Part shown: positions 1-64,000 of the stretch, in pieces | Layout: the number at the start of each line of letters is the position of its first letter | Numbering within the stretch: position 1 is the first letter of the stretch | DNA from: Puniceicoccaceae bacterium 5H | GTDB taxonomy: Bacteria; Verrucomicrobiota; Verrucomicrobiia; Opitutales; Oceanipulchritudinaceae | DNA: 64,000 nucleotides | NCBI GenBank assembly: GCA_009772895.1 | Contig: WOUP01000001.1 | Coordinates: 310,001 to 374,000 of the forward strand | Direction: 5' to 3' | Translations under genes and position numbers: made by a program | Notes under the pieces: model-generated | What the model saw: the letters and a program-made list of their open reading frames with translations, nothing else | Databases searched by the model: none | Told to the model about the DNA's origin: nothing

Positions 1-1067
1 ATTCTCCAATAGATGACCCCCATCAAGACGATGAAAAGCAAGAGACCCAAGATACCGTTCTCCTGCCAGACTTGCAGGAAGGAGTTATGGAGCGGGTAGC
101 CTTGGTCGTAGTCGGTCAGGCGCGGATCAACGCCATCGGAGACGCCCCCGATGCCATAACCCTGGCCGAAGACCATGTGCTTCTGGATGCTCAGCCAGCC
201 GAGGTTCCAGCGTGTCAGGCGGTTGTCGGCAACTTCCTCGAGATTGAACTGCGTACTTTCGCCACGGGAGGCGAACGAGGCAAAGGCCCGCTCAATGCCA
301 CTGGTATCGGCGAACATAAAGAAGGCGATCACCAACGCCATGCCGCCGAGGATCAAACCCTTGGCCTGACGTTGGTAGACGAGCAACATGCCCGCCGACG
401 CTGCGGCGAGTGCCAGCACACCGGCACGGCTCTGGGATTGGATGACGAGAAAGATCGCGAGAATGATAAACCCGAGCCACCAAACGCGTTTCTTGTTCTC
501 GAGCCAGAGACCGAGCATGATGGGCACGGTGACGGCGGAGCAAATACCGATCTGATTGGGATTGCCGAACACGCCTGCAAAGCGACCGCCGTGGATGCCG
601 CGGTAGACCTCGTAGCCGTTCCAGGGCAAGGCCTTCCAGCCAGCGAAGTAGACGATGCCCGACACGAGCGCCAGGAGGGCACCATAGCCGGCCACCACCC
701 GCAAAGTCGCGCGAAAGTGGGACGAACGGACAGCCTGCGAACCCAAGACGACGAGAAACACGGACATGCAAGCCAGCGAGATCCCTCGTAACAGGGTATA
801 AGTCTGGTCGGGCGACCAAAATACCGAGAGAACCCGCAGCCCTGCATTGGCACCCAGCATCCAGAGCAATGTCTGCGTGTAGGGATTCATCAGGTCGCCA
901 ATACGGAAAAGCATGAAACCACCGATAATCGCGGAAAAGAGTACCCAGCGAACTTCACTGTAGGCCCCGTTGATCAGCGGTAGGTAGAGCACGACCAGCA
1001 GCAGGCCCAGCAACAACAGGCTGAGCATGTCGGGACGTTGTTTGGGTGTTTGATCAGAGCTATCCAT
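1..1067 (-). CDS. O-antigen ligase / polymerase family membrane protein (3' end missing)
   Basis: Reading leftward from an ATG at 1067, the frame stays open to the window edge, giving 355 residues of a polytopic membrane protein. It has several hydrophobic segments, a GNPNQIG motif near residue 170, RAGVLAL near 215 and HNSFLQVWQENG near 335. These are landmarks of the Wzy_C (O-antigen ligase) family, whose members either polymerise lipid-linked repeat units or ligate them to lipid A core in the periplasm. Polymerase and ligase cannot be told apart here. The start overlaps the stop of the upstream glycosyltransferase by 8 bases, so it belongs to the same operon. The C-terminus lies beyond the window. 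Confidence 0.85.
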   Translation of the reverse strand, partial: MDSSDQTPKQRPDMLSLLLLGLLLVVLYLPLINGAYSEVRWVLFSAIIGGFMLFRIGDLMNPYTQTLLWMLGANAGLRVLSVFWSPDQTYTLLRGISLACMSVFLVVLGSQAVRSSHFRATLRVVAGYGALLALVSGIVYFAGWKALPWNGYEVYRGIHGGRFAGVFGNPNQIGICSAVTVPIMLGLWLENKKRVWWLGFIILAIFLVIQSQSRAGVLALAAASAGMLLVYQRQAKGLILGGMALVIAFFMFADTSGIERAFASFASRGESTQFNLEEVADNRLTRWNLGWLSIQKHMVFGQGYGIGGVSDGVDPRLTDYDQGYPLHNSFLQVWQENGILGLLLFIVLMGVIYWR

Positions 1068-2295
1068 TGCCTTGTGTCGTAGCAGAGGGTTGGGCGGCGG
1101 CAGCGACGCGCACCGCTTGCATAAATTCTCGTTCGCTCGCTTCGTGCGTCCATTCAGCCGCGATCGTGCGGGAGTGCTGCCCCATGCGCACAACATCGCT
1201 CGCCGTCCAGTTGGCGGCGATACCCAGCGCCTCGGCCCAAGCTTTAGGGGTGTTGGGCTCCACGCGCAGGCCGTTGCGGCCGAGCTGGAGGATGTCGTGT
1301 GCCGCGCCGACCTTACCGGAAAGCAGCAGCGGCAAGCCGCAAGCTGCGGCCTCGTTCACGACGACGCCCCACGGCTCTTCCCGCGACGGCAACACAAAGA
1401 AGTCGCTTGCGGCGTAGAGAGCCGGAAGTTCGTCGTTGGGCAGAAAGCCGGGCATCTTGACCGGCAAATCGTGCTCGCGGACGATTGCTTCGAGTTGCTC
1501 CTTTTCCGGCCCGTCGCCGACGAGCAGGAGTTGCGGGCGCTCGGCGGGCGGCAGTTTCGCCAATCCCTCCAGCAGGATGTCCACGCCTTTGACGCGCAAG
1601 AAGCGGCCGACAAATACCCCCAGCGCACGCTGCGGATCCAAACCCAGTTGCTGGCGGGTTGCTTCGACGCGGAAACGGGCCTCCTGGCTCTTTTCCTGAA
1701 AGAAGCCAACCTCCGGCACATTGCCAACGATAAAAATCTTGTCGCTGGGGATGCCCACCTGCTCCCAATAGCGCTTGGCGAGCGTGCCGGTGGCCAGTGC
1801 CGCAGCGGCGTCTCGCACCGCAGGAAAAATCAGCGACTCCTTCACCTTCTGCTTCCAGGCCGAGCGTGTCTTGAGCACATGGCTCTCGCCTTGCAGCACG
1901 AAGGGAATGCGGTGCTTGCGGCAGTGCTGGATGGCCCACCACATCGTGGGATGGTGGTAGCCGGAGATCACGACGACATCCCACTGCTTGGGATCGAGCC
2001 GTTGCTTGATCACCGGGTTCAGGCGCAGAAAGCGCTTTTCCTTGAGGCTCGTCGGCAGGTTGAAGCCGGGCAGGACCTCGTAGTCGAGCGACTCGCCGGC
2101 CTCGATTTCCCAAGGGCGCGAAGCACTCTTCCACGTGAGGAAGAAGAACTTGAGCTTCAGGTCGGGCCGTTCGGAAAGGCGCTGAAAAAAGGGCAGCTTG
2201 TAAGGCGTGGGGGACGAGGTGACCCACGCTACGCGCAGGGGGCGCACGGAAGCGGTGGAGGGGGATTCTGGTTCGAAGAGAGTGGACGAGATCAT
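1060..2295 (-). CDS. Glycosyltransferase family 4 (GT-B fold)
   Basis: A 411-residue cytoplasmic glycosyltransferase. The C-terminal half carries the donor-binding GT4 signature: GVFVGRFLRVKGVDILLEG, then LLLVGDGPEKEQLE, then an SREEPWGVVVNEAAACGLP segment with the E-x7-E spacing expected for binding the nucleotide-sugar phosphates. The N-terminal half is the acceptor domain. It probably adds one sugar to the undecaprenyl-linked repeat unit of the surface polysaccharide. Its ATG overlaps the stop of the CapK-like gene by 4 bases (ATGA). Donor and acceptor cannot be read from sequence. Confidence 0.9.
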   Translation of the reverse strand: MISSTLFEPESPSTASVRPLRVAWVTSSPTPYKLPFFQRLSERPDLKLKFFFLTWKSASRPWEIEAGESLDYEVLPGFNLPTSLKEKRFLRLNPVIKQRLDPKQWDVVVISGYHHPTMWWAIQHCRKHRIPFVLQGESHVLKTRSAWKQKVKESLIFPAVRDAAAALATGTLAKRYWEQVGIPSDKIFIVGNVPEVGFFQEKSQEARFRVEATRQQLGLDPQRALGVFVGRFLRVKGVDILLEGLAKLPPAERPQLLLVGDGPEKEQLEAIVREHDLPVKMPGFLPNDELPALYAASDFFVLPSREEPWGVVVNEAAACGLPLLLSGKVGAAHDILQLGRNGLRVEPNTPKAWAEALGIAANWTASDVVRMGQHSRTIAAEWTHEASEREFMQAVRVAAAAQPSATTQGNG

Positions 2296-3692
2296 GCCGT
2301 GCGGCGGTTGGGCAGGTTGGATTTGATCCAGCGAAACTTGCCGGAGGCTTCTTGTTCGAGCTGGGCTCGATGATGAAAATGGAGGGCGATATCTCCGGCT
2401 GCCGCACTGTGCAGGCGTTCGCGTACGACACGCAGCCGGTCTTCGTTGAGCGGGTGAGGACAGGCGTAGTAGACGTCCAATTGGCCGTAGGCGTTCTGGA
2501 CGATCTGGTAGCGCTCGACTTCATCCAGATACTTCATCGCGTGCGTAAAGAGCACCCCGGGACGGGCGGAGCCGTCGGCCGTATAGATGAGGTCGTAGGC
2601 GCGCCCCTGAACAGGGCCCAGACGGCGCAGCAGCGGTGCTTTCGGATCGGCAGCGACTTCGCGGGCCAGGTCTCCGGTATCGTAGCGGATAAGGGGCACC
2701 GTGGTTCCCAGCAGGGAGGTGATCACGATGCGGCCGAGCCCACCAGGCGCGACGGGCTGACCCTGCTCATCGAGTAACTCGATATGGTAAAACGGAGAAA
2801 TCGCGTAGAGGTGGCCGTCCGGATGCTCGTAGGCGGCCGAGCCGGCTTCGCACAGCCCGTATTCGCGCACCGCGGGTGCATCGAATGCCTGGCGGATCGT
2901 CTCGGCCTGCCAGTCGTAGAGCATTTCGCCCGTACTCACCACGGCCTTTAGCTGGTCCAGCGCACGCTGAAGCTTGGGCGTGGCGCCGTGTTCGTTCAGG
3001 TATTCGGCGGCGGTGCTCAGCGCCGTGGCGTAGCCGACGACGTAGGCGGGTTGAAATTCGGCGATGAGATTCCAGAATTGCTTCAGTTTCTCCGGACCGA
3101 GGTCGTAGGCGGGGAACACGCGTCGGTTCATAGCCGCGTCGAAGAGATGGCGGCGGGCCAGCTTCACCTTTGCCTGCAGCGAATCGGCCAGATACTTCGA
3201 GTGTCCCCACAGTGAGACGGAGCGGGAACCGGGTTCGACGCCCCACCAGGAGCGGCCCAGGTACATGGCGGCCGTCACTACGCTCGGCACGACGGGGTCG
3301 ACATAGGCCTTGAGCGGAGATCCGGTGGAGCCCGCCGTCTGGATCTTGGGCAGCGGGCCTTCGTAGCCGGGCATCACGAGGCTTTGCGGGTCGCGCTTCA
3401 GGTCGTCCTTGGTCAAGACGGGCAACGCCTGCAGCGTGTTCAGCGGCTGCTCGGGCTCGATTTCGAGCTGTCGTTCCGCAAACGCATCGGCATAGTGCGG
3501 CACGTGCTGCGCAGCCTGCAGAAGCTTCAACACACGCGCATTCAACGCGGCCTGTTGGAGATCCAAGGGCAAGGAAGTCTCCTGCTGGGCTTGGCAGAAG
3601 AGTGCATGCCCCTGCGCACGCCGGACCCGGTCAGCCAGAGCGGGCCCGCAGCGGCGGAAGACGACATCATAGGCTGAAGCGAACGGGTTCAT
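2292..3692 (-). CDS. CapK/PaaK-like adenylate-forming enzyme
   Basis: A 466-residue member of the phenylacetate-CoA ligase (PaaK) / CapK branch of the adenylate-forming superfamily. Visible motifs are QTAGSTGSPLKAY (the AMP-binding T-S-G-S-T-G type P-loop), REYGLCEAG, and a YDTGDLA segment. Members embedded in capsule or O-antigen loci are thought to activate or transfer acyl groups onto the glycan, but their substrates are rarely known. The frame is open for 89 more codons upstream. The ATG at 3692 was chosen because it makes a 4-base ATGA overlap with the preceding glycosyltransferase and begins the recognisable N-terminus. A role decorating the polysaccharide is inferred from context. Confidence 0.85.
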   Translation of the reverse strand: MNPFASAYDVVFRRCGPALADRVRRAQGHALFCQAQQETSLPLDLQQAALNARVLKLLQAAQHVPHYADAFAERQLEIEPEQPLNTLQALPVLTKDDLKRDPQSLVMPGYEGPLPKIQTAGSTGSPLKAYVDPVVPSVVTAAMYLGRSWWGVEPGSRSVSLWGHSKYLADSLQAKVKLARRHLFDAAMNRRVFPAYDLGPEKLKQFWNLIAEFQPAYVVGYATALSTAAEYLNEHGATPKLQRALDQLKAVVSTGEMLYDWQAETIRQAFDAPAVREYGLCEAGSAAYEHPDGHLYAISPFYHIELLDEQGQPVAPGGLGRIVITSLLGTTVPLIRYDTGDLAREVAADPKAPLLRRLGPVQGRAYDLIYTADGSARPGVLFTHAMKYLDEVERYQIVQNAYGQLDVYYACPHPLNEDRLRVVRERLHSAAAGDIALHFHHRAQLEQEASGKFRWIKSNLPNRRTA

Positions 3693-4654
3693 GAGGCACT
3701 GAGAGCGAAGCGGCGGCGGCTCGCAAAGTAGGAGCGATCGCGGTTGATGCGTTGATAGCTGGCGCGGTCTGTCACGCGATTGACCATCAAGTAGTCGATC
3801 AGGTTCTGGGATTGCGGCGAGATGGGGCGGCGCAAGTGGCACAGGGTGTGGAAAAACTCCTTTACGTGCAGGGCCAATCCCGGAATCAGGTCCTTGAAAT
3901 ACCCGCTGCTGGTGGCGTCCTTGGTGTAGCGCAAGAGCTTCCAGGCGAAGTCGAGCCAAACGCGCCCAATGTAGGGATTGTAGGTAGCGTTGTTCTGCAT
4001 GCGGTGCAGATTCGACATCAGCAGGCGATGCGACTTCACCCGTTCTTTGGGCGAAAGCGCGTGGCGCACGTGCACCTCCGGCCAGTAGTAGACTTCGTAA
4101 CCTGCGTCGATCACGGGAATCGCGAGGTAGGCTTCGCCCCCTGCCACCAGATAGTGATGGGGGAAGCCGCCTGCCTTGAAGTACGCCTCACGACGGATCA
4201 GCGCGGCGCACCCGTGAAACTGCCAGCGGAAGCAGGGCTCTGTCGCCGCCTCGCGACCGAAGCCCATGCTGTAGACCGTCTCCGTGTGCAGGTCCTTGAT
4301 CATGGGCTGCAGAATTCCGATCGAGCGCTCCCGCTCCATCTTTTCGACCAGCTTTTCCAACGCGTCTTCCGGCGCGACGGCATCGCTGTCGATCATGAAG
4401 ATGTATGCGCCTTCGGAATTGCAGATCGCAATGTCACGCGCACCCCACGCACCGAAATTGTGCGGCATGCGGATAAGCTTTGCGGCTGGGTAGTGCTCAG
4501 CCACGGCCTCGGCCGAACCATCCTTGGAGCCATTGTCGAGCACGATGGTTTCGGTCCGAGCGTAGGTTTGCTTCCGCAGCGACTCGAGGCAATCGAGGAT
4601 CTCTTCCTTGCGGTTGAAGCTCAGGACGATGATGCTGACGAGCGGTTGACTCAT
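3689..4654 (-). CDS. Glycosyltransferase family 2
   Basis: A 321-residue GT-A-fold glycosyltransferase. The N-terminus PLVSIIVLSFNRKEEI and the VLDNGSKDGS segment are typical GT2 nucleotide-binding motifs. FMIDSDAVAPEDAL contains the metal-binding D-x-D (D-S-D). The C-terminal third resembles rhamnosyl- or glycosyltransferases of O-antigen loci. It is cytoplasmic, acting on the growing lipid-linked oligosaccharide. It is translationally coupled through ATGA overlaps at both ends (4651-4654 and 3689-3692). Confidence 0.9.
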   Translation of the reverse strand: MSQPLVSIIVLSFNRKEEILDCLESLRKQTYARTETIVLDNGSKDGSAEAVAEHYPAAKLIRMPHNFGAWGARDIAICNSEGAYIFMIDSDAVAPEDALEKLVEKMERERSIGILQPMIKDLHTETVYSMGFGREAATEPCFRWQFHGCAALIRREAYFKAGGFPHHYLVAGGEAYLAIPVIDAGYEVYYWPEVHVRHALSPKERVKSHRLLMSNLHRMQNNATYNPYIGRVWLDFAWKLLRYTKDATSSGYFKDLIPGLALHVKEFFHTLCHLRRPISPQSQNLIDYLMVNRVTDRASYQRINRDRSYFASRRRFALSAS

Positions 4655-6018
4655 GACGCGGTGGCGGGGACGGGAGTGGGCTGAGGATTCGGCTGACGGA
4701 TGCCGAGCAGTTCATCGAGTTCGGTCGCCAGTTCTTCGGCCTGCTTCTGGCGGGTGAACTGGTTGATGACCGCCTCGTCTGAATCGACGCGGAGCAGACC
4801 GCTTTGTTTGCGCTGGACCAGCTCATAGAGCTTGTCGGCCAGTTGCTGCACATCGGTGGGATCTACAACCCAACCCGCCTTGGCGTCGCGGACCAGGTCG
4901 GCGGCATCGCCTTCGGGGACGGCGGCCAGGATCGGCTTACGCTGGGCCAGATATTCATAGATCTTGCCCGAGGCGTTGTAGCTGCGACGGCCATCGACTT
5001 CGCGCTTCATGGGCAGATAGACGGCATCGCTACGGGAGACCAGACGGATGGCGTCGCGGTGAGACAACATGCCGTGGATATGTACGACGTCTCCCACTTC
5101 TTGCTGGTCCGTAAAGGCTTGGTGATCCGGGGGGATGTTCCCTGCGAGGTCGATCTTCAGCTTGCCACGCAGACCGGGATGCTCCGTCAGCAGCTGTTTC
5201 ACGGCGAGGATCAGTACCCGGGCGGAGTGGCTGGCGTAGTCCAGCTCACAGTGGCGAAAGGTAAAGCTGCTGCTCTTGTGCAACCGGTTCTTTTTGCCGG
5301 TCATCGGGTAAAGCCGCCCCGCGTAGGCGATACGGAAGGTTCCGTCGTCGACGCGCTGGTCGGTATCGATCCCTTTGAAGTCCTCCGGGTCAAAGCCGTT
5401 GCGAATGATGCGAATCTTGTGGGCATATTCCGGGAACGCCTTGGCCAGCGAGTCTCGCATTCCCGGAGTCACGACCAACGCGCGATCGGCCTGCGCCAGG
5501 CAACGCCGCTCCATTTCGCGTTCCTGCTCATAATGCCATTTGCTGGGCCAGATGAGGCTGGTGCTGTTGGTCCACGGGTCGCGATAATCGAGGATCCACG
5601 GCACCCCGAGACGCTTCTTCAGCTCCAGCCCGACAAGGGCAGAGGCAAAAGGCTGCACCGTCGAAAAAATCGCGTCGATGCGCTGCTTTTTCGCGAGTTT
5701 CAAGGCCTCTCGCACCGCTGCCTTTTTCCAGAGGATCTGTGCGTCCGGCCGCAAGGTGAGGGTGGTCAGAGGGCCAAGGTGTAGCTGGCTCATCTTTTTG
5801 ACCAGCCCCTCTCGCCCCGGCACGCGCTGGATATCGGCATCGGGCAGTTCTTGCAGGAGAGACGAATCGCGGGTGTTGGTAATGCTGCCGTCGTCGCAAG
5901 TCAGAACGATCGGGTGGTACCCGTGGCCAGGTAGATAGCGGGCAAATTTCGAGGGGCGTTGGACCCCGCTCCCGCCGCGTGGCGGGAAGTAGTAGGAGAT
6001 GAGAAGCAGGTTTTGCAT
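4651..6018 (-). CDS. Glycosyltransferase family 4 (WbuB-like)
   Basis: A 455-residue GT-B glycosyltransferase. The N-terminus LLLISYYFPPRGGSGVQR is the glycine-rich acceptor-domain start seen in WbuB-type enzymes. A GT4 donor domain follows (RIAYAGRLYPMTGKK, then an SGKIYEYLAQRKPILAAVPEG segment). In the middle is an insertion-like stretch (about residues 245-275) absent from shorter relatives. It follows the epimerase gene by two bases and overlaps the next gene by four, so it is part of the operon. The specific sugar is unknown. Confidence 0.87.
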   Translation of the reverse strand: MQNLLLISYYFPPRGGSGVQRPSKFARYLPGHGYHPIVLTCDDGSITNTRDSSLLQELPDADIQRVPGREGLVKKMSQLHLGPLTTLTLRPDAQILWKKAAVREALKLAKKQRIDAIFSTVQPFASALVGLELKKRLGVPWILDYRDPWTNSTSLIWPSKWHYEQEREMERRCLAQADRALVVTPGMRDSLAKAFPEYAHKIRIIRNGFDPEDFKGIDTDQRVDDGTFRIAYAGRLYPMTGKKNRLHKSSSFTFRHCELDYASHSARVLILAVKQLLTEHPGLRGKLKIDLAGNIPPDHQAFTDQQEVGDVVHIHGMLSHRDAIRLVSRSDAVYLPMKREVDGRRSYNASGKIYEYLAQRKPILAAVPEGDAADLVRDAKAGWVVDPTDVQQLADKLYELVQRKQSGLLRVDSDEAVINQFTRQKQAEELATELDELLGIRQPNPQPTPVPATAS

Positions 6019-6020
6019 GA

Positions 6021-7145
6021 CTAGGGTGAGCAGGAATCAAGCAGGTGATTCAGGATCTGACGCGCTGAGTCTCCTTGTCCGTAAGGCTGGTTCCACGGCC
6101 CGGAGGCACAGTTGACCGCCGCTTTGATTTGCGGGATGGGATCTCGGTTCAGGTTGATCAACTGGTTGCAGTTGTTCGCCAGGGTTTCGCCCCATTCCGT
6201 TTCATCGCGCAGGGTCAGGCATGGCTTGTGCAAAAAGTGTGCCTCTTTTTGCAGACCACCCGAATCGGTCGCCACCAACTTTGCTTCTCGCAACAGCGAA
6301 AGCAGGTCGAGATAGGCCAGTGGCGTGATCCGGTGCACATGCGGAGAAAAGGGAGATTCCTCAGCAAAAATCCTTTCAATAGCGCCGTTGGTGCGCGGGT
6401 GCAGCGGAAGGAAGACCGGCGCCACCTCATCGGCAAGATGATTGAGGCTGCGGATGGCCGCACGCAGGCGATCAGGTGAATCGGTGTTTTCGGCCCGGTG
6501 GAGCGTCGACAACACAAACTCGCCTGACGGGAGCTTCTGCTGCTCGCGGATGTGGTCGGCGCGCCCCTCGTTGGCGATCTTCTCGGCGTAGTAGAGCACC
6601 CCGTCGTACATGACATCGCCCACGACATGGACCCCATCGTAGATGCCTTCGCGGTAAAGATTGACCGCCGAATCTCGCGTCGGGCAGAAGCGCCAGGTCG
6701 ATATTTCGTCCGTCAATACGCGGTTGATTTCTTCCGGCATGCGGCGGTTGAAGGAGCGCAGCCCAGCCTCAACGTGGGCGATGGGGATATGCAGCTTGGC
6801 GGCGGCCAAGGCTCCTGCGAGGGTGCTGTTGGTGTCTCCATAGACGAGCACGACATCCGGCTTCCGTTCGAGCATTTCGTTTTCGAGCGCTTCGAGCATA
6901 CGACCCGTCTGGCGACCGTGTCCGCCGCCGCCGAGTTCCAGGTTTTTCGCCGGCTTGGGGATGTCCAGTTCGTCGAAGAAAACCTGGGAAAGATTCGCGT
7001 CGTAGTGCTGCCCGGTGTGGATGATCGATTCTTCGACCTCGACGGCCTTTTCACGACTTGCCGCATATTCGCGCACCGCACGACTCAAGGTCGCGGCCTT
7101 CACGAATTGGGGGCGGGCACCCACAATGGTAAATAACTTTAACAT
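6021..7145 (-). CDS. wbpI: UDP-GlcNAc3NAcA / UDP-GlcNAc 2-epimerase (WbpI type)
   Basis: A 374-residue non-hydrolysing UDP-sugar 2-epimerase. The ATG at 7145 starts the canonical MLKLFTIVGARPQFVKAA. Further family motifs are IIHTGQHYDANLSQVFF, VLVYGDTNSTLAGALAA and HVEAGLRSFNRRMPEEINR. It epimerises C2 of a UDP-GlcNAc-type sugar to the manno form. Because WbpA, B, D and E homologues sit upstream in the same operon, the WbpI activity (UDP-GlcNAc3NAcA to UDP-ManNAc3NAcA) is more likely than the WecB activity on UDP-GlcNAc. That choice is inference; the family itself is certain. Confidence 0.88.
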   Translation of the reverse strand: MLKLFTIVGARPQFVKAATLSRAVREYAASREKAVEVEESIIHTGQHYDANLSQVFFDELDIPKPAKNLELGGGGHGRQTGRMLEALENEMLERKPDVVLVYGDTNSTLAGALAAAKLHIPIAHVEAGLRSFNRRMPEEINRVLTDEISTWRFCPTRDSAVNLYREGIYDGVHVVGDVMYDGVLYYAEKIANEGRADHIREQQKLPSGEFVLSTLHRAENTDSPDRLRAAIRSLNHLADEVAPVFLPLHPRTNGAIERIFAEESPFSPHVHRITPLAYLDLLSLLREAKLVATDSGGLQKEAHFLHKPCLTLRDETEWGETLANNCNQLINLNRDPIPQIKAAVNCASGPWNQPYGQGDSARQILNHLLDSCSP

Positions 7146-7161
7146 AAGAGAAAGGGTAGGT

Positions 7162-8655
7162 TCAGAATGCGAGGACGGCGCGAGGGCCCTCTCGGCGCAG
7201 CTTGCCCCACCGACTGCGCACGGTCTTCCAGGGTACCAGACCTGTGGCGAGCAGTGCCGGGGCGTAAACGAGGCCAAAGACCACCGTCCCGACGATCACC
7301 CGGACAATGGGCGGCTGCTGTATCACCAGCTCCTTGCCGCCATAACCTGCGGCACCGGCCACGATCGAGAGCAGGCCGATTAGTGCCAGGGTCTTCCAGG
7401 GGAACAGCTCCGAGACAGGAGCGTGGAAGGCCTTGCGCAGGAAGTAGAGGTTGTAGGGTTGGGCAAAGACGACCGTGCAAAGGACGGTGGCCGCTGCGGC
7501 GCCGTTGGGGCCAAACCAGCGCACGAAGTAGACGTTGGAAATGATGGTGAGCAGCAGGAACGCGATTGTGCGGTTGAAGAGCAGGCCGCTTCGGCCGGTC
7601 GCCATGAAGACGGCGTCGAAGCGCACGATGCGTGAGGGCAGAATCAACAGGTAAATGGCGAATGGGATCGCGCTGGCGGCATAGGCATCGCCATAGAGGA
7701 TGACCATAGCCTCGGGGGCCAGCATCATGAGGCCGGCCGTCAGCGGGAAGAGCAGGTGCGCACACTGTTCCGAGGCCCGACGCCACAACGGCAGACAACT
7801 CTTGAAGTCGCCGGACTTGCTGGCCTTGCTCATATCGGGCAGCATGACCGCCGTGATGGAGTCGGTCAGCGCGCCGACGATCGGCAGCTGCATCGCGCCG
7901 TTCACAAACACGGCAAAGGACGCCGGGCTGGCCATCGCGGCGACGACCCATTTGTCGAGGTTCATCGCCACATTGCCCATGATGTTGGTCAGGCCGAGGG
8001 GGGTGCTGTAGCGCACCTGCCCCCAGGTCTCTTTCCAGCTGACGCGCCCGTTCCCGACCGGGACCGAACGCCACATCAGCCAGAAGGCTACTAGCGTCAT
8101 GATGCCCGTCCCGACGACCATGGCCTGCAGGGCGGGCTCCACCTCATCGGTGTAGAGCGCGACGGCGATCACGAGCAGCGCGATCAGCAACCGGCTTGCG
8201 ATGGAGTAGAGCGCCGAAAGGATCGCTTTGCCCTGGACCACAAGGCAGGCGGGCAGGGCGAGAGACGGCAGTAGAAATACCGGGTAAAACGCGAAGGCCT
8301 GCAGCAGCGGCTCGAGCTTCGGATTGTCGAAGTGGTGGGCGAGCCACGTGCTGCCCCCGAATGCCAGAAGGGCCCCGAAAACGAGGCCCATACCGCTGAG
8401 AACCAGCACGTTCTCGATCAGTCGAGCTCGAGCCTTGTCGCCGGAGCCGGGCAGAAAGTAGTAAAGCGCCTTGGGCAGCCCGAGCGTGAGCAGCGGGGCC
8501 ACGAAGCCGTAGGCCAGCAGTACTTGCCGATAACTGGCGTAGGCCTCCTGCGTGAAGAGACGCGCCAGCACGGCCAAGGTCAGCAAGCCCGCCATATTGG
8601 CGGAGATCTTGCCGATGCTCAACGCCGCCGCCTGGACTTTACGGGAGTGCTTCAT
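7162..8655 (-). CDS. Wzx-type polysaccharide flippase
   Basis: A 497-residue, very hydrophobic protein with about 12-14 predicted membrane segments. It fits the MATE/MVF-like polysaccharide transporter (Wzx, RfbX) family that flips undecaprenyl-linked repeat units to the periplasm. An open frame extends 49 codons further upstream. The ATG at 8655 is preferred because it overlaps the aminotransferase stop by four bases and the protein then begins with a basic segment (MKHSRK) before the first helix. The locus also contains a Wzy-like protein, a Wzc-like kinase and a Wza-like exporter, which together indicate a Wzx/Wzy-dependent route. Confidence 0.88.
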   Translation of the reverse strand: MKHSRKVQAAALSIGKISANMAGLLTLAVLARLFTQEAYASYRQVLLAYGFVAPLLTLGLPKALYYFLPGSGDKARARLIENVLVLSGMGLVFGALLAFGGSTWLAHHFDNPKLEPLLQAFAFYPVFLLPSLALPACLVVQGKAILSALYSIASRLLIALLVIAVALYTDEVEPALQAMVVGTGIMTLVAFWLMWRSVPVGNGRVSWKETWGQVRYSTPLGLTNIMGNVAMNLDKWVVAAMASPASFAVFVNGAMQLPIVGALTDSITAVMLPDMSKASKSGDFKSCLPLWRRASEQCAHLLFPLTAGLMMLAPEAMVILYGDAYAASAIPFAIYLLILPSRIVRFDAVFMATGRSGLLFNRTIAFLLLTIISNVYFVRWFGPNGAAAATVLCTVVFAQPYNLYFLRKAFHAPVSELFPWKTLALIGLLSIVAGAAGYGGKELVIQQPPIVRVIVGTVVFGLVYAPALLATGLVPWKTVRSRWGKLRREGPRAVLAF

Positions 8656-9794
8656 CCGCGGTAAAAGGCGACCAGCTGTTCGATGACGTAATCCTGGTCC
8701 TCCGCGCTCAGGTGCGGGTGCACGGGCAGGGCGAGGACTTCCAGCGCGGCCTTCTCGGCCTCGGGGAAATCGCCGTCCTTGTAGCCGAGGTAGGCAAAGC
8801 ATTCCTGCTGGTGCAGCGAGAGCGGATAGTAAATCGCGGTGGAGACGCCACGCTCCTTCAGAAAGGCCTGAAGCTCGTCACGGCGGTCCGTCCGGATGAT
8901 GTACTGGTTGTAGACGTGACGGCTCTGACGGTTCTTCAGAGGTTTGAGGTGGCCTTCACTGATCAGGCCGGTCTGCTTCAGACCCTCGTTGTAGCGGGCG
9001 GCGTTCTTTTGGCGGGCTTCCGTCCACTGGTCGAGGAAGGGCAGCTTGGCGCGCACCACGGCTGCATGGATAGTATCGAGGCGGAAGTTACCGCCGATGA
9101 CCGAGTGGTAGTATTTAGGCTCGGCACCGTGCACGCGCAGACGCTGCAGGCGTTGCGCCCGTTCTTCATCCTGCGTGGTGACGATGCCCCCATCACCCAG
9201 TGCGCCCAGATTCTTGGCCGGGAAGAACGAGAAGGCCCCGTAGTGGCCGATCGAGCCCGAACGACGCCCTTCTTCTTCCGCGCCGATGCCTTGGGCGCTG
9301 TCTTCGATCAGGATCAGGCCCCGCTGGTCGGCCAGGGCCTTGAGCTTGGCGGTTTCCGCCATCTGACCGTAGAGGTGGACCGGAATGATCGCCCGGGTGC
9401 GGGGCGTGATTGCGGCCTCGACCTTGGAGGCGTCGATATTGCAGGTCTCGGGATCGATGTCCACGAAGACGGGCTTGGCGCCGACGCGGCTGATGCAGCC
9501 CGCGGTCGCAAAGAAGGTAAAGGGCGTGGTGATGACTTCATCACCCGGGCCGATTTCTTCCGCCATCAGCGCGATCAGCAGCGCATCGGTCCCGGAGGAG
9601 ACGCCCACGCCATACTCGGCCTGGCAGTAAGCCGCGACGTCTGCTTCGCAAGCGCGAACGTCCGGGCCGTTAATGTAGGCTCCTGAATCGACCACGCGGT
9701 CGATCGCTTCGCGAAAGGCCGGGCCGACATCCTGGTGATGGGCCTGTAAATCGAGGAGCGAAACTGAGCGAGAAGGAGAAGAAGCGAGTGTCAT
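8652..9794 (-). CDS. wbpE: DegT/DnrJ/EryC1/StrS aminotransferase (WbpE type)
   Basis: A 380-residue PLP-dependent sugar aminotransferase. Motifs are VSLLDLQAHHQDVGPAF at the N-terminus, GVSSGTDALLIALMA, ITTPFTFFATAGCI, LIEDSAQGIGA, and SFFPAKNLGALGDGG with the Schiff-base lysine. WbpE transaminates C3 of UDP-3-keto-GlcNAcA, which fits the WbpA, WbpB and WbpD homologues just upstream. The ATG at 9794 was chosen because the frame further upstream (to 10004) overlaps the acetyltransferase gene and does not resemble the family. Confidence 0.88.
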   Translation of the reverse strand: MTLASSPSRSVSLLDLQAHHQDVGPAFREAIDRVVDSGAYINGPDVRACEADVAAYCQAEYGVGVSSGTDALLIALMAEEIGPGDEVITTPFTFFATAGCISRVGAKPVFVDIDPETCNIDASKVEAAITPRTRAIIPVHLYGQMAETAKLKALADQRGLILIEDSAQGIGAEEEGRRSGSIGHYGAFSFFPAKNLGALGDGGIVTTQDEERAQRLQRLRVHGAEPKYYHSVIGGNFRLDTIHAAVVRAKLPFLDQWTEARQKNAARYNEGLKQTGLISEGHLKPLKNRQSRHVYNQYIIRTDRRDELQAFLKERGVSTAIYYPLSLHQQECFAYLGYKDGDFPEAEKAALEVLALPVHPHLSAEDQDYVIEQLVAFYRG

Positions 9795-9819
9795 GGATTG
9801 AGAAGGAAAGGTGGAATGC

Positions 9820-10467
9820 TCAGGGATTGTAGTGCGAGTAAGCTTCCTGGCCGGTGGCGAGCGTTTCGGGCAACGGGTCCTCATCCGAGAGGTCGAGACA
9901 GTAGAGTTCGCCCTCATCGTTGATGGTGTAGCGCAGCCCGGACTCGGGGCAGGTCCAGATACCGTTTTGGGCATCACGGAGCGGGTGCCCGTGACGGCTG
10001 ACAAAGCCAGCGGGACGAGCGGGAACTCCCAGCATGAGGGTGTAGGGCGGCACGTCTTTGGTCACAACCGCACCGGCTCCGATCAGGCAATAGCGCCCGA
10101 GCGTGGTGCCGCAGACGATGGTGGCGTTGGCCCCGATCGTGGCGCCGCGCTCGATCTTCGTCTGCTCATAGAGGTGCCGCCGCGAGACCTGCGAACGCGG
10201 GTTGCTGATGTTGGTCAGCACGCAGGAGGGCCCGAGGAAGACGTCGTCTTCGATTTCGGTGCCTTCGTAGACGGAGACATTGTTCTGAATCTTTACCCGA
10301 TTGCCGATCTTGACGTTCGGCGCAATCATCACGTTTTGACCGAGAGAACAGTTTTCACCGATCTCCGCTCCGGCATTGACGTGCGTAAAATGCCAGACGC
10401 GCGTCCCGTTGCCGATTCTGGCCCCGTCGTCGACCACTGCACTTTCGTGAGTCTTGTAGCCGCTCAT
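9820..10467 (-). CDS. wbpD: Left-handed beta-helix N-acetyltransferase (WbpD type)
   Basis: A 215-residue protein dominated by hexapeptide repeats (for example IGNGTRVWHFTHVNAGAEIG, IGENCSLGQNVMIAP, IGANATIVCGTTLG), so it is a trimeric LbH acyltransferase. WbpD acetylates the C3 amine of UDP-GlcNAc3NA using acetyl-CoA. The ATG at 10467 makes an ATGA overlap with the oxidoreductase stop. The tail (about residues 170-215) is less repetitive and contains a 'GIWTCPESGLRY' stretch. Assignment to WbpD rather than another sugar acetyltransferase rests on the neighbouring genes. Confidence 0.87.
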   Translation of the reverse strand: MSGYKTHESAVVDDGARIGNGTRVWHFTHVNAGAEIGENCSLGQNVMIAPNVKIGNRVKIQNNVSVYEGTEIEDDVFLGPSCVLTNISNPRSQVSRRHLYEQTKIERGATIGANATIVCGTTLGRYCLIGAGAVVTKDVPPYTLMLGVPARPAGFVSRHGHPLRDAQNGIWTCPESGLRYTINDEGELYCLDLSDEDPLPETLATGQEAYSHYNP

Positions 10468-11492
10468 AGTGACGCTACCTCCAAATTGGCGAGATCGACC
10501 TTGGCCTCGGCATCCATCGAACGCTGGCAGGCTTCGAGCGTGCGCATGACCAATTGGCCGGACTGACCGTCGGTGAAGGGCTGCTTGCGATCCTGCATAC
10601 ACTGCAGGAAGTGCTGACACTCGGCCTTCAACGGCTCCTGTTCGGGATAGTCGACGATTTCGGCCGAGACCTTCTTGGCCACCGGTCCACGTTCGCCGAA
10701 CTCCACCTGGTGGGCGAAGAGCTGTAGCTTGCCTTCGGCCAAGGTATCGTCAAAGACGGCCATACGTTCTTCGCCGACCACGACGATGCGCTGTTCCTTG
10801 AAAGGGTTGAGCCAGCTGGCCTGCAGGTAACCTTGTACCCCGCCCGGGAAGTTAAGGTGGGCGTGCACCACGTCGGCAACTTCGGGTTGGATAAAGGCCT
10901 GGCCGTGGCATTCCACCGACTCGGGCTCGGCACCGGCCAGCCGTAGCATGACGGACAAGTCGTGCGGTGAGAGGCTCCAGAGCGCATTCTCCGCCGTGCG
11001 GATCTTGCCCATGTTCAGGCGGCGGCACTGGATGTAGCGTAGCTTGCCCAACGCACCTTCTGCCACGAGCTCGTAGAGACGGCGGACGGCTGGGTGGTGC
11101 TCGAGCAGGTGCCCGACCATCAAGAGGCGATCGTGCTCCGCCGCTGCCGCGACCAGGCGTTCGCCTTCGTCGGCATTCATGGCCATCGGCTTTTCGACCA
11201 TCACGTCCTTGCCGGCAGCAAAAGCTTCACAAGCCAGGTCGTAATGGGTGGGGGCAGGGGTCGCGATGACGATTCCGTGGATGTCATCGCGACTCCAGAG
11301 GGCGCTCGGGTCTGCCAGGATCTCCGCTTCAGGCGCCAGCGAGTGCGCTTCTTCGCGGCCCTGCGGTGAGGGATCGACCACCACCGACAGGGCGCCAAGC
11401 TGGGAGAAATTTCGCACGAGGTTGCGGCCCCAGTAGCCGCAACCCAAGACGGCAACCCGACGATCCAGGTTGTTCAGCGAGGATAAGGACAT
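10464..11492 (-). CDS. wbpB: Gfo/Idh/MocA-family oxidoreductase (WbpB type)
   Basis: A 342-residue NAD-dependent dehydrogenase. The Rossmann motif VAVLGCGYWGRNLVRNF is at the N-terminus, then IVIATPAPTHYDLA and the conserved VMVEKPMAMNADEG with the family's E-K-P. WbpB oxidises C3 of UDP-GlcNAcA to the 3-keto sugar, passing electrons to 2-oxoglutarate by recycling NAD. It is placed between WbpA and WbpD homologues and coupled to the latter by ATGA. Confidence 0.88.
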   Translation of the reverse strand: MSLSSLNNLDRRVAVLGCGYWGRNLVRNFSQLGALSVVVDPSPQGREEAHSLAPEAEILADPSALWSRDDIHGIVIATPAPTHYDLACEAFAAGKDVMVEKPMAMNADEGERLVAAAAEHDRLLMVGHLLEHHPAVRRLYELVAEGALGKLRYIQCRRLNMGKIRTAENALWSLSPHDLSVMLRLAGAEPESVECHGQAFIQPEVADVVHAHLNFPGGVQGYLQASWLNPFKEQRIVVVGEERMAVFDDTLAEGKLQLFAHQVEFGERGPVAKKVSAEIVDYPEQEPLKAECQHFLQCMQDRKQPFTDGQSGQLVMRTLEACQRSMDAEAKVDLANLEVASL

Positions 11493-11500
11493 GTATGGGC

Positions 11501-12904
11501 TCAGGACTTGAAGAGCTGGCCTTCCTTGATGGAGGAGCCATGCATCGCGTTACGGGTATCGACGATCAGATCGGCCCAGTTGGCCAGCTCCTGATAGTCC
11601 ACGCTGTGGTGGTTCGTGGCGATCAGCACCAGGTCGAACCCGCGGAGGTTGTCCTCCGTCCATTCGATGGACTTCCAGCCGGTGTATTCCGGGTGCTCGC
11701 GGGTCTTGGGCACGACCGGGATGTGCGGGTCGTAAAAGGAAACTTCGGCCCCGTGGTCGCGGAAGTGGTCCATCAGCTCCAGGGAGGGAGACTCGCGCAT
11801 GTCGTCGACGTTCGGCTTGTAAGCCAGGCCGAGCACGAGCACCTTGCTGCCGGCAATGGACTTGCGGCGGCTGTTGAGCGCTTCCATGCAGCGCTGCATC
11901 ACGTAACGCGGCATCTGCGTATTGGTCTCGCCAGCGAGCGAGATAAAGCGCGTAAACTGGTTGTACTCGCGCGCCTTCCAGCTAAGGTAGTAGGGGTCGA
12001 TCGGGATGCAGTGACCGCCGAGGCCCGGGCCCGGGTAAAAGGGCATGAAGCCGAACGGCTTGGTCTTGGCGGCGTCGATGACTTCCCAGATGTCGATGCC
12101 CATGGCCTCGTAGACGACCTTGAGTTCGTTCACCAGCGCGATGTTGACCGAGCGGAAGATGTTTTCCAGCAGCTTGGTCGCTTCGGCCACACGGCAAGAA
12201 GAGACCGGCACGGTCTTTTCGATGGCCGCGCCATAGAGCGTGCAAGCGCGCTGCGTGCATCCTTGGGTAATGCCACCGATGACCTTGGGGATGCGCCCCA
12301 CCTGGCTCTGCGGGTTGCCCGGGTCTTCGCGCTCAGGCGAGAAAGCGAGGCAGAAGTCCCGACCGGCGACGAGGCCGGAGCCTTCTTCGAGGATCGGGCG
12401 CAGTTCGTCTTCCGTCGTGCCGGGATAGGTCGTCGACTCGAGCACGATCAGCTGACCGGCGCGGATGTGCGGCGCGATGGCGCGACCGGTGGCCAGCACA
12501 TACGTGAGGTCCGGCTCGTGATTCTTGTTCAACGGCGTGGGCACGCAGATGATGACGGCCTCGGTTTGGCCAATGGAGGCAAAATCCGTGGTGGCTTCGA
12601 AGTGCTTGCTCTCGATCTGCTCCTGCAGGGAGGCAGAGGCGATATGCTTGATGTAGCTCTCGCCCTTGTTGAGGTGCGTCACCTTCTCGTCGTCGATGTC
12701 GACGCCGTTGACGTGCAACCCAGCCCGGGCGAACTGCAGGGCCAGAGGCAGCCCCACGTAGCCCATGCCGATGATCGAGACGTTGGAGAAAGCGGCTTCG
12801 CTCTCCACCTGAACGTCGTGGTTTTCGCTAGGCGCGACCGGTTTCAGGTTGGAGACGTTCACGGGCTGCGAGGGAAGAGGACTGGGATGATTTGTTGTCG
12901 CCAT
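11501..12904 (-). CDS. wbpA: UDP-N-acetylglucosamine 6-dehydrogenase (WbpA type)
   Basis: A 467-residue nucleotide-sugar dehydrogenase of the UDP-Glc/GDP-Man family. It has NVSIIGMGYVGLPLALQFA (NAD binding), VIICVPTPLNKNHEPDL, VLESTTYPGTTEDEL, GGITQGCT and the active-site region GPGLGGHCIPIDPYYLSW with the catalytic cysteine. It makes UDP-GlcNAcA from UDP-GlcNAc, the first step of the ManNAc3NAcA pathway. Start choice is uncertain: ATGs at 12931 and 12904 both lie inside the end of the upstream kinase gene. The later one is given because it reduces the overlap to 77 bases. The roughly 40 residues before the Rossmann motif are not typical of the family. Confidence 0.88.
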   Translation of the reverse strand: MATTNHPSPLPSQPVNVSNLKPVAPSENHDVQVESEAAFSNVSIIGMGYVGLPLALQFARAGLHVNGVDIDDEKVTHLNKGESYIKHIASASLQEQIESKHFEATTDFASIGQTEAVIICVPTPLNKNHEPDLTYVLATGRAIAPHIRAGQLIVLESTTYPGTTEDELRPILEEGSGLVAGRDFCLAFSPEREDPGNPQSQVGRIPKVIGGITQGCTQRACTLYGAAIEKTVPVSSCRVAEATKLLENIFRSVNIALVNELKVVYEAMGIDIWEVIDAAKTKPFGFMPFYPGPGLGGHCIPIDPYYLSWKAREYNQFTRFISLAGETNTQMPRYVMQRCMEALNSRRKSIAGSKVLVLGLAYKPNVDDMRESPSLELMDHFRDHGAEVSFYDPHIPVVPKTREHPEYTGWKSIEWTEDNLRGFDLVLIATNHHSVDYQELANWADLIVDTRNAMHGSSIKEGQLFKS

Positions 12905-15053
12905 AGTAGTTGCGGTAAGTCTTTTCGTCATAGAAGCCGTAGAACCCGTATTGTTGGGTGCGGCTGGTCTTGGTCTGGTTAAAGATCACGCCGAGGACGC
13001 GGCCAGGCGTGTGGTCAATGCGCTCGAGGAGGTACTTCACCTTGCGGCGATTGACGTGATTGTGCTTGGCCACGAAGAGCGTTTCATCCGCTTGGCTGGC
13101 CAGGAAGAGCGCATCGGAGAAGCCACCGACCGGCGGGGTATCGATGATGATCTGGTCATATTGATCGCGCAGACGGAGCAGCAGATTGTGGAACTTCTGC
13201 GACTGGAAGAGCTCGGAGGCCTCCTGCGTCACACCGCCGCTGCGGAGGACGTGCAAGTAGGGGCTTACCTGGCGGACTTGCAGCAGCGGGTCGTCGACCA
13301 GCTTCTCGGCATCGGTCGGCATTTCACCGCTTTCCATCCAGGGGATGAGGCCGGCGTCGTTCTTCAAGTCGAAGAAACGGTTGATCTGGGGACGACGCAG
13401 GTCGCAGTCGATCAGCAAGGTCCGGGCATGGTGCTTCGCAAAGCAGCTCGCGAGGTTGGAGGCCACGAAGGTCTTGCCTTCGCCCGGCAGCGTTGAAGTG
13501 ATCACCGAGATGCGGGGCGGGCTGGCCTCGCTCATCAGCATGATCTGGCTGTAGATCGAGCGGAAATACTCGCGGGCTCGCGGATTCTCGTTGTCGAGCA
13601 CGATCTTGGCCCGCTTCTCGGGATTGTTGCCCTTCACCATCGGGATTTCGCCGAGGAAGCTCTTTTGCAGGAAGCTGCCGACATCCCACTCGGTCTTGAG
13701 CTTGTTATCGAAGGCTTCCATCGCCAGCGGAATGCCGATCAGGATCAGCAGGAAGAGCATGGCCGAAGAGGCGATGACCTTGTTGCGGTCGGGCGTAAAG
13801 GGAGCTCCGGCGGGTTGGGCTTCATCCACCACGCGAGCGTCCACATTGGAAAGTTGGCTCGAGACGTTCGTCTCGTTGAGACGGGCCATCAACTGGTCGA
13901 AGAGGCGCTGATCGCTTTCGATCTGGCGGCGCAGGACGTTGTACTGGATCGCCTGCTTGTCGCGCTTCAGGGCGTCCTGCTCGGCAGCGTCCAGTTCGGT
14001 CCGAAGCTTGTCTTCGCGTTCCTGGGCTTCCGCCAGCTGATTGCGCAGATCGGTGACGCGGCTCTTGATCTGCGTTTGCAGCATCTTTTCCAGGCCGTCG
14101 ATCTGCTTCTGGTTCTCGATCATGCGCGGGTGGCGCTCGAGATACTTGGTCGCCAAGGTTTCACGTTCGGCCTTGGCCTGAGCCAGCTTCGTGGCGGTGG
14201 CGTCAACGGCGCTGCCTTCGGAAATCGCGGGTATTTCCAGCAGATTATTATCGTTGTCGAGCGCATTCTCGACCTCACTAACCTTGGCGGCGGCGGCGAG
14301 TTTGGCCACGCGAGCCTTTGTCACCGCGCCGTTGAGCTCCTTCATGCGCTCGAGCACGATGTTCTGGTTTTCCTCGAGCGAGACGAGGTTGTGCTCCTGA
14401 CGGTACTGCTGGAGCTTCATTTCGCTCTCTTCAATCTTGGAGCGCAGTTCGTCTGCCTGCTCCTGCAGGAAGCCAATGGCCCGCTGGTTGCCCTGATCGC
14501 TACGCTCGTCGAGGTAGTCGATATACTTGTGGGCGTAGCGGTTGGCCAACAAGGCGGCTCCTTCTGCTGAGCGATGGCGGAACGTGATCCGGAAAATCGG
14601 GGCGCCGCTCGCATGGGAGATGGCCGAAGACTGGCGAATCACACTCGAGAGCGAGGGGACGTGCCCTTCTTCATCGGCATAAGGTTGCGTGAGCAGCTGC
14701 TTTTCATCCTCCGAGAGGGAATCCATCACGCGCTGCATGAACTGGCGGCTGGTGATCTGCTCCAGGTGAACCTGAAGGATCATGTCTTCCTTGCCGCGCA
14801 GCGAGTTGTCGACGACCTCCTCGATGTCCACGACCCGCTCGGGGGCCGTTTCGAAGAGCAGCGTGGTGGTGGATTGGTAAAGTCGCGGCTGAGACCAGAG
14901 GTAGGCCGCTAGCAGGCCGGCCGCCACGAGGGCGATGAGGGCGGCCCACCAAGCCCGCTCCCGCACGATCAGCATGTAATCCTGCAGCGTGCGCTTTGGT
15001 TCACGTTTGGGGGCTGTCGACCAGCCAGAAGGGTTGTTTTGATTGTCAGCCAT
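12828..15053 (-). CDS. Wzc-like polysaccharide co-polymerase and tyrosine autokinase
   Basis: A 741-residue inner-membrane protein. It has an N-terminal Wzz domain with a first membrane segment (WWAALIALVAAGLLAAYLW), a long periplasmic coiled-coil, and a second membrane segment near SSAMLFLLILIGIPLAMEA. The cytoplasmic BY-kinase domain follows, with Walker A STLPGEGKTFVAS, Walker A' LLIDCDLRRPQ and Walker B IIIDTPP. A tyrosine cluster (YGFYGFYDEKTYRNYYG) near the C-terminus is the autophosphorylation tail. It controls chain length and export with the Wza-like protein upstream. The ATG at 15053 gives a 25-base gap from that gene. Confidence 0.93.
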   Translation of the reverse strand: MADNQNNPSGWSTAPKREPKRTLQDYMLIVRERAWWAALIALVAAGLLAAYLWSQPRLYQSTTTLLFETAPERVVDIEEVVDNSLRGKEDMILQVHLEQITSRQFMQRVMDSLSEDEKQLLTQPYADEEGHVPSLSSVIRQSSAISHASGAPIFRITFRHRSAEGAALLANRYAHKYIDYLDERSDQGNQRAIGFLQEQADELRSKIEESEMKLQQYRQEHNLVSLEENQNIVLERMKELNGAVTKARVAKLAAAAKVSEVENALDNDNNLLEIPAISEGSAVDATATKLAQAKAERETLATKYLERHPRMIENQKQIDGLEKMLQTQIKSRVTDLRNQLAEAQEREDKLRTELDAAEQDALKRDKQAIQYNVLRRQIESDQRLFDQLMARLNETNVSSQLSNVDARVVDEAQPAGAPFTPDRNKVIASSAMLFLLILIGIPLAMEAFDNKLKTEWDVGSFLQKSFLGEIPMVKGNNPEKRAKIVLDNENPRAREYFRSIYSQIMLMSEASPPRISVITSTLPGEGKTFVASNLASCFAKHHARTLLIDCDLRRPQINRFFDLKNDAGLIPWMESGEMPTDAEKLVDDPLLQVRQVSPYLHVLRSGGVTQEASELFQSQKFHNLLLRLRDQYDQIIIDTPPVGGFSDALFLASQADETLFVAKHNHVNRRKVKYLLERIDHTPGRVLGVIFNQTKTSRTQQYGFYGFYDEKTYRNYYGDNKSSQSSSLAARERLQPETGRA

Positions 15054-15078
15054 GGCAGCGCCAAGCGAGTTGGGTTGA

Positions 15079-15699
15079 TTAAAATAGACGTTGAGGGACC
15101 ACGATGATGTCACCCGGATAGACGAAGTAGCCGTCGGCATTCGAAACGTCTTCACGGGCCTTCATAAACTTCTCGACATCTACGCGGATGGTGGTTTGCC
15201 GGCCGTCTTCGGTCGTGCGGGTGATTTTGACGTCGCCGGTGCTGGCGACCCCCGTAAACCCGCCGGCTCGCGAAAGGGCCTCCACGATGGGGATGCGGTT
15301 GGACTCGATCGGCAACGCGATCTGGCCCGGGCTGCGGACCTCACCAAAAATCGAAATTTCCTTTTTGGAATATTCGTCAACGGCGACCGTCACCTGTGGG
15401 TTGCGCAAGTAGCGCTCGTCTTTGAAGAGTTGCTCGATCTTTTGTTCAGCCTCTCCCACGGTCATCCCTGCGATCTCGATCCGCCCCAAGAGCGGAATCT
15501 GCACGCGCCCTTGCACGTCGATCCGCTGGTTGGTGGTCAGATCTGGGTTGTCGTAGACAGTGATGGTCAGGAGATCCTGCTGATTGAGGCGGTAGATATC
15601 GGCCTTGTTCGGGCCGGACTGCGCCATGACCGAGCTCGTGCACATGGCACCCACCCAGAAAACAGCGGCAGAGAGAAGGAAACGGAGAAGAGGAAGCAT
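15079..15699 (-). CDS. Wza-like polysaccharide export protein
   Basis: A 206-residue exported protein with an N-terminal signal sequence probably cleaved after SSVMA. A Poly_export domain follows (DIYRLNQQDLLTITVYDNPD) and then an SLBB domain containing ISIFGEVRSPGQIALP. It is shorter than E. coli Wza (about 380 residues) and has no clear lipobox, so it may provide only the periplasmic ring. The adjacent beta-barrel gene may then supply the outer-membrane pore; that division of labour is inference. It lies 10 bases downstream of the barrel gene. Confidence 0.9.
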   Translation of the reverse strand: MLPLLRFLLSAAVFWVGAMCTSSVMAQSGPNKADIYRLNQQDLLTITVYDNPDLTTNQRIDVQGRVQIPLLGRIEIAGMTVGEAEQKIEQLFKDERYLRNPQVTVAVDEYSKKEISIFGEVRSPGQIALPIESNRIPIVEALSRAGGFTGVASTGDVKITRTTEDGRQTTIRVDVEKFMKAREDVSNADGYFVYPGDIIVVPQRLF

Positions 15700-15709
15700 A
15701 GGAAGAGGT

Positions 15710-16903
15710 TTAGAACTTTTGTCGGAAGCCCAGCTTGAGGGTGTAACGCGTGTAATTGCTGGCCTCCAAATCCGAGTCTCGATCCATCCAGGAGGCCTCG
15801 CCGTAAAAGTTGGCGTCGTCCCAAAGGAGGTACGTAAACCCTTGGCGCACTACAAAGACGCTGTCGTCGCTGTCGCTGTCGTTGGAGCCGCTGAAGCGAT
15901 AGATGTCGTAACCGACGAACGAGAGCGTGGAGATCTTCGGATCCCAGGTTTTGCGCATTTGCAAGGCCACGCTCGTTTCGTTGTTCGTCCGGTTATCTAC
16001 AGTCGTGTTGTAGTCCTGGATCGCCGTCAGATTGAAGAGGATGTCCTCCCGATACTGCCAGCGAGCTTCACCCTCGAAGAAGATCGAATCGTTGTCTTTG
16101 CGGGTGACCGCCTGGCCGTTGCGCATCTGCTCGTCGTAGTTGCGCTGTTGCCAACCGATTCGGGCCTGGGTTTCGAGTTTTTCGCTCCAGGCGCCGCGGG
16201 CACCAACATAGACGGCATGGTCGGAATTATTGAGCTCCTCATCGTTGACGAGATCGGGAAACTCCATGATCGAGAAGTCTTCGATGTCGGTGTGACGATA
16301 ACGGTAGCCGGCCAGCAGGTCCCAACGCTCGGAATAGGCGTAGACGAGGTTGGTGGCACCTTCGTAGGTCTGATTGCCGATAAAGTTGTCGTCGTAGATG
16401 TTGGTATTCTGATAGCCGCCGATGAATTCAGAAGAGAGTCGGTCGGAGTAGTAGTAGACCAACAGGGCGTGCGCGTCGGTTTCCTCACCATGGATGCGAC
16501 TGCTGACCTTGCTGTTGATTTCGTTGAACTCGTTGTAGCCGGCTCGTGCATCGAAGTAGTAGCGACGATCTTCCTGATTCGGGAAGGACACCTGGATCGA
16601 CGATTTGATGTCCTGGGAGTTCTCTTCTTCGAACTCGTCGAAGTAGTTGAACTGGACACCCCCTTTCGCAACCAAGTGCACAATGCCGTATGCGCGCTCG
16701 TAGGAAATTGCCGGACGCACGGAAAAGACGGTGTCGTCCGGGCTATTCGCGTTGCCGAATACCGCGCTGTCGTAGGTGGCTTCAGCTTGCGCTTCTGCGT
16801 GGAAAAAGTTCCTAGGGCCTAATTGTGCCTCCAAATTCACCACTCCAACGGCGGTGAAGGCGAGCGTGCCAATCAGTAAACAGTTCTTTGAGGGACAATT
16901 CAT
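15710..16903 (-). CDS. Outer-membrane beta-barrel protein of the polysaccharide operon
   Basis: A 397-residue protein with a signal peptide (cleavage likely after VVNLEA). Most of the length is alternating amphipathic strands rich in Tyr, Asp and Asn. It ends in Phe (LGFRQKF), the usual outer-membrane insertion signal. It resembles the putative beta-barrel porin families (BBP2-like) often encoded with Wza/Wzc in Planctomycetota and Verrucomicrobiota. The ATG at 16903 is preferred over a TTG at 16930. As first gene of the operon it may form the outer-membrane exit for the polymer. Confidence 0.75.
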   Translation of the reverse strand: MNCPSKNCLLIGTLAFTAVGVVNLEAQLGPRNFFHAEAQAEATYDSAVFGNANSPDDTVFSVRPAISYERAYGIVHLVAKGGVQFNYFDEFEEENSQDIKSSIQVSFPNQEDRRYYFDARAGYNEFNEINSKVSSRIHGEETDAHALLVYYYSDRLSSEFIGGYQNTNIYDDNFIGNQTYEGATNLVYAYSERWDLLAGYRYRHTDIEDFSIMEFPDLVNDEELNNSDHAVYVGARGAWSEKLETQARIGWQQRNYDEQMRNGQAVTRKDNDSIFFEGEARWQYREDILFNLTAIQDYNTTVDNRTNNETSVALQMRKTWDPKISTLSFVGYDIYRFSGSNDSDSDDSVFVVRQGFTYLLWDDANFYGEASWMDRDSDLEASNYTRYTLKLGFRQKF

Positions 16904-17149
16904 AACGAGAAAAGAGAGTTGTCGCAGCAACGACGCCTCATCATCTGCAAAGATGAGACCAGAATGCTACGAAAAGTCATAAGTTGTTGTTTTTCAGGTT
17001 TAAGAAAAATGCCGGCTTGGCGCTGAAGGATAAACCCTCTGTCGGCCATGCACTCTGCATCTTCATTTGCGAAAACGGTGTTGCAGATTGTAGTTTGCAT
17101 TTCTTTAACGAGGCCCGTTCGCATTCTGCCTTGTTTCGGGCCAAAGAAA
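16904..17149. other. Leader region of the polysaccharide operon
   Basis: About 250 bases without a convincing gene. It lies upstream of the leftward polysaccharide operon and downstream of the glmS terminator, so it should hold the operon promoter and a long 5' leader. I could not identify a clear -35/-10 pair, a recognised riboswitch or a JUMPstart/ops element. Small open frames here have no supporting features. Confidence 0.4.
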
Positions 17150-17179
17150 ATGGCCGCCCGCTCGATAGAGGGCGACCAT
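17150..17179 (-). terminator. Rho-independent terminator of glmS
   Basis: On the minus strand a 10-bp stem (ATGGTCGCCC with GGGCGGCCAT, one G-T pair) closes a 10-base loop. It is followed by TTTTCTTT. It lies 25 bases past the glmS stop codon. Confidence 0.75.
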
Positions 17180-17203
17180 TGCAAAAGTTGCGGAAGATCC
17201 TCG

Positions 17204-19054
17204 CTACTCGACGGTTACCGACTTGGCTAAATTGCGGGGGCGGTCGACGTTGCAACCGCGGGCAACCGCTGCGTAGTAGGAGAAGAGCTGAAGGGGAATG
17301 GAGGCCAGGATCGGCATCAGAGATTCGCAGGTCTGCGGAATCGCGATCACGTCGATACCTTCCTGATCGCACAAGGGGCTGCCCTCGGTCGTGATGACAA
17401 TTACGGGGCCACCGCGCGCTTTCACCTCCTGAATATTGGAAGCGACCTTGTCGATCATCTCATCCTCCGGAGCGATAAAGAGGGAAGGGCAGGTCGGCGA
17501 CACCAAGGCCAAGGGCCCGTGCTTCATTTCCGCCGCCGGGTAACCCTCAGCGTGGATGTAGGAAATTTCCTTGAGCTTCAGGGCTCCTTCCAGGGCCAAG
17601 GGGAACATCATCTGCCGACCAAGGAAGAGAAAGTCGTTGTATTCAGCGTACTTTTTGGCCAACGCTTCAAGCTCCGAGGCTTTTTGCAGGACTTGCACGA
17701 TCTTGTCGGGCAATTCTTGCATGCCCTTCACCAGACGCATGCCTTCGCTCATACTGAGGTCGCGCAAGCGTCCAAGAAATACGCCGACCATCGTCGTGAG
17801 CAATACCTGCGAAGAGAAAGCTTTGGTGGATGCTACGCCGATCTCGGGGCCCACGTGCTGATAAATGCCACCGCCGGCCTCATGGGCGATCGTGGAGCCG
17901 ACGACGTTGGTGATGGCCAGGGTCTCGAAGCCCTTGCGCTTCATTTCCCGCAGCGCTTCGAGCGTGTCTGCGGTCTCCCCGCTCTGGCTGATCACGAACA
18001 CCAGCGTATTGTCCGGAATGGGCGCATTGCGATAACGCAGCTCACTTGCGTATTCCACATCCACAGGGATCCGGGCCAGCTTCTCGATAATATACTTGGC
18101 CAGCAGACAGGCGTGCCATGCCGTGCCGCAGCCCATGAACAGGATGCGATTGATCCGGCGCAGATCCTTGGCTTCGAGGTTCAGGCCGCCGAATTTCGTC
18201 GTGCTGTTGTCCGAGCTGAAACGGCCACGCATGCTGTTGCGCAACGCTTCCGGCTGCTCGAAGATTTCCTTGAGCATGAAGTGGGGGAAGTCGCCCCGCT
18301 CATACTCTTGATGTTCGGACTGCACTTCGCAGATCTCTGCGGCAACCCGTTCGTTATCGAGGTTGAAGATCTCGAAATCCTTGCCGGTGAGGCAGGCGAC
18401 CTGGCCATCGTCAAGGTAGACGATGTTATTGGTGCGTCCGCAGAAGGCCGCTGCATCGCTGGCCACCATGTTTTCACCATTACCGATCCCGAGCACCAGG
18501 GAGGACCCCAGTCGAGCGGTAATAATACGGCCGGGCTGATCTCCGCACATGACGGCAATGCCGTAGGAGCCCTTCACCTCACGCAGGGCCGCAAAAACAC
18601 TATGCAAGAATGCGTCTTCGTGACCCTCGGAGCGGAAATCTTCATAGTAGCTGGCGATCAGGTTGCAGAGAACTTCGGTGTCCGTCTCGGAGTGAAACGT
18701 CACCCCTGTTTGCTGGAGGCGGTTGCGCAGCGTCACGAAATTCTCGATCACACCGTTGTGAACCAGTGCAATGCGCCCGCAATTGGAAAGGTGCGGGTGC
18801 GAATTGCTCGGCGTCACCCCGCCGTGGGTGGCCCAGCGGGTATGGCTGATCCCGGAGTTGGCCATGACCTTTTCCTTCATGACCACTTGCCCGATATGTT
18901 CCGGGCTGCCCACGTCTTTAAAAATCTTGATGCCACTGCCGTTCATCAAGGCGTGGCCAGCGCTATCGTATCCGCGATAGGCCAACCGGTTGAGTCCTTC
19001 GACTAAAATTTTAGGAGCGGCGTCATCGCCCACGTATCCAACAATACCACACAT
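17204..19054 (-). CDS. glmS: Glutamine--fructose-6-phosphate aminotransferase (isomerizing)
   Basis: A 616-residue GlmS making glucosamine-6-phosphate from fructose-6-phosphate and glutamine, the entry to UDP-GlcNAc. The ATG at 19054 gives the required N-terminal nucleophile Cys after Met removal (MCGIVGYVG). The glutaminase domain shows HTRWATHGGVTPSNSHPH. Two SIS domains follow (MGCGTAWHACLLAKY, ISQSGETADTLEALR, IGVASTKAFSSQVL, EGALKLKEISYIHAEGYPA). The C-terminus NLAKSVTVE is canonical. It sits beside the polysaccharide locus, whose sugars derive from UDP-GlcNAc. Confidence 0.97.
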   Translation of the reverse strand: MCGIVGYVGDDAAPKILVEGLNRLAYRGYDSAGHALMNGSGIKIFKDVGSPEHIGQVVMKEKVMANSGISHTRWATHGGVTPSNSHPHLSNCGRIALVHNGVIENFVTLRNRLQQTGVTFHSETDTEVLCNLIASYYEDFRSEGHEDAFLHSVFAALREVKGSYGIAVMCGDQPGRIITARLGSSLVLGIGNGENMVASDAAAFCGRTNNIVYLDDGQVACLTGKDFEIFNLDNERVAAEICEVQSEHQEYERGDFPHFMLKEIFEQPEALRNSMRGRFSSDNSTTKFGGLNLEAKDLRRINRILFMGCGTAWHACLLAKYIIEKLARIPVDVEYASELRYRNAPIPDNTLVFVISQSGETADTLEALREMKRKGFETLAITNVVGSTIAHEAGGGIYQHVGPEIGVASTKAFSSQVLLTTMVGVFLGRLRDLSMSEGMRLVKGMQELPDKIVQVLQKASELEALAKKYAEYNDFLFLGRQMMFPLALEGALKLKEISYIHAEGYPAAEMKHGPLALVSPTCPSLFIAPEDEMIDKVASNIQEVKARGGPVIVITTEGSPLCDQEGIDVIAIPQTCESLMPILASIPLQLFSYYAAVARGCNVDRPRNLAKSVTVE

Positions 19055-19378
19055 AAGAGAAAGAGTTTGAGAGTGTGCCTCGACTAATACCATCCCTCGT
19101 GCCAATTGCGGCATGCGCCCATGAGACTATACCTTTTTTGGGTGGTATATCTTAGAATGAATGAAGAGTCTCCGGGATTAGAGTCGAGGGTTTGTCATGG
19201 TCTTCCTGCCGAATACATGCAGGGTGCACTCCAGGAGATTGCAAAGGGCGTGCACCCTGCAGCAATTCGCTATGTTTTAATAAGATAGGCCCGATTCACT
19301 CATACTTAAACCCTGTAATGGCAATCACTCAGGAGCTTCCCGCGCGTGGCTGGCATTGAATATGTTAAAGGGGCTGGC
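19055..19378. promoter_or_regulatory. Divergent intergenic region with a 12-bp perfect inverted repeat
   Basis: This gap separates leftward glmS from the rightward sugar-phosphotransferase gene and must contain both promoters. It holds a perfect inverted repeat, TGCAGGGTGCAC at 19218-19229 and GTGCACCCTGCA at 19250-19261, with a 20-base spacer. Each arm contains the smaller palindrome GTGCAC. This could be a pair of operator half-sites or an RNA stem. AT-rich sequence (TATGTTTTAATAAG) follows it. No known operator is recognised. Confidence 0.5.
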
Positions 19379-20839
19379 ATGCTCTCTACCTCGTCTCAGC
19401 CAACCAAAGCGCTGGATAAACCCTTCTCGTCACCCTTCGCGGCTCAAAGTGTCCCACAGCAGCAGCGACCCGTCCCCCAGTTTACAAGCGCTACCGCTAT
19501 TAGTACCGGCCTCGTTGCCTTCGACACGGTCCTCAGCCTTATCATGCTGAGCTGTGTTTTCTGGGCTTCCACGCATTACTGGTCGATCGCCCTCAGTCTG
19601 GGCACGGTCGTATCCACCATCTGTGGCACTTGGGTAACCTCGATGCTTGCAGGCGGCTATCGCCGTTCCAGTCTGCTTCGAGGCGACGGATGGCTGATGG
19701 ACTACTGGACGGCCGTCATTCTCTTTGTCGCCGCCTCGGGGGTGCTTTTTGCCTTCTCGATCGGGACCAACCTGCTCACCATCAAATCGGCCCTGCTGGT
19801 TCTGGTTTCCGTCTCGGCTACGACACTTTTAGGGATGGGAGCCCGCGCGATCATTGCTCGCTTTCTCAAGGAAGCCCTGGCACAACGCTATATCCTGGTG
19901 GTGGGGTCCGCCGCACACGCCGAACTCTTCTGGGAGGAAATGCAGGAAGAAGGCTGGCCCCAGCGCATCGTGCATTTGGACCTGGACGGATTTCGGGAAG
20001 ACAACGCCAATGGTAACCTGAGCGCGTCCAAGGAAGTTTGGTATCGCGCAAAGGAAGCGCACGTTGAATCGGTCGTTTTGCTCGATCCGGTGGAATCGGC
20101 CTCCCGCACCTTCAAAAATATGCTGTTGAGCTGGGACCGACACCGCATCCCAGTATTCGACCTGCACCGCTTTTACGCCAACTACTGGCAGAAAGTCCCA
20201 CCTTTCGCCCTGCATGCGGGCTGGGGTCAGGAAGAAGGCTTCCTGCTGCACCGCCAGCCGGTCTACCGCTGGGTGAAGCGTGCGATGGACGTGGTCGGCG
20301 CCGGTGTCTTGCTCTTTGTGCTTTCGCCACTGCTGCTGCTCGTAGCCGCTGCCGTGCGGCTGGAGAGCAAGGGACCCGCGATCTTCCGTCAAACGCGAGT
20401 CGGGCAGGGTGGCGATCCCTTCACGATTTTCAAGTTCCGCACCATGTGCGAAAGCGCCGACAAGGGTGATCGCTATACGCGGAGCAATGACAAGCGCATC
20501 ACACGTGTGGGAGCATTCCTGCGCAAGACCCGCCTGGATGAGCTGCCGCAACTCTTGAACGTGCTGCGTGGTGAGATGAGCCTGATCGGCCCCCGAGCAG
20601 AATGGGTGCGCTGCACGGAAGAATATGAAAAGACCATTCCCTATTACCACTGGCGGCACATCGTAAAGCCGGGCATCTCTGGCTGGGCTCAGGTCAACTA
20701 CGGTTACGGCGAAAACGAGGAGGATACGAAGGAAAAGCTCAAGCTGGACCTGTACTATGTGAAACACTACTCCCCCTGGCTTGATATCCGGATCATGCTC
20801 AAAACGTTATCGGTAGTGGTCACCGGAAAAGGCCAATAG
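19379..20839 (+). CDS. Polyprenyl glycosylphosphotransferase (initiating sugar transferase)
   Basis: A 486-residue membrane enzyme that transfers a sugar-1-phosphate from a UDP-sugar to undecaprenyl phosphate, starting the repeat unit. It has several N-terminal membrane helices, a central CoA-binding-like domain, one more helix ([20 protein letters not shown]), and the C-terminal catalytic domain. That domain shows [20 protein letters not shown], the [20 protein letters not shown] segment and [16 protein letters not shown]. An upstream in-frame GTG exists at 19346, but the ATG at 19379 has a good ribosome-binding site (AAAGGGG, 6 bases away). It is transcribed away from the main operon. Confidence 0.92.
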
Positions 20840-20851
20840 AAGCTGCAGCCT

Positions 20852-20872
20852 GCAGGATGAAGGGCATCCTGC
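20852..20872. repeat. Small hairpin GCAGGATG/CATCCTGC
   Basis: An 8-bp perfect stem with a 5-base loop (AAGGG) lies 13 bases after the sugar-transferase stop. No T-tract follows, so it is more likely a 3' mRNA-stabilising hairpin than a terminator; the terminator is the hairpin at 20945. Confidence 0.4.
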
Positions 20873-20944
20873 GTGCATATTGCCCGCTTCGAGATCGAGG
20901 AATTAGAGCATCTTTCGTAATCTCTCTGGAACAGAACGTCTTGC

Positions 20945-20977
20945 AGCCGTGCCGCTAATGTGGCACGGCTCTTTCTT
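20945..20977 (+). terminator. Rho-independent terminator after the sugar-phosphotransferase gene
   Basis: A 9-bp perfect stem (AGCCGTGCC / GGCACGGCT) with an 8-base loop is followed by CTTTCTT. It lies between the sugar transferase and the LamG-like gene. The downstream ATG (20991) is only 14 bases past the T-tract, so this hairpin could also attenuate the next gene. Confidence 0.7.
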
Positions 20978-20990
20978 ATCCCCTTGGCGC

Positions 20991-22052
20991 ATGAAACACC
21001 TACTTTCTCTTCTTGCCTTCTCTTCTTTAGGACTGCTGGGACAGGTCGCTGCTCAGGCACCGCAGCCTGTCCATTTTTGGGATTTCAACGGCCAAAACGG
21101 TGGCATGGTGGCCGACCAAGGTACCGCCAGCGCGCCCCTTAGCCTCCTGAGTGGGGCGACCGTGAACCAATATGGCGTCAATAACTACGGCCTGACGCTT
21201 CCCTCCGGCAGTGCGGCTGCCAGCTATCAATCGGGCGCTCTCACCAACCTGACGGTGATGTCGTGGTTCCGTTCCGCCAGCCTCCCCGACCCGATGGTCA
21301 CCGCCTACTCCGGGCGCATTACGGAAACCCCGGCCTATACGCTCTTTATTTCGAATGAGCCCTCCTCGATCGTCTTCGAGTATCGTTACGACGACTTCTA
21401 CGAAAACAAGTGGCGTTGGGAGGTCCCGGAAAGCACGCTGGAACTCCAGTGGCACCAGGCTGCGGTCGTCTATGATCCGGCGCTGCCCTCCAATGTGCCC
21501 ACCCTCTACCTCGATGGAGAAGTCGTTAACGGCGGCGAACAGGTGAAGCTCAGTAACGGCGCCCCCGTAAACAATCAAGGCACTGGCTTTATCGGCAATC
21601 GCGCGGAAGGTGATCGTCGGTTTTACGGCAAGCTGGACGAAGTGAGGATCTATGACGCCCTGCTGAACCAGCAGCAAATCCGCGACGCCTCGATCCGCTA
21701 TCTGGATCAGGCAGTCTTCGAATTCTTCGATAAAGAGTACCGCGAGGGCGACTGGGTCTATGCCGACTGGCTGGATTGGGTCTATGTAACTGATTTCCCC
21801 TGGATCTACAGCCCACGCCACGGATGGATGATGGTCGAACAAGTCGACAACACCTTTGCGAGTGCAAACCTCTATTTCGCCGCCATCCGCGAAGACAATG
21901 ACCAACCCCTGGGCTGGGCCGCCGTTTCCCGCGCACAGGATCAACAGCTGTATTCCTGGGCGATCGATGGGTGGATCGAGCATATGCCGGATGCCGTGAA
22001 CACACGGTATTGGGATTACACCAACGAAGTGTTCATCACCACGCATTACTAG
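20991..22052 (+). CDS. Secreted LamG/concanavalin-like domain protein
   Basis: A 353-residue exported protein. The ATG at 20991 gives a signal peptide (MKHLLSLLAFSSLGLLGQ, cleavage likely after VAAQA). Residues about 25-240 look like a LamG/concanavalin A-type jelly roll: VHFWDFNGQNGGMVADQG near the start, ALTNLTVMSWFRSA, WHQAAVVYDP, and FYGKLDEVRIYDALLNQQQI at the end. The remaining 110 residues are very rich in Trp and Tyr (WVYADWLDWVYVTDFPWIYS, HGWMMVE), a tail style seen in secreted proteins of Opitutae. It may bind carbohydrate at the surface; partner unknown. Confidence 0.75.
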   Translation: MKHLLSLLAFSSLGLLGQVAAQAPQPVHFWDFNGQNGGMVADQGTASAPLSLLSGATVNQYGVNNYGLTLPSGSAAASYQSGALTNLTVMSWFRSASLPDPMVTAYSGRITETPAYTLFISNEPSSIVFEYRYDDFYENKWRWEVPESTLELQWHQAAVVYDPALPSNVPTLYLDGEVVNGGEQVKLSNGAPVNNQGTGFIGNRAEGDRRFYGKLDEVRIYDALLNQQQIRDASIRYLDQAVFEFFDKEYREGDWVYADWLDWVYVTDFPWIYSPRHGWMMVEQVDNTFASANLYFAAIREDNDQPLGWAAVSRAQDQQLYSWAIDGWIEHMPDAVNTRYWDYTNEVFITTHY

Positions 22053-22078
22053 TCAGCCGCGTTAAGACCACCTTTTTC

Positions 22079-24178
<2,100 letters not shown>

Positions 24179-24270
24179 CTATCCATTATCGACGAAAGAA
24201 AGGGGCGGGCTGTGACAAGAATGTTAAATTAAAGGTAAAAGGACTTGGGCAGACCACGGACTGCCACCCC

Positions 24271-25314
24271 CTATAGCAGCTGCCCCTGCTGGTCTTTCGG
24301 CGGCATAATACCCAAATACTCGAAGCCCCGCCGGGTCAGCACACGGCCCTGCGCGGTCCGCTGCAAAAAGCCCTCCTGAATCAGATACGGTTCGTGGACT
24401 TCTTCGACCGTGTGCGGTTCTTCGCCCACCGCCACCGCCAGTGTGCTGAGCCCGACCGGGCCGCCGCCGTAGTTTTCTGCAATACAACGCAGGAGCCGTT
24501 GGTCGAGCTCGTCGAGGCCGTAATCGTCGATCTCGAGCAGCTCGAGCGCACGGGCCGCAATCTCTTGAGAAATGGTGCCATCACCACGTTGCTCGCAGTA
24601 GTCGCGTACGAAGTGGAGCAAGTTGTTGGCGATGCGCGGCGTCCCACGGGAGCGGCGGGCGAGTTCACGTGCGCCGGTGGATTCGATGGGCACACCCAGT
24701 AATTGCGCGCTGCGCTCCACGATCTTGGCCAGCTCGCTGCGGTTGTAATAGTCCAGCCGGGTCTGGAGGGTGAAGCGGCTGCGTAGAGGCGCCGTCAGCA
24801 GGCCGCGACGCGTGGTGGCTCCCACCAGTGTAAAGCGGGGGATATCGAGCCGCACGCTCCGAGCGTTCGGACCTTGGTCGAGCATGATGTCGATCCGGAA
24901 ATCCTCCATTGCGGAGTAGAGATACTCTTCTACGGTGCGCGGCAGGCGATGGATCTCGTCGATGAAGAGGATGTCACCCTGCTCGAGATTCGTGAGCATG
25001 CCGGCTAGGTCACCCGGACGCTCGACCACCGGGCCAGACGTCACGCGCACCTGGGTGCCCATCGCGTTACCGATGATCTGGGCGAGCGTCGTCTTACCAA
25101 GACCAGGAGGGCCGCTGAGCAGGATGTGGCTCAACGTTCCGCCCCGTTGCAGGGCAGCATCCACCATCACCTGCAGGCGCTCGACCGTTTTGGCCTGGCC
25201 GGTAAAGTCATTCCATTCCAAGGGGCGCAGCGCAGCCTCCCAGCTAGGGGCTTCACGACGCGCCTGCTCAATGAAATCGCGTCCTTTGGGCTCTTGAAAA
25301 TCGGCGTTATTCAC
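24271..25314 (-). CDS. ruvB: Holliday junction branch-migration ATPase RuvB
   Basis: A 347-residue AAA+ motor that works with RuvA in branch migration. It shows [20 protein letters not shown] (Walker A), [20 protein letters not shown] (Walker B) and [18 protein letters not shown] (sensor/arginine finger region). The C-terminal winged helix contains [19 protein letters not shown]. The start is GTG at 25314, inside the last codons of murA (8-base overlap). ruvA is about 32 kb away (57366), not in an operon with ruvB. Confidence 0.97.
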
Positions 25315-26611
25315 CTTTCAACTCGCTGGGCATTTCGCTCTCCGGCAGGCGCTCGATTTTCGCCCCGAGTTCCTGCAGCTTCACTTCCATCGTTTCGTAG
25401 CCACGGTCCAGGTGGTAGATGCGCTGGACCCAGGTTTCGCCTTCGGCCGCCAGCCCGGCAATGACCAGGGCTGCACTGGCCCGCAGGTCGCTAGCCATCA
25501 CGGGCGCACCGCTCAAGCTCTCGGTCCCGCGCACGATGGCATTGGCGCCCTCAATCGCAATGTTGGCCCCCATGCGCTGCAACTCGGGCACGTGCATGAA
25601 GCGATTCGGGTAAATCCGCTCGGTGATGATGCTGAGGCCGGGCGTCAACGCCATCAGGGCGCACATCTGGGCTTGCAGGTCGGTCGGAAAACCCGGGTGG
25701 GGCAGGGTGATGATCTCGATGGATTTGCGCGGTTCCTTGCGCGAGCCGAACACCGTGATACGACGCCCGTCGGAATCGGCATCAAACGGCACGTTAGCTT
25801 GTTCGAAGACGTCGAGCAAAGAGCGCATATGACCCGGCACGACGTTCTCGACCGTCACATCGCCGCCCGAAAGGGCCCCGCCGATGAGAAACGTGCCCGC
25901 CTCAATCCGGTCGGGTACGATACGGTGGTGGCAGCCATGCAGCTTGTCCACGCCAGTAATCCGAAGGTAGTGGCTGCCGATATTCTCGATCTGCGCCCCC
26001 ATCTTTACCAGCATGTCGCAGAGATCCACGACTTCCGGTTCGCAGGCGGCACTCTCGATGCGCGTAATGCCTGGAGCGAGCACGGCCGCCATGATCATAT
26101 TGGCGGTGCCGGTAACGGTAGAGCCATGGCGGCCCCCAAGATAAAGGTAATCGCCCTTGAGGTTGCTGCCATCGACGTCGACGTAGCCTTTTTCGATTTC
26201 AATGCCGCAATTGAGGCGCGCGAGGCCCTTCAAGTGCAGGTCGATGGGGCGAGGGCCGATCACACAACCGCCGGGCAGCGAAACACGCGCGTGCCGCAAG
26301 CGGCCGACGAGGGGGCCGAGCAGGGTGACGGAAGCGCGCATCTTGCGCACGAGCTCATAGGGAGCGACGCCTTTGATGTGACGGGCGGTGATCTTCCAGG
26401 TGTGCGGATCCGGACGCTCCACCTCCGCGCCCAGGTGGCGCAGGATCTCGCCCATGTAGCGGACATCGGACAGATCCGGCACCTGCTCGATCGTGCAGGT
26501 TTCTTCTGTCAGCAATGTCGCGGCAAAAATGGGCAACGCGGCGTTTTTGGCGCCCGCTACAGTCACAGTACCATTCAAGGGGCGTCCCCCTTCGATCCGG
26601 ATCACATCCAT
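25307..26611 (-). CDS. murA: UDP-N-acetylglucosamine 1-carboxyvinyltransferase
   Basis: A 434-residue MurA, the first committed step of peptidoglycan precursor synthesis: enolpyruvyl transfer from PEP to UDP-GlcNAc. It has [20 protein letters not shown] at the N-terminus, the catalytic loop [16 protein letters not shown] with Cys near residue 116 (the fosfomycin target), and repeated EPSP-synthase inside-out barrels. The Cys rather than Asp form implies ordinary fosfomycin sensitivity at target level. It overlaps ruvB by 8 bases. Confidence 0.97.
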
Positions 26612-26617
26612 GCGGAG

Positions 26618-27385
26618 TTATCCTGCAGAGTCGGGTTTCTTTGACGAGGAAGATTTGGGGCCGGATCGACGCTTGCGGCGGCGGTTCTGATTCTTGCCCG
26701 GCTCGCCGGCTTCCTTGTTCCCCTGTGCCGGCTGTTTTTTGTTTTGAGACGGAGGCTTGGGCTTGGCGTCAGCAGCATTGCTCCCGCCACCTTTACCCCG
26801 GCGGTTGCGTCCCGAGCGGCGCCGGTTTTTCTTTTCCCCGGTCGCCGGTTTATCGCTCTCGGTCGCGGCAGGCTGCGGGCTTTTCTTGCCGCCCGGTTGT
26901 GCCTGTGGGGCTCGGTTCTGCTTCGCTTTACCGTTATGGTTGTTCTTGCGATTGCGCGAAGAACGCGAGCGACTGCGCCGGTTGCGGTCGTTTCCCTTGT
27001 TGGTGTGCGGGGTCGCTTGATCGTTCTCGGCCTCGGAGGCCAGGTCTTCGTTGTTTTCGACAACGGGCTTTCGCCAATCGCGCCAAAACTCGTCGACCCA
27101 TGCCCTGAGCTGGATCCAGCCACCCTTCAAGCCGGAATGGCGCACCGGCGTCGAGCGATCTGCCAAGCGGAAGTCACGCTCCAGCTGCCGACTGTCCAGC
27201 AGGGATACGCCTTGTGCCTCCGGCACTTTCAGTGCCTTCTCGTGGCCATTGTGCGCAGCATTACGTGCCGTTTCGTGGGGGATGTAGTCAACGGCGGGGA
27301 TGCTGTGGGGCGCTACCGGTGTCACATGGAAGCGACCGTCAGGGTCGCGTTCCAGATAGCGATCAAGATTTTCAAACTCAGGCAT
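26618..27385 (-). CDS. Hypothetical protein with a long basic, low-complexity C-terminus
   Basis: A 255-residue protein I do not recognise. Residues about 1-115 are mixed and probably folded, with PEFENLDRYLERDPDGRFHV at the start and a Trp-rich helix IQLRAWVDEFWRDWRKP. The rest is low-complexity Arg/Lys/Asn/Ser/Gly/Pro with R-R-S-R-S-R-S-S-R, KKNRRRSGRNRRGKGG and NQNRRRKRRSG clusters. Such tails commonly bind RNA, ribosomes or nucleic acid, which is a guess here. The ATG at 27385 is preferred to an upstream TTG. It lies 6 bases upstream of murA in the same direction. Confidence 0.6.
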   Translation of the reverse strand: MPEFENLDRYLERDPDGRFHVTPVAPHSIPAVDYIPHETARNAAHNGHEKALKVPEAQGVSLLDSRQLERDFRLADRSTPVRHSGLKGGWIQLRAWVDEFWRDWRKPVVENNEDLASEAENDQATPHTNKGNDRNRRSRSRSSRNRKNNHNGKAKQNRAPQAQPGGKKSPQPAATESDKPATGEKKNRRRSGRNRRGKGGGSNAADAKPKPPSQNKKQPAQGNKEAGEPGKNQNRRRKRRSGPKSSSSKKPDSAG

Positions 27386-27535
27386 GGCAGACGGCAAACC
27401 AGCTTGTCCTGAGGACTACCGCTGGCCGGTATATAAGAAAGCATTCAAGGCCTAAAGGTCCAAGCTCTTCAATCTTTTTCAACAGATTCGGACTTTGCCT
27501 TGCCGCTGCGAATGGTGGCTGCCATAGCAATCGAA

Positions 27536-27907
27536 ATGGACAAGCTCGCTGAAATCTTTCAACTGCAGGAAAAACTGAACGAACGCATCGGCGTGAATCT
27601 GAGCGATCTCGATGAAGCCCAGCAAACGGAGTGGGTGCTCAACTACACCCGGGCAATGCAACAGGAGCTGGCCGAACTGGTGGACTCGGTGCCGTGGAAG
27701 TGGTGGGCCCGCTATCAACAATTCGATCTGCAGAACGCCCGGGTCGAAGTGATCGACCTGTTCCACTTCCTCGTGTCACTCGCCCAGACGCTCGGGATGA
27801 GCTCCGAAGACGTGTTCGAAGCCTACCTCAAGAAAAACGAGGTGAACCACAAGCGCCAGGAAAGCGGCTACGAAAAGAAGGACACCGACGATTCCCGCCA
27901 TATCTAG
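27536..27907 (+). CDS. Dimeric dUTPase (dUTPase_2 / MazG-like fold)
   Basis: A 123-residue all-alpha NTP pyrophosphohydrolase. MDKLAEIFQLQEKLNERIG, QQELAELVDSVPWKWW, VEVIDLFHFLVSLAQTLG and YLKKNEVNHKRQESGY reproduce the E-x2-E / E-x2-D metal-binding layout and K-x-x-x-N-x-x-R-Q tail of dUTPase_2 proteins. It would hydrolyse dUTP to dUMP and PPi. The ATG at 27536 starts the family's usual N-terminus. Its stop overlaps the stop of the convergent transporter in a shared CTAG. Confidence 0.85.
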   Translation: MDKLAEIFQLQEKLNERIGVNLSDLDEAQQTEWVLNYTRAMQQELAELVDSVPWKWWARYQQFDLQNARVEVIDLFHFLVSLAQTLGMSSEDVFEAYLKKNEVNHKRQESGYEKKDTDDSRHI

Positions 27908-28872
27908 GCAGGATCACCCTGGCGCAGGCGGGGCCACTGGCTGTTGGCCAGCAGCTGCAGGGGGTGGTAGATCAGCAGTGGCAATACGATCAAGCCTAGC
28001 TGGTCGGCCCACTGCGAATGCGTAAAGATGAGCGTGGCGATGGGGATGCCGGTGGCGAGGCTCTTCTGGCCGCCGGTGATGATGAGACTGACACGTTGAC
28101 GCTCGTCCAGGCGCGTAAGAGCGGCGAGCAGCGTCAGCCCGATTTGACCGCTCCCGAACAGGAGCAGCGCGCCGCCACCCGCTACGACCCATTCTTTCCC
28201 GCCAAGGTGGGCCCACACATCCTGGCGCACGCTCCGGGCCATGGCCACAAACAGCAGATACAGAATCGCGCACAGGTTGAAGTAGGACGCCCAGCGGGGA
28301 GCCGTCGCGGCAAAACGGGGCAAGCGCCGCCAGGAAGCCCCCAGGAGTAAGGGCAGGGCAAGCAGCAGAAACAGCTTTTGGATCAGACTCCAAAGATCGC
28401 CACCCCCGTTATGCTCCCCCCCAGAGAGCAGGAGCGATACCATCGCCGGGGTTACGAAGACCGAAGCAAGATTGGACAGGGCGGTGCCGAAGAGCGCCAT
28501 CAGACGGTCTCCGCCATTGTCCGTCGCAATCGCGACGGCGGAAGTGATGGTCGTCGGCAGGACGCTGAGGAAAAAGAGCCCCAGCAAGAGAGGCGGCGGC
28601 CCCGGCATCCACAGATGCAGTCCGAAGCCAATCGCAGGCAGCAGGATAAAGTTACCCGCCAGCACCAGCAAAACAAGCCGGGCATGTTCCCGCCACGATT
28701 CGAGCTGTTTGAGATCCAGCGAAAGTCCTTGCAGCAGAAACACGCCAAAGATCACGGCGTGCTGCAGCCAGCGAAGATCGGCGGCCCCGGAGACGCCTGC
28801 AGGCAGGAGGCCTGCCAGGAGTATCGAGACGACGATACCGGGGATCATCAGCTGGCGTGAAGAAACTTTCAT
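27904..28872 (-). CDS. Bile acid:sodium symporter-family protein (SBF-like)
   Basis: A 322-residue membrane protein with about ten hydrophobic segments. It fits the SBF-like (YfeH) group: LQGLSLDLKQLESWREHARL early, VLPTTITSAVAIATDNGGDR in the middle with the crossover-type helix break, and LIITGGQKSLATGIPIATLIF late. The substrate is not predictable. The ATG at 28872 replaces a TTG 12 codons upstream. It is divergent from the RidA-like gene. Confidence 0.85.
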   Translation of the reverse strand: MKVSSRQLMIPGIVVSILLAGLLPAGVSGAADLRWLQHAVIFGVFLLQGLSLDLKQLESWREHARLVLLVLAGNFILLPAIGFGLHLWMPGPPPLLLGLFFLSVLPTTITSAVAIATDNGGDRLMALFGTALSNLASVFVTPAMVSLLLSGGEHNGGGDLWSLIQKLFLLLALPLLLGASWRRLPRFAATAPRWASYFNLCAILYLLFVAMARSVRQDVWAHLGGKEWVVAGGGALLLFGSGQIGLTLLAALTRLDERQRVSLIITGGQKSLATGIPIATLIFTHSQWADQLGLIVLPLLIYHPLQLLANSQWPRLRQGDPA

Positions 28873-28914
28873 CGGCCAAGCTTGCGCCAGAAACCGGATT
28901 CCTGACAATGCGCC

Positions 28915-29382
28915 ATGATGGGAAACGTCGAAAAAAGACTTCAGGAGCTGGGCATTGAACTGCCCAAGGCTCCCAACGCTGCCGGCTCATATGTGCTGAC
29001 GCGGCGCCACGGTAACGTGTTGTATGTCTCCGGCATGTTGCCCCTGCGGGACGGCAAGGTCGTTTATCAAGGTCCGGTGGGAGAAGAACAGACGCTCGAG
29101 CAAGCCCAGGAAGCGGCCGCGCTCTGCATCATCAATGCGCTGGCGGCGATCCAGGCCGCGGTTGGCAGTCTGGATGCCATCGAAGCCGTTCTCCTGCTCC
29201 AGGGCTTCGTCCTGGCCCCTTACCGCTACCCCGACAGCCCGAAAGTCATCAATGGCGCGAGTGACCTGTTGGCGAAAGTGCTGGGCTCTGCCGGACAGCA
29301 TGCACGTGCGGCCATCGCCGTAGGTGGCCTGCCACTGGATGCGACTGTCGAGGTCCAACTCACGGTTGCACTCCGAGGATAA
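28915..29382 (+). CDS. RidA/YjgF-family protein
   Basis: A 155-residue member of the RidA/YjgF/YER057c superfamily, in the longer subgroup that begins RLQELGIELPKAPNAAGSYV. VLYVSGMLPLRDGKVVYQGPVG and HARAAIAVGGLPLDATVEVQ match the family, including the conserved Arg before the C-terminal strand that in RidA binds substrate carboxylate. RidA proper deaminates reactive enamines; this subgroup's substrate is unknown. Two adjacent ATGs (28915, 28918) could start it. Confidence 0.85.
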   Translation: MMGNVEKRLQELGIELPKAPNAAGSYVLTRRHGNVLYVSGMLPLRDGKVVYQGPVGEEQTLEQAQEAAALCIINALAAIQAAVGSLDAIEAVLLLQGFVLAPYRYPDSPKVINGASDLLAKVLGSAGQHARAAIAVGGLPLDATVEVQLTVALRG

Positions 29383-29423
29383 ACCTTGCTGCGAGGTTCA
29401 AGCCTTGAATCATAGATCTTAAT

Positions 29424-30356
29424 ATGGCCCGATCGCACTCTTCTCTCTCTCGTTTCTGGCGCAAACGCAAACCCGTGGTCCTGTGGGTGGGTGGCCTCGT
29501 CCTGCTTGTCCTGGTCTTGTTGGTTATCTCGCGACTGGCCTCTGGTGGTGTCTCAAGTCCTACCGGCGTTCAGGCCGATAAGCAGGCGCAGGCGGACCAT
29601 AGCCATGCCGACGAAGTCTTCTCGGACATCAAGCAACTGATCGAGGCCCACTACGCCGCAGTGGGCGGCCGCAACAAGCTGAAGTCACTCAACAGCCTGC
29701 GCCTGGACGGCAACTACATCACCCCCGACGGGACCGAACTCGGGCTGACGGTCATCAAGAAGCAGCCCTTCCGGATTCGGATTACGCTCAAGCGTGACAA
29801 GGTCGACATGGTCACGGGCTATGACGGTGAGGACGGCTGGCAGGCCATCATGAGAGATGGCTTGGCCTACCGCATTCAGGATCTGGACGGCGATGAGGAA
29901 GCCGCACTACGTCAAGATGCCGAGATCCACAACCTGCTCTACAACTACGGAGTCCGCGGTTACAAGCTGGAGAATCCGGAGCTCGTCGAGACCGAGAGTG
30001 GGCCCGCCTACAAGGTTGCCGTTACCGATCATAACGGCGAACTAGAGCGCATCTACTTCCTGGATAAAGATACGCTGCTCGAAGCGCAGAGCATTCAGAC
30101 CCGCCCGCAAGAAGATGGGGAAGTTCGTTTCAAGATCGTCTACGAAGACTACCGCGATGTGGAGGGCATGCAGCTGCCGTTCAAGGTTACGACCTACCGA
30201 AATGACGAGCTCTTTTCGGTGATGGAGATCACTTCGATGGACCTCAATGTAGGCGTGTTGAACCAGGCCTTCCGCAAACCTGATCTGGCGCCGCGGGCTC
30301 AGGAGCAAAACGAGGATCAGGAGGCTCGAGAAGCCGCGGGAGAGCAGGAGGGGTAA
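29424..30356 (+). CDS. Membrane-anchored LolA-like lipoprotein-sorting fold protein
   Basis: A 310-residue protein with one N-terminal membrane anchor (VVLWVGGLVLLVLVLLVISR). A linker leads to a domain of about 200 residues beginning YAAVGGRNKLKSLNSLRLDG. This pattern, with YEDYRDVEGMQLPFKVTTYR near its end, is typical of periplasmic 'outer membrane lipoprotein-sorting' (LolA/LolB half-barrel) homologues. The Glu/Gln-rich C-terminus looks disordered. A role in carrying a hydrophobic ligand is inferred from fold only. Confidence 0.6.
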   Translation: MARSHSSLSRFWRKRKPVVLWVGGLVLLVLVLLVISRLASGGVSSPTGVQADKQAQADHSHADEVFSDIKQLIEAHYAAVGGRNKLKSLNSLRLDGNYITPDGTELGLTVIKKQPFRIRITLKRDKVDMVTGYDGEDGWQAIMRDGLAYRIQDLDGDEEAALRQDAEIHNLLYNYGVRGYKLENPELVETESGPAYKVAVTDHNGELERIYFLDKDTLLEAQSIQTRPQEDGEVRFKIVYEDYRDVEGMQLPFKVTTYRNDELFSVMEITSMDLNVGVLNQAFRKPDLAPRAQEQNEDQEAREAAGEQEG

Positions 30357-30377
30357 CGCTCTCTGTAGCCTCCCGAT

Positions 30378-31181
30378 CTACGCCGGATTGATCGATTCCA
30401 TGATCTGCGGGATCAGCGGCACTTTGATTTTGCGCTGCCCATAGTCGAAGCGTGCGAGATAGGCGTCGGTTGCGGCGTCTCCAGGCTTGGGCTCATTCGC
30501 CTCCTCGGCTTCCTCTTCCTCGATCTCGGCCGCGACTTCGGCGGGGGTCTCATCGACAATTTCGATGCCCATATACTCCTCGGGCGCTTCTTCGGGTTCC
30601 GGTTCGTCGAAATACTGAGAGAGGCGGCGCGCTTCCGGGAACAGCAGCTCCTGCGGGTGTTCGACGGAGCCTTTTTTCTTGAGGGTAGCGACGAGGAAGG
30701 GATAGGCACGCCGCTGAAGGTCGCGCTCCAGATCGCTGACCCACTTTTTCTCCACCCGGTCGCGGTGGCTGAGCAACAGCACATCGCTGAAGTGGAGACA
30801 GGCGTCATACCACTGGCGCAGTTGCGGGTGGTCGTGGAGGGCCAGCAGGTCCATCACCGTGATGATCTTGGCGAGTTCCAGGTCGTGTTCGACTTCCCAC
30901 TCGCGGATGGTTTCCAGCCAGTCCCGCGGGTCGTCGGCCAAGGGCGGCAATAGAAAGGCAGCCTGGGAGGGCGTGGCGGCGGGCAACCCCAGTTCGCCAC
31001 GACTCAAGGCCACTGTATCCGCCTGTTCGGCCAACGCATGCTCCAGCGCCTCGAGGCTCTCGGGCTCCGACCACACGGTCACCTTTTCCGTCGGCTCCCA
31101 GCCCGAGCGCAGCAAAAAGTCCAGCAAAGTCGCACGGTCGGCCTCGTTGGACCCCAAAATCACATAAAGTGGCTTTGTCAT
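30378..31181 (-). CDS. Hypothetical protein resembling a degenerate CobW-type GTPase
   Basis: A 267-residue protein. The N-terminus PLYVILGSNEADRATLLDFL sits where CobW/G3E GTPases have GFLGAGKTT, but the P-loop Gly and Lys are missing. Further on, IITVMDLLALHDHPQLRQW and SDVLLLSHRDRVEKKW match the spacing of the CobW 'TVVDA' and 'LNKxD' segments, with the guanine-specifying N-K-x-D replaced by S-H-R-D. The C-terminal 80 residues are acidic and Glu-rich. A G3E-derived pseudo-GTPase is a plausible reading; it is not proven from sequence alone. Confidence 0.5.
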   Translation of the reverse strand: MTKPLYVILGSNEADRATLLDFLLRSGWEPTEKVTVWSEPESLEALEHALAEQADTVALSRGELGLPAATPSQAAFLLPPLADDPRDWLETIREWEVEHDLELAKIITVMDLLALHDHPQLRQWYDACLHFSDVLLLSHRDRVEKKWVSDLERDLQRRAYPFLVATLKKKGSVEHPQELLFPEARRLSQYFDEPEPEEAPEEYMGIEIVDETPAEVAAEIEEEEAEEANEPKPGDAATDAYLARFDYGQRKIKVPLIPQIMESINPA

Positions 31182-31234
31182 GACTCCAACCTCCTCAAAA
31201 TTTGATGAAAAACAAGGCTTCTCAGGCCCGGAGG

Positions 31235-31573
31235 CTATTGATTTTCATTGTGTACGGCACTGGCCTCGCGCGTCGGAGAGATTTCCCAACGCTGTTTATC
31301 CGGATTCCAGACCTGACGCGTATCTTCGTCCACAAACTCGTATTCGCCAGTGGCAGGGTTGTAAGCGCGCGTCGGATCGCGATCCACCTCGAATTGGTCG
31401 CGCTTGCGCTGCTCCTCGTTGGCCGCGGTAATGGCGTCGAAGTATTGATCGCGTTTCAGCTCACCGGATAATAGTTGGCCGGTGGGCGAGTTGTCTTTGA
31501 AGTCCTGCCAAGTACACCCGCATAATACGGTGAGCAGCGAGCAGAGGGGCAAGCAGGTCGAGCGCAGGTCCAT
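31235..31573 (-). CDS. Small putative lipoprotein
   Basis: A 112-residue protein with a lipoprotein-type signal: a short hydrophobic stretch (LCSLLTVL) and a C-G-C lipobox near residue 20. The mature part is hydrophilic with a Pro/Tyr/Trp-containing segment (AYNPATGEYEFVDEDTRQVW) resembling short repeats seen in peptidoglycan-associated small proteins. Function unknown. It lies about 55 bases downstream of dapF in the same direction. Confidence 0.6.
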   Translation of the reverse strand: MDLRSTCLPLCSLLTVLCGCTWQDFKDNSPTGQLLSGELKRDQYFDAITAANEEQRKRDQFEVDRDPTRAYNPATGEYEFVDEDTRQVWNPDKQRWEISPTREASAVHNENQ

Positions 31574-31628
31574 AGAGAGACAGCATGTAGATCCGCGCCA
31601 GACGCGCAAGCCGGAGTGCAGGAAGGGC

Positions 31629-32471
31629 CTACGATTCCACCGCCTGCGGATCCAGCACCATATCGGCGACGCGCGTCACCGGCCCGATCATCGTCACGTT
31701 GAAGTCGTCATCGATCAGCAGTTCGAGCGTCCCGCCAGGCATGTGCACGGTGAAGTGGCCGTCCACCAGCCCCATCTTGCGGGCCACCGCGCCGGCCGCG
31801 CTGGAGCTACTGCCTGAGGCGAGCGTGTAGCCGGCACCACGCTCCCAGATTTCGATCTGGATGTTCTCGCGGTCGAGCACCTTGAGGAACTGGACATTGG
31901 TGCGATTGGGAAAGCGGGCGTCGGTTTCGAGGATCGGCCCCAGTTCGCGCGTCTGGCGTTCGGAGATCTCGTCCATCGGCAGCACACAGTGGGGGTTGCC
32001 GATCGTGGCGGCGTAGTAGCGGTATTCCTGGCCACCGAGCGTGATCGGTTCGTCCAATACTTCACGCTCAGAGCCCGCGACGGGAATTTTGGAGGAGTGG
32101 AAGCTGACCTGGCCCATCTCGACCTTGATCATGCCGTCGGCGCGAATCTGGCACTGGACGACACCACCCGCGGTCTCGACCGTGAAGTCCTGGCCGACCT
32201 CGACGCTTTCGATGTCGAGCAGGAAACGGCAGAAGATACGCAGACCGTTGCCGCTCTTTTCCGCTTCGCTACCGTCGGGGTTGAAAATGCGCAGGCCGAA
32301 GTCCGCTGCGTCCGCCGGCAGGGGGCCATACAGGATACCATCGGAGCCCAAGCCGAAGTTGCGGTGGCAGACGCGCTCGATAAACGGCACGGTCAGTTGC
32401 TCCGCATCGGCCTGCTCTTTCGGCAGCACCAGGTAATCATTGCCCAAGGCGTGGTATTTCGCGAACTGCAT
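31629..32471 (-). CDS. dapF: Diaminopimelate epimerase homologue lacking both catalytic cysteines
   Basis: A 280-residue two-lobed DapF-fold protein: FAKYHALGNDYLVL, CHRNFGLGSDGI, FNPDGSEAEKSGNGLRIF, TIGNPHCVLPMDEI and ERGAGYTLASGSSSSAAGAV all align with DapF. In standard enzymes Cys follows G-N-G-x-R (CGNGARC) and lies in ACGTGACA. Here those places hold Ile79 and Ser219; the codons were checked on the DNA. The only nearby thiol is Cys81, two residues off. It may be a divergent subfamily with altered chemistry or another racemase. dapA and dapB are elsewhere in the window (55.7-57.4 kb), so DAP synthesis is expected in this cell. Confidence 0.8.
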   Translation of the reverse strand: MQFAKYHALGNDYLVLPKEQADAEQLTVPFIERVCHRNFGLGSDGILYGPLPADAADFGLRIFNPDGSEAEKSGNGLRIFCRFLLDIESVEVGQDFTVETAGGVVQCQIRADGMIKVEMGQVSFHSSKIPVAGSEREVLDEPITLGGQEYRYYAATIGNPHCVLPMDEISERQTRELGPILETDARFPNRTNVQFLKVLDRENIQIEIWERGAGYTLASGSSSSAAGAVARKMGLVDGHFTVHMPGGTLELLIDDDFNVTMIGPVTRVADMVLDPQAVES

Positions 32472-32518
32472 GACCCGCTACTTATGCACCGGCAGGGGCG
32501 GCTTCCACAACCGAAAAA

Positions 32519-33811
32519 TCAGGCCTCGTAGTCGCGGTATTTGTCCGCTTCGAGGTCGCCCTCTGCGTTGGCGACCACGCAGGTAACAGCAGCGTCGCCG
32601 GTCACGTTGACCGCGGTGCGCGTCATGTCCAGCAGCCGGTCCACCCCCAGGATGAACGCGACGGGTTCGAGCGGAAGGCCTACCTGCGTCAAAACGGCCC
32701 CCAGCGTGACGAGGCCCACGGCCGGAATCGCCGCCGTCCCGATCGAAGCCATGGTGGCCATGAGAATGATCGTGATGAACTGAGTGATGTGCAGGTCGAC
32801 CCCCACGTAGTTGGCCACAAAGACCGTGGCAACGCCCTGCATGATCGCCGTACCGTCCATATTGATCGTGGCCCCCAGGGGAATCGTGAACGAAGCCACC
32901 GAGTTTTTGACGCCCATGCGGTGCTCGAGTGTCTCCAGGGTGATGGGGATCGTCGCGCCGCTACTGGCCGTGGCAAAGGCGTTGAGCTGGGGCCGCCACA
33001 TCTTGACCATAAACGGGATCGGGTTGAGCCGCCCCAGTAGCGTTAACATCAGCGGATAGGTCACCAGCGCGTGCAGAATCAGCACTCCCAAGACGGTCAG
33101 AAAGTATTTGAGCAAGCCCTCGAAAGCATCGCCCCCGGTGGTGGCAAAGGTCCTTGCCACCAAGCCAAAAACTCCCACGGGGGCGAACCACATCACGATG
33201 ATGACCATGCGCATCACTACCTCATTGAGCGATTCGAACAGCGCACGTACCGGTTCGCCTTTGCTGCCGATCTGAACGATCGCGACGGCCACCACGATGG
33301 CAAAGATGATCACCTGGAGCATTTCGGCCGACGCCATCGCCTGCACGGGATTGTCCGGCACAACTTCGACAAAGACCGTCGTAAGCGGCTTGCCCTCGTG
33401 CCCTTCATACTGGGCGTCGCTGTCGCTGTGGAAGCTGGACCCGGGCTGTACCACAGAGGCGGCCGCGAGGGCCAGCGTGATGGCGATGGCAGTGGTCGCG
33501 ATATAGAGAACGAGCGTGCGCATGCTCATTCGTCCCAGTTTGCGAATGTCTTTCAGCGAAATGATGCCGCAGACGAGAGAGACGAACACGAGCGGAACCA
33601 CCAGCATCTTCAGCAGGCGCATGAAGATGTTGCCCACGACATAAAAGGCGCCTTCGACCAGATACTGCTGGATCCAGGCAACGTCGTTGCCCAGCCAGTT
33701 GATCAGCACACCGGTGAGGATGCCGACGAACATCGCCGCCAAAATGGCAACCGTCAAAAGCGTTTGAGACTTGGAAGCTTTATGGGGTGGGGCAGCAGAG
33801 TCGTCGGACAT
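32519..33811 (-). CDS. Dicarboxylate/amino acid:cation symporter (DAACS, GltP/DctA type)
   Basis: A 430-residue inner-membrane transporter with eight expected helices and two re-entrant loops. It has ATASSGATIPITLETLEHRM (HP1 serine-rich loop), SFTIPLGATINMDGTAIMQG (NMDGT cation-binding motif), and MTRTAVNVTGDAAVTCVVA near the end. It imports glutamate/aspartate or C4-dicarboxylates with Na+ or H+. The conserved Arg/Asp near the C-terminal helix (DMTRTAVNVTGD) favours acidic substrates. It is transcribed with the HAD gene 7 bases upstream. Confidence 0.92.
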   Translation of the reverse strand: MSDDSAAPPHKASKSQTLLTVAILAAMFVGILTGVLINWLGNDVAWIQQYLVEGAFYVVGNIFMRLLKMLVVPLVFVSLVCGIISLKDIRKLGRMSMRTLVLYIATTAIAITLALAAASVVQPGSSFHSDSDAQYEGHEGKPLTTVFVEVVPDNPVQAMASAEMLQVIIFAIVVAVAIVQIGSKGEPVRALFESLNEVVMRMVIIVMWFAPVGVFGLVARTFATTGGDAFEGLLKYFLTVLGVLILHALVTYPLMLTLLGRLNPIPFMVKMWRPQLNAFATASSGATIPITLETLEHRMGVKNSVASFTIPLGATINMDGTAIMQGVATVFVANYVGVDLHITQFITIILMATMASIGTAAIPAVGLVTLGAVLTQVGLPLEPVAFILGVDRLLDMTRTAVNVTGDAAVTCVVANAEGDLEADKYRDYEA

Positions 33812-33818
33812 ACGTAGT

Positions 33819-34472
33819 TTAGCGCAGCAGGAATTTGAGACCGGAGGCGGAAAGCTCGTGAAAAGTGTCGATGGTCAAATCCGCTTGCGGCAGGTCCCGT
33901 GCCGGATGCGTGGTGGTCAGGCCGATTGCCGTCATCTGTGCATTTTTTGCAGCCTCCAGCCCGTGCGGTGCGTCCTCAAACACCACACAATGCTGTGGTT
34001 GCACGCCCAGCTTCCACGCGCAGCGCAGAAATACTTCGGGGTCCGGCTTGCCGTGCTTCACCTCGTCGCCGCAGGTGCTGGCGGCAAAGTAGCCGTTGAG
34101 CCCCGCCGCGCGGGCCGCCACCCGGATGTTCTCGCGCGGGGTGGAGGTGCCGATGGCGCAGGGCACACCCGCATCGCGCAGGGCTTGCAGGAAAGGCAGG
34201 ACGCCGGGCAGAGGCTTGAGCTGCATCGTCTGCAGCTTTGCGCGGTAGAGCTCCTCCTTGCGATCCCCGAGACGGGTCATTTCGTCCGGGTCCTCAGACC
34301 AGGCGTAGATCTCGCGGATGATCTTGGGATTGGTGTAACCAAAGCTTTTGGTGAAGTGGTTGGGCGGCAGCTTGAGGTCTTCTTCCTCGGCCAGCTTCTC
34401 CCACGACCATTTGTGCGCGGCCGAAGAATCGACCAACGTTCCATCCCAATCGAAAATTGCGGCGATGCCCAT
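33819..34472 (-). CDS. HAD-superfamily hydrolase (phosphoglycolate phosphatase / beta-PGM type)
   Basis: A 217-residue HAD subfamily IA hydrolase. Motif I is IFDWDGTLVDS (nucleophile and acid Asp), motif II is AIGTSTPRENI, motif III lysine is in KHGKPDPEVFL and motif IV is CVVFEDAPHGLEAAKNA. An alpha-helical cap follows motif I. Substrate is a small phosphorylated sugar or glycolate; which one is unknown. Confidence 0.88.
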   Translation of the reverse strand: MGIAAIFDWDGTLVDSSAAHKWSWEKLAEEEDLKLPPNHFTKSFGYTNPKIIREIYAWSEDPDEMTRLGDRKEELYRAKLQTMQLKPLPGVLPFLQALRDAGVPCAIGTSTPRENIRVAARAAGLNGYFAASTCGDEVKHGKPDPEVFLRCAWKLGVQPQHCVVFEDAPHGLEAAKNAQMTAIGLTTTHPARDLPQADLTIDTFHELSASGLKFLLR

Positions 34473-34592
34473 GCGGGCAGGATTACGCTCAAGGGCCGGG
34501 GCGCAAGCGATTTTTGCTTTGCCCCTTGCGCCTCAAGGCCTACGCTCCGCTGCCATTCAGAGAAGTAGACCATTTCAAAACCCTGTTCCCTT

Positions 34593-35780
34593 ATGATTAT
34601 CAAACCGAGAATTCGAGGCTTCGTGTGTATCACGGCCCATCCGGAGGGTTGTGCACAACACGTTCGTGACCAGATCGCGGTGGTCCGCAAAAACGGCCCG
34701 ATCAAGGACGGCCCCAAGAAAGTCCTGGTCCTCGGTGCCTCGACCGGTTACGGCCTTTCCACCCGCATCGTTTCAGCCTTTGGCGCGGGCGCAGACACCC
34801 TCGGCGTGTTTTTTGAGCGTCCGGCCTCCAACGGCAAGCCCGCCTCCGCCGGTTGGTATAACTCCGTGGCCTTTGAAGAAGAGGCAAAAAAGGAAGGCCT
34901 TTACGCCAAGTCGATCAACGGCGACGCGTTCTCCGACGACCTGAAGCAGCAGGCGATCGAGACGATCAAACAGGACCTCGGCCAGGTCGATCTCGTGATT
35001 TACAGCCTGGCCGCGCCTCGCCGGACGGATCCCGTGACGGGCGAAACCTACCGCAGCACCCTGAAGCCCATTGGCAAGCCCTTTACTGCCAACAACCTCG
35101 ATACCGACAAGAAGCAGATCCAGCCGGTGTCAATCGAGCCGGCGACCGAGGAGGAAATCTCGGGCACCGTGAAGGTGATGGGCGGCGAAGACTGGGAGCG
35201 CTGGATGACGCAACTCGAAGCCGCCGGCGTATTGGCCGAAGGCTGCACCACCATCGCCTACGATTACATCGGGCCGGAAGTGACCTGGCCGGTTTATCAC
35301 GAAGGTACCATCGGCGCCGCCAAGCAACACCTGCGCGACACGGCTGCCCGGCTCGACGCGAACCTGAAGGTCAACCGAGGCCGCGCGTTCATCTCCGTCA
35401 ACAAGGCGGTGGTAACTCAGGCGAGCAGCGCCATTCCCGTTGTGCCCCTCTACATCTCGATCCTCTTCAAGGTGATGAAAGAGAAGGGCTTGCATGAAGA
35501 TACCATCGAACAGATCGACCGTCTCTTCCGCACCCAGGCCTATAATGACGCCGCCCTCGACTTCGATGACGAAGGGCGGGTGCGCATGGATGATTGGGAG
35601 ATGCGCGACGACATCCAGGCAGCGGTGCGCGAAGTATGGCCGCAGGTCAAAACCGAGACGATTGATGAACTGACGGACTTCGCCGGCTATCAGGAAAACT
35701 TCCTGCGCCTCTTCGGCTTCGGTCTGGAAGGCGTTGATTATGAGGCAGACGTGGATCCTGAGCGGGAATTCCCCGCCTAG
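34593..35780 (+). CDS. fabV: Trans-2-enoyl-CoA/ACP reductase FabV
   Basis: A 395-residue FabV (TER family) NADH-dependent enoyl reductase. VLVLGASTGYGLSTRIVSAF binds NAD, and YSLAAPRRTDPVTGETYRST is a family signature. The catalytic Tyr and Lys are in WPVYHEGTIGAAKQHL (Y-x8-K), as in FabV and unlike the Y-x6-K of FabI. It completes the fatty-acid elongation cycle and is intrinsically insensitive to triclosan in characterised members. Confidence 0.95.
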   Translation: MIIKPRIRGFVCITAHPEGCAQHVRDQIAVVRKNGPIKDGPKKVLVLGASTGYGLSTRIVSAFGAGADTLGVFFERPASNGKPASAGWYNSVAFEEEAKKEGLYAKSINGDAFSDDLKQQAIETIKQDLGQVDLVIYSLAAPRRTDPVTGETYRSTLKPIGKPFTANNLDTDKKQIQPVSIEPATEEEISGTVKVMGGEDWERWMTQLEAAGVLAEGCTTIAYDYIGPEVTWPVYHEGTIGAAKQHLRDTAARLDANLKVNRGRAFISVNKAVVTQASSAIPVVPLYISILFKVMKEKGLHEDTIEQIDRLFRTQAYNDAALDFDDEGRVRMDDWEMRDDIQAAVREVWPQVKTETIDELTDFAGYQENFLRLFGFGLEGVDYEADVDPEREFPA

Positions 35781-35808
35781 GCCCTGCGCTACTTGAGCAT
35801 TTTTGCAC

Positions 35809-35839
35809 AGCCACTTCCCATACGGGCAGTGGCTTTTTT
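35809..35839 (+). terminator. Rho-independent terminator of fabV
   Basis: A stem AGCCACTTCCC / GGGCAGTGGCT with loop ATAC and a single internal mismatch is followed by TTTTTT. It lies 28 bases past the fabV stop. The 120 bases between it and the next gene contain no further recognisable element. Confidence 0.85.
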
Positions 35840-35962
35840 GTGCCCGATAGGGGTAGGTGACTTCAATTAGACAAAGTCGCGCCGATTATAACCATATCCA
35901 CGGGTTCACCTCACGCCAATGATGCGGACCCCTTAGATGGCACCCCCTATGCTCAAAGGAAG

Positions 35963-36646
35963 ATGATGAACGCGACTGTGATGTGGCCACGGGCACGTCA
36001 CTACTTGGCACCTGGTGACGCCGCCTTCCTCCTCGAGACCTTGGCGCCGGACGAGTCCACTCGGCCAGCCCTGGAAAAACTGCTCTATGATCCCGAGATG
36101 CTAGACGTGATCATGGACACGCCAAAGTTGGTCCAGACGCTGCGAGAAAAGGGCGAAACCATCCAGATCTCGACCCGCCTCTTCTTCTACATCCTTGTCC
36201 GCGATGCCCTGAAAACCGCAGAGCTCAAAGATCGGGAGGTAGCGGACTACCTGGCCGGCATGCTGGCCGATGCCGCGCACCAGGAAAACTGGCTCTTTCC
36301 CTTCCAGCACCGGACCGGCCCACTACTCTATGCGGTAGACTACTGGCGCGAGATGGAGAAGGCTTCTTCTTCGCAGCGCTTCTTCCTGAGCATCTCCGCC
36401 GGGAACCATTATCTGCTGCTGACGGGATTCTACCGCGAATTTTTGCACCAGCGCGAGGAACGCCAAGGCGCTCCCGGCCTCGAATTTTATGAAAGCATGG
36501 GTCAGACGGCGTACCGTCAGGCCCGCGACCATCGCCTCGCGCGCGAGTATGAGATGCGCGAGATCCTCGACGGTCTTATTCACGGATTTCCGCGAACGCG
36601 GGAGCAGTTCAACCGCCTCGCCACTCAGTGGCATTGGCGGAACTAG
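35963..36646 (+). CDS. Hypothetical protein, mostly helical
   Basis: A 227-residue protein that I cannot assign. It has no signal peptide or membrane helix. Its composition is aromatic and charged, with helical stretches (FFYILVRDALKTAELKDREV, FYREFLHQREERQ) and a YLAGMLADAA segment. AAAGGAAG lies directly upstream of two in-frame ATGs (35963 and 35966), so the second is the better-spaced start. Function unknown. Confidence 0.6.
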   Translation: MMNATVMWPRARHYLAPGDAAFLLETLAPDESTRPALEKLLYDPEMLDVIMDTPKLVQTLREKGETIQISTRLFFYILVRDALKTAELKDREVADYLAGMLADAAHQENWLFPFQHRTGPLLYAVDYWREMEKASSSQRFFLSISAGNHYLLLTGFYREFLHQREERQGAPGLEFYESMGQTAYRQARDHRLAREYEMREILDGLIHGFPRTREQFNRLATQWHWRN

Positions 36647-36677
36647 TTAGATTGGGGTTAATTAGGTTGTTAGAGTG

Positions 36678-36705
36678 AAAACCGCCGGAGGGGTCCGGCG
36701 GTTTT
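36678..36705. terminator. Bidirectional terminator between convergent genes
   Basis: A perfect 11-bp stem AAAACCGCCGG / CCGGCGGTTTT with a 6-base loop (AGGGGT). Rightward transcripts end in TTTTTT. Leftward transcripts from the Nudix gene meet the mirror structure immediately after its stop (36706-36708). Confidence 0.88.
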
Positions 36706-37329
36706 TTAGTCGAAATCGGTCATGACATCCCGGGCGCGGACTTTGGCCCAGAGCCAGTGCAGTTGACGCGCCTGGACCCGGGACACCGAGAGCTCCGGCA
36801 GGGTTCCTGGCTCGAAGAAATGCAACTCCGAAGACTCCACATTGGGTTGATGCTGACCTCCGGTGATCTCGCAGTGGAAAAACAGCTTGTAGACGTGAAA
36901 CGGGAAGGATGGCTCGTGCCCGTGTTGCTCGCGATCCCAGACGGCGAGCAACTGGTGCACTCGGCAGCTGTAGCCCGTTTCCTCTTTCACCTCGCGCACG
37001 ATGGCGGAGCTCGGACACTCGTTCACGTCTGCCCATCCTCCCGGCAGCGTCCACTTGCCTCCGTCCGCATTCTCGCGGATCAGCAACAACTTGCCGTCTC
37101 GCAGGATAAAGGCCCGCGTATCGACCTTGGGCGTGGCATAACCGAATTCCGCCGCCTGCCACTCCCGAATCGCTGCCACTGGCTGATTGGATCCTTGCGA
37201 CAGCATCTCGGCCGCGATCTCCGCCAAACGGTTATAGCGCTCACGGTCGTATGGATCTTGGGAGAAGTGCAGGCCGGTCTGGGCCATGGCCTGCAGCTCT
37301 CGGGCGATGGACAGGGCATTGAGGGGCAT
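36706..37329 (-). CDS. Nudix hydrolase with N-terminal helical domain
   Basis: A 207-residue protein. The N-terminal 60 residues (ALSIARELQAMAQTGLHFSQ, DPYDRERYNRLAEIAAEML) match the helical Nudix_N domain found in nucleoside-diphosphate-linked-moiety pyrophosphatases. The Nudix box G-x5-E-x7-R-E-U-x-E-E-x-G-U is intact as GWADVNECPSSAIVREVKEE followed by TGY. Likely substrates are ADP-ribose, NADH-like or nucleotide-sugar compounds. Confidence 0.88.
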   Translation of the reverse strand: MPLNALSIARELQAMAQTGLHFSQDPYDRERYNRLAEIAAEMLSQGSNQPVAAIREWQAAEFGYATPKVDTRAFILRDGKLLLIRENADGGKWTLPGGWADVNECPSSAIVREVKEETGYSCRVHQLLAVWDREQHGHEPSFPFHVYKLFFHCEITGGQHQPNVESSELHFFEPGTLPELSVSRVQARQLHWLWAKVRARDVMTDFD

Positions 37330-37347
37330 GGGAGTGAGGTGTGCGGG

Positions 37348-38592
37348 TTATTCGTTCAGCGCACGCCGGGCTGCGGCGCGCGTGGCCGGGGGTAAAGGAT
37401 GGTCGAGGGCCTTTTCGAAGGCCTCGATTTCAGCCCAGGTCAGCCACGTGCCCTTCAGGTCGTGTTGCTCCAGACCGTCGGGATAGGCACGGGCAGATCG
37501 CGGATCGGTGGGACGCGGGACCTCGTAGAGATGGCCTACGGAAGATAGCAGCTGCTTCTTCAACCGATTGAGCAAACGGTGCCGGTCGTCCTCCGTGTCA
37601 TTAAAATCGGCGGTAAAACGCCGGTAAGAGATAACCGCCGCTTTGCCACCGGTAAACGCGCTCCCAAACTGGAAGTTGTGGTCTTCGGAATAGAGATCCA
37701 CTGAAGCAATGCCCACAAATTTGATGTTTTCGCGGCTGGGAACGATCCGATCCAGCTGATTCAGTAGTCGATCCACGTCCCACTGGGCATCGCGTTCGCG
37801 GGCGTCTTCGATCCAGCCCAGATAGGTCTCGCGTCCAGGAGCTTCTTCTCCCTGGAGTTCCATGAGTTGCGCCATCAGCTCCAACGTCTGTTCAGGCGTT
37901 GCCGATTCCTTGTCGATGCCCATTTGCTCCGCCAGATCCTGAACGGTCGGGTGTTCCCAACTGATGTCGCCCTTGATCCGGTTCACCCAATGTTGGAGGT
38001 AGCTGCGATCGGCTTCACTAACTTCGAGCTGGTGCGAAAAAAGGTAAACGGGCACGCCAAGAGTTTGCTCCAGATAAGAAGCGGCCCAGTTAAGGATATA
38101 GGCATCGACCGGACCCACCGCGACAAGGCAAATGGACGGTTCCTCAACCTCATCCGCCGGTAATGGAGGCGGTGCGACCTCCAGTGTGCGACCGAGCATG
38201 GAGGCGCTGGCTTCGAGAAGCGCCTGGTCTTCCGTGCTCCGAAAAACGATTTGAGCAGTCTCGCGCGCCCGTTCGTTTTCGCCGAGACGCAGGAGCAGTC
38301 GGGCGTAGTCGAGTTGGGCCGACAGCGTCCACGGCGACAACTGAAGCCCCACAATGAAATAGCGCCTCGCTTCTTCCAAATCTCCTTCTGCCGCCAAATA
38401 ACGCGCGGCGGCAAAGACTTTGTCGGCCTCTTTGGCCGCCTCGATATTGTCTTCCGAAATCTGATCAATTACAGCATCGGCAGAGGCGATAACAGGGATG
38501 GAGACCTGCTCTTGCGACGCATGCTCATGGGGCTTCTGAGCATAGACGGAAATGCCAACAAGTAAGGGAATGAGCAAAAGTTTCAGCCGCAT
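37348..38592 (-). CDS. Exported archaemetzincin-like protein with lost zinc site
   Basis: A 414-residue exported protein (signal peptide MRLKLLLIPLLVGISVYA). Residues about 40-125 form TPR-like helices (AARYLAAEGDLEEARRYFIV). From about residue 155 it follows archaemetzincins: ICLVAVGPVDAYILNWAASY, then VGIASVDLYSEDHNFQFGSA, GKAAVISYRRF, and RPTDPRSARAYPDGLEQHDL near the end. In true archaemetzincins the zinc site HExxHxxGxxH and a C-x4-C-x-M region come between these. Here the aligned pentapeptide is S350-S-V-G-H354, and the third His, the cysteines and the Met are also replaced. It is therefore predicted to be proteolytically dead. Confidence 0.65.
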   Translation of the reverse strand: MRLKLLLIPLLVGISVYAQKPHEHASQEQVSIPVIASADAVIDQISEDNIEAAKEADKVFAAARYLAAEGDLEEARRYFIVGLQLSPWTLSAQLDYARLLLRLGENERARETAQIVFRSTEDQALLEASASMLGRTLEVAPPPLPADEVEEPSICLVAVGPVDAYILNWAASYLEQTLGVPVYLFSHQLEVSEADRSYLQHWVNRIKGDISWEHPTVQDLAEQMGIDKESATPEQTLELMAQLMELQGEEAPGRETYLGWIEDARERDAQWDVDRLLNQLDRIVPSRENIKFVGIASVDLYSEDHNFQFGSAFTGGKAAVISYRRFTADFNDTEDDRHRLLNRLKKQLLSSVGHLYEVPRPTDPRSARAYPDGLEQHDLKGTWLTWAEIEAFEKALDHPLPPATRAAARRALNE

Positions 38593-38623
38593 AAACAGAA
38601 TCGGAGCAGAGACAAAGGAGGCA

Positions 38624-38656
38624 CAAAAAAGCCCCGGAACTTAAGGCTCCGGGGCT
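38624..38656 (-). terminator. Rho-independent terminator of sucCD
   Basis: On the minus strand a 9-bp stem AGCCCCGGA / TCCGGGGCT with a 9-base loop is followed by TTTTTT. It lies 14 bases past the sucD stop. Confidence 0.88.
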
Positions 38657-38669
38657 GAAAAAGAAAGGG

Positions 38670-39545
38670 CTAACCCTTGTAAATCGTGAGCAAGGTATCG
38701 GCAATCTCGCTGGGCGTGGGTGCCACCGCGATGCCAGCGTCCTTGAGCGCGGCAATCTTGGTGTCGGCCGAACCGCTGCTGCCGCTGACGATAGCGCCAG
38801 CGTGGCCCATGCGGCGTCCGGGGGGCGCAGTCGTGCCGGCGATGAAGGCGGCGACCGGCTTCTTGACGTGTTCCTTGACGTAGGCCGCGGCTTCTTCTTC
38901 GGCCGAGCCGCCGATTTCACCGATCATGATGATGGCGTCCGTCGCCGGGTCTTCGTTGAACATGCGGACTGCGTCGAGGTGGCTGGTGCCGTTGATCGGG
39001 TCACCGCCGATGCCGATGCAGGTGCTTTGACCGTGGCCGCGGGTCGTCAATTGATAGACGGCCTCGTAGGTCAACGTGCCGGAGCGGCTGACAACGCCCA
39101 CCTTGCCGGGCTTGGCGATGTAACCGGGCATGATGCCGATGTTGCACTCGCCAGGAGTCATGATGCCGGGGCAGTTCGGGCCGATCAGGCGCGTGTTGGA
39201 CTTCTTGAGCGCGTCCTTCACGATTGCCATGTCGCGCACCGGGATGCCCTCGGTGATGCAGATGACGAGCTCGATGCCGGCCTCGATCGCTTCGAGGATC
39301 GAATCGGCCGCGAAGGGTGGGGGAACGAAGATGACGCTGGTATTGGCGCCTTCCTTTTCCACGGCTTCCGCAACGGTGTTGAAGATCGGCAGCTTGTCGT
39401 TGAACTTCTGACCGCCCTTGCCGGGGGTCACCGCCGCAACGTAGTTGGTGCCGTATTCAATGTTCTTGTTCGCGTGCAGACTGCCAAAGGTACCGGTGAT
39501 GCCTTGGCCCACGACGCGGGTTTCTTTTCCAACCAAAATAGACAT
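38670..39545 (-). CDS. sucD: Succinyl-CoA ligase subunit alpha
   Basis: A 291-residue SucD. It has [20 protein letters not shown] (CoA-binding Rossmann), [34 protein letters not shown], and the phosphohistidine loop [20 protein letters not shown]. With SucC it interconverts succinyl-CoA and succinate with ATP or GTP formation in the TCA cycle. sucC lies 35 bases upstream and both are transcribed leftward. Confidence 0.97.
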
Positions 39546-39580
39546 GGAGTAAAAGGGATGAAATTTGCGTTGAGGGTGGC

Positions 39581-40780
39581 TTAGGCGGACTTGGCAGCCT
39601 TCACTTCTTCCACGATTTTCTTGGCACCGTCGGCCAGCGTGTCGCCAGAAGTCAGCTTGATGCCGCTTTCAGCCAGCAGCTTCTTGCCTTCTTCGACTTC
39701 GTTGCCTTCGAGGCGAACGACCAGCGGCACGTTGATTTCGACCGTCTTGGCTGCACCGATCACGCCCTTGGCGATACGCGCGCAGCTCATGATGCCGCCG
39801 AAGATATTGACGAGGATGCCCTCGACCTTCGGATCGCTCAGAATGATGCGAAAAGCTTCGGTCACGGCTTCTTCGGTGGCACTGCCGCCCACATCGAGGA
39901 AGTTGGCCGGGTTGCCACCGTAGTGCTTGATGATGTCCATAGTGGACATCGCGAGGCCGGCGCCGTTCACGAGACAGGCAATATTGCCGTCGAGCGCGAT
40001 GTAGCTCAGGCCGTATTTACTGGCTTCGATTTCCTTCGGGTCTTCTTCTCCGAGGTCGCGCAGGGCCACGATGTCCTTCTGACGGAAGAGCGCGTTGGAG
40101 TCGAAGTTCACCTTGGCGTCGAGCGCTTGCAGATCGCCGCTCTTGGTCGTGATGAGCGGGTTGACTTCGACCATCGCGCAATCCTTCTCCCAGTAGAACT
40201 GGTAGAGGCCCGAAATGAGGCGATCGAACTGCTTCAGCTGCTCCTTGGCGGAAAAGCCGAGGCCGAACGCCAGCGTGCGCTTGTGGTGGTTTTGAAGGCC
40301 GGAAGCCGGATCGACGAAAACCTTGGTGATCTTCTCCGGCGTATTCGCCGCCACTTCTTCGATGTCGACGCCGCCTTCGGTCGAGGCGATGATGACGATC
40401 TTGCTCGTGGCGCGGTCGAGGGTCAGGGCCAGGTAATACTCCTTTTCGATGTCGACGGGCTCCGTGAAGTAGACCGTCTTGACCTCGCGGCCCTGCGGGC
40501 CGGTCTGGTGGGTCACCAGGGTATTGCCCAACATCTTGGCGGCATATTCCTTGGCTTCCTCGCGGCTCTTGGCGATCTTTACGCCGCCCTTGAAGCCGTC
40601 GGTAAAGGTGCCCTTGCCGCGCCCGCCGGCGTGGATTTGCGCTTTGACGACGACGGCACCATCTGGAAGTTGACTGAGTGCCTGATCGAATTCCGCCTCA
40701 CTCTGGACCGCGACGCCCGATGCAACGGGGACGCCATACTCGGCGAAGAGTGTTTTTGCCTGATACTCGTGGATATTCAT
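39581..40780 (-). CDS. sucC: Succinyl-CoA ligase subunit beta
   Basis: A 399-residue SucC. The N-terminus [19 protein letters not shown] starts an ATP-grasp domain with [40 protein letters not shown], and the ligase domain [18 protein letters not shown] and [18 protein letters not shown]. It supplies the nucleotide-binding half of the enzyme. First gene of the sucCD pair. Confidence 0.97.
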
Positions 40781-40823
40781 GAGAAAGGTGTGCTCGTTGG
40801 CTGGATATGCCAGCTAAACAAAC

Positions 40824-40853
40824 TGGCCCGGGAAGACAATGCCTTTCGGGCCA
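40824..40853 (-). terminator. Possible terminator of rph
   Basis: On the minus strand TGGCCCG and CGGGCCA (7 bp) close a 16-base loop and are followed by GTTTGTTT. It lies between rph and sucC. The loop is long, so confidence is modest. Confidence 0.4.
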
Positions 40854-40896
40854 AGCTGCCTCCCAAAATAATCTCATACAGTTCCAATTATAAAGC

Positions 40897-41655
40897 CTAA
40901 TAATTAGAAGGGGAAGCTAAAGCTTCCTTAATAGCCGTTTGCTGCAGCCCCGTCAGCTCTTCGATCCCGAGCTTGGCCAGTTCGAGCAACTTGTTTAACT
41001 GTGCACCGTCGTAGGTCGCTTCTTCACCGCTGATCTGGGTCTCGACGAAGCGAGCACTGCCGGTCATCACCATGTTGGCATCCACGCTCGCATCGCGGTC
41101 TTCGAGGTAGCAGAGGTCCAGAATCTCCTGGTCTTCCCAGATACCGACGCTGATCGCCGCCACCGAATCACTGAACGGGTTTTCCGCCAGGCGACCCGCT
41201 GCCATAGCCCGTTGCACCGCAATCTGGCCCGCGATGTAAGCGCCCGTGATCGAGGCCGTCCGCGTCCCGCCATCGGCCTGCAGGACGTCGCAGTCGAACC
41301 ACAAGGTATGGCCGGGCAGCTTGGAGAGGTCTGTGACCGCACGCAGGCTGCGGCCGATCAGACGCTGAATCTCGATCGTGCGACCGTCTACCTTGCCCCG
41401 AGTCGAGTCGCGCTGTTTGCGGCCATCGGTCGAGTAGGGCAGCATCGAATATTCAGCCGTCATCCAGCCGCCGGTCTGACCTTCCCGCAGCATCCATTTC
41501 GGCACATCGGCCTCGAGAGACGCCGCACAAATGACTTGCGTGTTGCCGAAGCGGATCAGGACCGAGCCGGCGGCGGCCGGCGCAATATCCAGTTGATACG
41601 AAACCGGGCGCAGTTGATTGAATTCACGTTGATCGGGACGCTGCACGTTTTGCAT
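40897..41655 (-). CDS. rph: Ribonuclease PH
   Basis: A 252-residue phosphorolytic 3'-5' exoribonuclease that trims tRNA 3' ends. It has RPDQREFNQLRPVSYQLDIA, GSVLIRFGNTQVICAASLE, MTAEYSMLPYSTDGRKQRDS, GRTIEIQRLIGRSLRAV and CDVLQADGGTRTASITGAY. The ATG at 41655 starts the family's N-terminus; an open frame continues 25 codons upstream without similarity. It is the last host gene before the prophage; its 5' end is 162 bases from the dif-like site. Confidence 0.95.
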   Translation of the reverse strand: MQNVQRPDQREFNQLRPVSYQLDIAPAAAGSVLIRFGNTQVICAASLEADVPKWMLREGQTGGWMTAEYSMLPYSTDGRKQRDSTRGKVDGRTIEIQRLIGRSLRAVTDLSKLPGHTLWFDCDVLQADGGTRTASITGAYIAGQIAVQRAMAAGRLAENPFSDSVAAISVGIWEDQEILDLCYLEDRDASVDANMVMTGSARFVETQISGEEATYDGAQLNKLLELAKLGIEELTGLQQTAIKEALASPSNY

Positions 41656-41817
41656 GGGAGCTACCCAACAGCGCAACGGCAGCCTTGGCCAGCTTCGAGC
41701 ATCAGAAAAGCTTGGCCGCACCAGAATCAAGGTCGGAGCTCAAGTCCGAGTAAGGCAGTATGTTGACCAGGCAAAAAGGAGGTGAGGATTTTCAACCATA
41801 CAAGCCGGACATCCTTT

Positions 41818-41845
41818 ATTAGACATAATCCATATTGTGCATGAT
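41818..41845 (+). other. dif-like XerC/XerD site, left prophage boundary (attL)
   Basis: Read on the + strand the 28 bases are ATTAGACATAA (41818-41828), TCCATA (41829-41834), TTGTGCATGAT (41835-41845). The reverse complement of E. coli dif has ATTTAACATAA, TATACA, TTATGCGCACC. The first arm matches the XerD half-site at 9 of 11 positions. The second keeps the TT-x-TGC core of the XerC half-site, and the 11-6-11 layout is exact. The central part and XerC arm are repeated at the right end of the prophage. The XerD arm is therefore chromosomal and the XerC arm at this end probably phage-derived. Confidence 0.7.
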
Positions 41846-41847
41846 TT
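41829..41847 (+). repeat. attL copy of the 19-bp direct repeat
   Basis: TCCATATTGTGCATGATTT, identical to 48461-48479. The flanking bases differ on both sides (A before and T after here; T before and A after at the right copy), so the identity is exactly 19 bases. It covers the dif central region and XerC arm. Confidence 0.85.
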
Positions 41848-41871
41848 TAATCATCTAAACCCCTGAAGTTT

Positions 41872-42234
41872 ATGCCTTTACAGAAAGTCAAGCAGAATCC
41901 GGCATCGTGCCACCTCGTGAAGGCCTTCCGTTTGGAGTCTCTGGACGCGATCGAGACTGTCTTGAAGCAGCATAATCTGCAGTCGGAACGCCGCAAAGGC
42001 GAGCTGCATTTCGTTGCTGGGTGGCCTGTGATTCACGCGCTCTCCAAGTTTGCGCCCGTGTTCATGATGGAGCATCGGCAGGAGCTTTTTGTAGAGAGTT
42101 TGGATGCTCTTCAGCACATGCCGATTCGGCGGCATGTTGTCGCTGCCGAAACCCTTTACGGTGTCCGTCTGATTGTGGGAGATCTGGCGGATGATCGAGA
42201 CGATTTCGCGGACCTACTGGCGAAGTTCCAGTGA
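41872..42234 (+). CDS. Prophage protein of unknown function (first gene)
   Basis: A 120-residue protein starting 25 bases after the attL repeat. It has no signal peptide or membrane helix. It looks alpha/beta with charged helices (LVKAFRLESLDAIETVLKQ, DLADDRDDFADLLAKF). I recognise no domain. By position, between the attachment site and the major coat protein, it could be a replication, regulatory or assembly accessory protein. In the circular phage it would be the first rightward gene after the operator region at 48360-48441. Confidence 0.6.
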   Translation: MPLQKVKQNPASCHLVKAFRLESLDAIETVLKQHNLQSERRKGELHFVAGWPVIHALSKFAPVFMMEHRQELFVESLDALQHMPIRRHVVAAETLYGVRLIVGDLADDRDDFADLLAKFQ

Positions 42235-42291
42235 CCTTTCCGCCGCATGTTGCGGCTGAACAACAGACAATAACTCAAATCTGACGTAACA

Positions 42292-42453
42292 ATGTTCGAT
42301 ATTATCCAACTGGGCCAAGCGGTCCTCCCGGCAGAAGCCGACTTCACCGGCATCATCGACACGGCTACGAACGTGTTTATCGCGGCTGCGGGCCTCGGTC
42401 TCAGCATCATGGCCTACAAGTGGGCCAAGTCTGCCCTTTTTCGGGGCAAGTAG
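42292..42453 (+). CDS. Major coat protein (pVIII-like, leaderless)
   Basis: A 53-residue protein with the three-part pattern of filamentous-phage major coat proteins: an amphipathic acidic N-terminus (ending AEADFTGIIDTA), one membrane helix (TNVFIAAAGLGLSIMAY) and a basic C-terminus (KWAKSALFRGK) that would contact DNA. It has no cleavable signal, as in the Pf3 coat protein, implying YidC-type insertion. A strong terminator follows directly, as after gene VIII of Ff phages. The residues before the ATG (CTGACGTAACA) resemble the leader of the phage ssDNA-binding gene. The helix is clearly related to the second coat-like protein at 47772. Confidence 0.82.
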   Translation: MFDIIQLGQAVLPAEADFTGIIDTATNVFIAAAGLGLSIMAYKWAKSALFRGK

Positions 42454-42460
42454 GAACTTC

Positions 42461-42496
42461 GGGGGCGTCTGTAGATTCGGACGCCCCCTCTCCTTT
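42461..42496 (+). terminator. Terminator after the major coat gene
   Basis: A 9-bp perfect stem GGGGGCGTC / GACGCCCCC with a 10-base loop is followed by TCTCCTTT. It starts 7 bases after the coat-protein stop. A terminator here would let the coat gene be transcribed far more than the downstream minor coat genes. Confidence 0.8.
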
Positions 42497-42533
42497 GGGA
42501 CATGGAAATTATTTACATCACTGCCGGTTTACT

Positions 42534-44480
42534 ATGTGCATGCGCTCTTTACTATTGTGTGTTGCGTTAGTCTTATTGGTCGCGGATGCGGCGGGCATCA
42601 GTGCGAGCGGAACGCATGTTGATTCATCGAGGGTTTATGTCCCGGAAGCTGGGCGGTCGTTGACGGGGGAGTTGACGTCGCAATGGCAGGTTTCGGTGTC
42701 GGTGACGGTGCAGAGTGGCCAAGCTGTGTTCACCGTGGATGGAGTTGGCGGTCAACGCACTACGGTCTTCCCGCCTCCTAATGATGCTTATACTTTGATT
42801 CAGGACGGCCCGGCGGCTTTCCATTTGGCTTTGTGGGATTTCGTGGGGCATCAAATCGTCTGGGAATCTGTAGACACTCCGGCGGAGGGCGATACGTTCG
42901 CAATTGCCTTGCCGACGCAGAGTCAAAGGTACGGGTTTATGGGTTTTTCCCGCGGCACTTGGACGGACGCGGTCCCGTTCCAATTGGGGCCCGAGGGTGC
43001 GTTCCAATTGGGGCCCGAGGGTGCAGAGGAGCCGGAGGACTGTGAGCCGAATTTCGGTGTTGCGGGGTCCTATGAATTGCCGGGCGAGGGCGTAGAATTG
43101 GTGAATGCTGGCCCCTATCCTAAGAAGTACCTGGTGCAAATGGTGTGGTCAGGCGGTGGCTACACGCAGGATCCCGGTGATGAGTGGGTGATGTCGAAGA
43201 CGACGGAGGTGTGGTTGGAGCCTTACACTTCCCGCACGGCGCGTAGTTTCCGAGCGGGTGCGGAGCCGGATACGATGAGCATCGGTTATTTTGATCAGGA
43301 CGGTAATTTTCAGGAGGCTTGGAGTTCGACGGGATCTCAAGGGACTTGGGAGGAAGACTCTGGTGCACAGTGTCATGATCTCGGGCCGGGCGGATCTAAT
43401 CTCCCGCAGCAATCGGATCCTGTTATCACGGCACCCGTTAAAAATCCCCCGGAGGATTATGAAGGCCCGGAGTGGTCCGATGATCGCATTCCGACCGCCG
43501 AAGACTTTGGCGGTGTGTCTGATGCTGTGAGCGCAGCGGATGCTAATCAGGCGACCCGTGACGCTGCGACACAACAGATGTTGGCTGACATCAATAACAA
43601 CATCACCACGCAGGGCGATCGAAACGTAAACGGTCAGACGCAGCAGTTGCAGCAAAGGAGCGATCAGCACGCGGATGACCTGGCGGAGAGCAACGAGACG
43701 CAAGCGCTGTTGGAAGAGATCCGGGACAATACCGCGCCGGATGAGGAAGATGAAGAGGACAGAAGTGTGTGGGAAATGCTGAAGGATTTTCTGACGGGCG
43801 GCGGAGCATCGGCGGATGAGACCAGCTCGTTTTGGGGACGTGCGAAAGAAGAGGCACTGGAGAAGGCACAGGCAGCGGGTGAGAGTGTAGAGACGTCGAT
43901 TGCTCCAGTGCGTAGTGATGCGGACCGCATTCAGGGGGTGCCCGAGCAGACGTTTAGCTTTCGCGGGAATGATTGGGTGTTCGAGATTGGGCCGGTCGTG
44001 TTGGATCTGCGCCCGGAGGCGATCAGCTTTGGCACGGCGTCATGGATTCGGGCTATCATTAAGCTCTGTCTCTGTTATTGGATCGTAAAACATCTTCATG
44101 ATAAAGTGCATCAGTTGATGTTCGGGGTGATTTCCACTCCGGCGGCGAAGGGCAACGTTGACGCCGTCAACACGGTCCCGTTAGCGGGCACGGCGCGCGC
44201 GCTCTTAAATGCATTTGTCGTTCTCGCGATCGTAGTTGCGTCGGTGTTCACGCTGTGGGCGCTGAACGACACAGTTTTCGCGGTGTTGGACATCTCGTTT
44301 GATCTCGGAGATCCAATGGCGACGGTCCCGGCGGCTCTACAGTCGCCTTTCGCCTGGCTGGATTCTTGGATTCCGGTTGGTTATTCGGTCAGTGTTTGGA
44401 TTTGTAAATACGCTTTCGATGCGGCAGGTGGTTATGTGCAGGCTGCCGCGATGGCAACGGCAAAGGCGGTGTCACTGTGA
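42534..44480 (+). CDS. Large pIII-like minor coat / adsorption protein with multi-TM C-terminus
   Basis: A 648-residue exported protein. The ATG at 42534 (or 42540) gives a signal peptide (MRSLLLCVALVLLVADAAG). Residues about 20-300 are strand-rich with several Gly/Glu-Pro stretches, including a perfect 8-residue tandem repeat (FQLGPEGA twice). A Gln/Asp-rich, probably coiled linker follows (about 330-420). The last 170 residues hold three hydrophobic segments (WIRAIIKLCLCYWIVKHL, LLNAFVVLAIVVASVFTLWA, GYSVSVWICKYAFDAAGGY). Position after the coat gene and before Zot marks it as the pIII equivalent. The extra helices suggest a pIII-pVI fusion. It is coupled by GTGA overlap to the next gene. 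Confidence 0.75.
   Translation: MCMRSLLLCVALVLLVADAAGISASGTHVDSSRVYVPEAGRSLTGELTSQWQVSVSVTVQSGQAVFTVDGVGGQRTTVFPPPNDAYTLIQDGPAAFHLALWDFVGHQIVWESVDTPAEGDTFAIALPTQSQRYGFMGFSRGTWTDAVPFQLGPEGAFQLGPEGAEEPEDCEPNFGVAGSYELPGEGVELVNAGPYPKKYLVQMVWSGGGYTQDPGDEWVMSKTTEVWLEPYTSRTARSFRAGAEPDTMSIGYFDQDGNFQEAWSSTGSQGTWEEDSGAQCHDLGPGGSNLPQQSDPVITAPVKNPPEDYEGPEWSDDRIPTAEDFGGVSDAVSAADANQATRDAATQQMLADINNNITTQGDRNVNGQTQQLQQRSDQHADDLAESNETQALLEEIRDNTAPDEEDEEDRSVWEMLKDFLTGGGASADETSSFWGRAKEEALEKAQAAGESVETSIAPVRSDADRIQGVPEQTFSFRGNDWVFEIGPVVLDLRPEAISFGTASWIRAIIKLCLCYWIVKHLHDKVHQLMFGVISTPAAKGNVDAVNTVPLAGTARALLNAFVVLAIVVASVFTLWALNDTVFAVLDISFDLGDPMATVPAALQSPFAWLDSWIPVGYSVSVWICKYAFDAAGGYVQAAAMATAKAVSL
42977..43024 (+). 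repeat. Perfect 24-bp tandem duplication in the pIII-like gene
   Basis: Two identical 24-base units, 42977-43000 and 43001-43024, each encoding FQLGPEGA in frame. Complete identity implies a recent duplication. Confidence 0.95.
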
Positions 44481-44647
44481 GTGACGATGTGCAAGCGGTT
44501 GTGCTCGTTGTCGATGCAGCCCACCAGATTCAGTTCTGGATGATGGGCTTCGGCCTAGGTTTGTCGCTGTGTCTCGGCATCAACTGGGTCGCGCGGCTCG
44601 CAAACACCGGCGTTCGCGGTGGTAACATCGATGCGGATTTGTCGTAA
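44477..44647 (+). CDS. Small single-TM prophage protein (minor coat or assembly)
   Basis: A 56-residue protein starting at a GTG that overlaps the upstream stop (GTGA) and ending in TAATG, which overlaps the Zot start by one base. It has an acidic N-terminus (SDDVQAVVLVVDAAHQ), one hydrophobic helix (FWMMGFGLGLSLCLGINWVA) and a short polar tail. Tight coupling on both sides makes it a real gene. By size and place between pIII and pI it may equal pVI, pVII or pIX. Confidence 0.72.
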   Translation: MSDDVQAVVLVVDAAHQIQFWMMGFGLGLSLCLGINWVARLANTGVRGGNIDADLS

Positions 44648-45918
44648 TGCCTATACGTTTTAAAATGGGTCGCCCGGGTGGTGGCAAAACACTGGATGCG
44701 GCGCGCGATGTTTGGCATTGGTTGCTGCACGACACCCGCCCGATTATCACGAACGTTCCCTTTATCGTTCCGGCGATCCAGCAGCGATTGGACGAGGAAG
44801 AACGTTACGATGTGGATTTGTCGGCGCGTTTGTTGGTGCTGCGGCCGGAGCCGGTTTATCGGCGCGAGATTCGATACAACGAGTATCGGGATTTTTGCCA
44901 GCAGTTCTACCGTGTGCGTCGGGTCCAGCCTGGACGGCCTCAGTTGGAAGCGCTCCCGCCAGAGGGTGCGGAACTCGATTTCGCAAAGGAGTTGCACGGT
45001 CGCATCTTTGTGATCGATGAAGTAGCTAAGCTGTGGCCGTCGCAACAATCAATGGCGATTGGCAAGGAGGTGCGGTTCCTCGAATATCTCGCCGAACATC
45101 GCCATTTCGGCGACGATGTGGTTTTCATCACGCAGCATCTCAAACAGGTGAGCGATCACCTGAAGCGCGTGGCGCAAGACTACTGCGTTTGCCGAAACCG
45201 CTTTAAAGAGACTTACAAAATCGGACCGACGAAAGCGCGTGGTAGTGGCTTCAGGCGCACTTACTATCTTGCGCCTCCCGGCCCCAGTGTGACGCCGGTC
45301 GACGAAGACACTTTTCAGCCGGATCAACGGTTGTTCAAGCTCTATTCAACCTCTCTCAAAGGTGGTAAGGCGGACATCGGCCAACGAGCCAAAGGTGCAC
45401 CAGTGCCTCTGGTCATCGGCGGTGGTGTTGGCCTGGCGATTATTGCTTTCGCTCTTTTCACGCAGGTTCCCGGGGCGGCCCTGTCGGCGGCATTCGGCCA
45501 GACTGAGCGGCCTGTGCCATCCCAGACTGATGCGCGGCAGTCTGGTGAGGCGGAAGATCGGTCTGATCAAGCGGAGGTGCAAGCGCTCCAGGTGGACGCG
45601 TTGTTTTTGGAGCCGCGCGGACGCGGAACCTTTGCGGCGCGCTTGTCGGACGGCACTTATTTGCGGGAAGACTCTCCCGGTGTGGAGGGTATGGAGGATA
45701 TCGGGCCGCCGTGGGCTCCACGTCTGGCGATTGTCTATCGCGGTCAGCTCATCCCGGAAAGTCCGTTGCCACAGGTGACAGGCGGTGAGTTCGATCCGCG
45801 CGCAGGTGTGCTGCCGGTGCCAGATTACCCTGAGTGGAAGCCTGCCGCACCGCAGGCTGTGGCTCAGGCCTCTCCCAAACCTGAACCCGAAACTTCAACG
45901 CAAGAGGAGGCACTCTGA
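44647..45918 (+). CDS. Zot-like morphogenesis ATPase (pI homologue)
   Basis: A 423-residue inner-membrane protein of the Zot family (PF05707), the assembly motor of filamentous phages. Walker A is GRPGGGKT at residues 8-15 and Walker B is IFVIDEV near 120-126. VFITQHLKQVSDHLKRVAQ and RNRFKETYKIG follow, as in other Zot domains. One membrane helix (LVIGGGVGLAIIAFALFTQV, about 250-270) leads to a periplasmic domain of 150 residues that would contact the outer-membrane secretin. No phage secretin is encoded, so a host secretin is the probable partner. Confidence 0.93.
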   Translation: MPIRFKMGRPGGGKTLDAARDVWHWLLHDTRPIITNVPFIVPAIQQRLDEEERYDVDLSARLLVLRPEPVYRREIRYNEYRDFCQQFYRVRRVQPGRPQLEALPPEGAELDFAKELHGRIFVIDEVAKLWPSQQSMAIGKEVRFLEYLAEHRHFGDDVVFITQHLKQVSDHLKRVAQDYCVCRNRFKETYKIGPTKARGSGFRRTYYLAPPGPSVTPVDEDTFQPDQRLFKLYSTSLKGGKADIGQRAKGAPVPLVIGGGVGLAIIAFALFTQVPGAALSAAFGQTERPVPSQTDARQSGEAEDRSDQAEVQALQVDALFLEPRGRGTFAARLSDGTYLREDSPGVEGMEDIGPPWAPRLAIVYRGQLIPESPLPQVTGGEFDPRAGVLPVPDYPEWKPAAPQAVAQASPKPEPETSTQEEAL

Positions 45919-46271
45919 TGGGTGGACCAATCGAACGGAAACAGTCGGAGCAGGTGGCAGCACCTGAGAACGGCTGTCGAGTGGGAAACGGAATAAGTCC
46001 GCGCAGCGGTGGACCTGAAGGGGCCATTATGCCGGATTCCTGCTCGATGGACGGGAAGACCACCCCCCACCCTCAATTACAGCAAGGGGAAAACACTGTT
46101 TTTCCCTTGCCCTGCCCCCCTGGCGAAGGGGAAAGCGTTCGCGTCAATGTGCGCCTTCGTGGAGCCGATGCGCGGAGGTTTCGGGCCGTCATGCGCGCTC
46201 GTCGGCAAACAAGCATCGGGACTGTGGGCCGCCAGCTGCTTACGGAATCATTGCGGGAGGTCGCATCATGA
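45918..46271 (+). CDS. Prophage ribbon-helix-helix protein with low-complexity N-terminus
   Basis: A 117-residue protein overlapping Zot by one base (TGATG) and the replication gene by four (ATGA). The last 45 residues (SVRVNVRLRGADARRFRAVM onward to LLTESLREVAS) fit a ribbon-helix-helix fold: one strand and two helices. The first 70 residues are Gly/Pro-rich and unconvincing. The DNA there contains a 12-bp hairpin (46082-46110), so part of this frame may serve an RNA or origin role instead. Likely a regulator of replication or copy number. Confidence 0.6.
   Translation: MGGPIERKQSEQVAAPENGCRVGNGISPRSGGPEGAIMPDSCSMDGKTTPHPQLQQGENTVFPLPCPPGEGESVRVNVRLRGADARRFRAVMRARRQTSIGTVGRQLLTESLREVAS
46082..46110 (+). 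repeat. 12-bp hairpin within the zot-rep interval
   Basis: GCAAGGGGAAAA (46082-46093), loop CACTG, TTTTTCCCTTGC (46099-46110): twelve pairs with one G-T. C-rich and G-rich tracts flank it. It lies 158 bases before the replication-initiator start and is a candidate origin or regulatory stem-loop. Confidence 0.6.
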
Positions 46272-47245
46272 TCACGGTGAAACGGCGCATTCCACGCAGC
46301 TGGTTTCACCCGGTAGGGGCTCAGATTCGCGCAAAGGAAGTCCTGGCACGGATGCCGGATGTTACGGGCTGCCTATTCCTTACGCTTACGCTCGACCGTC
46401 AGCTTTTCGAGGGTCCGGCAGATGCCTTTGAGCATGGGCGAGATCGTATCCGGCGTATGATGCACAAGCTCAAGCTGTGGGTGCGCAAGGAGACGGGCCG
46501 CAAGCACCTGGAGCTGCCTTACTGCGTGAAGACCGAATTTCACCTGGGAGGATGGGAAGAATTCGTTCCGTTCGGGGGCTCTGGATCGGATTTAACTGAT
46601 CTAGAAGAAGATGCGGAAGGGTGGCCGCATTGGCATCTGATTGTCCGGCATCGAGGCTTCATCCCGTGGCAGGTCATCAAGGCGCTTTGGGATCTTGGTA
46701 TGATCGACATACAGCGCATTGAGAGCCAGCAGAACGCCCACTACCTTATGAAATATACGGTGAAAGACATCGAGGAAGTGCCTCAGTGGGTCAAAGAGCG
46801 TCGCCGGTTGCGCATCTGGCAAACATCGAGGGGCTTTTACGAGGACGAGTCAGCGCAAGAGGAGACCGAGGAGGAAGCGGACGCAGACGAGGAGGAAACG
46901 CAGGAGGATAAGACGACGATTGGCGAGCGCATTGACCAGTGGGAACACACGATGACGCTGATTGTGGCTGACGATGACGGACAGCAACAGGTGCGGACGT
47001 TGAAAGTTCATGTGCCTGTGCGTGATTGGTTTGATCTCCATGTCGCCCGCTTTGCCCGCCGCGGGCTTTATCATGGGCAAGGAATTGTTGAGCTGCGCAG
47101 CACACGGGACATGCAAAGCCTCTGGCACCCGGACTCTGACGAGTGGGAAATCTGCGAGCGTGGATGGCCGTTGTCTCTGTTCTTCCAGTGGAAATTTCAA
47201 CCGCGCGCCACGGTTGGCGAGCGAATAAAAGACGAACCGTTCTAA
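46268..47245 (+). CDS. HUH-family rolling-circle replication initiator
   Basis: A 325-residue endonuclease with the three motifs of rolling-circle initiators: motif 1 FLTLTLD (37-43), motif 2 WPHWHLIV with the metal-binding His-hydrophobic-His (121-123), and motif 3 YLMKYTVK (159-166) with candidate nucleophile Tyr159 or Tyr163 and the conserved Lys. It would nick the double-stranded phage form and start plus-strand synthesis. An acidic Glu/Asp-rich linker (about 195-225) follows the catalytic domain. The C-terminal 90 residues are unassigned. Confidence 0.88.
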   Translation: MITVKRRIPRSWFHPVGAQIRAKEVLARMPDVTGCLFLTLTLDRQLFEGPADAFEHGRDRIRRMMHKLKLWVRKETGRKHLELPYCVKTEFHLGGWEEFVPFGGSGSDLTDLEEDAEGWPHWHLIVRHRGFIPWQVIKALWDLGMIDIQRIESQQNAHYLMKYTVKDIEEVPQWVKERRRLRIWQTSRGFYEDESAQEETEEEADADEEETQEDKTTIGERIDQWEHTMTLIVADDDGQQQVRTLKVHVPVRDWFDLHVARFARRGLYHGQGIVELRSTRDMQSLWHPDSDEWEICERGWPLSLFFQWKFQPRATVGERIKDEPF

Positions 47246-47259
47246 TCTAATAACGTATC
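47239..47259 (+). promoter_or_regulatory. Leader shared with a second site at 48110
   Basis: GTTCTAATCTAATAACGTATC directly precedes the ATG of the putative ssDNA-binding gene. Nearly the same string, GTTCTATTAATCTAACGTAT followed by CA, precedes an ATG at 48133. A weaker form (CTGACGTAACA) precedes the coat-protein ATG. There is no Shine-Dalgarno sequence in any copy, so it may be a phage-specific translation or repression element. Confidence 0.5.
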
Positions 47260-47679
47260 ATGAAACAGGAAAATCAAACAAATCAACCGACCGTTCCGCA
47301 GCAATTGGGCATGTATCTGCATGTGGAAGCGGCTTTCTCTTCGGCGTGCCTGATTGAAACCACGGACCGCCAGACTAAGCGCCCTACAGGTTTTCAGGTG
47401 CTCGTTTCTCAGGAGTTCTTGACGGATCCCGGAATGTGCGAGGTGCGTGAGTATATCGACGTGCAGGATCCGCGTGTGGACGTGGACCTGGCTTTGTTCA
47501 AGACGGACCCTGTGGCGGCGGTGAAACGCTATCCCGCGTTGCAAAAGGGCCGTCGCTATCTGATGCGTGTCGGCTCGGGGAAGGCCATCGATGGCAAGTG
47601 GCGTTTTTCGCGGGCACAAGTCATGTGGGAAGAACAGGACCATCTGGCGGCGACTCCGACCAAGGCAAACGCGGTGTAA
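47260..47679 (+). CDS. Putative phage ssDNA-binding protein
   Basis: A 139-residue soluble protein 14 bases downstream of the replication initiator, where inoviruses encode the ssDNA-binding protein (pV). It is strand-rich with several aromatic/basic segments (QTKRPTGFQVLVSQEFL, GKWRFSRAQVMWEEQDH) compatible with an OB-like fold, but I see no diagnostic motif. It is followed by a very stable hairpin and the second coat gene. The assignment rests mainly on gene order. Confidence 0.55.
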   Translation: MKQENQTNQPTVPQQLGMYLHVEAAFSSACLIETTDRQTKRPTGFQVLVSQEFLTDPGMCEVREYIDVQDPRVDVDLALFKTDPVAAVKRYPALQKGRRYLMRVGSGKAIDGKWRFSRAQVMWEEQDHLAATPTKANAV

Positions 47680-47682
47680 TTC

Positions 47683-47738
47683 ATGGGCGGTAGGAGGGTT
47701 GCGGCGGCTATGCCGCCGCACCCTCCCCCGCCCATTTT
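47683..47738 (+). terminator. Very long GC-rich hairpin (terminator and/or packaging/origin element)
   Basis: ATGGGCGG, GGAGGGT and GCGGCGGC pair in order with GCCGCCGC, ACCCTCC and CCGCCCAT around a 3-base loop (TAT). One small internal loop and one bulge interrupt about 23 pairs. TTTT follows, as in a terminator. Filamentous phages also carry stable intergenic hairpins as packaging and origin signals, and either function is possible. Confidence 0.65.
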
Positions 47739-47771
47739 AGCTTGTCCAAATAATTCAATAACTGTCCCCTT

Positions 47772-48068
47772 ATGAAGGTAAAAGTAGCAATTGTGTGGCT
47801 GATGCTGCTGTTTGGAACGGTTCTGCATGGGCAGGAAGTTTCGGCAGTGCCATCGGATTCGGAGTTTGAGGCGATCATTTCCTTGGCAAAGACGGTGTTC
47901 ATCGCCGCAGCAGGTCTGTCAATCGGCATGGCGGTTTACGTCTATACGAAACATCAGGTGATGGACCCGGATGAACGCCGCATGTGGAAGAAGCGCCTGG
48001 AAGTGGGAGATCACAGCGATCAGGAAGCATACGATCGCCGGAAGCGCGAGCTGGATAGCTCTTGGTAA
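47772..48068 (+). CDS. Second pVIII-like coat protein paralogue with signal peptide
   Basis: A 98-residue protein: signal peptide (MKVKVAIVWLMLLFGTVLHG), acidic segment (SAVPSDSEFEAII), membrane helix (KTVFIAAAGLSIGMAVYVY) and a charged tail of about 35 residues (HQVMDPDERRMWKKRLE onward). The helix shares VFIAAAGL and the preceding [DE]F-x-x-II spacing with the 53-residue coat protein at 42292. About 14 of 34 positions are identical, so the two are paralogues. This one has a cleavable leader like Ff pVIII and a longer C-terminal tail, and could be an alternative or minor coat subunit. Confidence 0.75.
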   Translation: MKVKVAIVWLMLLFGTVLHGQEVSAVPSDSEFEAIISLAKTVFIAAAGLSIGMAVYVYTKHQVMDPDERRMWKKRLEVGDHSDQEAYDRRKRELDSSW

Positions 48069-48073
48069 AAAAG

Positions 48074-48107
48074 AGAACGCCCCGGAAGTGGGATTCCGGA
48101 GCGTTCT
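48074..48107 (-). terminator. 14-bp hairpin, leftward terminator
   Basis: AGAACGC, one mismatch, CCGGAA pair with TTCCGG and GCGTTCT around a short loop. On the minus strand it is followed by CTTTTTTACC, so it can end leftward transcription from the repressor gene. On the plus strand it follows the second coat gene but lacks a T-run. Confidence 0.65.
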
Positions 48108-48132
48108 ACCGTTCTATTAATCTAACGTATCA

Positions 48133-48231
48133 ATGAAAAAGTTATTATCGGCGTGCGAATTTTTCAAGCTCGGCGAAAGCATTATAAAGCCGTTCGGCGG
48201 GTATTCGAGAAACTACTTCTCCGGCTTGTGA
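48133..48231 (+). CDS. Possible 32-aa ORF behind the duplicated phage leader
   Basis: An ATG follows the second copy of the phage leader (48110-48132) and opens a 32-codon frame (MKKLLSACEFFKLGESIIK and on) ending in TGA. It runs antisense to the 3' end of the repressor gene. The shared leader and the ATGAAA start are the only support; it may be a remnant of a duplicated gene start. Confidence 0.25.
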   Translation: MKKLLSACEFFKLGESIIKPFGGYSRNYFSGL

Positions 48232-48342
48232 AAGGATCGACGAAGCGGTGGTGCCTCTTTCCGTCGCGACGTGGCGCAGACGCTGCCATGCTTCTTCAGG
48301 GATTCGGATCTGCACACTGTGGGCGTTCAAGGCGGCTTTCAT
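48145..48342 (-). CDS. Prophage ribbon-helix-helix repressor (leftward)
   Basis: A 65-residue protein with a CopG/Arc-like pattern: strand SVQIRIPEEAW, helix LRHVATERG, turn, helix ASSILSQAGEVV, then a short C-terminal helix. The ATG at 48342 begins MKAALNAHSVQIRI; an upstream in-frame start (48396) would run into the operator region. It is the only gene on the opposite strand, beside attR, with a repeated operator-like array upstream. It is therefore the likely lysogeny or copy-control repressor, analogous in position to RstR of CTX phage though not in fold. Confidence 0.72.
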   Translation of the reverse strand: MKAALNAHSVQIRIPEEAWQRLRHVATERGTTASSILSQAGEVVSRIPAERLYNAFAELEKFARR

Positions 48343-48361
48343 AGGGCTTAGAAACGAAAAA

Positions 48362-48441
48362 TAAACTGGTTTGGCAAGGAAACAAACCGTTGACAAACCG
48401 ATTTCAAACTGATTTGGTAGTAATCACAAACTAATTTGGTA
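48362..48441. promoter_or_regulatory. Operator array upstream of the repressor
   Basis: Five related boxes: TAAACTGGTTTGG (48362), CAAACCGTTG (48383), CAAACCGATTT (48394), CAAACTGATTTGGTA (48405) and CAAACTAATTTGGTA (48427). Each good copy has inverted halves CAAA....TTTG. Starts fall at steps of 21, 11, 11 and 22 bases, so all boxes lie on one face of the helix. A rightward TTGACA (-35-like, 48390-48395) is buried among them, with only a poor -10 (TTTGGT) 17 bases on. Autorepression by the adjacent ribbon-helix-helix protein is likely. Confidence 0.65.
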
Positions 48442-48460
48442 TGGATTAGCATGTCGCTCT

Positions 48461-48479
48461 TCCATATTGTGCATGATTT
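48461..48479 (+). repeat. attR copy of the 19-bp direct repeat
   Basis: TCCATATTGTGCATGATTT, identical to 41829-41847. The 11 bases before it (CATGTCGCTCT) do not resemble a XerD half-site, unlike the left boundary. This end therefore carries the phage's degenerate XerD side joined to the chromosomal XerC arm. Confidence 0.85.
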
Positions 48480-48543
48480 ACTGTCGGGATACTGAATCGC
48501 TGTGCTTTGGTCCGTGCTTCGAGTTTTGGTGCGACTGCCGGCC

Positions 48544-49635
48544 CTACATGACGAAGTCGACTTCGGTAGCAGATAGATCCGGGTCTTCCACGATGGGATC
48601 TTCGGATTGAGATAGTGGCGTGCCAGGTTCATTCGAGGTGCCTTCCCGGGTCTCGGAGTCGGTCTCGCCTTGTTGCTCCAGCGGTGCTGCATCGCTGAAG
48701 GCGTCCTGTCCCTCCGGGAAAGTCGCCTCGATCAATCCTGAGGTGTTTTGGACCGTGCTCTCAATATCTTCCCGATCGTTCTCGGGCAGCACGCCAGAAG
48801 TAATGGTCCGCTCGGATGCCCCAGGTTCACGGGTATCGTCGGAGTTTTCCCCCTCGGGCACGGTTCGCACCTCTGCCGTATTGCCCGGCGTCACGAGCAT
48901 GCGTTGTGGCTCTGAGTCGTCGCCCTCCTGCATGTCTGTCTCCGTCGAAACCTCGACTGCCCCTTCGGTCGTGGAGACATTCATCGCCATATCCTCGTCC
49001 TCTTCTGTAGAGGAATCGGATCCTTCATCGAAATTCTCCGGAGCCTCCAGCAAACGGGTCACTGCTCCTTCTTCATTAATGCTGGCGTAGCTGAAATCCT
49101 CTCCTTCGCCAAGGGAGACGGAATCCGCGTCGCTGCCCGAATTTACGTTCAGATCTATCGCGCCATCCCAGACAGCCAGGAACGTATCACCGTTGATCAG
49201 CTCGATTTCAAAGTGCGTGCCCTTTACACTGGTGCTACCCACTAGCGTGTGCACCTCGTAGCTGGAGCCGGGCTGGAGTTTCTTGACGTTGGAAACCACG
49301 CGACCGGCATATAGCTGTAAATGGATGTCGCTGGTACCGCCGTCTTCCTGTTGCTGCAAGTCGTCGAAGTAGACGATTGAATTCGGCATCAACGTGGCTT
49401 GCGTGCCCGTGGAAAACAAGATGACTGCGGTCGTGCCTTCGCGCGTGCGGATGGCTTCGCCCTCGTAGAGCTGTCCGTTTTCGAATGGCGCGCGCAGATG
49501 GCCGCTGCGATCCATAATCTGGTAATCGCCCGAGGCATCTACCAATCGGACATAAACCGGGGTATTCGTGGAAGCCAACAAGGCTGGAGCCACGGCAAGA
49601 AGTGCTAAAACGGGGAAACAGCGAGAAGTAGACAT
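48544..49635 (-). CDS. FecR-domain secreted protein
   Basis: A 363-residue exported protein (signal peptide MSTSRCFPVLALLAVAPALL, cut near LAS). Residues about 50-170 form a FecR domain: LRAPFENGQLYEGEAIRTRE, ATLMPNSIVYFDDL, GRVVSNVKKLQPGSSYEV and HTLVGSTSVKGTHFEIEL. The rest is very acidic and low in complexity (Glu, Asp, Ser, Thr), probably disordered. Without a membrane helix or sigma-factor partner nearby it is unlikely to be a classical iron-transport regulator. It is the first host gene right of the prophage. Confidence 0.8.
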   Translation of the reverse strand: MSTSRCFPVLALLAVAPALLASTNTPVYVRLVDASGDYQIMDRSGHLRAPFENGQLYEGEAIRTREGTTAVILFSTGTQATLMPNSIVYFDDLQQQEDGGTSDIHLQLYAGRVVSNVKKLQPGSSYEVHTLVGSTSVKGTHFEIELINGDTFLAVWDGAIDLNVNSGSDADSVSLGEGEDFSYASINEEGAVTRLLEAPENFDEGSDSSTEEDEDMAMNVSTTEGAVEVSTETDMQEGDDSEPQRMLVTPGNTAEVRTVPEGENSDDTREPGASERTITSGVLPENDREDIESTVQNTSGLIEATFPEGQDAFSDAAPLEQQGETDSETREGTSNEPGTPLSQSEDPIVEDPDLSATEVDFVM

Positions 49636-49735
49636 AAGGAGGTCGAATAGGCAGATAATCTGCGCTTCTGCAGATCGGCTGTTTACCCTATATCTTTAGA
49701 GGCAAGAGCCCCCTACCCGTTTTTCGTCGTGCGCC

Positions 49736-50965
49736 CTACTCCGACAATCCCCAGCGCGGGCTGATCGGATAGTAGATGAAACCTGCCCGGCCGACCATCG
49801 AACGCTCTGGCACAAAACCCCAGAAGCGGCTGTCGAGGCTCTCGTCGGAATTGTCGCCGAGGGCGAAGTAATTGCCTTCCGGCACCGTAAACATGTCGCC
49901 GGGGTAGCGAGACGGACTGCCGCGAAACTGCGGATCGTCCCCACGGAGATAGCCTTCGTATTCGCCCTCCTGCGCGGCGTTTTTAGCGAAGGCGTCGGCT
50001 CCTTCGATCGGCTTGCCATTGCGCAGGACCACCGGCGGCTGGATCTCGATGGTGTCGCCTTCGGTGCCCACCAGGCGCTTGATGTAGTATTTGCCCCGTT
50101 CGCCATCGGACATGCCGGGCACGTTGGTGGTATCGAAGACCACGGCATCACCGACCTCGGGCTTCACGAAGTGGTAGCTCATACGGTCGACAAAAAGCTG
50201 GTCGCCCGTCAAAATATCCCAGGAAAGCATGGTATCGCCCGCCTGAACCTGTTTGCCCGTAGCGATGGCCCGGTGGCCATTCACGATCGTCTCGCGGGCG
50301 CGCCCCTGTTGCACCAGATCTTCCAACAGCGGACGCGGGTCGTATTCCATGGGCACATTGGCCTGGACGGATTGACCACCCACGGAAAGCCAGACCGGCT
50401 TTTTCTGCGACGGGATGACGAACATGCTGCGCCCGGCAATGGCGTCTTCCTGGCTCGGCCACACCCAGACGACCTCTCCGCTGGCCGGAGCTTTCAGCTC
50501 GAAATGCTGCGTGCCCCTACCCAACTTGCGTACCCATTTCCAGACGCCGGACGGCTCTTCCGCCGGGTCATCGTAGACCTCCGTCGTCATGCCATGATAC
50601 GTGGGGTACATGGAATTGGTCGGGATCTTCATCGGCTGGAAGTAGAACTGACGAATGCCCAGGGCGACGATGGTCATGACCAGCAGGGTTTCCAGCCAGT
50701 CGGCCTTGCTGTCCTTGGGATAATAGTAGCCGCCCGTCTTTTTCAGGATCGGCTCCAAACGGTCGATCGCATCTTCATAGGGCTTTACTTCGTTGGGCTT
50801 CTCCTTCACCACGCGCTTCAATTCGGCGCGGGCCTCCGTCAACTCCATCAGCTCATCGGCGGGCAAAAGATCGCGGCGGTAATGGTAGACCTTGCCGGCG
50901 ATCTCGAGCCAATCCTTGGCGATTCTGCGCGCTTTCCGGGGCGATGAAGTAGACGAGTCAGTCAT
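49736..50965 (-). CDS. lepB: Signal peptidase I with a large internal insertion
   Basis: A 409-residue S26 family signal peptidase. A helical, charged N-terminal 85 residues precede one membrane helix (WLETLLVMTIVALGIRQFYF). The catalytic Ser lies in KIPTNSMYPT (near residue 118) and the Lys in GKYYIKRLVG (near 296). The C-terminal box is FALGDNSDESLDSRFWGFVP. The Ser-Lys interval is about 178 residues against roughly 55 in E. coli LepB, so a large extra domain is present. The ATG at 50965 shares one base with the lepA stop (TGATG); a TTG at 50968 is less likely. Confidence 0.93.
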   Translation of the reverse strand: MTDSSTSSPRKARRIAKDWLEIAGKVYHYRRDLLPADELMELTEARAELKRVVKEKPNEVKPYEDAIDRLEPILKKTGGYYYPKDSKADWLETLLVMTIVALGIRQFYFQPMKIPTNSMYPTYHGMTTEVYDDPAEEPSGVWKWVRKLGRGTQHFELKAPASGEVVWVWPSQEDAIAGRSMFVIPSQKKPVWLSVGGQSVQANVPMEYDPRPLLEDLVQQGRARETIVNGHRAIATGKQVQAGDTMLSWDILTGDQLFVDRMSYHFVKPEVGDAVVFDTTNVPGMSDGERGKYYIKRLVGTEGDTIEIQPPVVLRNGKPIEGADAFAKNAAQEGEYEGYLRGDDPQFRGSPSRYPGDMFTVPEGNYFALGDNSDESLDSRFWGFVPERSMVGRAGFIYYPISPRWGLSE

Positions 50966-52767
50966 CAATTGCTGGTTTTGAGGATGTCGATGAAGGCTTC
51001 TTGCGGGATCGCGACCTTGCCGATCTGCTTCATGCGCTTCTTACCTTCTTTCTGCTTTTCCAGCAGCTTCTTTTTACGCGTAATGTCACCCCCGTAGCAC
51101 TTGGCGGTCACATCCTTGCGCATGGCGCCGAGCGTTTCGCGGGCCACGACCTTGCCACCAATGGCGGCCTGAATCGCGACCTTGAAAAGCTGTCGGGGCA
51201 AGATGTCCTTGAGTTTTTCGCACAGTTGCCGCCCGCGTGCCTCTGCCTTGTCGCGGTGCACGATGCTGGAAAAAGCGTCGACAATGTCGCTGTTCACCAG
51301 GATGTCGAGCTTCACGAGGCTGGCCTCCTGATAATCGGCAAAGTCGTAGTCGAAGGAGCCGTAGCCCTTGGTGATGCTCTTGAGGCGATCGTTGAAATCG
51401 ATCAGGATTTCGTTGAGCGGCATGGTGGCCGTCATCATCACGCGGTCGGCGTCAAGGGTCTCGGTATCCTCGATCATGGCGCGCTTTTCCATCAAGAGGG
51501 CCATCACGTCGCCCATGTGAGCGCTCGGGAAGTGGATCGTAGCCTTGATCGTCGGCTCGTAAATCGCCTCGATTTCGCTCGGGTCGGGCAAATAGGCGGG
51601 GTTCTGCACCTCCATCTTTTCGCCGTCGCTCTTGATCACGTGGTAGACGACGCTCGGATAGGTCGAAATGATGTCGAGGTCGTATTCGCGGCGGATCCGC
51701 TCGACCACGATCTCCATGTGCAAAAGGCCGAGGAAGCCGCAACGGAAACCGAAGCCCAGCGCCACCGAGCTCTCGGAGGCGTAGGTAAAGGCCGCGTCGT
51801 TGAGGCGCAGCTTGGCCACGCTCGCCTTGAGCTTTTCGTAATCCGAGGTGTCGATCGGATATATGCCGGCGTATACCATCGGACGCACCTCCTGGTAGCC
51901 TGGCAGCATCTTTTCTGCCGGGCTCTCGGCGTGCGTGATCGTGTCGCCGATCTTGATGTCCGCAACTTCCTTGATGTTGGTCACGAGGTAACCCACGCAG
52001 CCTTCAAAGAGCTCGTCCTGGGGCTTCTGGCGCGGCGAAAAGATCCCGACTTCCTTGATCTCGGTCTGCGTGCCGTCGCTCATCATGACGACCTTGTCAC
52101 CCCGCTTGATATTGCCCGAGAAGACGCGCACGTAGCAGATCACCCCCTTGTAGGCATCATACACGCAGTCAAAGATCAGCACCCGGGTGTGGCCGTAGTC
52201 GGCCCAGCGGGGCTTCGGGATGCGCTGGACGATTGCCTCCAGAATCTCCGGGATGCCCTTTCCGACCTTGGCGCTGGCCATGATGGCGTCTTCGGCCGGC
52301 AGCGCCAGGATGTCTTCGAGTTGCCCCTGGATCTTGGGCACGTCGGCACTCGGCAGGTCAACCTTGTTGATCACCGGGATGATCTCCATGTTGAGCGCCA
52401 TGGCCAGATTGGCGTTGGCAACCGTCTGCGCTTCGATGCCCTGAGCCGCATCCACCAGCAGCAGCGCGCCTTCGCAGGCGGCCAGACTGCGGGAGACTTC
52501 ATAGGAGAAGTCTACGTGCCCCGGGGTGTCGATCAAGTTGAAGATGTAGGCCTCGCCCTTGTCGTTGACGTATTTGAGCGTGACCGGGTGGCTCTTGATC
52601 GTGATCCCGCGCTCGCGCTCCAGGTCCATGGCGTCGAGCAACTGGGCCTTCATTTCACGCAGTTCGACGGTCTGGGTAGCCTCCAGGAGGCGGTCACTCA
52701 GGGTCGTCTTGCCGTGATCGATGTGGGCAATGATGCAAAAATTGCGGATGCGGGAAAGCTGACTCAT
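50965..52767 (-). CDS. lepA: Elongation factor 4 (LepA)
   Basis: A 600-residue translational GTPase. G1 is FCIIAHIDHGKTTLSDRLLE, G3 NLIDTPGHVDFSYEVSRSLA and G4 PVINKVDLPSADV. The LepA-specific C-terminal domain shows TYPSVVYHV, AKCYGGDITRKKKLLEKQKE and GKKRMKQIGKVAIPQEAFI. It acts on stalled or mis-translocated ribosomes. The ATG at 52767 starts the standard N-terminus. It is translationally coupled to lepB downstream, the usual lepA-lepB arrangement. Confidence 0.97.
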   Translation of the reverse strand: MSQLSRIRNFCIIAHIDHGKTTLSDRLLEATQTVELREMKAQLLDAMDLERERGITIKSHPVTLKYVNDKGEAYIFNLIDTPGHVDFSYEVSRSLAACEGALLLVDAAQGIEAQTVANANLAMALNMEIIPVINKVDLPSADVPKIQGQLEDILALPAEDAIMASAKVGKGIPEILEAIVQRIPKPRWADYGHTRVLIFDCVYDAYKGVICYVRVFSGNIKRGDKVVMMSDGTQTEIKEVGIFSPRQKPQDELFEGCVGYLVTNIKEVADIKIGDTITHAESPAEKMLPGYQEVRPMVYAGIYPIDTSDYEKLKASVAKLRLNDAAFTYASESSVALGFGFRCGFLGLLHMEIVVERIRREYDLDIISTYPSVVYHVIKSDGEKMEVQNPAYLPDPSEIEAIYEPTIKATIHFPSAHMGDVMALLMEKRAMIEDTETLDADRVMMTATMPLNEILIDFNDRLKSITKGYGSFDYDFADYQEASLVKLDILVNSDIVDAFSSIVHRDKAEARGRQLCEKLKDILPRQLFKVAIQAAIGGKVVARETLGAMRKDVTAKCYGGDITRKKKLLEKQKEGKKRMKQIGKVAIPQEAFIDILKTSN

Positions 52768-52774
52768 ATACAGA

Positions 52775-53683
52775 TCAGGCCGAGAGGTCGGCGAAATCAC
52801 TCATGCTCCGGACTTTCAGGTCGCGGTCAATACGCTTTGCATGGCCCGCGAGCACTGCACCCGGGCCACACTCATAAAACTCTTGCACGCCAGCGGCAGC
52901 CGCAGCGCGAATGTCCTCCTCCCAGCGCACGCTGGAAACGACTTGGGCGGCGAGGGCCGCCTTGATTTCTTCCGGATCTTCGAGCGAACCACCCGTCACA
53001 TTCGAGAAGACCGTGATGCGGGGGCGGTTGAACGGGATATCGGCCAGGAATTCGGCGAATGCCTGGCGGGCCGGCTCCATCAAGCGGCTATGATAGGCGC
53101 CGGCGACTTTCAACGGCATCACGCGCTTGAACTTGCCGGTTGCTTTGGCCGCTTCGACGGCGGCGGCAATCTTGTCCTTGTCGCCGGAAATGACCGTCTG
53201 GCCGGGGCAGTTGTAATTGGCGACGTCCACTTCGTGCGCTTCGCAGATGGCCTCGATGTCGCCACGCTCACCCCCGAGCACCGCAGCCATAGTGCCGCTG
53301 GTCTGGTCGCAGGCGTCCTGCATCAGGGCGCCGCGCTTGGCTACGATGGCCAGACCGGTTGCAAAATCGAAGACGTTGGCGGCAGCGAGGGCCGTCAGTT
53401 CGCCCAGGCTCAGCCCCAGCGCCACCTTGAGGTCGTCCAGCTTGCCGGCGTCTTGCAGCAGCTCGAAGCCCACGTAGCCGTGCACGTAAAGCGCAGGCTG
53501 GCAGATATGCGTCAGCGTCAACTCGGATTCCGGGCCGTTGAAGGACACGTCCTTCAGGCTCCAGCCGAGGATGCGGTCCGCCTCATCGTAGAGCGCACGC
53601 GCAATCGCCGAATTCTCATACAAACTCTGGCCCATACCGACCTGCTGGGCGCCCTGTCCTGAAAAAAGCAAACCGATCGACAT
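52775..53683 (-). CDS. fabD: Malonyl-CoA:ACP transacylase
   Basis: A 302-residue FabD loading malonate onto ACP for fatty-acid synthesis. It has LLFSGQGAQQVGMGQSLYE (oxyanion Gln), the nucleophile elbow GLSLGEL with Ser92, and the catalytic His in VAGAYHSRLMEPA. The usual GHSxG is GLSLG here, losing the His beside the nucleophile, but Ser and catalytic His remain. fabV (34.6 kb) is the matching reductase in this window. Confidence 0.93.
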   Translation of the reverse strand: MSIGLLFSGQGAQQVGMGQSLYENSAIARALYDEADRILGWSLKDVSFNGPESELTLTHICQPALYVHGYVGFELLQDAGKLDDLKVALGLSLGELTALAAANVFDFATGLAIVAKRGALMQDACDQTSGTMAAVLGGERGDIEAICEAHEVDVANYNCPGQTVISGDKDKIAAAVEAAKATGKFKRVMPLKVAGAYHSRLMEPARQAFAEFLADIPFNRPRITVFSNVTGGSLEDPEEIKAALAAQVVSSVRWEEDIRAAAAAGVQEFYECGPGAVLAGHAKRIDRDLKVRSMSDFADLSA

Positions 53684-53734
53684 AAGCGACCGAATAAAGG
53701 TGGCTTCTAAGCAAAGATCAATCGGTAAATGGCA

Positions 53735-54526
53735 TCAGCGTCGTTCCCAGCTGCCTAAAGTATCGGAGGCCGCTGATGGAGCGCCCGCAGCCGAAGCGCT
53801 AACCTCTTCGTCCTGCGTCTCTTCTCCCGATTCATCCAATGAGCTCCAGGCCGAGAGGTCCGGGGAAGGCATACGTGCCAAGGAAGTGCCGGATTTTGCT
53901 TCCGTCTGCCACGTGCTAGCGTCGGTTGCCTCTGCAAGGTAAGGATTGCGTGCACTCGGGTTGGCGGCGTCGAGGAAGGGATTGGCGTTGGCCCTGTCAT
54001 CGCGGGCTGCGGCGTCCCGTGAGCCCTCCACATGATAGAGGGCATATGCGCCGGCCTCGAATGGCCCGAAGGGTTCCATCGAGACAGGTTCCAGCCAGAG
54101 AGACTCAGCGGAGTCGTCGCCTACGGGGTCTGCTTGCCGAGGCGATGGCGGCAAGAGAAATGCGTCTTCAGCAAACCAACCGTCATCTGCAACTACAGGG
54201 ATGCGCGGTGCTTCCTGGTCCTCCCCCGAACCGCCTTCTATGTCCAGCGCCAATTGATAGAAATCGAACGCCCCACTCTGCGCGTCGAAATGTCCAAGGC
54301 CCGCCGTTGACGACTCACTTTGCGGTCGCTTACTGGCCTCCGCTCGGACCGGATCAGCGGGCGTTACCTTGGGAGCGACGCCCTGCAATTCTTCCCGCAG
54401 TGCGTCGAACAATGGGGTCGCTTCCGGCAAGTCGACCTCGGCCGGCATGACCGGCTCTTCCACCGAAGCCGCCTCGACCTGGCCGCAGGCGGCGCAGAGC
54501 AGGACCAGACTACGACACCAGACCAC
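53735..54526 (-). CDS. Hypothetical exported protein, acidic and low-complexity
   Basis: A 263-residue protein starting at a GTG inside the end of pilT (17-base overlap). The N-terminus (VWCRSLVLLCAACGQVEAAS) looks like a short signal peptide; a cysteine near residue 14 could be lipidated but the box is not convincing. The rest is rich in Ala, Glu, Asp, Pro and Ser with no recognised domain and repeated NPFLD / NPYLA-like stretches. Function unknown; co-transcription with pilT suggests a cell-surface role. Confidence 0.5.
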   Translation of the reverse strand: MVWCRSLVLLCAACGQVEAASVEEPVMPAEVDLPEATPLFDALREELQGVAPKVTPADPVRAEASKRPQSESSTAGLGHFDAQSGAFDFYQLALDIEGGSGEDQEAPRIPVVADDGWFAEDAFLLPPSPRQADPVGDDSAESLWLEPVSMEPFGPFEAGAYALYHVEGSRDAAARDDRANANPFLDAANPSARNPYLAEATDASTWQTEAKSGTSLARMPSPDLSAWSSLDESGEETQDEEVSASAAGAPSAASDTLGSWERR

Positions 54527-55610
54527 CGGTGGAAAGGAAGATGCCCTTCAGGTTCATCTCCAGCGCCTTCGGGTTGGGCGAATAGGCCAAGGCGGTTTGC
54601 TTGGTGATCTTGCCCGCGCGCACCAGGCGATAGAGGTCCTGATTGAAGGTATGGGAGCCCAACTCCGCGGACGCTTCGATCACGGCGTTGATCTTGTGCA
54701 GCTCACCCTCGTTGATGATCGTTCGCGCCAGGCCCTCGACAATGAAAACTTCGGTGACCGGCATACGACCGCCGTCCAGCGCTGGCACCAGGCGCTGCGT
54801 AATGGTCGAGCGCAAGGCGCTGGCGATCTGCCGACGCAAACCCGTGTGCTGATCCGGCGGGTAAAACTCGAAGAGGCGCTGCACGCTTTGTTGCGCACTC
54901 GAACTGTGCAGGGTACCGAAAACGTAGTGACCGGTTTCCGCCGCGGACAAGGCGACGTCGAAGGTCTCGGCATCACGCATTTCCCCGATCAGGATGATGT
55001 CCGGGTCCTGACGCAGCACCGCCCGCATGGCCTGCCCGAAATCGCGCGTATCGATCCCAATTTCGCGCTGGTTGAACATACTCTTGATGTCCGTGTAGGT
55101 AAACTCGATCGGATCCTCGAGCGTCACCACGTGGGCGTCATCGTTGTGATTGATCCAATTGAGCATCGCGGCCAGGGTCGAGCTCTTGCCGGAGCCCGTG
55201 GGGCCACAGACCAACGTGATGCCGTCGTTGTATTGGCAGAGCTTCTCGAACGTCTCCGGCTCGTGGTTGAGCTGCTCGAAGGTGGGCGGGCTGTCGTTGA
55301 CGTAGCGGAAGGCCACGCTCGGGGTGCCACGCTGATAGTAAGCGTTCACACGAAAACGCGCGACATCCGGAATCACGTAGGCAAAGTCGATCTGGTGGTC
55401 CATGCGCCAGCGCTCGTGAAACTCCTGCGGGCACGCGGCTTCCACGAAAGTAAGGATCTGCTCACGCGTCAGGGCGTCCATATCGACCGGCTCAAGCGAA
55501 CCGTGAATCCGCAGCACGGCAGGCTTGTCCGTCTTGATGTGGATATCGCTGGCGCCGTTCTCTACGGCCAATTCCAGAAGGTTCTGAAACAACTCGATCT
55601 CGTCGGACAT
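54510..55610 (-). CDS. pilT: Type IV pilus retraction ATPase PilT
   Basis: A 366-residue GspE/PilT-family hexameric ATPase. It has ENGASDIHIKTDKPAVLRIH at the N-terminus, Walker A LVCGPTGSGKSSTLAAMLNW, the Asp box VVTLEDPIEF, Walker B DPDIILIGEMRDAETFDVAL and the His box ETGHYVFGTLHSSSAQQSV. The C-terminus carries an AIRxG-like region less well conserved than in proteobacterial PilT. It powers pilus retraction, so the cell has type IV pili, the usual receptor class for filamentous phages. Confidence 0.92.
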   Translation of the reverse strand: MSDEIELFQNLLELAVENGASDIHIKTDKPAVLRIHGSLEPVDMDALTREQILTFVEAACPQEFHERWRMDHQIDFAYVIPDVARFRVNAYYQRGTPSVAFRYVNDSPPTFEQLNHEPETFEKLCQYNDGITLVCGPTGSGKSSTLAAMLNWINHNDDAHVVTLEDPIEFTYTDIKSMFNQREIGIDTRDFGQAMRAVLRQDPDIILIGEMRDAETFDVALSAAETGHYVFGTLHSSSAQQSVQRLFEFYPPDQHTGLRRQIASALRSTITQRLVPALDGGRMPVTEVFIVEGLARTIINEGELHKINAVIEASAELGSHTFNQDLYRLVRAGKITKQTALAYSPNPKALEMNLKGIFLSTGGLVS

Positions 55611-55708
55611 GGCAGGCTAGGGACTTGAACAGCAGTAAAAAGCATTGAAAGGACTAGCGAACCCATCCTACGGTGGCAAACTTTAACTTTTAGAGTAGGA
55701 TCATCTTT

Positions 55709-56617
55709 ATGTCATCACAGGTTACGCCTTTTGCGGGTGTTTATACCGCATTGATCACCCCCTTCCGTGAAGGTAAGGTCGATTACCCAGAGCTCGAGCG
55801 TCAGCTGGAGCGTCAGATCCAAGCAGGCGTGCACGGCATTGTCGCAGTGGGCACGACAGGAGAGTCCCCCACCCTCGACACCTTCGAGCACCTTGCCGTG
55901 ATCGAGGCGACCGTGAAATTCGTGAACGGGCGCATCCCCGTCATCGCCGGTACCGGCGCCAACGCGACCTCTGAAGCCCTTTACCTGATTCGCGAGGCAG
56001 ACGCCCGCGGCGTGGACGCGCACCTGCAGGTGGCCCCCTACTACAACAAGCCGACTCAGGAGGGCCTCTTCCGACACTTCTCCGCGGTTGCCGAGTCTAC
56101 GGAAAAGCCGATCATGCTCTACTCGATCCCGGGCCGTTGTGGCATCGAGATCGGGATCGAAACCGTGCGCCGCCTGTCCGAAAACTTCGAGAACATGCGC
56201 TCGATCAAGGAAGCCGGCGGTGACGTCTCGCGTGTTTCGCAGCTGCGGCAGGCTTGCAATGGACGGATCACGATTCTTTCGGGCGATGACGGGCTGACGG
56301 TTCCATTTATGGCGGAAGGCGCTGCCGGCGTGGTTTCGGTCGCCTCCAACCTGCTGCCGGAAATCCTCGTCGACCTCGTTGCAAAGATGCAAAACGGAGA
56401 TCTCCCGGGCGTGCATGCGCTGCTGAAGCGCTACTACGCTCTGCTGACGGATCTCGTCTTCCTCGAAGGCAATCCGGTCACGATCAAGACCGCCATGTAT
56501 GAATCCGGCTTTCTCGCCGATGCCGAGGTGCGGCTGCCCATGGTTCCCATGAGCGAAGTCAACCTGCCCCGCCTGCGCGCGGCGCTGAAGGAAATCGGCC
56601 TTTCCACCCGTGAGTAG
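55709..56617 (+). CDS. dapA: 4-hydroxy-tetrahydrodipicolinate synthase
   Basis: A 302-residue DapA condensing pyruvate with aspartate semialdehyde. It has YTALITPFREGKVDYPELER, GTTGESPTLDTFEH, the active-site Tyr in YSIPGRCGIEI and the Schiff-base Lys in RSIKEAGGDV. It heads a rightward dapA-dapB-ruvA cluster. Confidence 0.96.
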   Translation: MSSQVTPFAGVYTALITPFREGKVDYPELERQLERQIQAGVHGIVAVGTTGESPTLDTFEHLAVIEATVKFVNGRIPVIAGTGANATSEALYLIREADARGVDAHLQVAPYYNKPTQEGLFRHFSAVAESTEKPIMLYSIPGRCGIEIGIETVRRLSENFENMRSIKEAGGDVSRVSQLRQACNGRITILSGDDGLTVPFMAEGAAGVVSVASNLLPEILVDLVAKMQNGDLPGVHALLKRYYALLTDLVFLEGNPVTIKTAMYESGFLADAEVRLPMVPMSEVNLPRLRAALKEIGLSTRE

Positions 56618-56621
56618 TCCC

Positions 56622-57362
56622 ATGAGCAAGCTTCCCGTCATGATTTATGGCAGCCGCGGCCGCATGGGCCGCGTGCTCTGCGATCTCGCTGCAAGCTGCG
56701 AGGCTGAAGTCGTTTCGACCGTCGACCAAAATGAAGGCGACCTCGCGAGCGGCATTCAGAAGGCTGCCGTCGCGATCGACTTCAGTTTCCATGCGGCCAC
56801 CGTCAAACTCCTCGACGCTGCGACCGCAGCCGGCAAGGCCGTGGTGATCGGCACGACGGGACATACTGCGGAAGAAAAGGAACGCATTCACGCCGCGGCG
56901 CAGCAGATCCCCGTCGTCTGGGCGGGAAACTATTCGGTGGGTGTGAACCTGCTCTTTTACCTGACCCGCAAGGCCGCCTCCATCCTGGGCGAAGATTATC
57001 AGCCCGAAGTGCTGGAGCTGCACCACCGCCACAAAAAGGACGCGCCTTCCGGCACGGCCGCCAACCTGGTAGACTTGGTGCGCGAGGCACGCGAACTGCC
57101 GGAGTCCGCAGTTGTGAACGGACGCGAAGGCATCACCGGAGAACGCCCGAACGACCAGATTGGCGTGCACGCCATTCGCGGAGGCCAGATCATTGGCGAG
57201 CACACCGTCTTCTTCATCGGTGAGCAGGACCGGATCGAGTTGACGCACCGAGCGCAGGATCGTGGCATCTTTGCGCGCGGCGCCCACCGTGCTGCTCGTT
57301 GGGCCAGCCAGCAGCAGCCGGGGCTCTATGACATGCGCGACGTCCTGGGACTCAAGGATTAG
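56622..57362 (+). CDS. dapB: 4-hydroxy-tetrahydrodipicolinate reductase
   Basis: A 246-residue DapB. It has VMIYGSRGRMGRVLCDLAAS (NAD(P)H binding, G-x-x-G-x-M-G form), VIGTTGHTAEEKERI, ELHHRHKKDAPSGTA with the catalytic His and Lys, and GERPNDQIGVHAIRGG. The ATG at 56622 is preferred; a GTG at 56610 overlapping dapA is possible. It acts directly after DapA in lysine/DAP synthesis. Confidence 0.96.
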   Translation: MSKLPVMIYGSRGRMGRVLCDLAASCEAEVVSTVDQNEGDLASGIQKAAVAIDFSFHAATVKLLDAATAAGKAVVIGTTGHTAEEKERIHAAAQQIPVVWAGNYSVGVNLLFYLTRKAASILGEDYQPEVLELHHRHKKDAPSGTAANLVDLVREARELPESAVVNGREGITGERPNDQIGVHAIRGGQIIGEHTVFFIGEQDRIELTHRAQDRGIFARGAHRAARWASQQQPGLYDMRDVLGLKD

Positions 57363-57365
57363 GCC

Positions 57366-57983
57366 ATGATCGTCCATCTCGAGGGCACCTTGGTCGAGGC
57401 CACCCCTTTAAGCGCGGTAATCGACGTCAACGGTGTCGGTTACGGCATCTCCCTGCCGGTCACGACGGCTGAAAAGCTGCCGCAGCTCGGCCAACGCGTG
57501 CGACTGTTCACCCACGCTGTCTATCGGGAAGACTCGCAGACGCTCTACGGCTTTGCCACGCAGGACGAACGCGAGTGGTTCCGCCTGCTCAGTGAGCACG
57601 TGAGCGGCATCGGGCCCAAGATCGCGCTCAGCATCCTGAGTAAACTCTCGATCCCGATCCTGCGACAGGCGATTGCGCAAGAAGACGTGAATCAGTTGTC
57701 GCAATGCCCCGGCATCGGCAAGAAGACCGCCGCCCGGCTCTGCGTGGAACTGAAAGACAAGGTGGCGGGCCTGATGCCGAAAGCGTCTACTTCGACCTCG
57801 CCCTCAGGCGAAAATAAAACGCCCTCCGAATCCCCCGCCCAGGGCCAGTTCAACGATGCCATCGCGGCTCTCGTTACGCTGGGTTACAAGCTGGACGCCG
57901 CCGACAAGGCGGTGCGCCAGGCGCAACAGAAGCTGGGGGACGAGGCCACGACCGAGGCCTTGATCCGTGCCTCCTTACGGTAG
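57366..57983 (+). CDS. ruvA: Holliday junction DNA-binding protein RuvA
   Basis: A 205-residue RuvA. Domain I (MIVHLEGTLVEATPLSAVID, NGVGYGISLPVTT) is an OB fold, domain II has two helix-hairpin-helices (HVSGIGPKIALSIL and CPGIGKKTAARLCVELKD), and the C-terminal domain III (NDAIAALVTLGYKLDAADKA) contacts RuvB. A Ser/Thr/Pro-rich linker joins II and III. It begins four bases after the dapB stop. Confidence 0.96.
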   Translation: MIVHLEGTLVEATPLSAVIDVNGVGYGISLPVTTAEKLPQLGQRVRLFTHAVYREDSQTLYGFATQDEREWFRLLSEHVSGIGPKIALSILSKLSIPILRQAIAQEDVNQLSQCPGIGKKTAARLCVELKDKVAGLMPKASTSTSPSGENKTPSESPAQGQFNDAIAALVTLGYKLDAADKAVRQAQQKLGDEATTEALIRASLR

Positions 57984-58076
57984 AAAGACTTGCGGAAGCC
58001 AACCGATGGGCTAGTAAGTGCTATTTTGCGCTTGCAGTTGTCTGGGCGAGCGTGATTGATTATTAGTTTTTCCGGC

Positions 58077-58152
58077 GGGCGATTAGCTCAGTTGGTAGAG
58101 CAGGAGACTTTTAATCTCTTGGTCCTGGGTTCGAGTCCCAGATCGCCTACCA
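58077..58152 (+). tRNA. tRNA-Lys (anticodon UUU)
   Basis: A complete cloverleaf: acceptor GGGCGAT with ATCGCCT, D-arm GCTCAGTTGGTAGAGC, anticodon stem GGAGA/TCTCT around CTTTTAA (anticodon TTT), T-arm CTGGG TTCGAGT CCCAG, and an encoded CCA end. No second tRNA or rRNA gene is adjacent. Confidence 0.97.
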
Positions 58153-58319
58153 TCTACCTTTTTCATAAGAGTTTTACGCTATCTAGCTTGTCTTTGTGAC
58201 TAACTACAGATAGTAAAGAGGTGAGTAACGCACGTGGCGAATGTGGGCATTAGACCCCTCTAAAAGGGTATTGCTGAACCTCCCCGTCGTGCACAGTCTC
58301 CCATTAACCCGTTCATGTG

Positions 58320-58991
58320 ATGAAAAAGGTCGTAATAATTGAAGATCAAACAGCTGTCCGTGAAATGATTGCCCAGATCGTGCGGACCGAGCCAGGTTTT
58401 GAAGTCGTTGCTGAATGCGGAGATGGCCAGACTGCCGTCGATACCTGCGTCGAGCACAAGCCAGACTTCGTCATTCTGGATGTCATGCTCCCTGGGCTCA
58501 ATGGTGCGGAAGTTCTGCGTCGTTTCTCTCGTCAGCTCCCGAAGACTCGCGTGCTGATTTTCTCCGGTTATCAAGACTCCGTTCTGTTGCGCGAACTGCT
58601 TGAAGCAGGTGCCCACGGCTTTATCGGCAAAAGTGCTCCGCTGACCGAGTTGCAGAAGGGCATTCAGGTCGTTGCCGGCGGCGGTAGCTACTTCAGCCCC
58701 GAAGTGGCTCAGATTCTCCGCGAAGCAATGACCAATCCCGCCGGCGTCGCCAATCCCGCGGTCAATCGCCTCACCACGCGTGAGCGTGAGATCCTGCAAC
58801 TGATCGCCGAGAGTTACAGCACCAAGGAAATTGCCAACAAGCTGAAGATCAGTGTGAAGACGGCGGAAAACCACCGGACCAACCTGATGAAGAAGCTGGA
58901 TCTGCACGATATCGCCAGCCTCACGCGCTTCGCGATCGAGTATGGTTTGATCGAGCCGCCGGTCCGCCCCACCCTCCTCGGTTCCAACTGA
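58320..58991 (+). CDS. NarL/FixJ-family response regulator
   Basis: A 223-residue two-domain regulator. The receiver shows [14 protein letters not shown] (acidic pocket), the phospho-acceptor Asp in [13 protein letters not shown], and FSGYQDS and FIGKSAP (switch Ser and Lys). The LuxR-type HTH spans [20 protein letters not shown] to [20 protein letters not shown]. The ATG at 58320 follows a GTG; the spacing to an upstream purine tract is poor. No cognate kinase is adjacent. A 170-base leader separates it from tRNA-Lys. Confidence 0.92.
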
Positions 58992-59089
58992 ACGGTTTGT
59001 GCGCATCAATCTGATGTGCACCGCCTTTCTGACTTGCGCTAACCTGCGGATGCTCCAACCTAGCGGAAAGCTGGGTGAGGTATTTATTT

Positions 59090-59659
59090 ATGACTAGAGT
59101 GCATCGTTTTTCTTTGGTTCTGTGTCTAGCCATGGTAGCCGCTTTTGCCGGTTGCCGCCAAAAGCCGGAACCGCCGGATCCGGGATTCACCCGCGTGGAT
59201 TCCGAAATGGGTGGCCGTCGCGGCGACTTCGTCAACGACTCGATGGTGGATGCAGGCCAATACGGCAGCACGCTCCAGCCCCGCGACAGCGATGCCTCCC
59301 TGTCTGACAGCATGCTGGAAAATGCCGATGTTTACGGCGCGGTCTACTTCGACTTCGACAAGTCGTATGTCCGCCCGGCCGACCAGCCCATGCTCGAAGA
59401 AGTCGCCTCCTACCTGTCGAGCAATCCCAACGAGCGGCTCGTGGTAGAAGGCCATTGCGACTGGCGCGGCACCACGGAATACAATATGGCTCTGGGCGAC
59501 CGACGTGCAGATGCCGTAAAGCAATACCTGGTGACGCTCGGCGTCGATGGCAGCCGAATCGAAACCGTTTCGAAAGGCGACCTCGAAGCCCAGACCAACG
59601 TGAGCGACTCCCAGGCTGCTCAGGACCGGCGCGCCGACCTGCTTGTGCTCGAGCAGTAA
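59090..59659 (+). CDS. Pal/OmpA-family peptidoglycan-binding lipoprotein
   Basis: A 189-residue lipoprotein with lipobox AFAGC near residue 21. A linker of 55 residues precedes an OmpA domain: AVYFDFDKSYVRPADQPMLE, VVEGHCDWRGTTEYNMALGD, and RRADAVKQYLVTLGVDGSRI. This is the Pal-type DAP-binding module linking the outer membrane to peptidoglycan. The ATG at 59090 has a good ribosome-binding site (GGTGAGG). No tol genes lie nearby. Confidence 0.9.
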   Translation: MTRVHRFSLVLCLAMVAAFAGCRQKPEPPDPGFTRVDSEMGGRRGDFVNDSMVDAGQYGSTLQPRDSDASLSDSMLENADVYGAVYFDFDKSYVRPADQPMLEEVASYLSSNPNERLVVEGHCDWRGTTEYNMALGDRRADAVKQYLVTLGVDGSRIETVSKGDLEAQTNVSDSQAAQDRRADLLVLEQ

Positions 59660-59693
59660 GCGTCCATCCCCAGCACCCCACTCTACTTTTCTA

Positions 59694-59725
59694 AACCGAT
59701 AGCGTTTCCCGCTGTCGGTTTTTTT
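59694..59725 (+). terminator. Rho-independent terminator of the Pal-like gene
   Basis: A 10-bp stem AACCGATAGC / GCTGTCGGTT (one G-T) with a 7-base loop is followed by TTTTT. Confidence 0.87.
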
Positions 59726-59768
59726 ATGCCCGCACGTCTTTGCTTGTTAGGGGCAGATACCTTGGCAC

Positions 59769-59798
59769 AAAAAAAGCCGGAAGCATACAGCTTCCGGC
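59769..59798 (-). terminator. Rho-independent terminator of tpiA
   Basis: On the minus strand GCCGGAAGC / GCTTCCGGC (9 bp, 5-base loop) is followed by TTTTTTT. It faces the terminator at 59694, isolating the two convergent units. Confidence 0.9.
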
Positions 59799-59823
59799 GC
59801 AAAGGTCAGAAAAGGAACAGGGG

Positions 59824-60597
59824 TTACGCCTGCTTGGCCAGGTTCACCAATTCGATGAACGACTTTGCCTGCAGGGAGGCACCGCCGATCAGACCGCCGT
59901 CGATGTCGGGCTGAGCCAACAGTTCCTCAGCATTGGCCGGCTTCATCGAGCCGCCATAGAGGATGCGAATCTTGTGGGCGACCGTTTCGCCGAAGCGCTC
60001 GACGAGCCAGCTGCGGATCACCGCGTGGACTTCCTGCGCCATCTCCGGCGTAGCGGTCTTGCCGGTGCCGATCGCCCAAACGGGTTCATAGGCGACGACC
60101 AAGTTCTCCGCCTGCTCCGAAGTGACGTCTTTCAGGCCGCCTTCGAGCTGTTCGCGCACCACCTCGAGGGTCTTCTCGGCTTCGCGCTCTTCCAGCTTCT
60201 CACCGACGCAGAGGATCGGCTTGAGGGAACTCTCGAACGAGGCCAGGACCTTCTCGTTGATGAAGGCATCGGTCTCACCGAAGTATTCGCGGCGCTCGCT
60301 GTGTCCGAGGATCACGAAGGTGCAGAACAGGCTGCGCAGCATCACAGGAGATACTTCGCCCGTGTAGGCACCTTCCGCCTTCGGATACATGTTTTGAGCG
60401 CCGAGCTGGATGTTGGAACCTTCCAACAGGCGGGCGGACGTTTCCAGCGCAGTGAAGGGCGGGCAAATGCAGACACCCACCTCCGTTTGCTGGCCGACCG
60501 ATTGGTGAATGTCCTTCACCAGGTCTTCCGCCTCGCTGGCGGTCTTGTTCATCTTCCAGTTACCGGCGATGAGATATTTCCGGATTGCTTTATTCAT
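59824..60597 (-). CDS. tpiA: Triose-phosphate isomerase
   Basis: A 257-residue TIM barrel. It has IAGNWKMNKT (active-site Asn/Lys), ILGHSERREYF (electrophile His), VVAYEPVWAIGTGKTATPEM (catalytic Glu) and ILYGGSMKPANAEELLAQPD (phosphate-binding). The ATG at 60597 begins MNKAIRKYLIAGNW. It follows pgk by 53 bases; gap, pgk and tpiA form one leftward glycolytic cluster. Confidence 0.97.
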   Translation of the reverse strand: MNKAIRKYLIAGNWKMNKTASEAEDLVKDIHQSVGQQTEVGVCICPPFTALETSARLLEGSNIQLGAQNMYPKAEGAYTGEVSPVMLRSLFCTFVILGHSERREYFGETDAFINEKVLASFESSLKPILCVGEKLEEREAEKTLEVVREQLEGGLKDVTSEQAENLVVAYEPVWAIGTGKTATPEMAQEVHAVIRSWLVERFGETVAHKIRILYGGSMKPANAEELLAQPDIDGGLIGGASLQAKSFIELVNLAKQA

Positions 60598-60650
60598 TTT
60601 TTCGGGCTGCAAAGTGAGCGTTGCGTGAGGCTGTGGAGCCTAATGCAGAC

Positions 60651-61844
60651 TTATTTCTGGTCAAGTGCGACGACGCCGGGCAGTTCCTTGCCTTCGAGAA
60701 ATTCGAGGCTGGCACCGCCACCCGTGCTCATGAAGGTGACCTGGTCGCCGTAGCCACTCTTCTTGATGGCCTTGACGGAGTCGCCACCACCGATGATGGA
60801 GGTGTTGTCGGCTTCGGCGACCGCCTTGGCGATCGCGAAGGAGCCTTTGGCGGACTCCGGGATTTCGAAGATGCCCATCGGGCCGTTCCAGAGCACGGTC
60901 TTGGCGTCCTTCACGGCATTGGCGTAAAGCTCGACCGTCTTCGGGCCGATGTCGACGCCTTCCCAGCCGTCTTCGATATCGCCATCTACCACCTTGGTGT
61001 TACCGAGGGTGCCGCCCTTGAAGTCGAGCGCGTCGCACACGAGGTTGTCGACCGGCAGCAGGAATTCCACGCCCTTGGCCTTGGCCTTTTCGAGCGCCTT
61101 CTTGGCCGTTTCGATCTTGTCCGGCTCGGCGAGGGAGTTGCCGACCTTGCCGCCCTGGGCGAGCTTGAAGGTGTAGGCCATCGCACCGCCAATGAGGATC
61201 TTGTTGGCCTTCTCGAGCAGCGCGTCGATCACCTGGATCTTGTCGCTGACCTTGGCGCCGCCGAGGATCACGACAAACGGACGCTCCGGCTGGGCGGTCT
61301 TCTCACCCAGGAACTTCAGTTCGGCCTGGATCAGATAGCCGCACACGCTGGGGCTGAGGAACTTGGTCACGCCTTCGGTCGAAGCGTGGGCGCGGTGCGC
61401 GGTGCCGAAAGCGTCGTTGACGTAGACTTCGGCGACAGCCGCGAGCTGCTTGGCGAACTCAGGATCGTTCTTCTCTTCACCGGCGTAGAAACGCACGTTT
61501 TCGAGCAGGACGACGTCGCCATCCTTCATGGCTTCGACCTGCATCTTCACGCTTTCACCGACGCAGTCGTCCACGAAGGTGACCGGCGCACCCAGCTTCT
61601 GGGCGAGGTCGTTCGCCACGGGAGCGAGGGTGAACTCAGGGTTCTTTTGGCCCTTCGGGCGACCCAGGTGGCTGCACAGGATGATCTTGGCGCCTTGTTC
61701 GCGCAGGTAGTTGATCGTCGGCAGAGCCGCCACGATGCGGGAATCGTCGCTGATCATGCCGTTTTGCACCGGCACGTTGAAGTCGACGCGCACCAGCACG
61801 CGCTTACCTTTTACCTCGATGTCTTCAATGGTCTTGGTGGCCAT
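60651..61844 (-). CDS. pgk: Phosphoglycerate kinase
   Basis: A 397-residue Pgk. It has [84 protein letters not shown] and [19 protein letters not shown]. It transfers phosphate from 1,3-bisphosphoglycerate to ADP. Confidence 0.98.
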
Positions 61845-61928
61845 GGGAAATATTAGCAGTCAAATGATGGAAAGAAGAGCGGGAACAGCGAAAAATCCGT
61901 CCCCTGAATCAACTGAGGGCAAGAAAAA

Positions 61929-61970
61929 GCCGCCCACCTGTGCCCGATTGGACAAGCACCGGCGGGCGGC
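61929..61970 (-). terminator. Terminator between gap and pgk
   Basis: On the minus strand GCCGCCCGCCGGTG pairs with CACAGGTGGGCGGC (12 of 14 pairs) around a 14-base loop, followed by TTTTTCTTG. It may uncouple the very highly expressed gap from pgk. Confidence 0.75.
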
Positions 61971-62011
61971 CGAAAAAGAACAGGCTAGTTCAGCTTGCTA
62001 AGCCAGAAGGC

Positions 62012-63260
<1,249 letters not shown>

Positions 63261-64000
63261 CTAGGCTTTCACCCAAAGGGCGCAGCTAAGCGGCATGAGC
63301 TCGAGGTAGTTCTTCTCGCGCCGCACCTGAGCGGTATGAATGCCGTGCCCGTCGAAACGCTCGTGGTCGGCCACCTGAGTATATCCGTCGAGCAATCCCT
63401 CAGGTATCTCCATGCGCACGATCTCGAAATGGGGATTGATCGTGAAGAACAGGCGCCGGCTGCCGAGCTGCCCATTGGCATTGTAGACCATCCCGAGTGC
63501 GGATCGGCAGGTGAACGACTGGTAGTAGTCCTTGCGGGGGTGCTCGTAGAGACGGATCAGCCGTCCCCACTCACTGCGCCGGAAGCGGATCCAGTTGCGG
63601 AAATACTCGTGCGTGCCGCTGTAGAAGATCGCCCGGGTGTAGGGGATCGCGTTGAGGTCTTCACGCTGGTAGGTGTTGTTGATCCCGTGCTTGCTCTTGA
63701 GCATATCCATGCCGCTATTGAGCATCGGAATGCCGACCGCCATGCTCATGATCGACATCATGAGGTGTGTGCGGCGCCGGTCGTTGAAGGTCGGGAAGTA
63801 GCCGTTGTGGTCCCGGTTCTCGGTAATCTTGTCCATCCAGCAACGGTCGTCATGGCTTTCGACATAGTTGACCGTCTGCGCCGGGAACGAGGCCATTTCC
63901 CGCGAACCCTGCAAGTAGTAGCGTAACCCGTCGGCGTTGCCTTTGCCCGTCACGTATTCGCGGATGAATTCACGGTAGCCATCGTTCCAGGAAGCCACGC
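63261..64000 (-). CDS. Alpha-amylase-family (GH13) protein, 5' end missing
   Basis: The last 246 residues of a leftward gene that continues past the window edge. WNDGYREFIREYVTGKGNAD, AQTVNYVESHDDRCWMDKI and MSMAVGIPMLNSGMDMLKSK match the end of the catalytic barrel of glycogen-debranching/pullulanase-type GH13 enzymes, where SHD is conserved region IV. The C-terminal beta domain follows (SRRLFFTINPHFEIVRMEIP). The catalytic nucleophile and acid would lie in the missing part. A role in glycogen or starch-like glucan turnover is likely. Confidence 0.8.
   Translation of the reverse strand, partial: VASWNDGYREFIREYVTGKGNADGLRYYLQGSREMASFPAQTVNYVESHDDRCWMDKITENRDHNGYFPTFNDRRRTHLMMSIMSMAVGIPMLNSGMDMLKSKHGINNTYQREDLNAIPYTRAIFYSGTHEYFRNWIRFRRSEWGRLIRLYEHPRKDYYQSFTCRSALGMVYNANGQLGSRRLFFTINPHFEIVRMEIPEGLLDGYTQVADHERFDGHGIHTAQVRREKNYLELMPLSCALWVKA

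Follow-up and report, generated by a model that had tools for sequence, protein, structure and literature searches.

A DapF subfamily with serine at both catalytic cysteine positions as the probable diaminopimelate epimerase of a verrucomicrobial bacterium

Introduction

Diaminopimelate (DAP) epimerase, DapF, turns DAP into the form that lysine and the cell wall require. Its thiol/thiolate pair is the model case of a two-base mechanism, and the exchange of cysteine for serine is the standard change by which such an enzyme is crippled. The known enzymes, including those of E. coli, P. aeruginosa, H. influenzae, Anabaena and Arabidopsis, carry a Cys/Cys pair. The same swap exists in laboratory mutants made to impair catalysis, namely H. 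influenzae DapF C73S (2q9h) and C217S (2q9j), HisR C67S and C209S, and CntK C72S, each of which alters a single site. Within the proline racemase superfamily (4HypE, t3HypD), which shares the DapF fold, active enzymes with serine in place of the first cysteine have been described; a Ser-Ser dyad is not mentioned in the accessible part of that paper (PMC4113996). The bifunctional DapF/glutamate racemase of the Chlamydia type (NF038284) likewise has the DapF fold and belongs to a PVC-related lineage that uses DapL.

In the Opitutae, DAP was long reported as absent by thin-layer chromatography and as low by GC/MS (PMC5303756). DAP has since been reported in Opitutus and Lacunisphaera, for which DapL and DapF are listed, with Opitutaceae levels about a tenth of that of E. 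coli and a stereochemistry that was not determined (Rast et al., PMC5303756).

Here we describe a protein encoded in a 64,000-nucleotide stretch of DNA from Puniceicoccaceae bacterium 5H, hereafter the window, which is homologous to DapF, has the same predicted fold, lacks the catalytic cysteines and probably catalyzes the same reaction. The assessment draws on sequence, predicted fold, conservation across the clade, pathway context and phyletic displacement. No earlier description of such a Ser/Ser clade was found in the open literature searched.

Serines at both catalytic positions

The open reading frame is a real gene and codes for 280 amino acids. The protein scores 232.6 bits against TIGR00652 (NCBIfam name DapF; cut-off 114.65) over residues 1-271, making it a full-length DapF homologue, and PF01678 (175.4 bits) is the sole Pfam family matched. 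The original prediction that neither catalytic cysteine is present is plain on the DNA, although it misplaced one of the two positions. Alignments with solved DapFs and with E. coli DapF both replace the Cys73/Cys217 pair by Ser73/Ser219: Ser73 in EKSGNGLRI stands at Cys73 of the E. coli and H. influenzae motif QCGNGARC, and Ile79, which had been taken for the lost residue, corresponds to a conserved, non-catalytic Cys79. Ser219 had been assigned correctly. The relevant features are as follows.

31629..32471, minus strand: Ser/Ser DapF-like protein, 280 aa (TIGR00652, PF01678, AlphaFold model)
32253..32255, minus strand: Ser73, codon AGC, equivalent to catalytic Cys73 of E. coli and H. influenzae; precedes helix 74-86 in the model (alignment and DNA)
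32256..32258, minus strand: Lys72, codon AAG, invariant in the core clade (129/129) and found in none of the Cys/Cys DapFs (0/31; alignment)
32235..32237, minus strand: Ile79, aligned with non-catalytic Cys79 (alignment)
31815..31817, minus strand: Ser219, codon TCA, equivalent to E. coli catalytic Cys217; precedes helix 220-232 in the model (alignment and DNA)
31827..31829, minus strand: Tyr215, codon TAC, clade-specific, four residues N-terminal of Ser219 (alignment)
31806..31808, minus strand: Ser222, codon AGC, clade-specific, glycine in Cys/Cys DapFs (alignment)
32519..33811, minus strand (shared): sodium:dicarboxylate symporter, immediately upstream of the dapF-like gene

The symporter gene and the dapF-like gene are possibly co-transcribed; the linkage is not conserved, with no match to the symporter in the flanks of 80 relatives.

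Predicted fold and DAP-binding residues

The AlphaFold model of the window protein (pLDDT 95.3, pTM 0.90) has the two-domain DapF fold, with a DapF as its top match (Z 36.7, rmsd 1.7 over 270) and DapFs as the best solved-structure matches (Z 36.7 to 27.6). Ser73 and Ser219 are placed directly before the two helices listed above, in a DapF-like arrangement. The likeness to the five known DapFs named in the introduction extends over the full length (33-36% identity), the fold (Z 31-37), the DAP-binding residues and the pathway context, and it exceeds that to the histidine racemases CntK (Z 26, 19%) and HisR (Z 23.5, 17%), set against Z 33-37 and 34-36% identity for DapF. The proline racemase superfamily is more distant, with about 11-18% identity in structure alignments and proline-type substrates, and the window protein is not a member by sequence. 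Nor does it belong to NF038284, against which it reaches 66.1 bits at a cut-off of 350.

The residues that contact DAP have been listed for Anabaena DapF (PMC12039745), and the corresponding N64, N159, N192, E210 and R211 are retained, with S221 standing in for the hydroxyl of Thr226; the equivalents of E. coli Asn64, Asn157, Asn190, Glu208 and Arg209 are thus kept, as is Asn11. A notable difference is that Anabaena DapF has no basic residue close to the catalytic sulphurs (PMC12039745), whereas in the window protein Lys72 adjoins Ser73 in sequence.

A conserved and widely spread clade

Serine occupies both positions in 129 of 129 distinct core homologues and cysteine both in 31 of 31 more distant DapFs, with no intermediates in this set, which combines the best relatives with sequences from a phylum-wide survey and was collected by similarity to the window protein, so that intermediates may exist elsewhere. 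The double replacement of cysteine by serine is not due to chance. All of the best 80 relatives, from contigs of one genome per species, carry KSGNG and [AS]SG[ST]S; their labels are Verrucomicrobiota, Planctomycetota, Deltaproteobacteria (Desulfobacterota/Myxococcota), Chloroflexi, Armatimonadota and Cyanobacteria, although many are metagenome bins whose taxon labels may be wrong. In a tree built without the trait columns, the Ser/Ser and the Cys/Cys proteins each lie on one side of a branch, with one change each (SH-aLRT 75 and 93, not starred).

The view that all other DapF motifs are kept holds only roughly, since the clade has fixed differences at Y6, Y13, G49, P50, K72, I79, Q194, E207, Y215 and S222. 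Compared with the Cys/Cys DapFs, these include Lys72 (there Met or Gln), Ile79 (Cys), Gln194 (Glu, Asn or Gly), Glu207 (Arg in 31/31), Tyr215 (Glu) and Ser222 (Gly in 31/31). N11, N64, N159, N192, E210 and R211 are invariant within the Ser/Ser clade. Several members from reduced genomes of families f60 and f71 keep both serines and have isoleucine at position 72, among them three of f71 (L262, L264, L266) which also replace Arg78 by threonine, and one member has arginine for Tyr215. Lys72 is therefore not strictly required, which weakens its candidacy as an essential base. A displaced Cys81, proposed as a possible base, is ruled out as a shared one because relatives have S, A, C, T, F or V at this site.

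Several individual cases were also observed. A 1.0-Mb genome of the host's order encodes a Ser/Cys hybrid DapF-like protein (L267; G308:C7, about 18,500-19,900) with MSGNGVRIY and SCGSG and a very long branch. A broken second Ser/Ser dapF with an internal TAG (L142; G023:C19, about 90,530-90,889) lies ~4 kb from an intact copy. The cyanobacteria Westiellopsis (L135, L136, L137) and Aphanothece (L138, L139) hold one Ser/Ser copy and one or two Cys/Cys copies. Fragments aside, the Ser/Ser protein is the sole PF01678 protein in 33 of the 45 genomes first tested, and most of the others add a Cys/Cys paralogue.

Selection on the serines

Both families of serine codons are in use at both sites, with 70 AGY and 60 TCN at position 73 and 10 AGY and 120 TCN at position 219. 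A single-base path between AGY and TCN runs via cysteine or threonine, and the presence of both families at both sites points to selection that acts on serine itself, as judged from codon usage. Relative to an 88%-identical congener (G319), dN/dS is about 0.10 (0.08/0.83). A decayed gene or an artefact is ruled out by this value, the two codon families and the 129/129 serine pairs.

The pathway in the host genome

As originally predicted, dapA and dapB are present in the window, both above their profile cut-offs:

55709..56617, plus strand: dapA (TIGR00674, 320 bits)
56622..57362, plus strand: dapB (TIGR00036, 228.6 bits)

In the 98.6%-complete host genome, the suggestion of DapL combined with a separate DapF was borne out for DapL (577.7 bits) and not for the second enzyme, the window protein being the single PF01678 protein; meso-DAP dehydrogenase (Ddh) is absent as well. 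A LysA homologue reaches 275 bits, just below the cut-off of 298. Two full MurE homologues, L121 (G000:C2 63238-64626) and L122 (G000:C13 28751-30145), both have the DNPR motif, which goes with the use of meso-DAP; L122 has a sugar-transporter-like gene as its neighbour and is located outside the murF region. Because DapL yields LL-DAP, its presence does not remove the need for an epimerase, and the combination of DapL, MurE with DNPR and a LysA homologue in a genome where Ddh was not found makes the step from LL- to meso-DAP a required one. Among the known families, only the window protein qualifies as a candidate for this step. A strict coupling to DapL was not found in other hosts: of 62 genomes searched, 59 of which carry the Ser/Ser form, roughly half exceed the TIGR03542 cut-off.

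Three relatives' genes (L023, L034, L078) adjoin dapA and dapB on one strand, in the order dapB-dapA-dapF or dapF-dapA-dapB. No match to lysA was found in the neighbourhood of the relatives' Ser/Ser genes.

Displacement across the order

Displacement was assessed in 284 genomes of the host's order with a completeness of at least 90%. Wherever the match was weak, intermediate or missing, the genome was searched a second time with PF01678 and the residues were read from the sequences. The Ser/Ser form was assigned to 231 genomes by match strength, with residues read in the fetched subset, only some of the eight genomes with two matches read, and a few matches partial (G334, G503); 28 have a Cys/Cys DapF only, 24 have no DapF and one is Ser/Cys. 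Ddh occurs in 19 of the 284, namely in 11 of the 24 without any DapF and in 8 of the 231 with Ser/Ser (p 2e-8, Cys/Cys genomes left out). Taken together, a Cys/Cys DapF (28) or Ddh (11) is found in 39 of 53 genomes without the Ser/Ser protein and in 9 of 231 with it (Fisher p 1.6e-27); these p-values are too small, because the genomes are related and the Fisher test treats them as independent.

Presence and absence of the Ser/Ser protein both occur within the genera g145, g177 and g11. One single-contig genome that is 99% complete (G461) has Ddh and no DapF, while in two congeners, G125 and G529, Ddh and Ser/Ser occur together. Thirteen of the 284 genomes have neither Ser/Ser, a Cys/Cys DapF nor Ddh; seven of these measure 0.7-1.0 Mb and most of the others are fragmented bins. 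The exception is G336 of family f66, a single contig of 2.3 Mb (95% complete) with no PF01678 protein and no Ddh.

Discussion

We consider it probable that the window protein is the cell's LL-/meso-DAP epimerase and that it belongs to a DapF subfamily in which serine hydroxyls have replaced both catalytic thiols. Of the possibilities raised originally, a divergent epimerase with different acid/base groups is the best supported, and a Ser/Ser swap common to a large, widely spread clade suggests the same reaction with a different acid/base pair. DAP would be bound as in other DapFs, and Ser73 and Ser219, each at the start of one of the two central helices, would serve as the two bases of a 1,1-proton transfer, removing and returning the alpha-proton. 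Lys72 and Tyr215, which are specific to the clade and neighbour the serines in sequence, may make the alkoxide less costly to form. Such an enzyme would be expected to be insensitive to thiol reagents and oxidation, and perhaps to turn over more slowly. The wider proposition is a natural cofactor-independent amino-acid epimerase in which a Ser/Ser pair assisted by Lys and Tyr, instead of the thiol/thiolate pair, deprotonates an alpha-carbon; it would be fixed throughout a clade of several phyla and provide most of its hosts with their only meso-DAP. This is put forward tentatively, at somewhat below an even chance.

Previous work bears on serine catalysis in both directions. The severe impairment of HisR C67S and C209S (PMC11602996) counts against it, as does the use of the Cys-to-Ser change to hinder catalysis in DapF (PMC12039745), whereas the catalytic serines of Ser-Cys 4HypE and Ser-Thr t3HypD (PMC4113996) count in its favour. 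In contrast to the laboratory mutants, the clade has serine naturally at both sites, conserves it and carries additional specific residues; one idea is that single mutants may fail for want of these co-evolved residues.

Could an epimerase of this kind use bases other than the two serines, for example Lys72 with Tyr215, or one serine paired with water or some other group on the opposite face? Lys72 and Tyr215 are invariant across the core clade and missing from Cys/Cys DapFs, and lysine is the base in some other racemase families, such as Lys166 of mandelate racemase. We nevertheless regard this as unlikely, since the serines sit at the exact thiol positions and helix ends and are the constant feature, whereas Lys72 gives way to isoleucine in several Ser/Ser members from reduced genomes and Tyr215 to arginine in one. 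It appears distinctly unlikely that the protein acts on DAP or a similar amino acid in another way, whether by racemization or by the kind of elimination known from Ser-Thr t3HypD, with meso-DAP made by a separate enzyme. In its favour, some proline racemase superfamily members with a changed Cys pair also differ in their chemistry (PMC4113996), and the DapF fold also serves histidine and O-ureidoserine racemases. Genomes that carry both forms, cyanobacteria among them, also speak for this alternative and against the main reading, and the thirteen genomes lacking Ser/Ser, Cys/Cys DapF and Ddh alike likewise count against the latter. The retained DAP-binding residues, the adjacency to dapA and dapB in three genomes, the loss or replacement that follows Ddh and Cys/Cys DapF, and the lack of another DapF-family epimerase candidate in most genomes argue the other way, and the different racemase suggested originally is disfavoured on the same grounds.

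That the protein is a pseudoenzyme which binds or regulates a partner is highly improbable: both bases are lost and E. coli DapF forms a solved complex with RppH (PDB 6d13), but serine itself has been held through two codon families along with the active-site residues, and displacement by Ddh, an unrelated enzyme, is unexpected for a regulator. Nothing was found in favour of sequencing error, contamination or a dying gene. The recurrence of the same residues in 129 distinct, independently assembled proteins, some of them from single-contig genomes, and the low dN/dS leave this reading a negligible chance.

Returning to the Ser/Ser epimerase, a link between a slower enzyme and the low DAP of the Opitutae is speculative. 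If the clade is active, these bacteria should resist cysteine-directed DapF inhibitors such as aziridino-DAP and iodoacetamide, and thiol oxidation should leave the step unaffected. A comparison of Ser/Ser with Cys/Cys enzymes would then reveal what lets a hydroxyl work, and the accepted thiol requirement of this enzyme class would be wrong in general.
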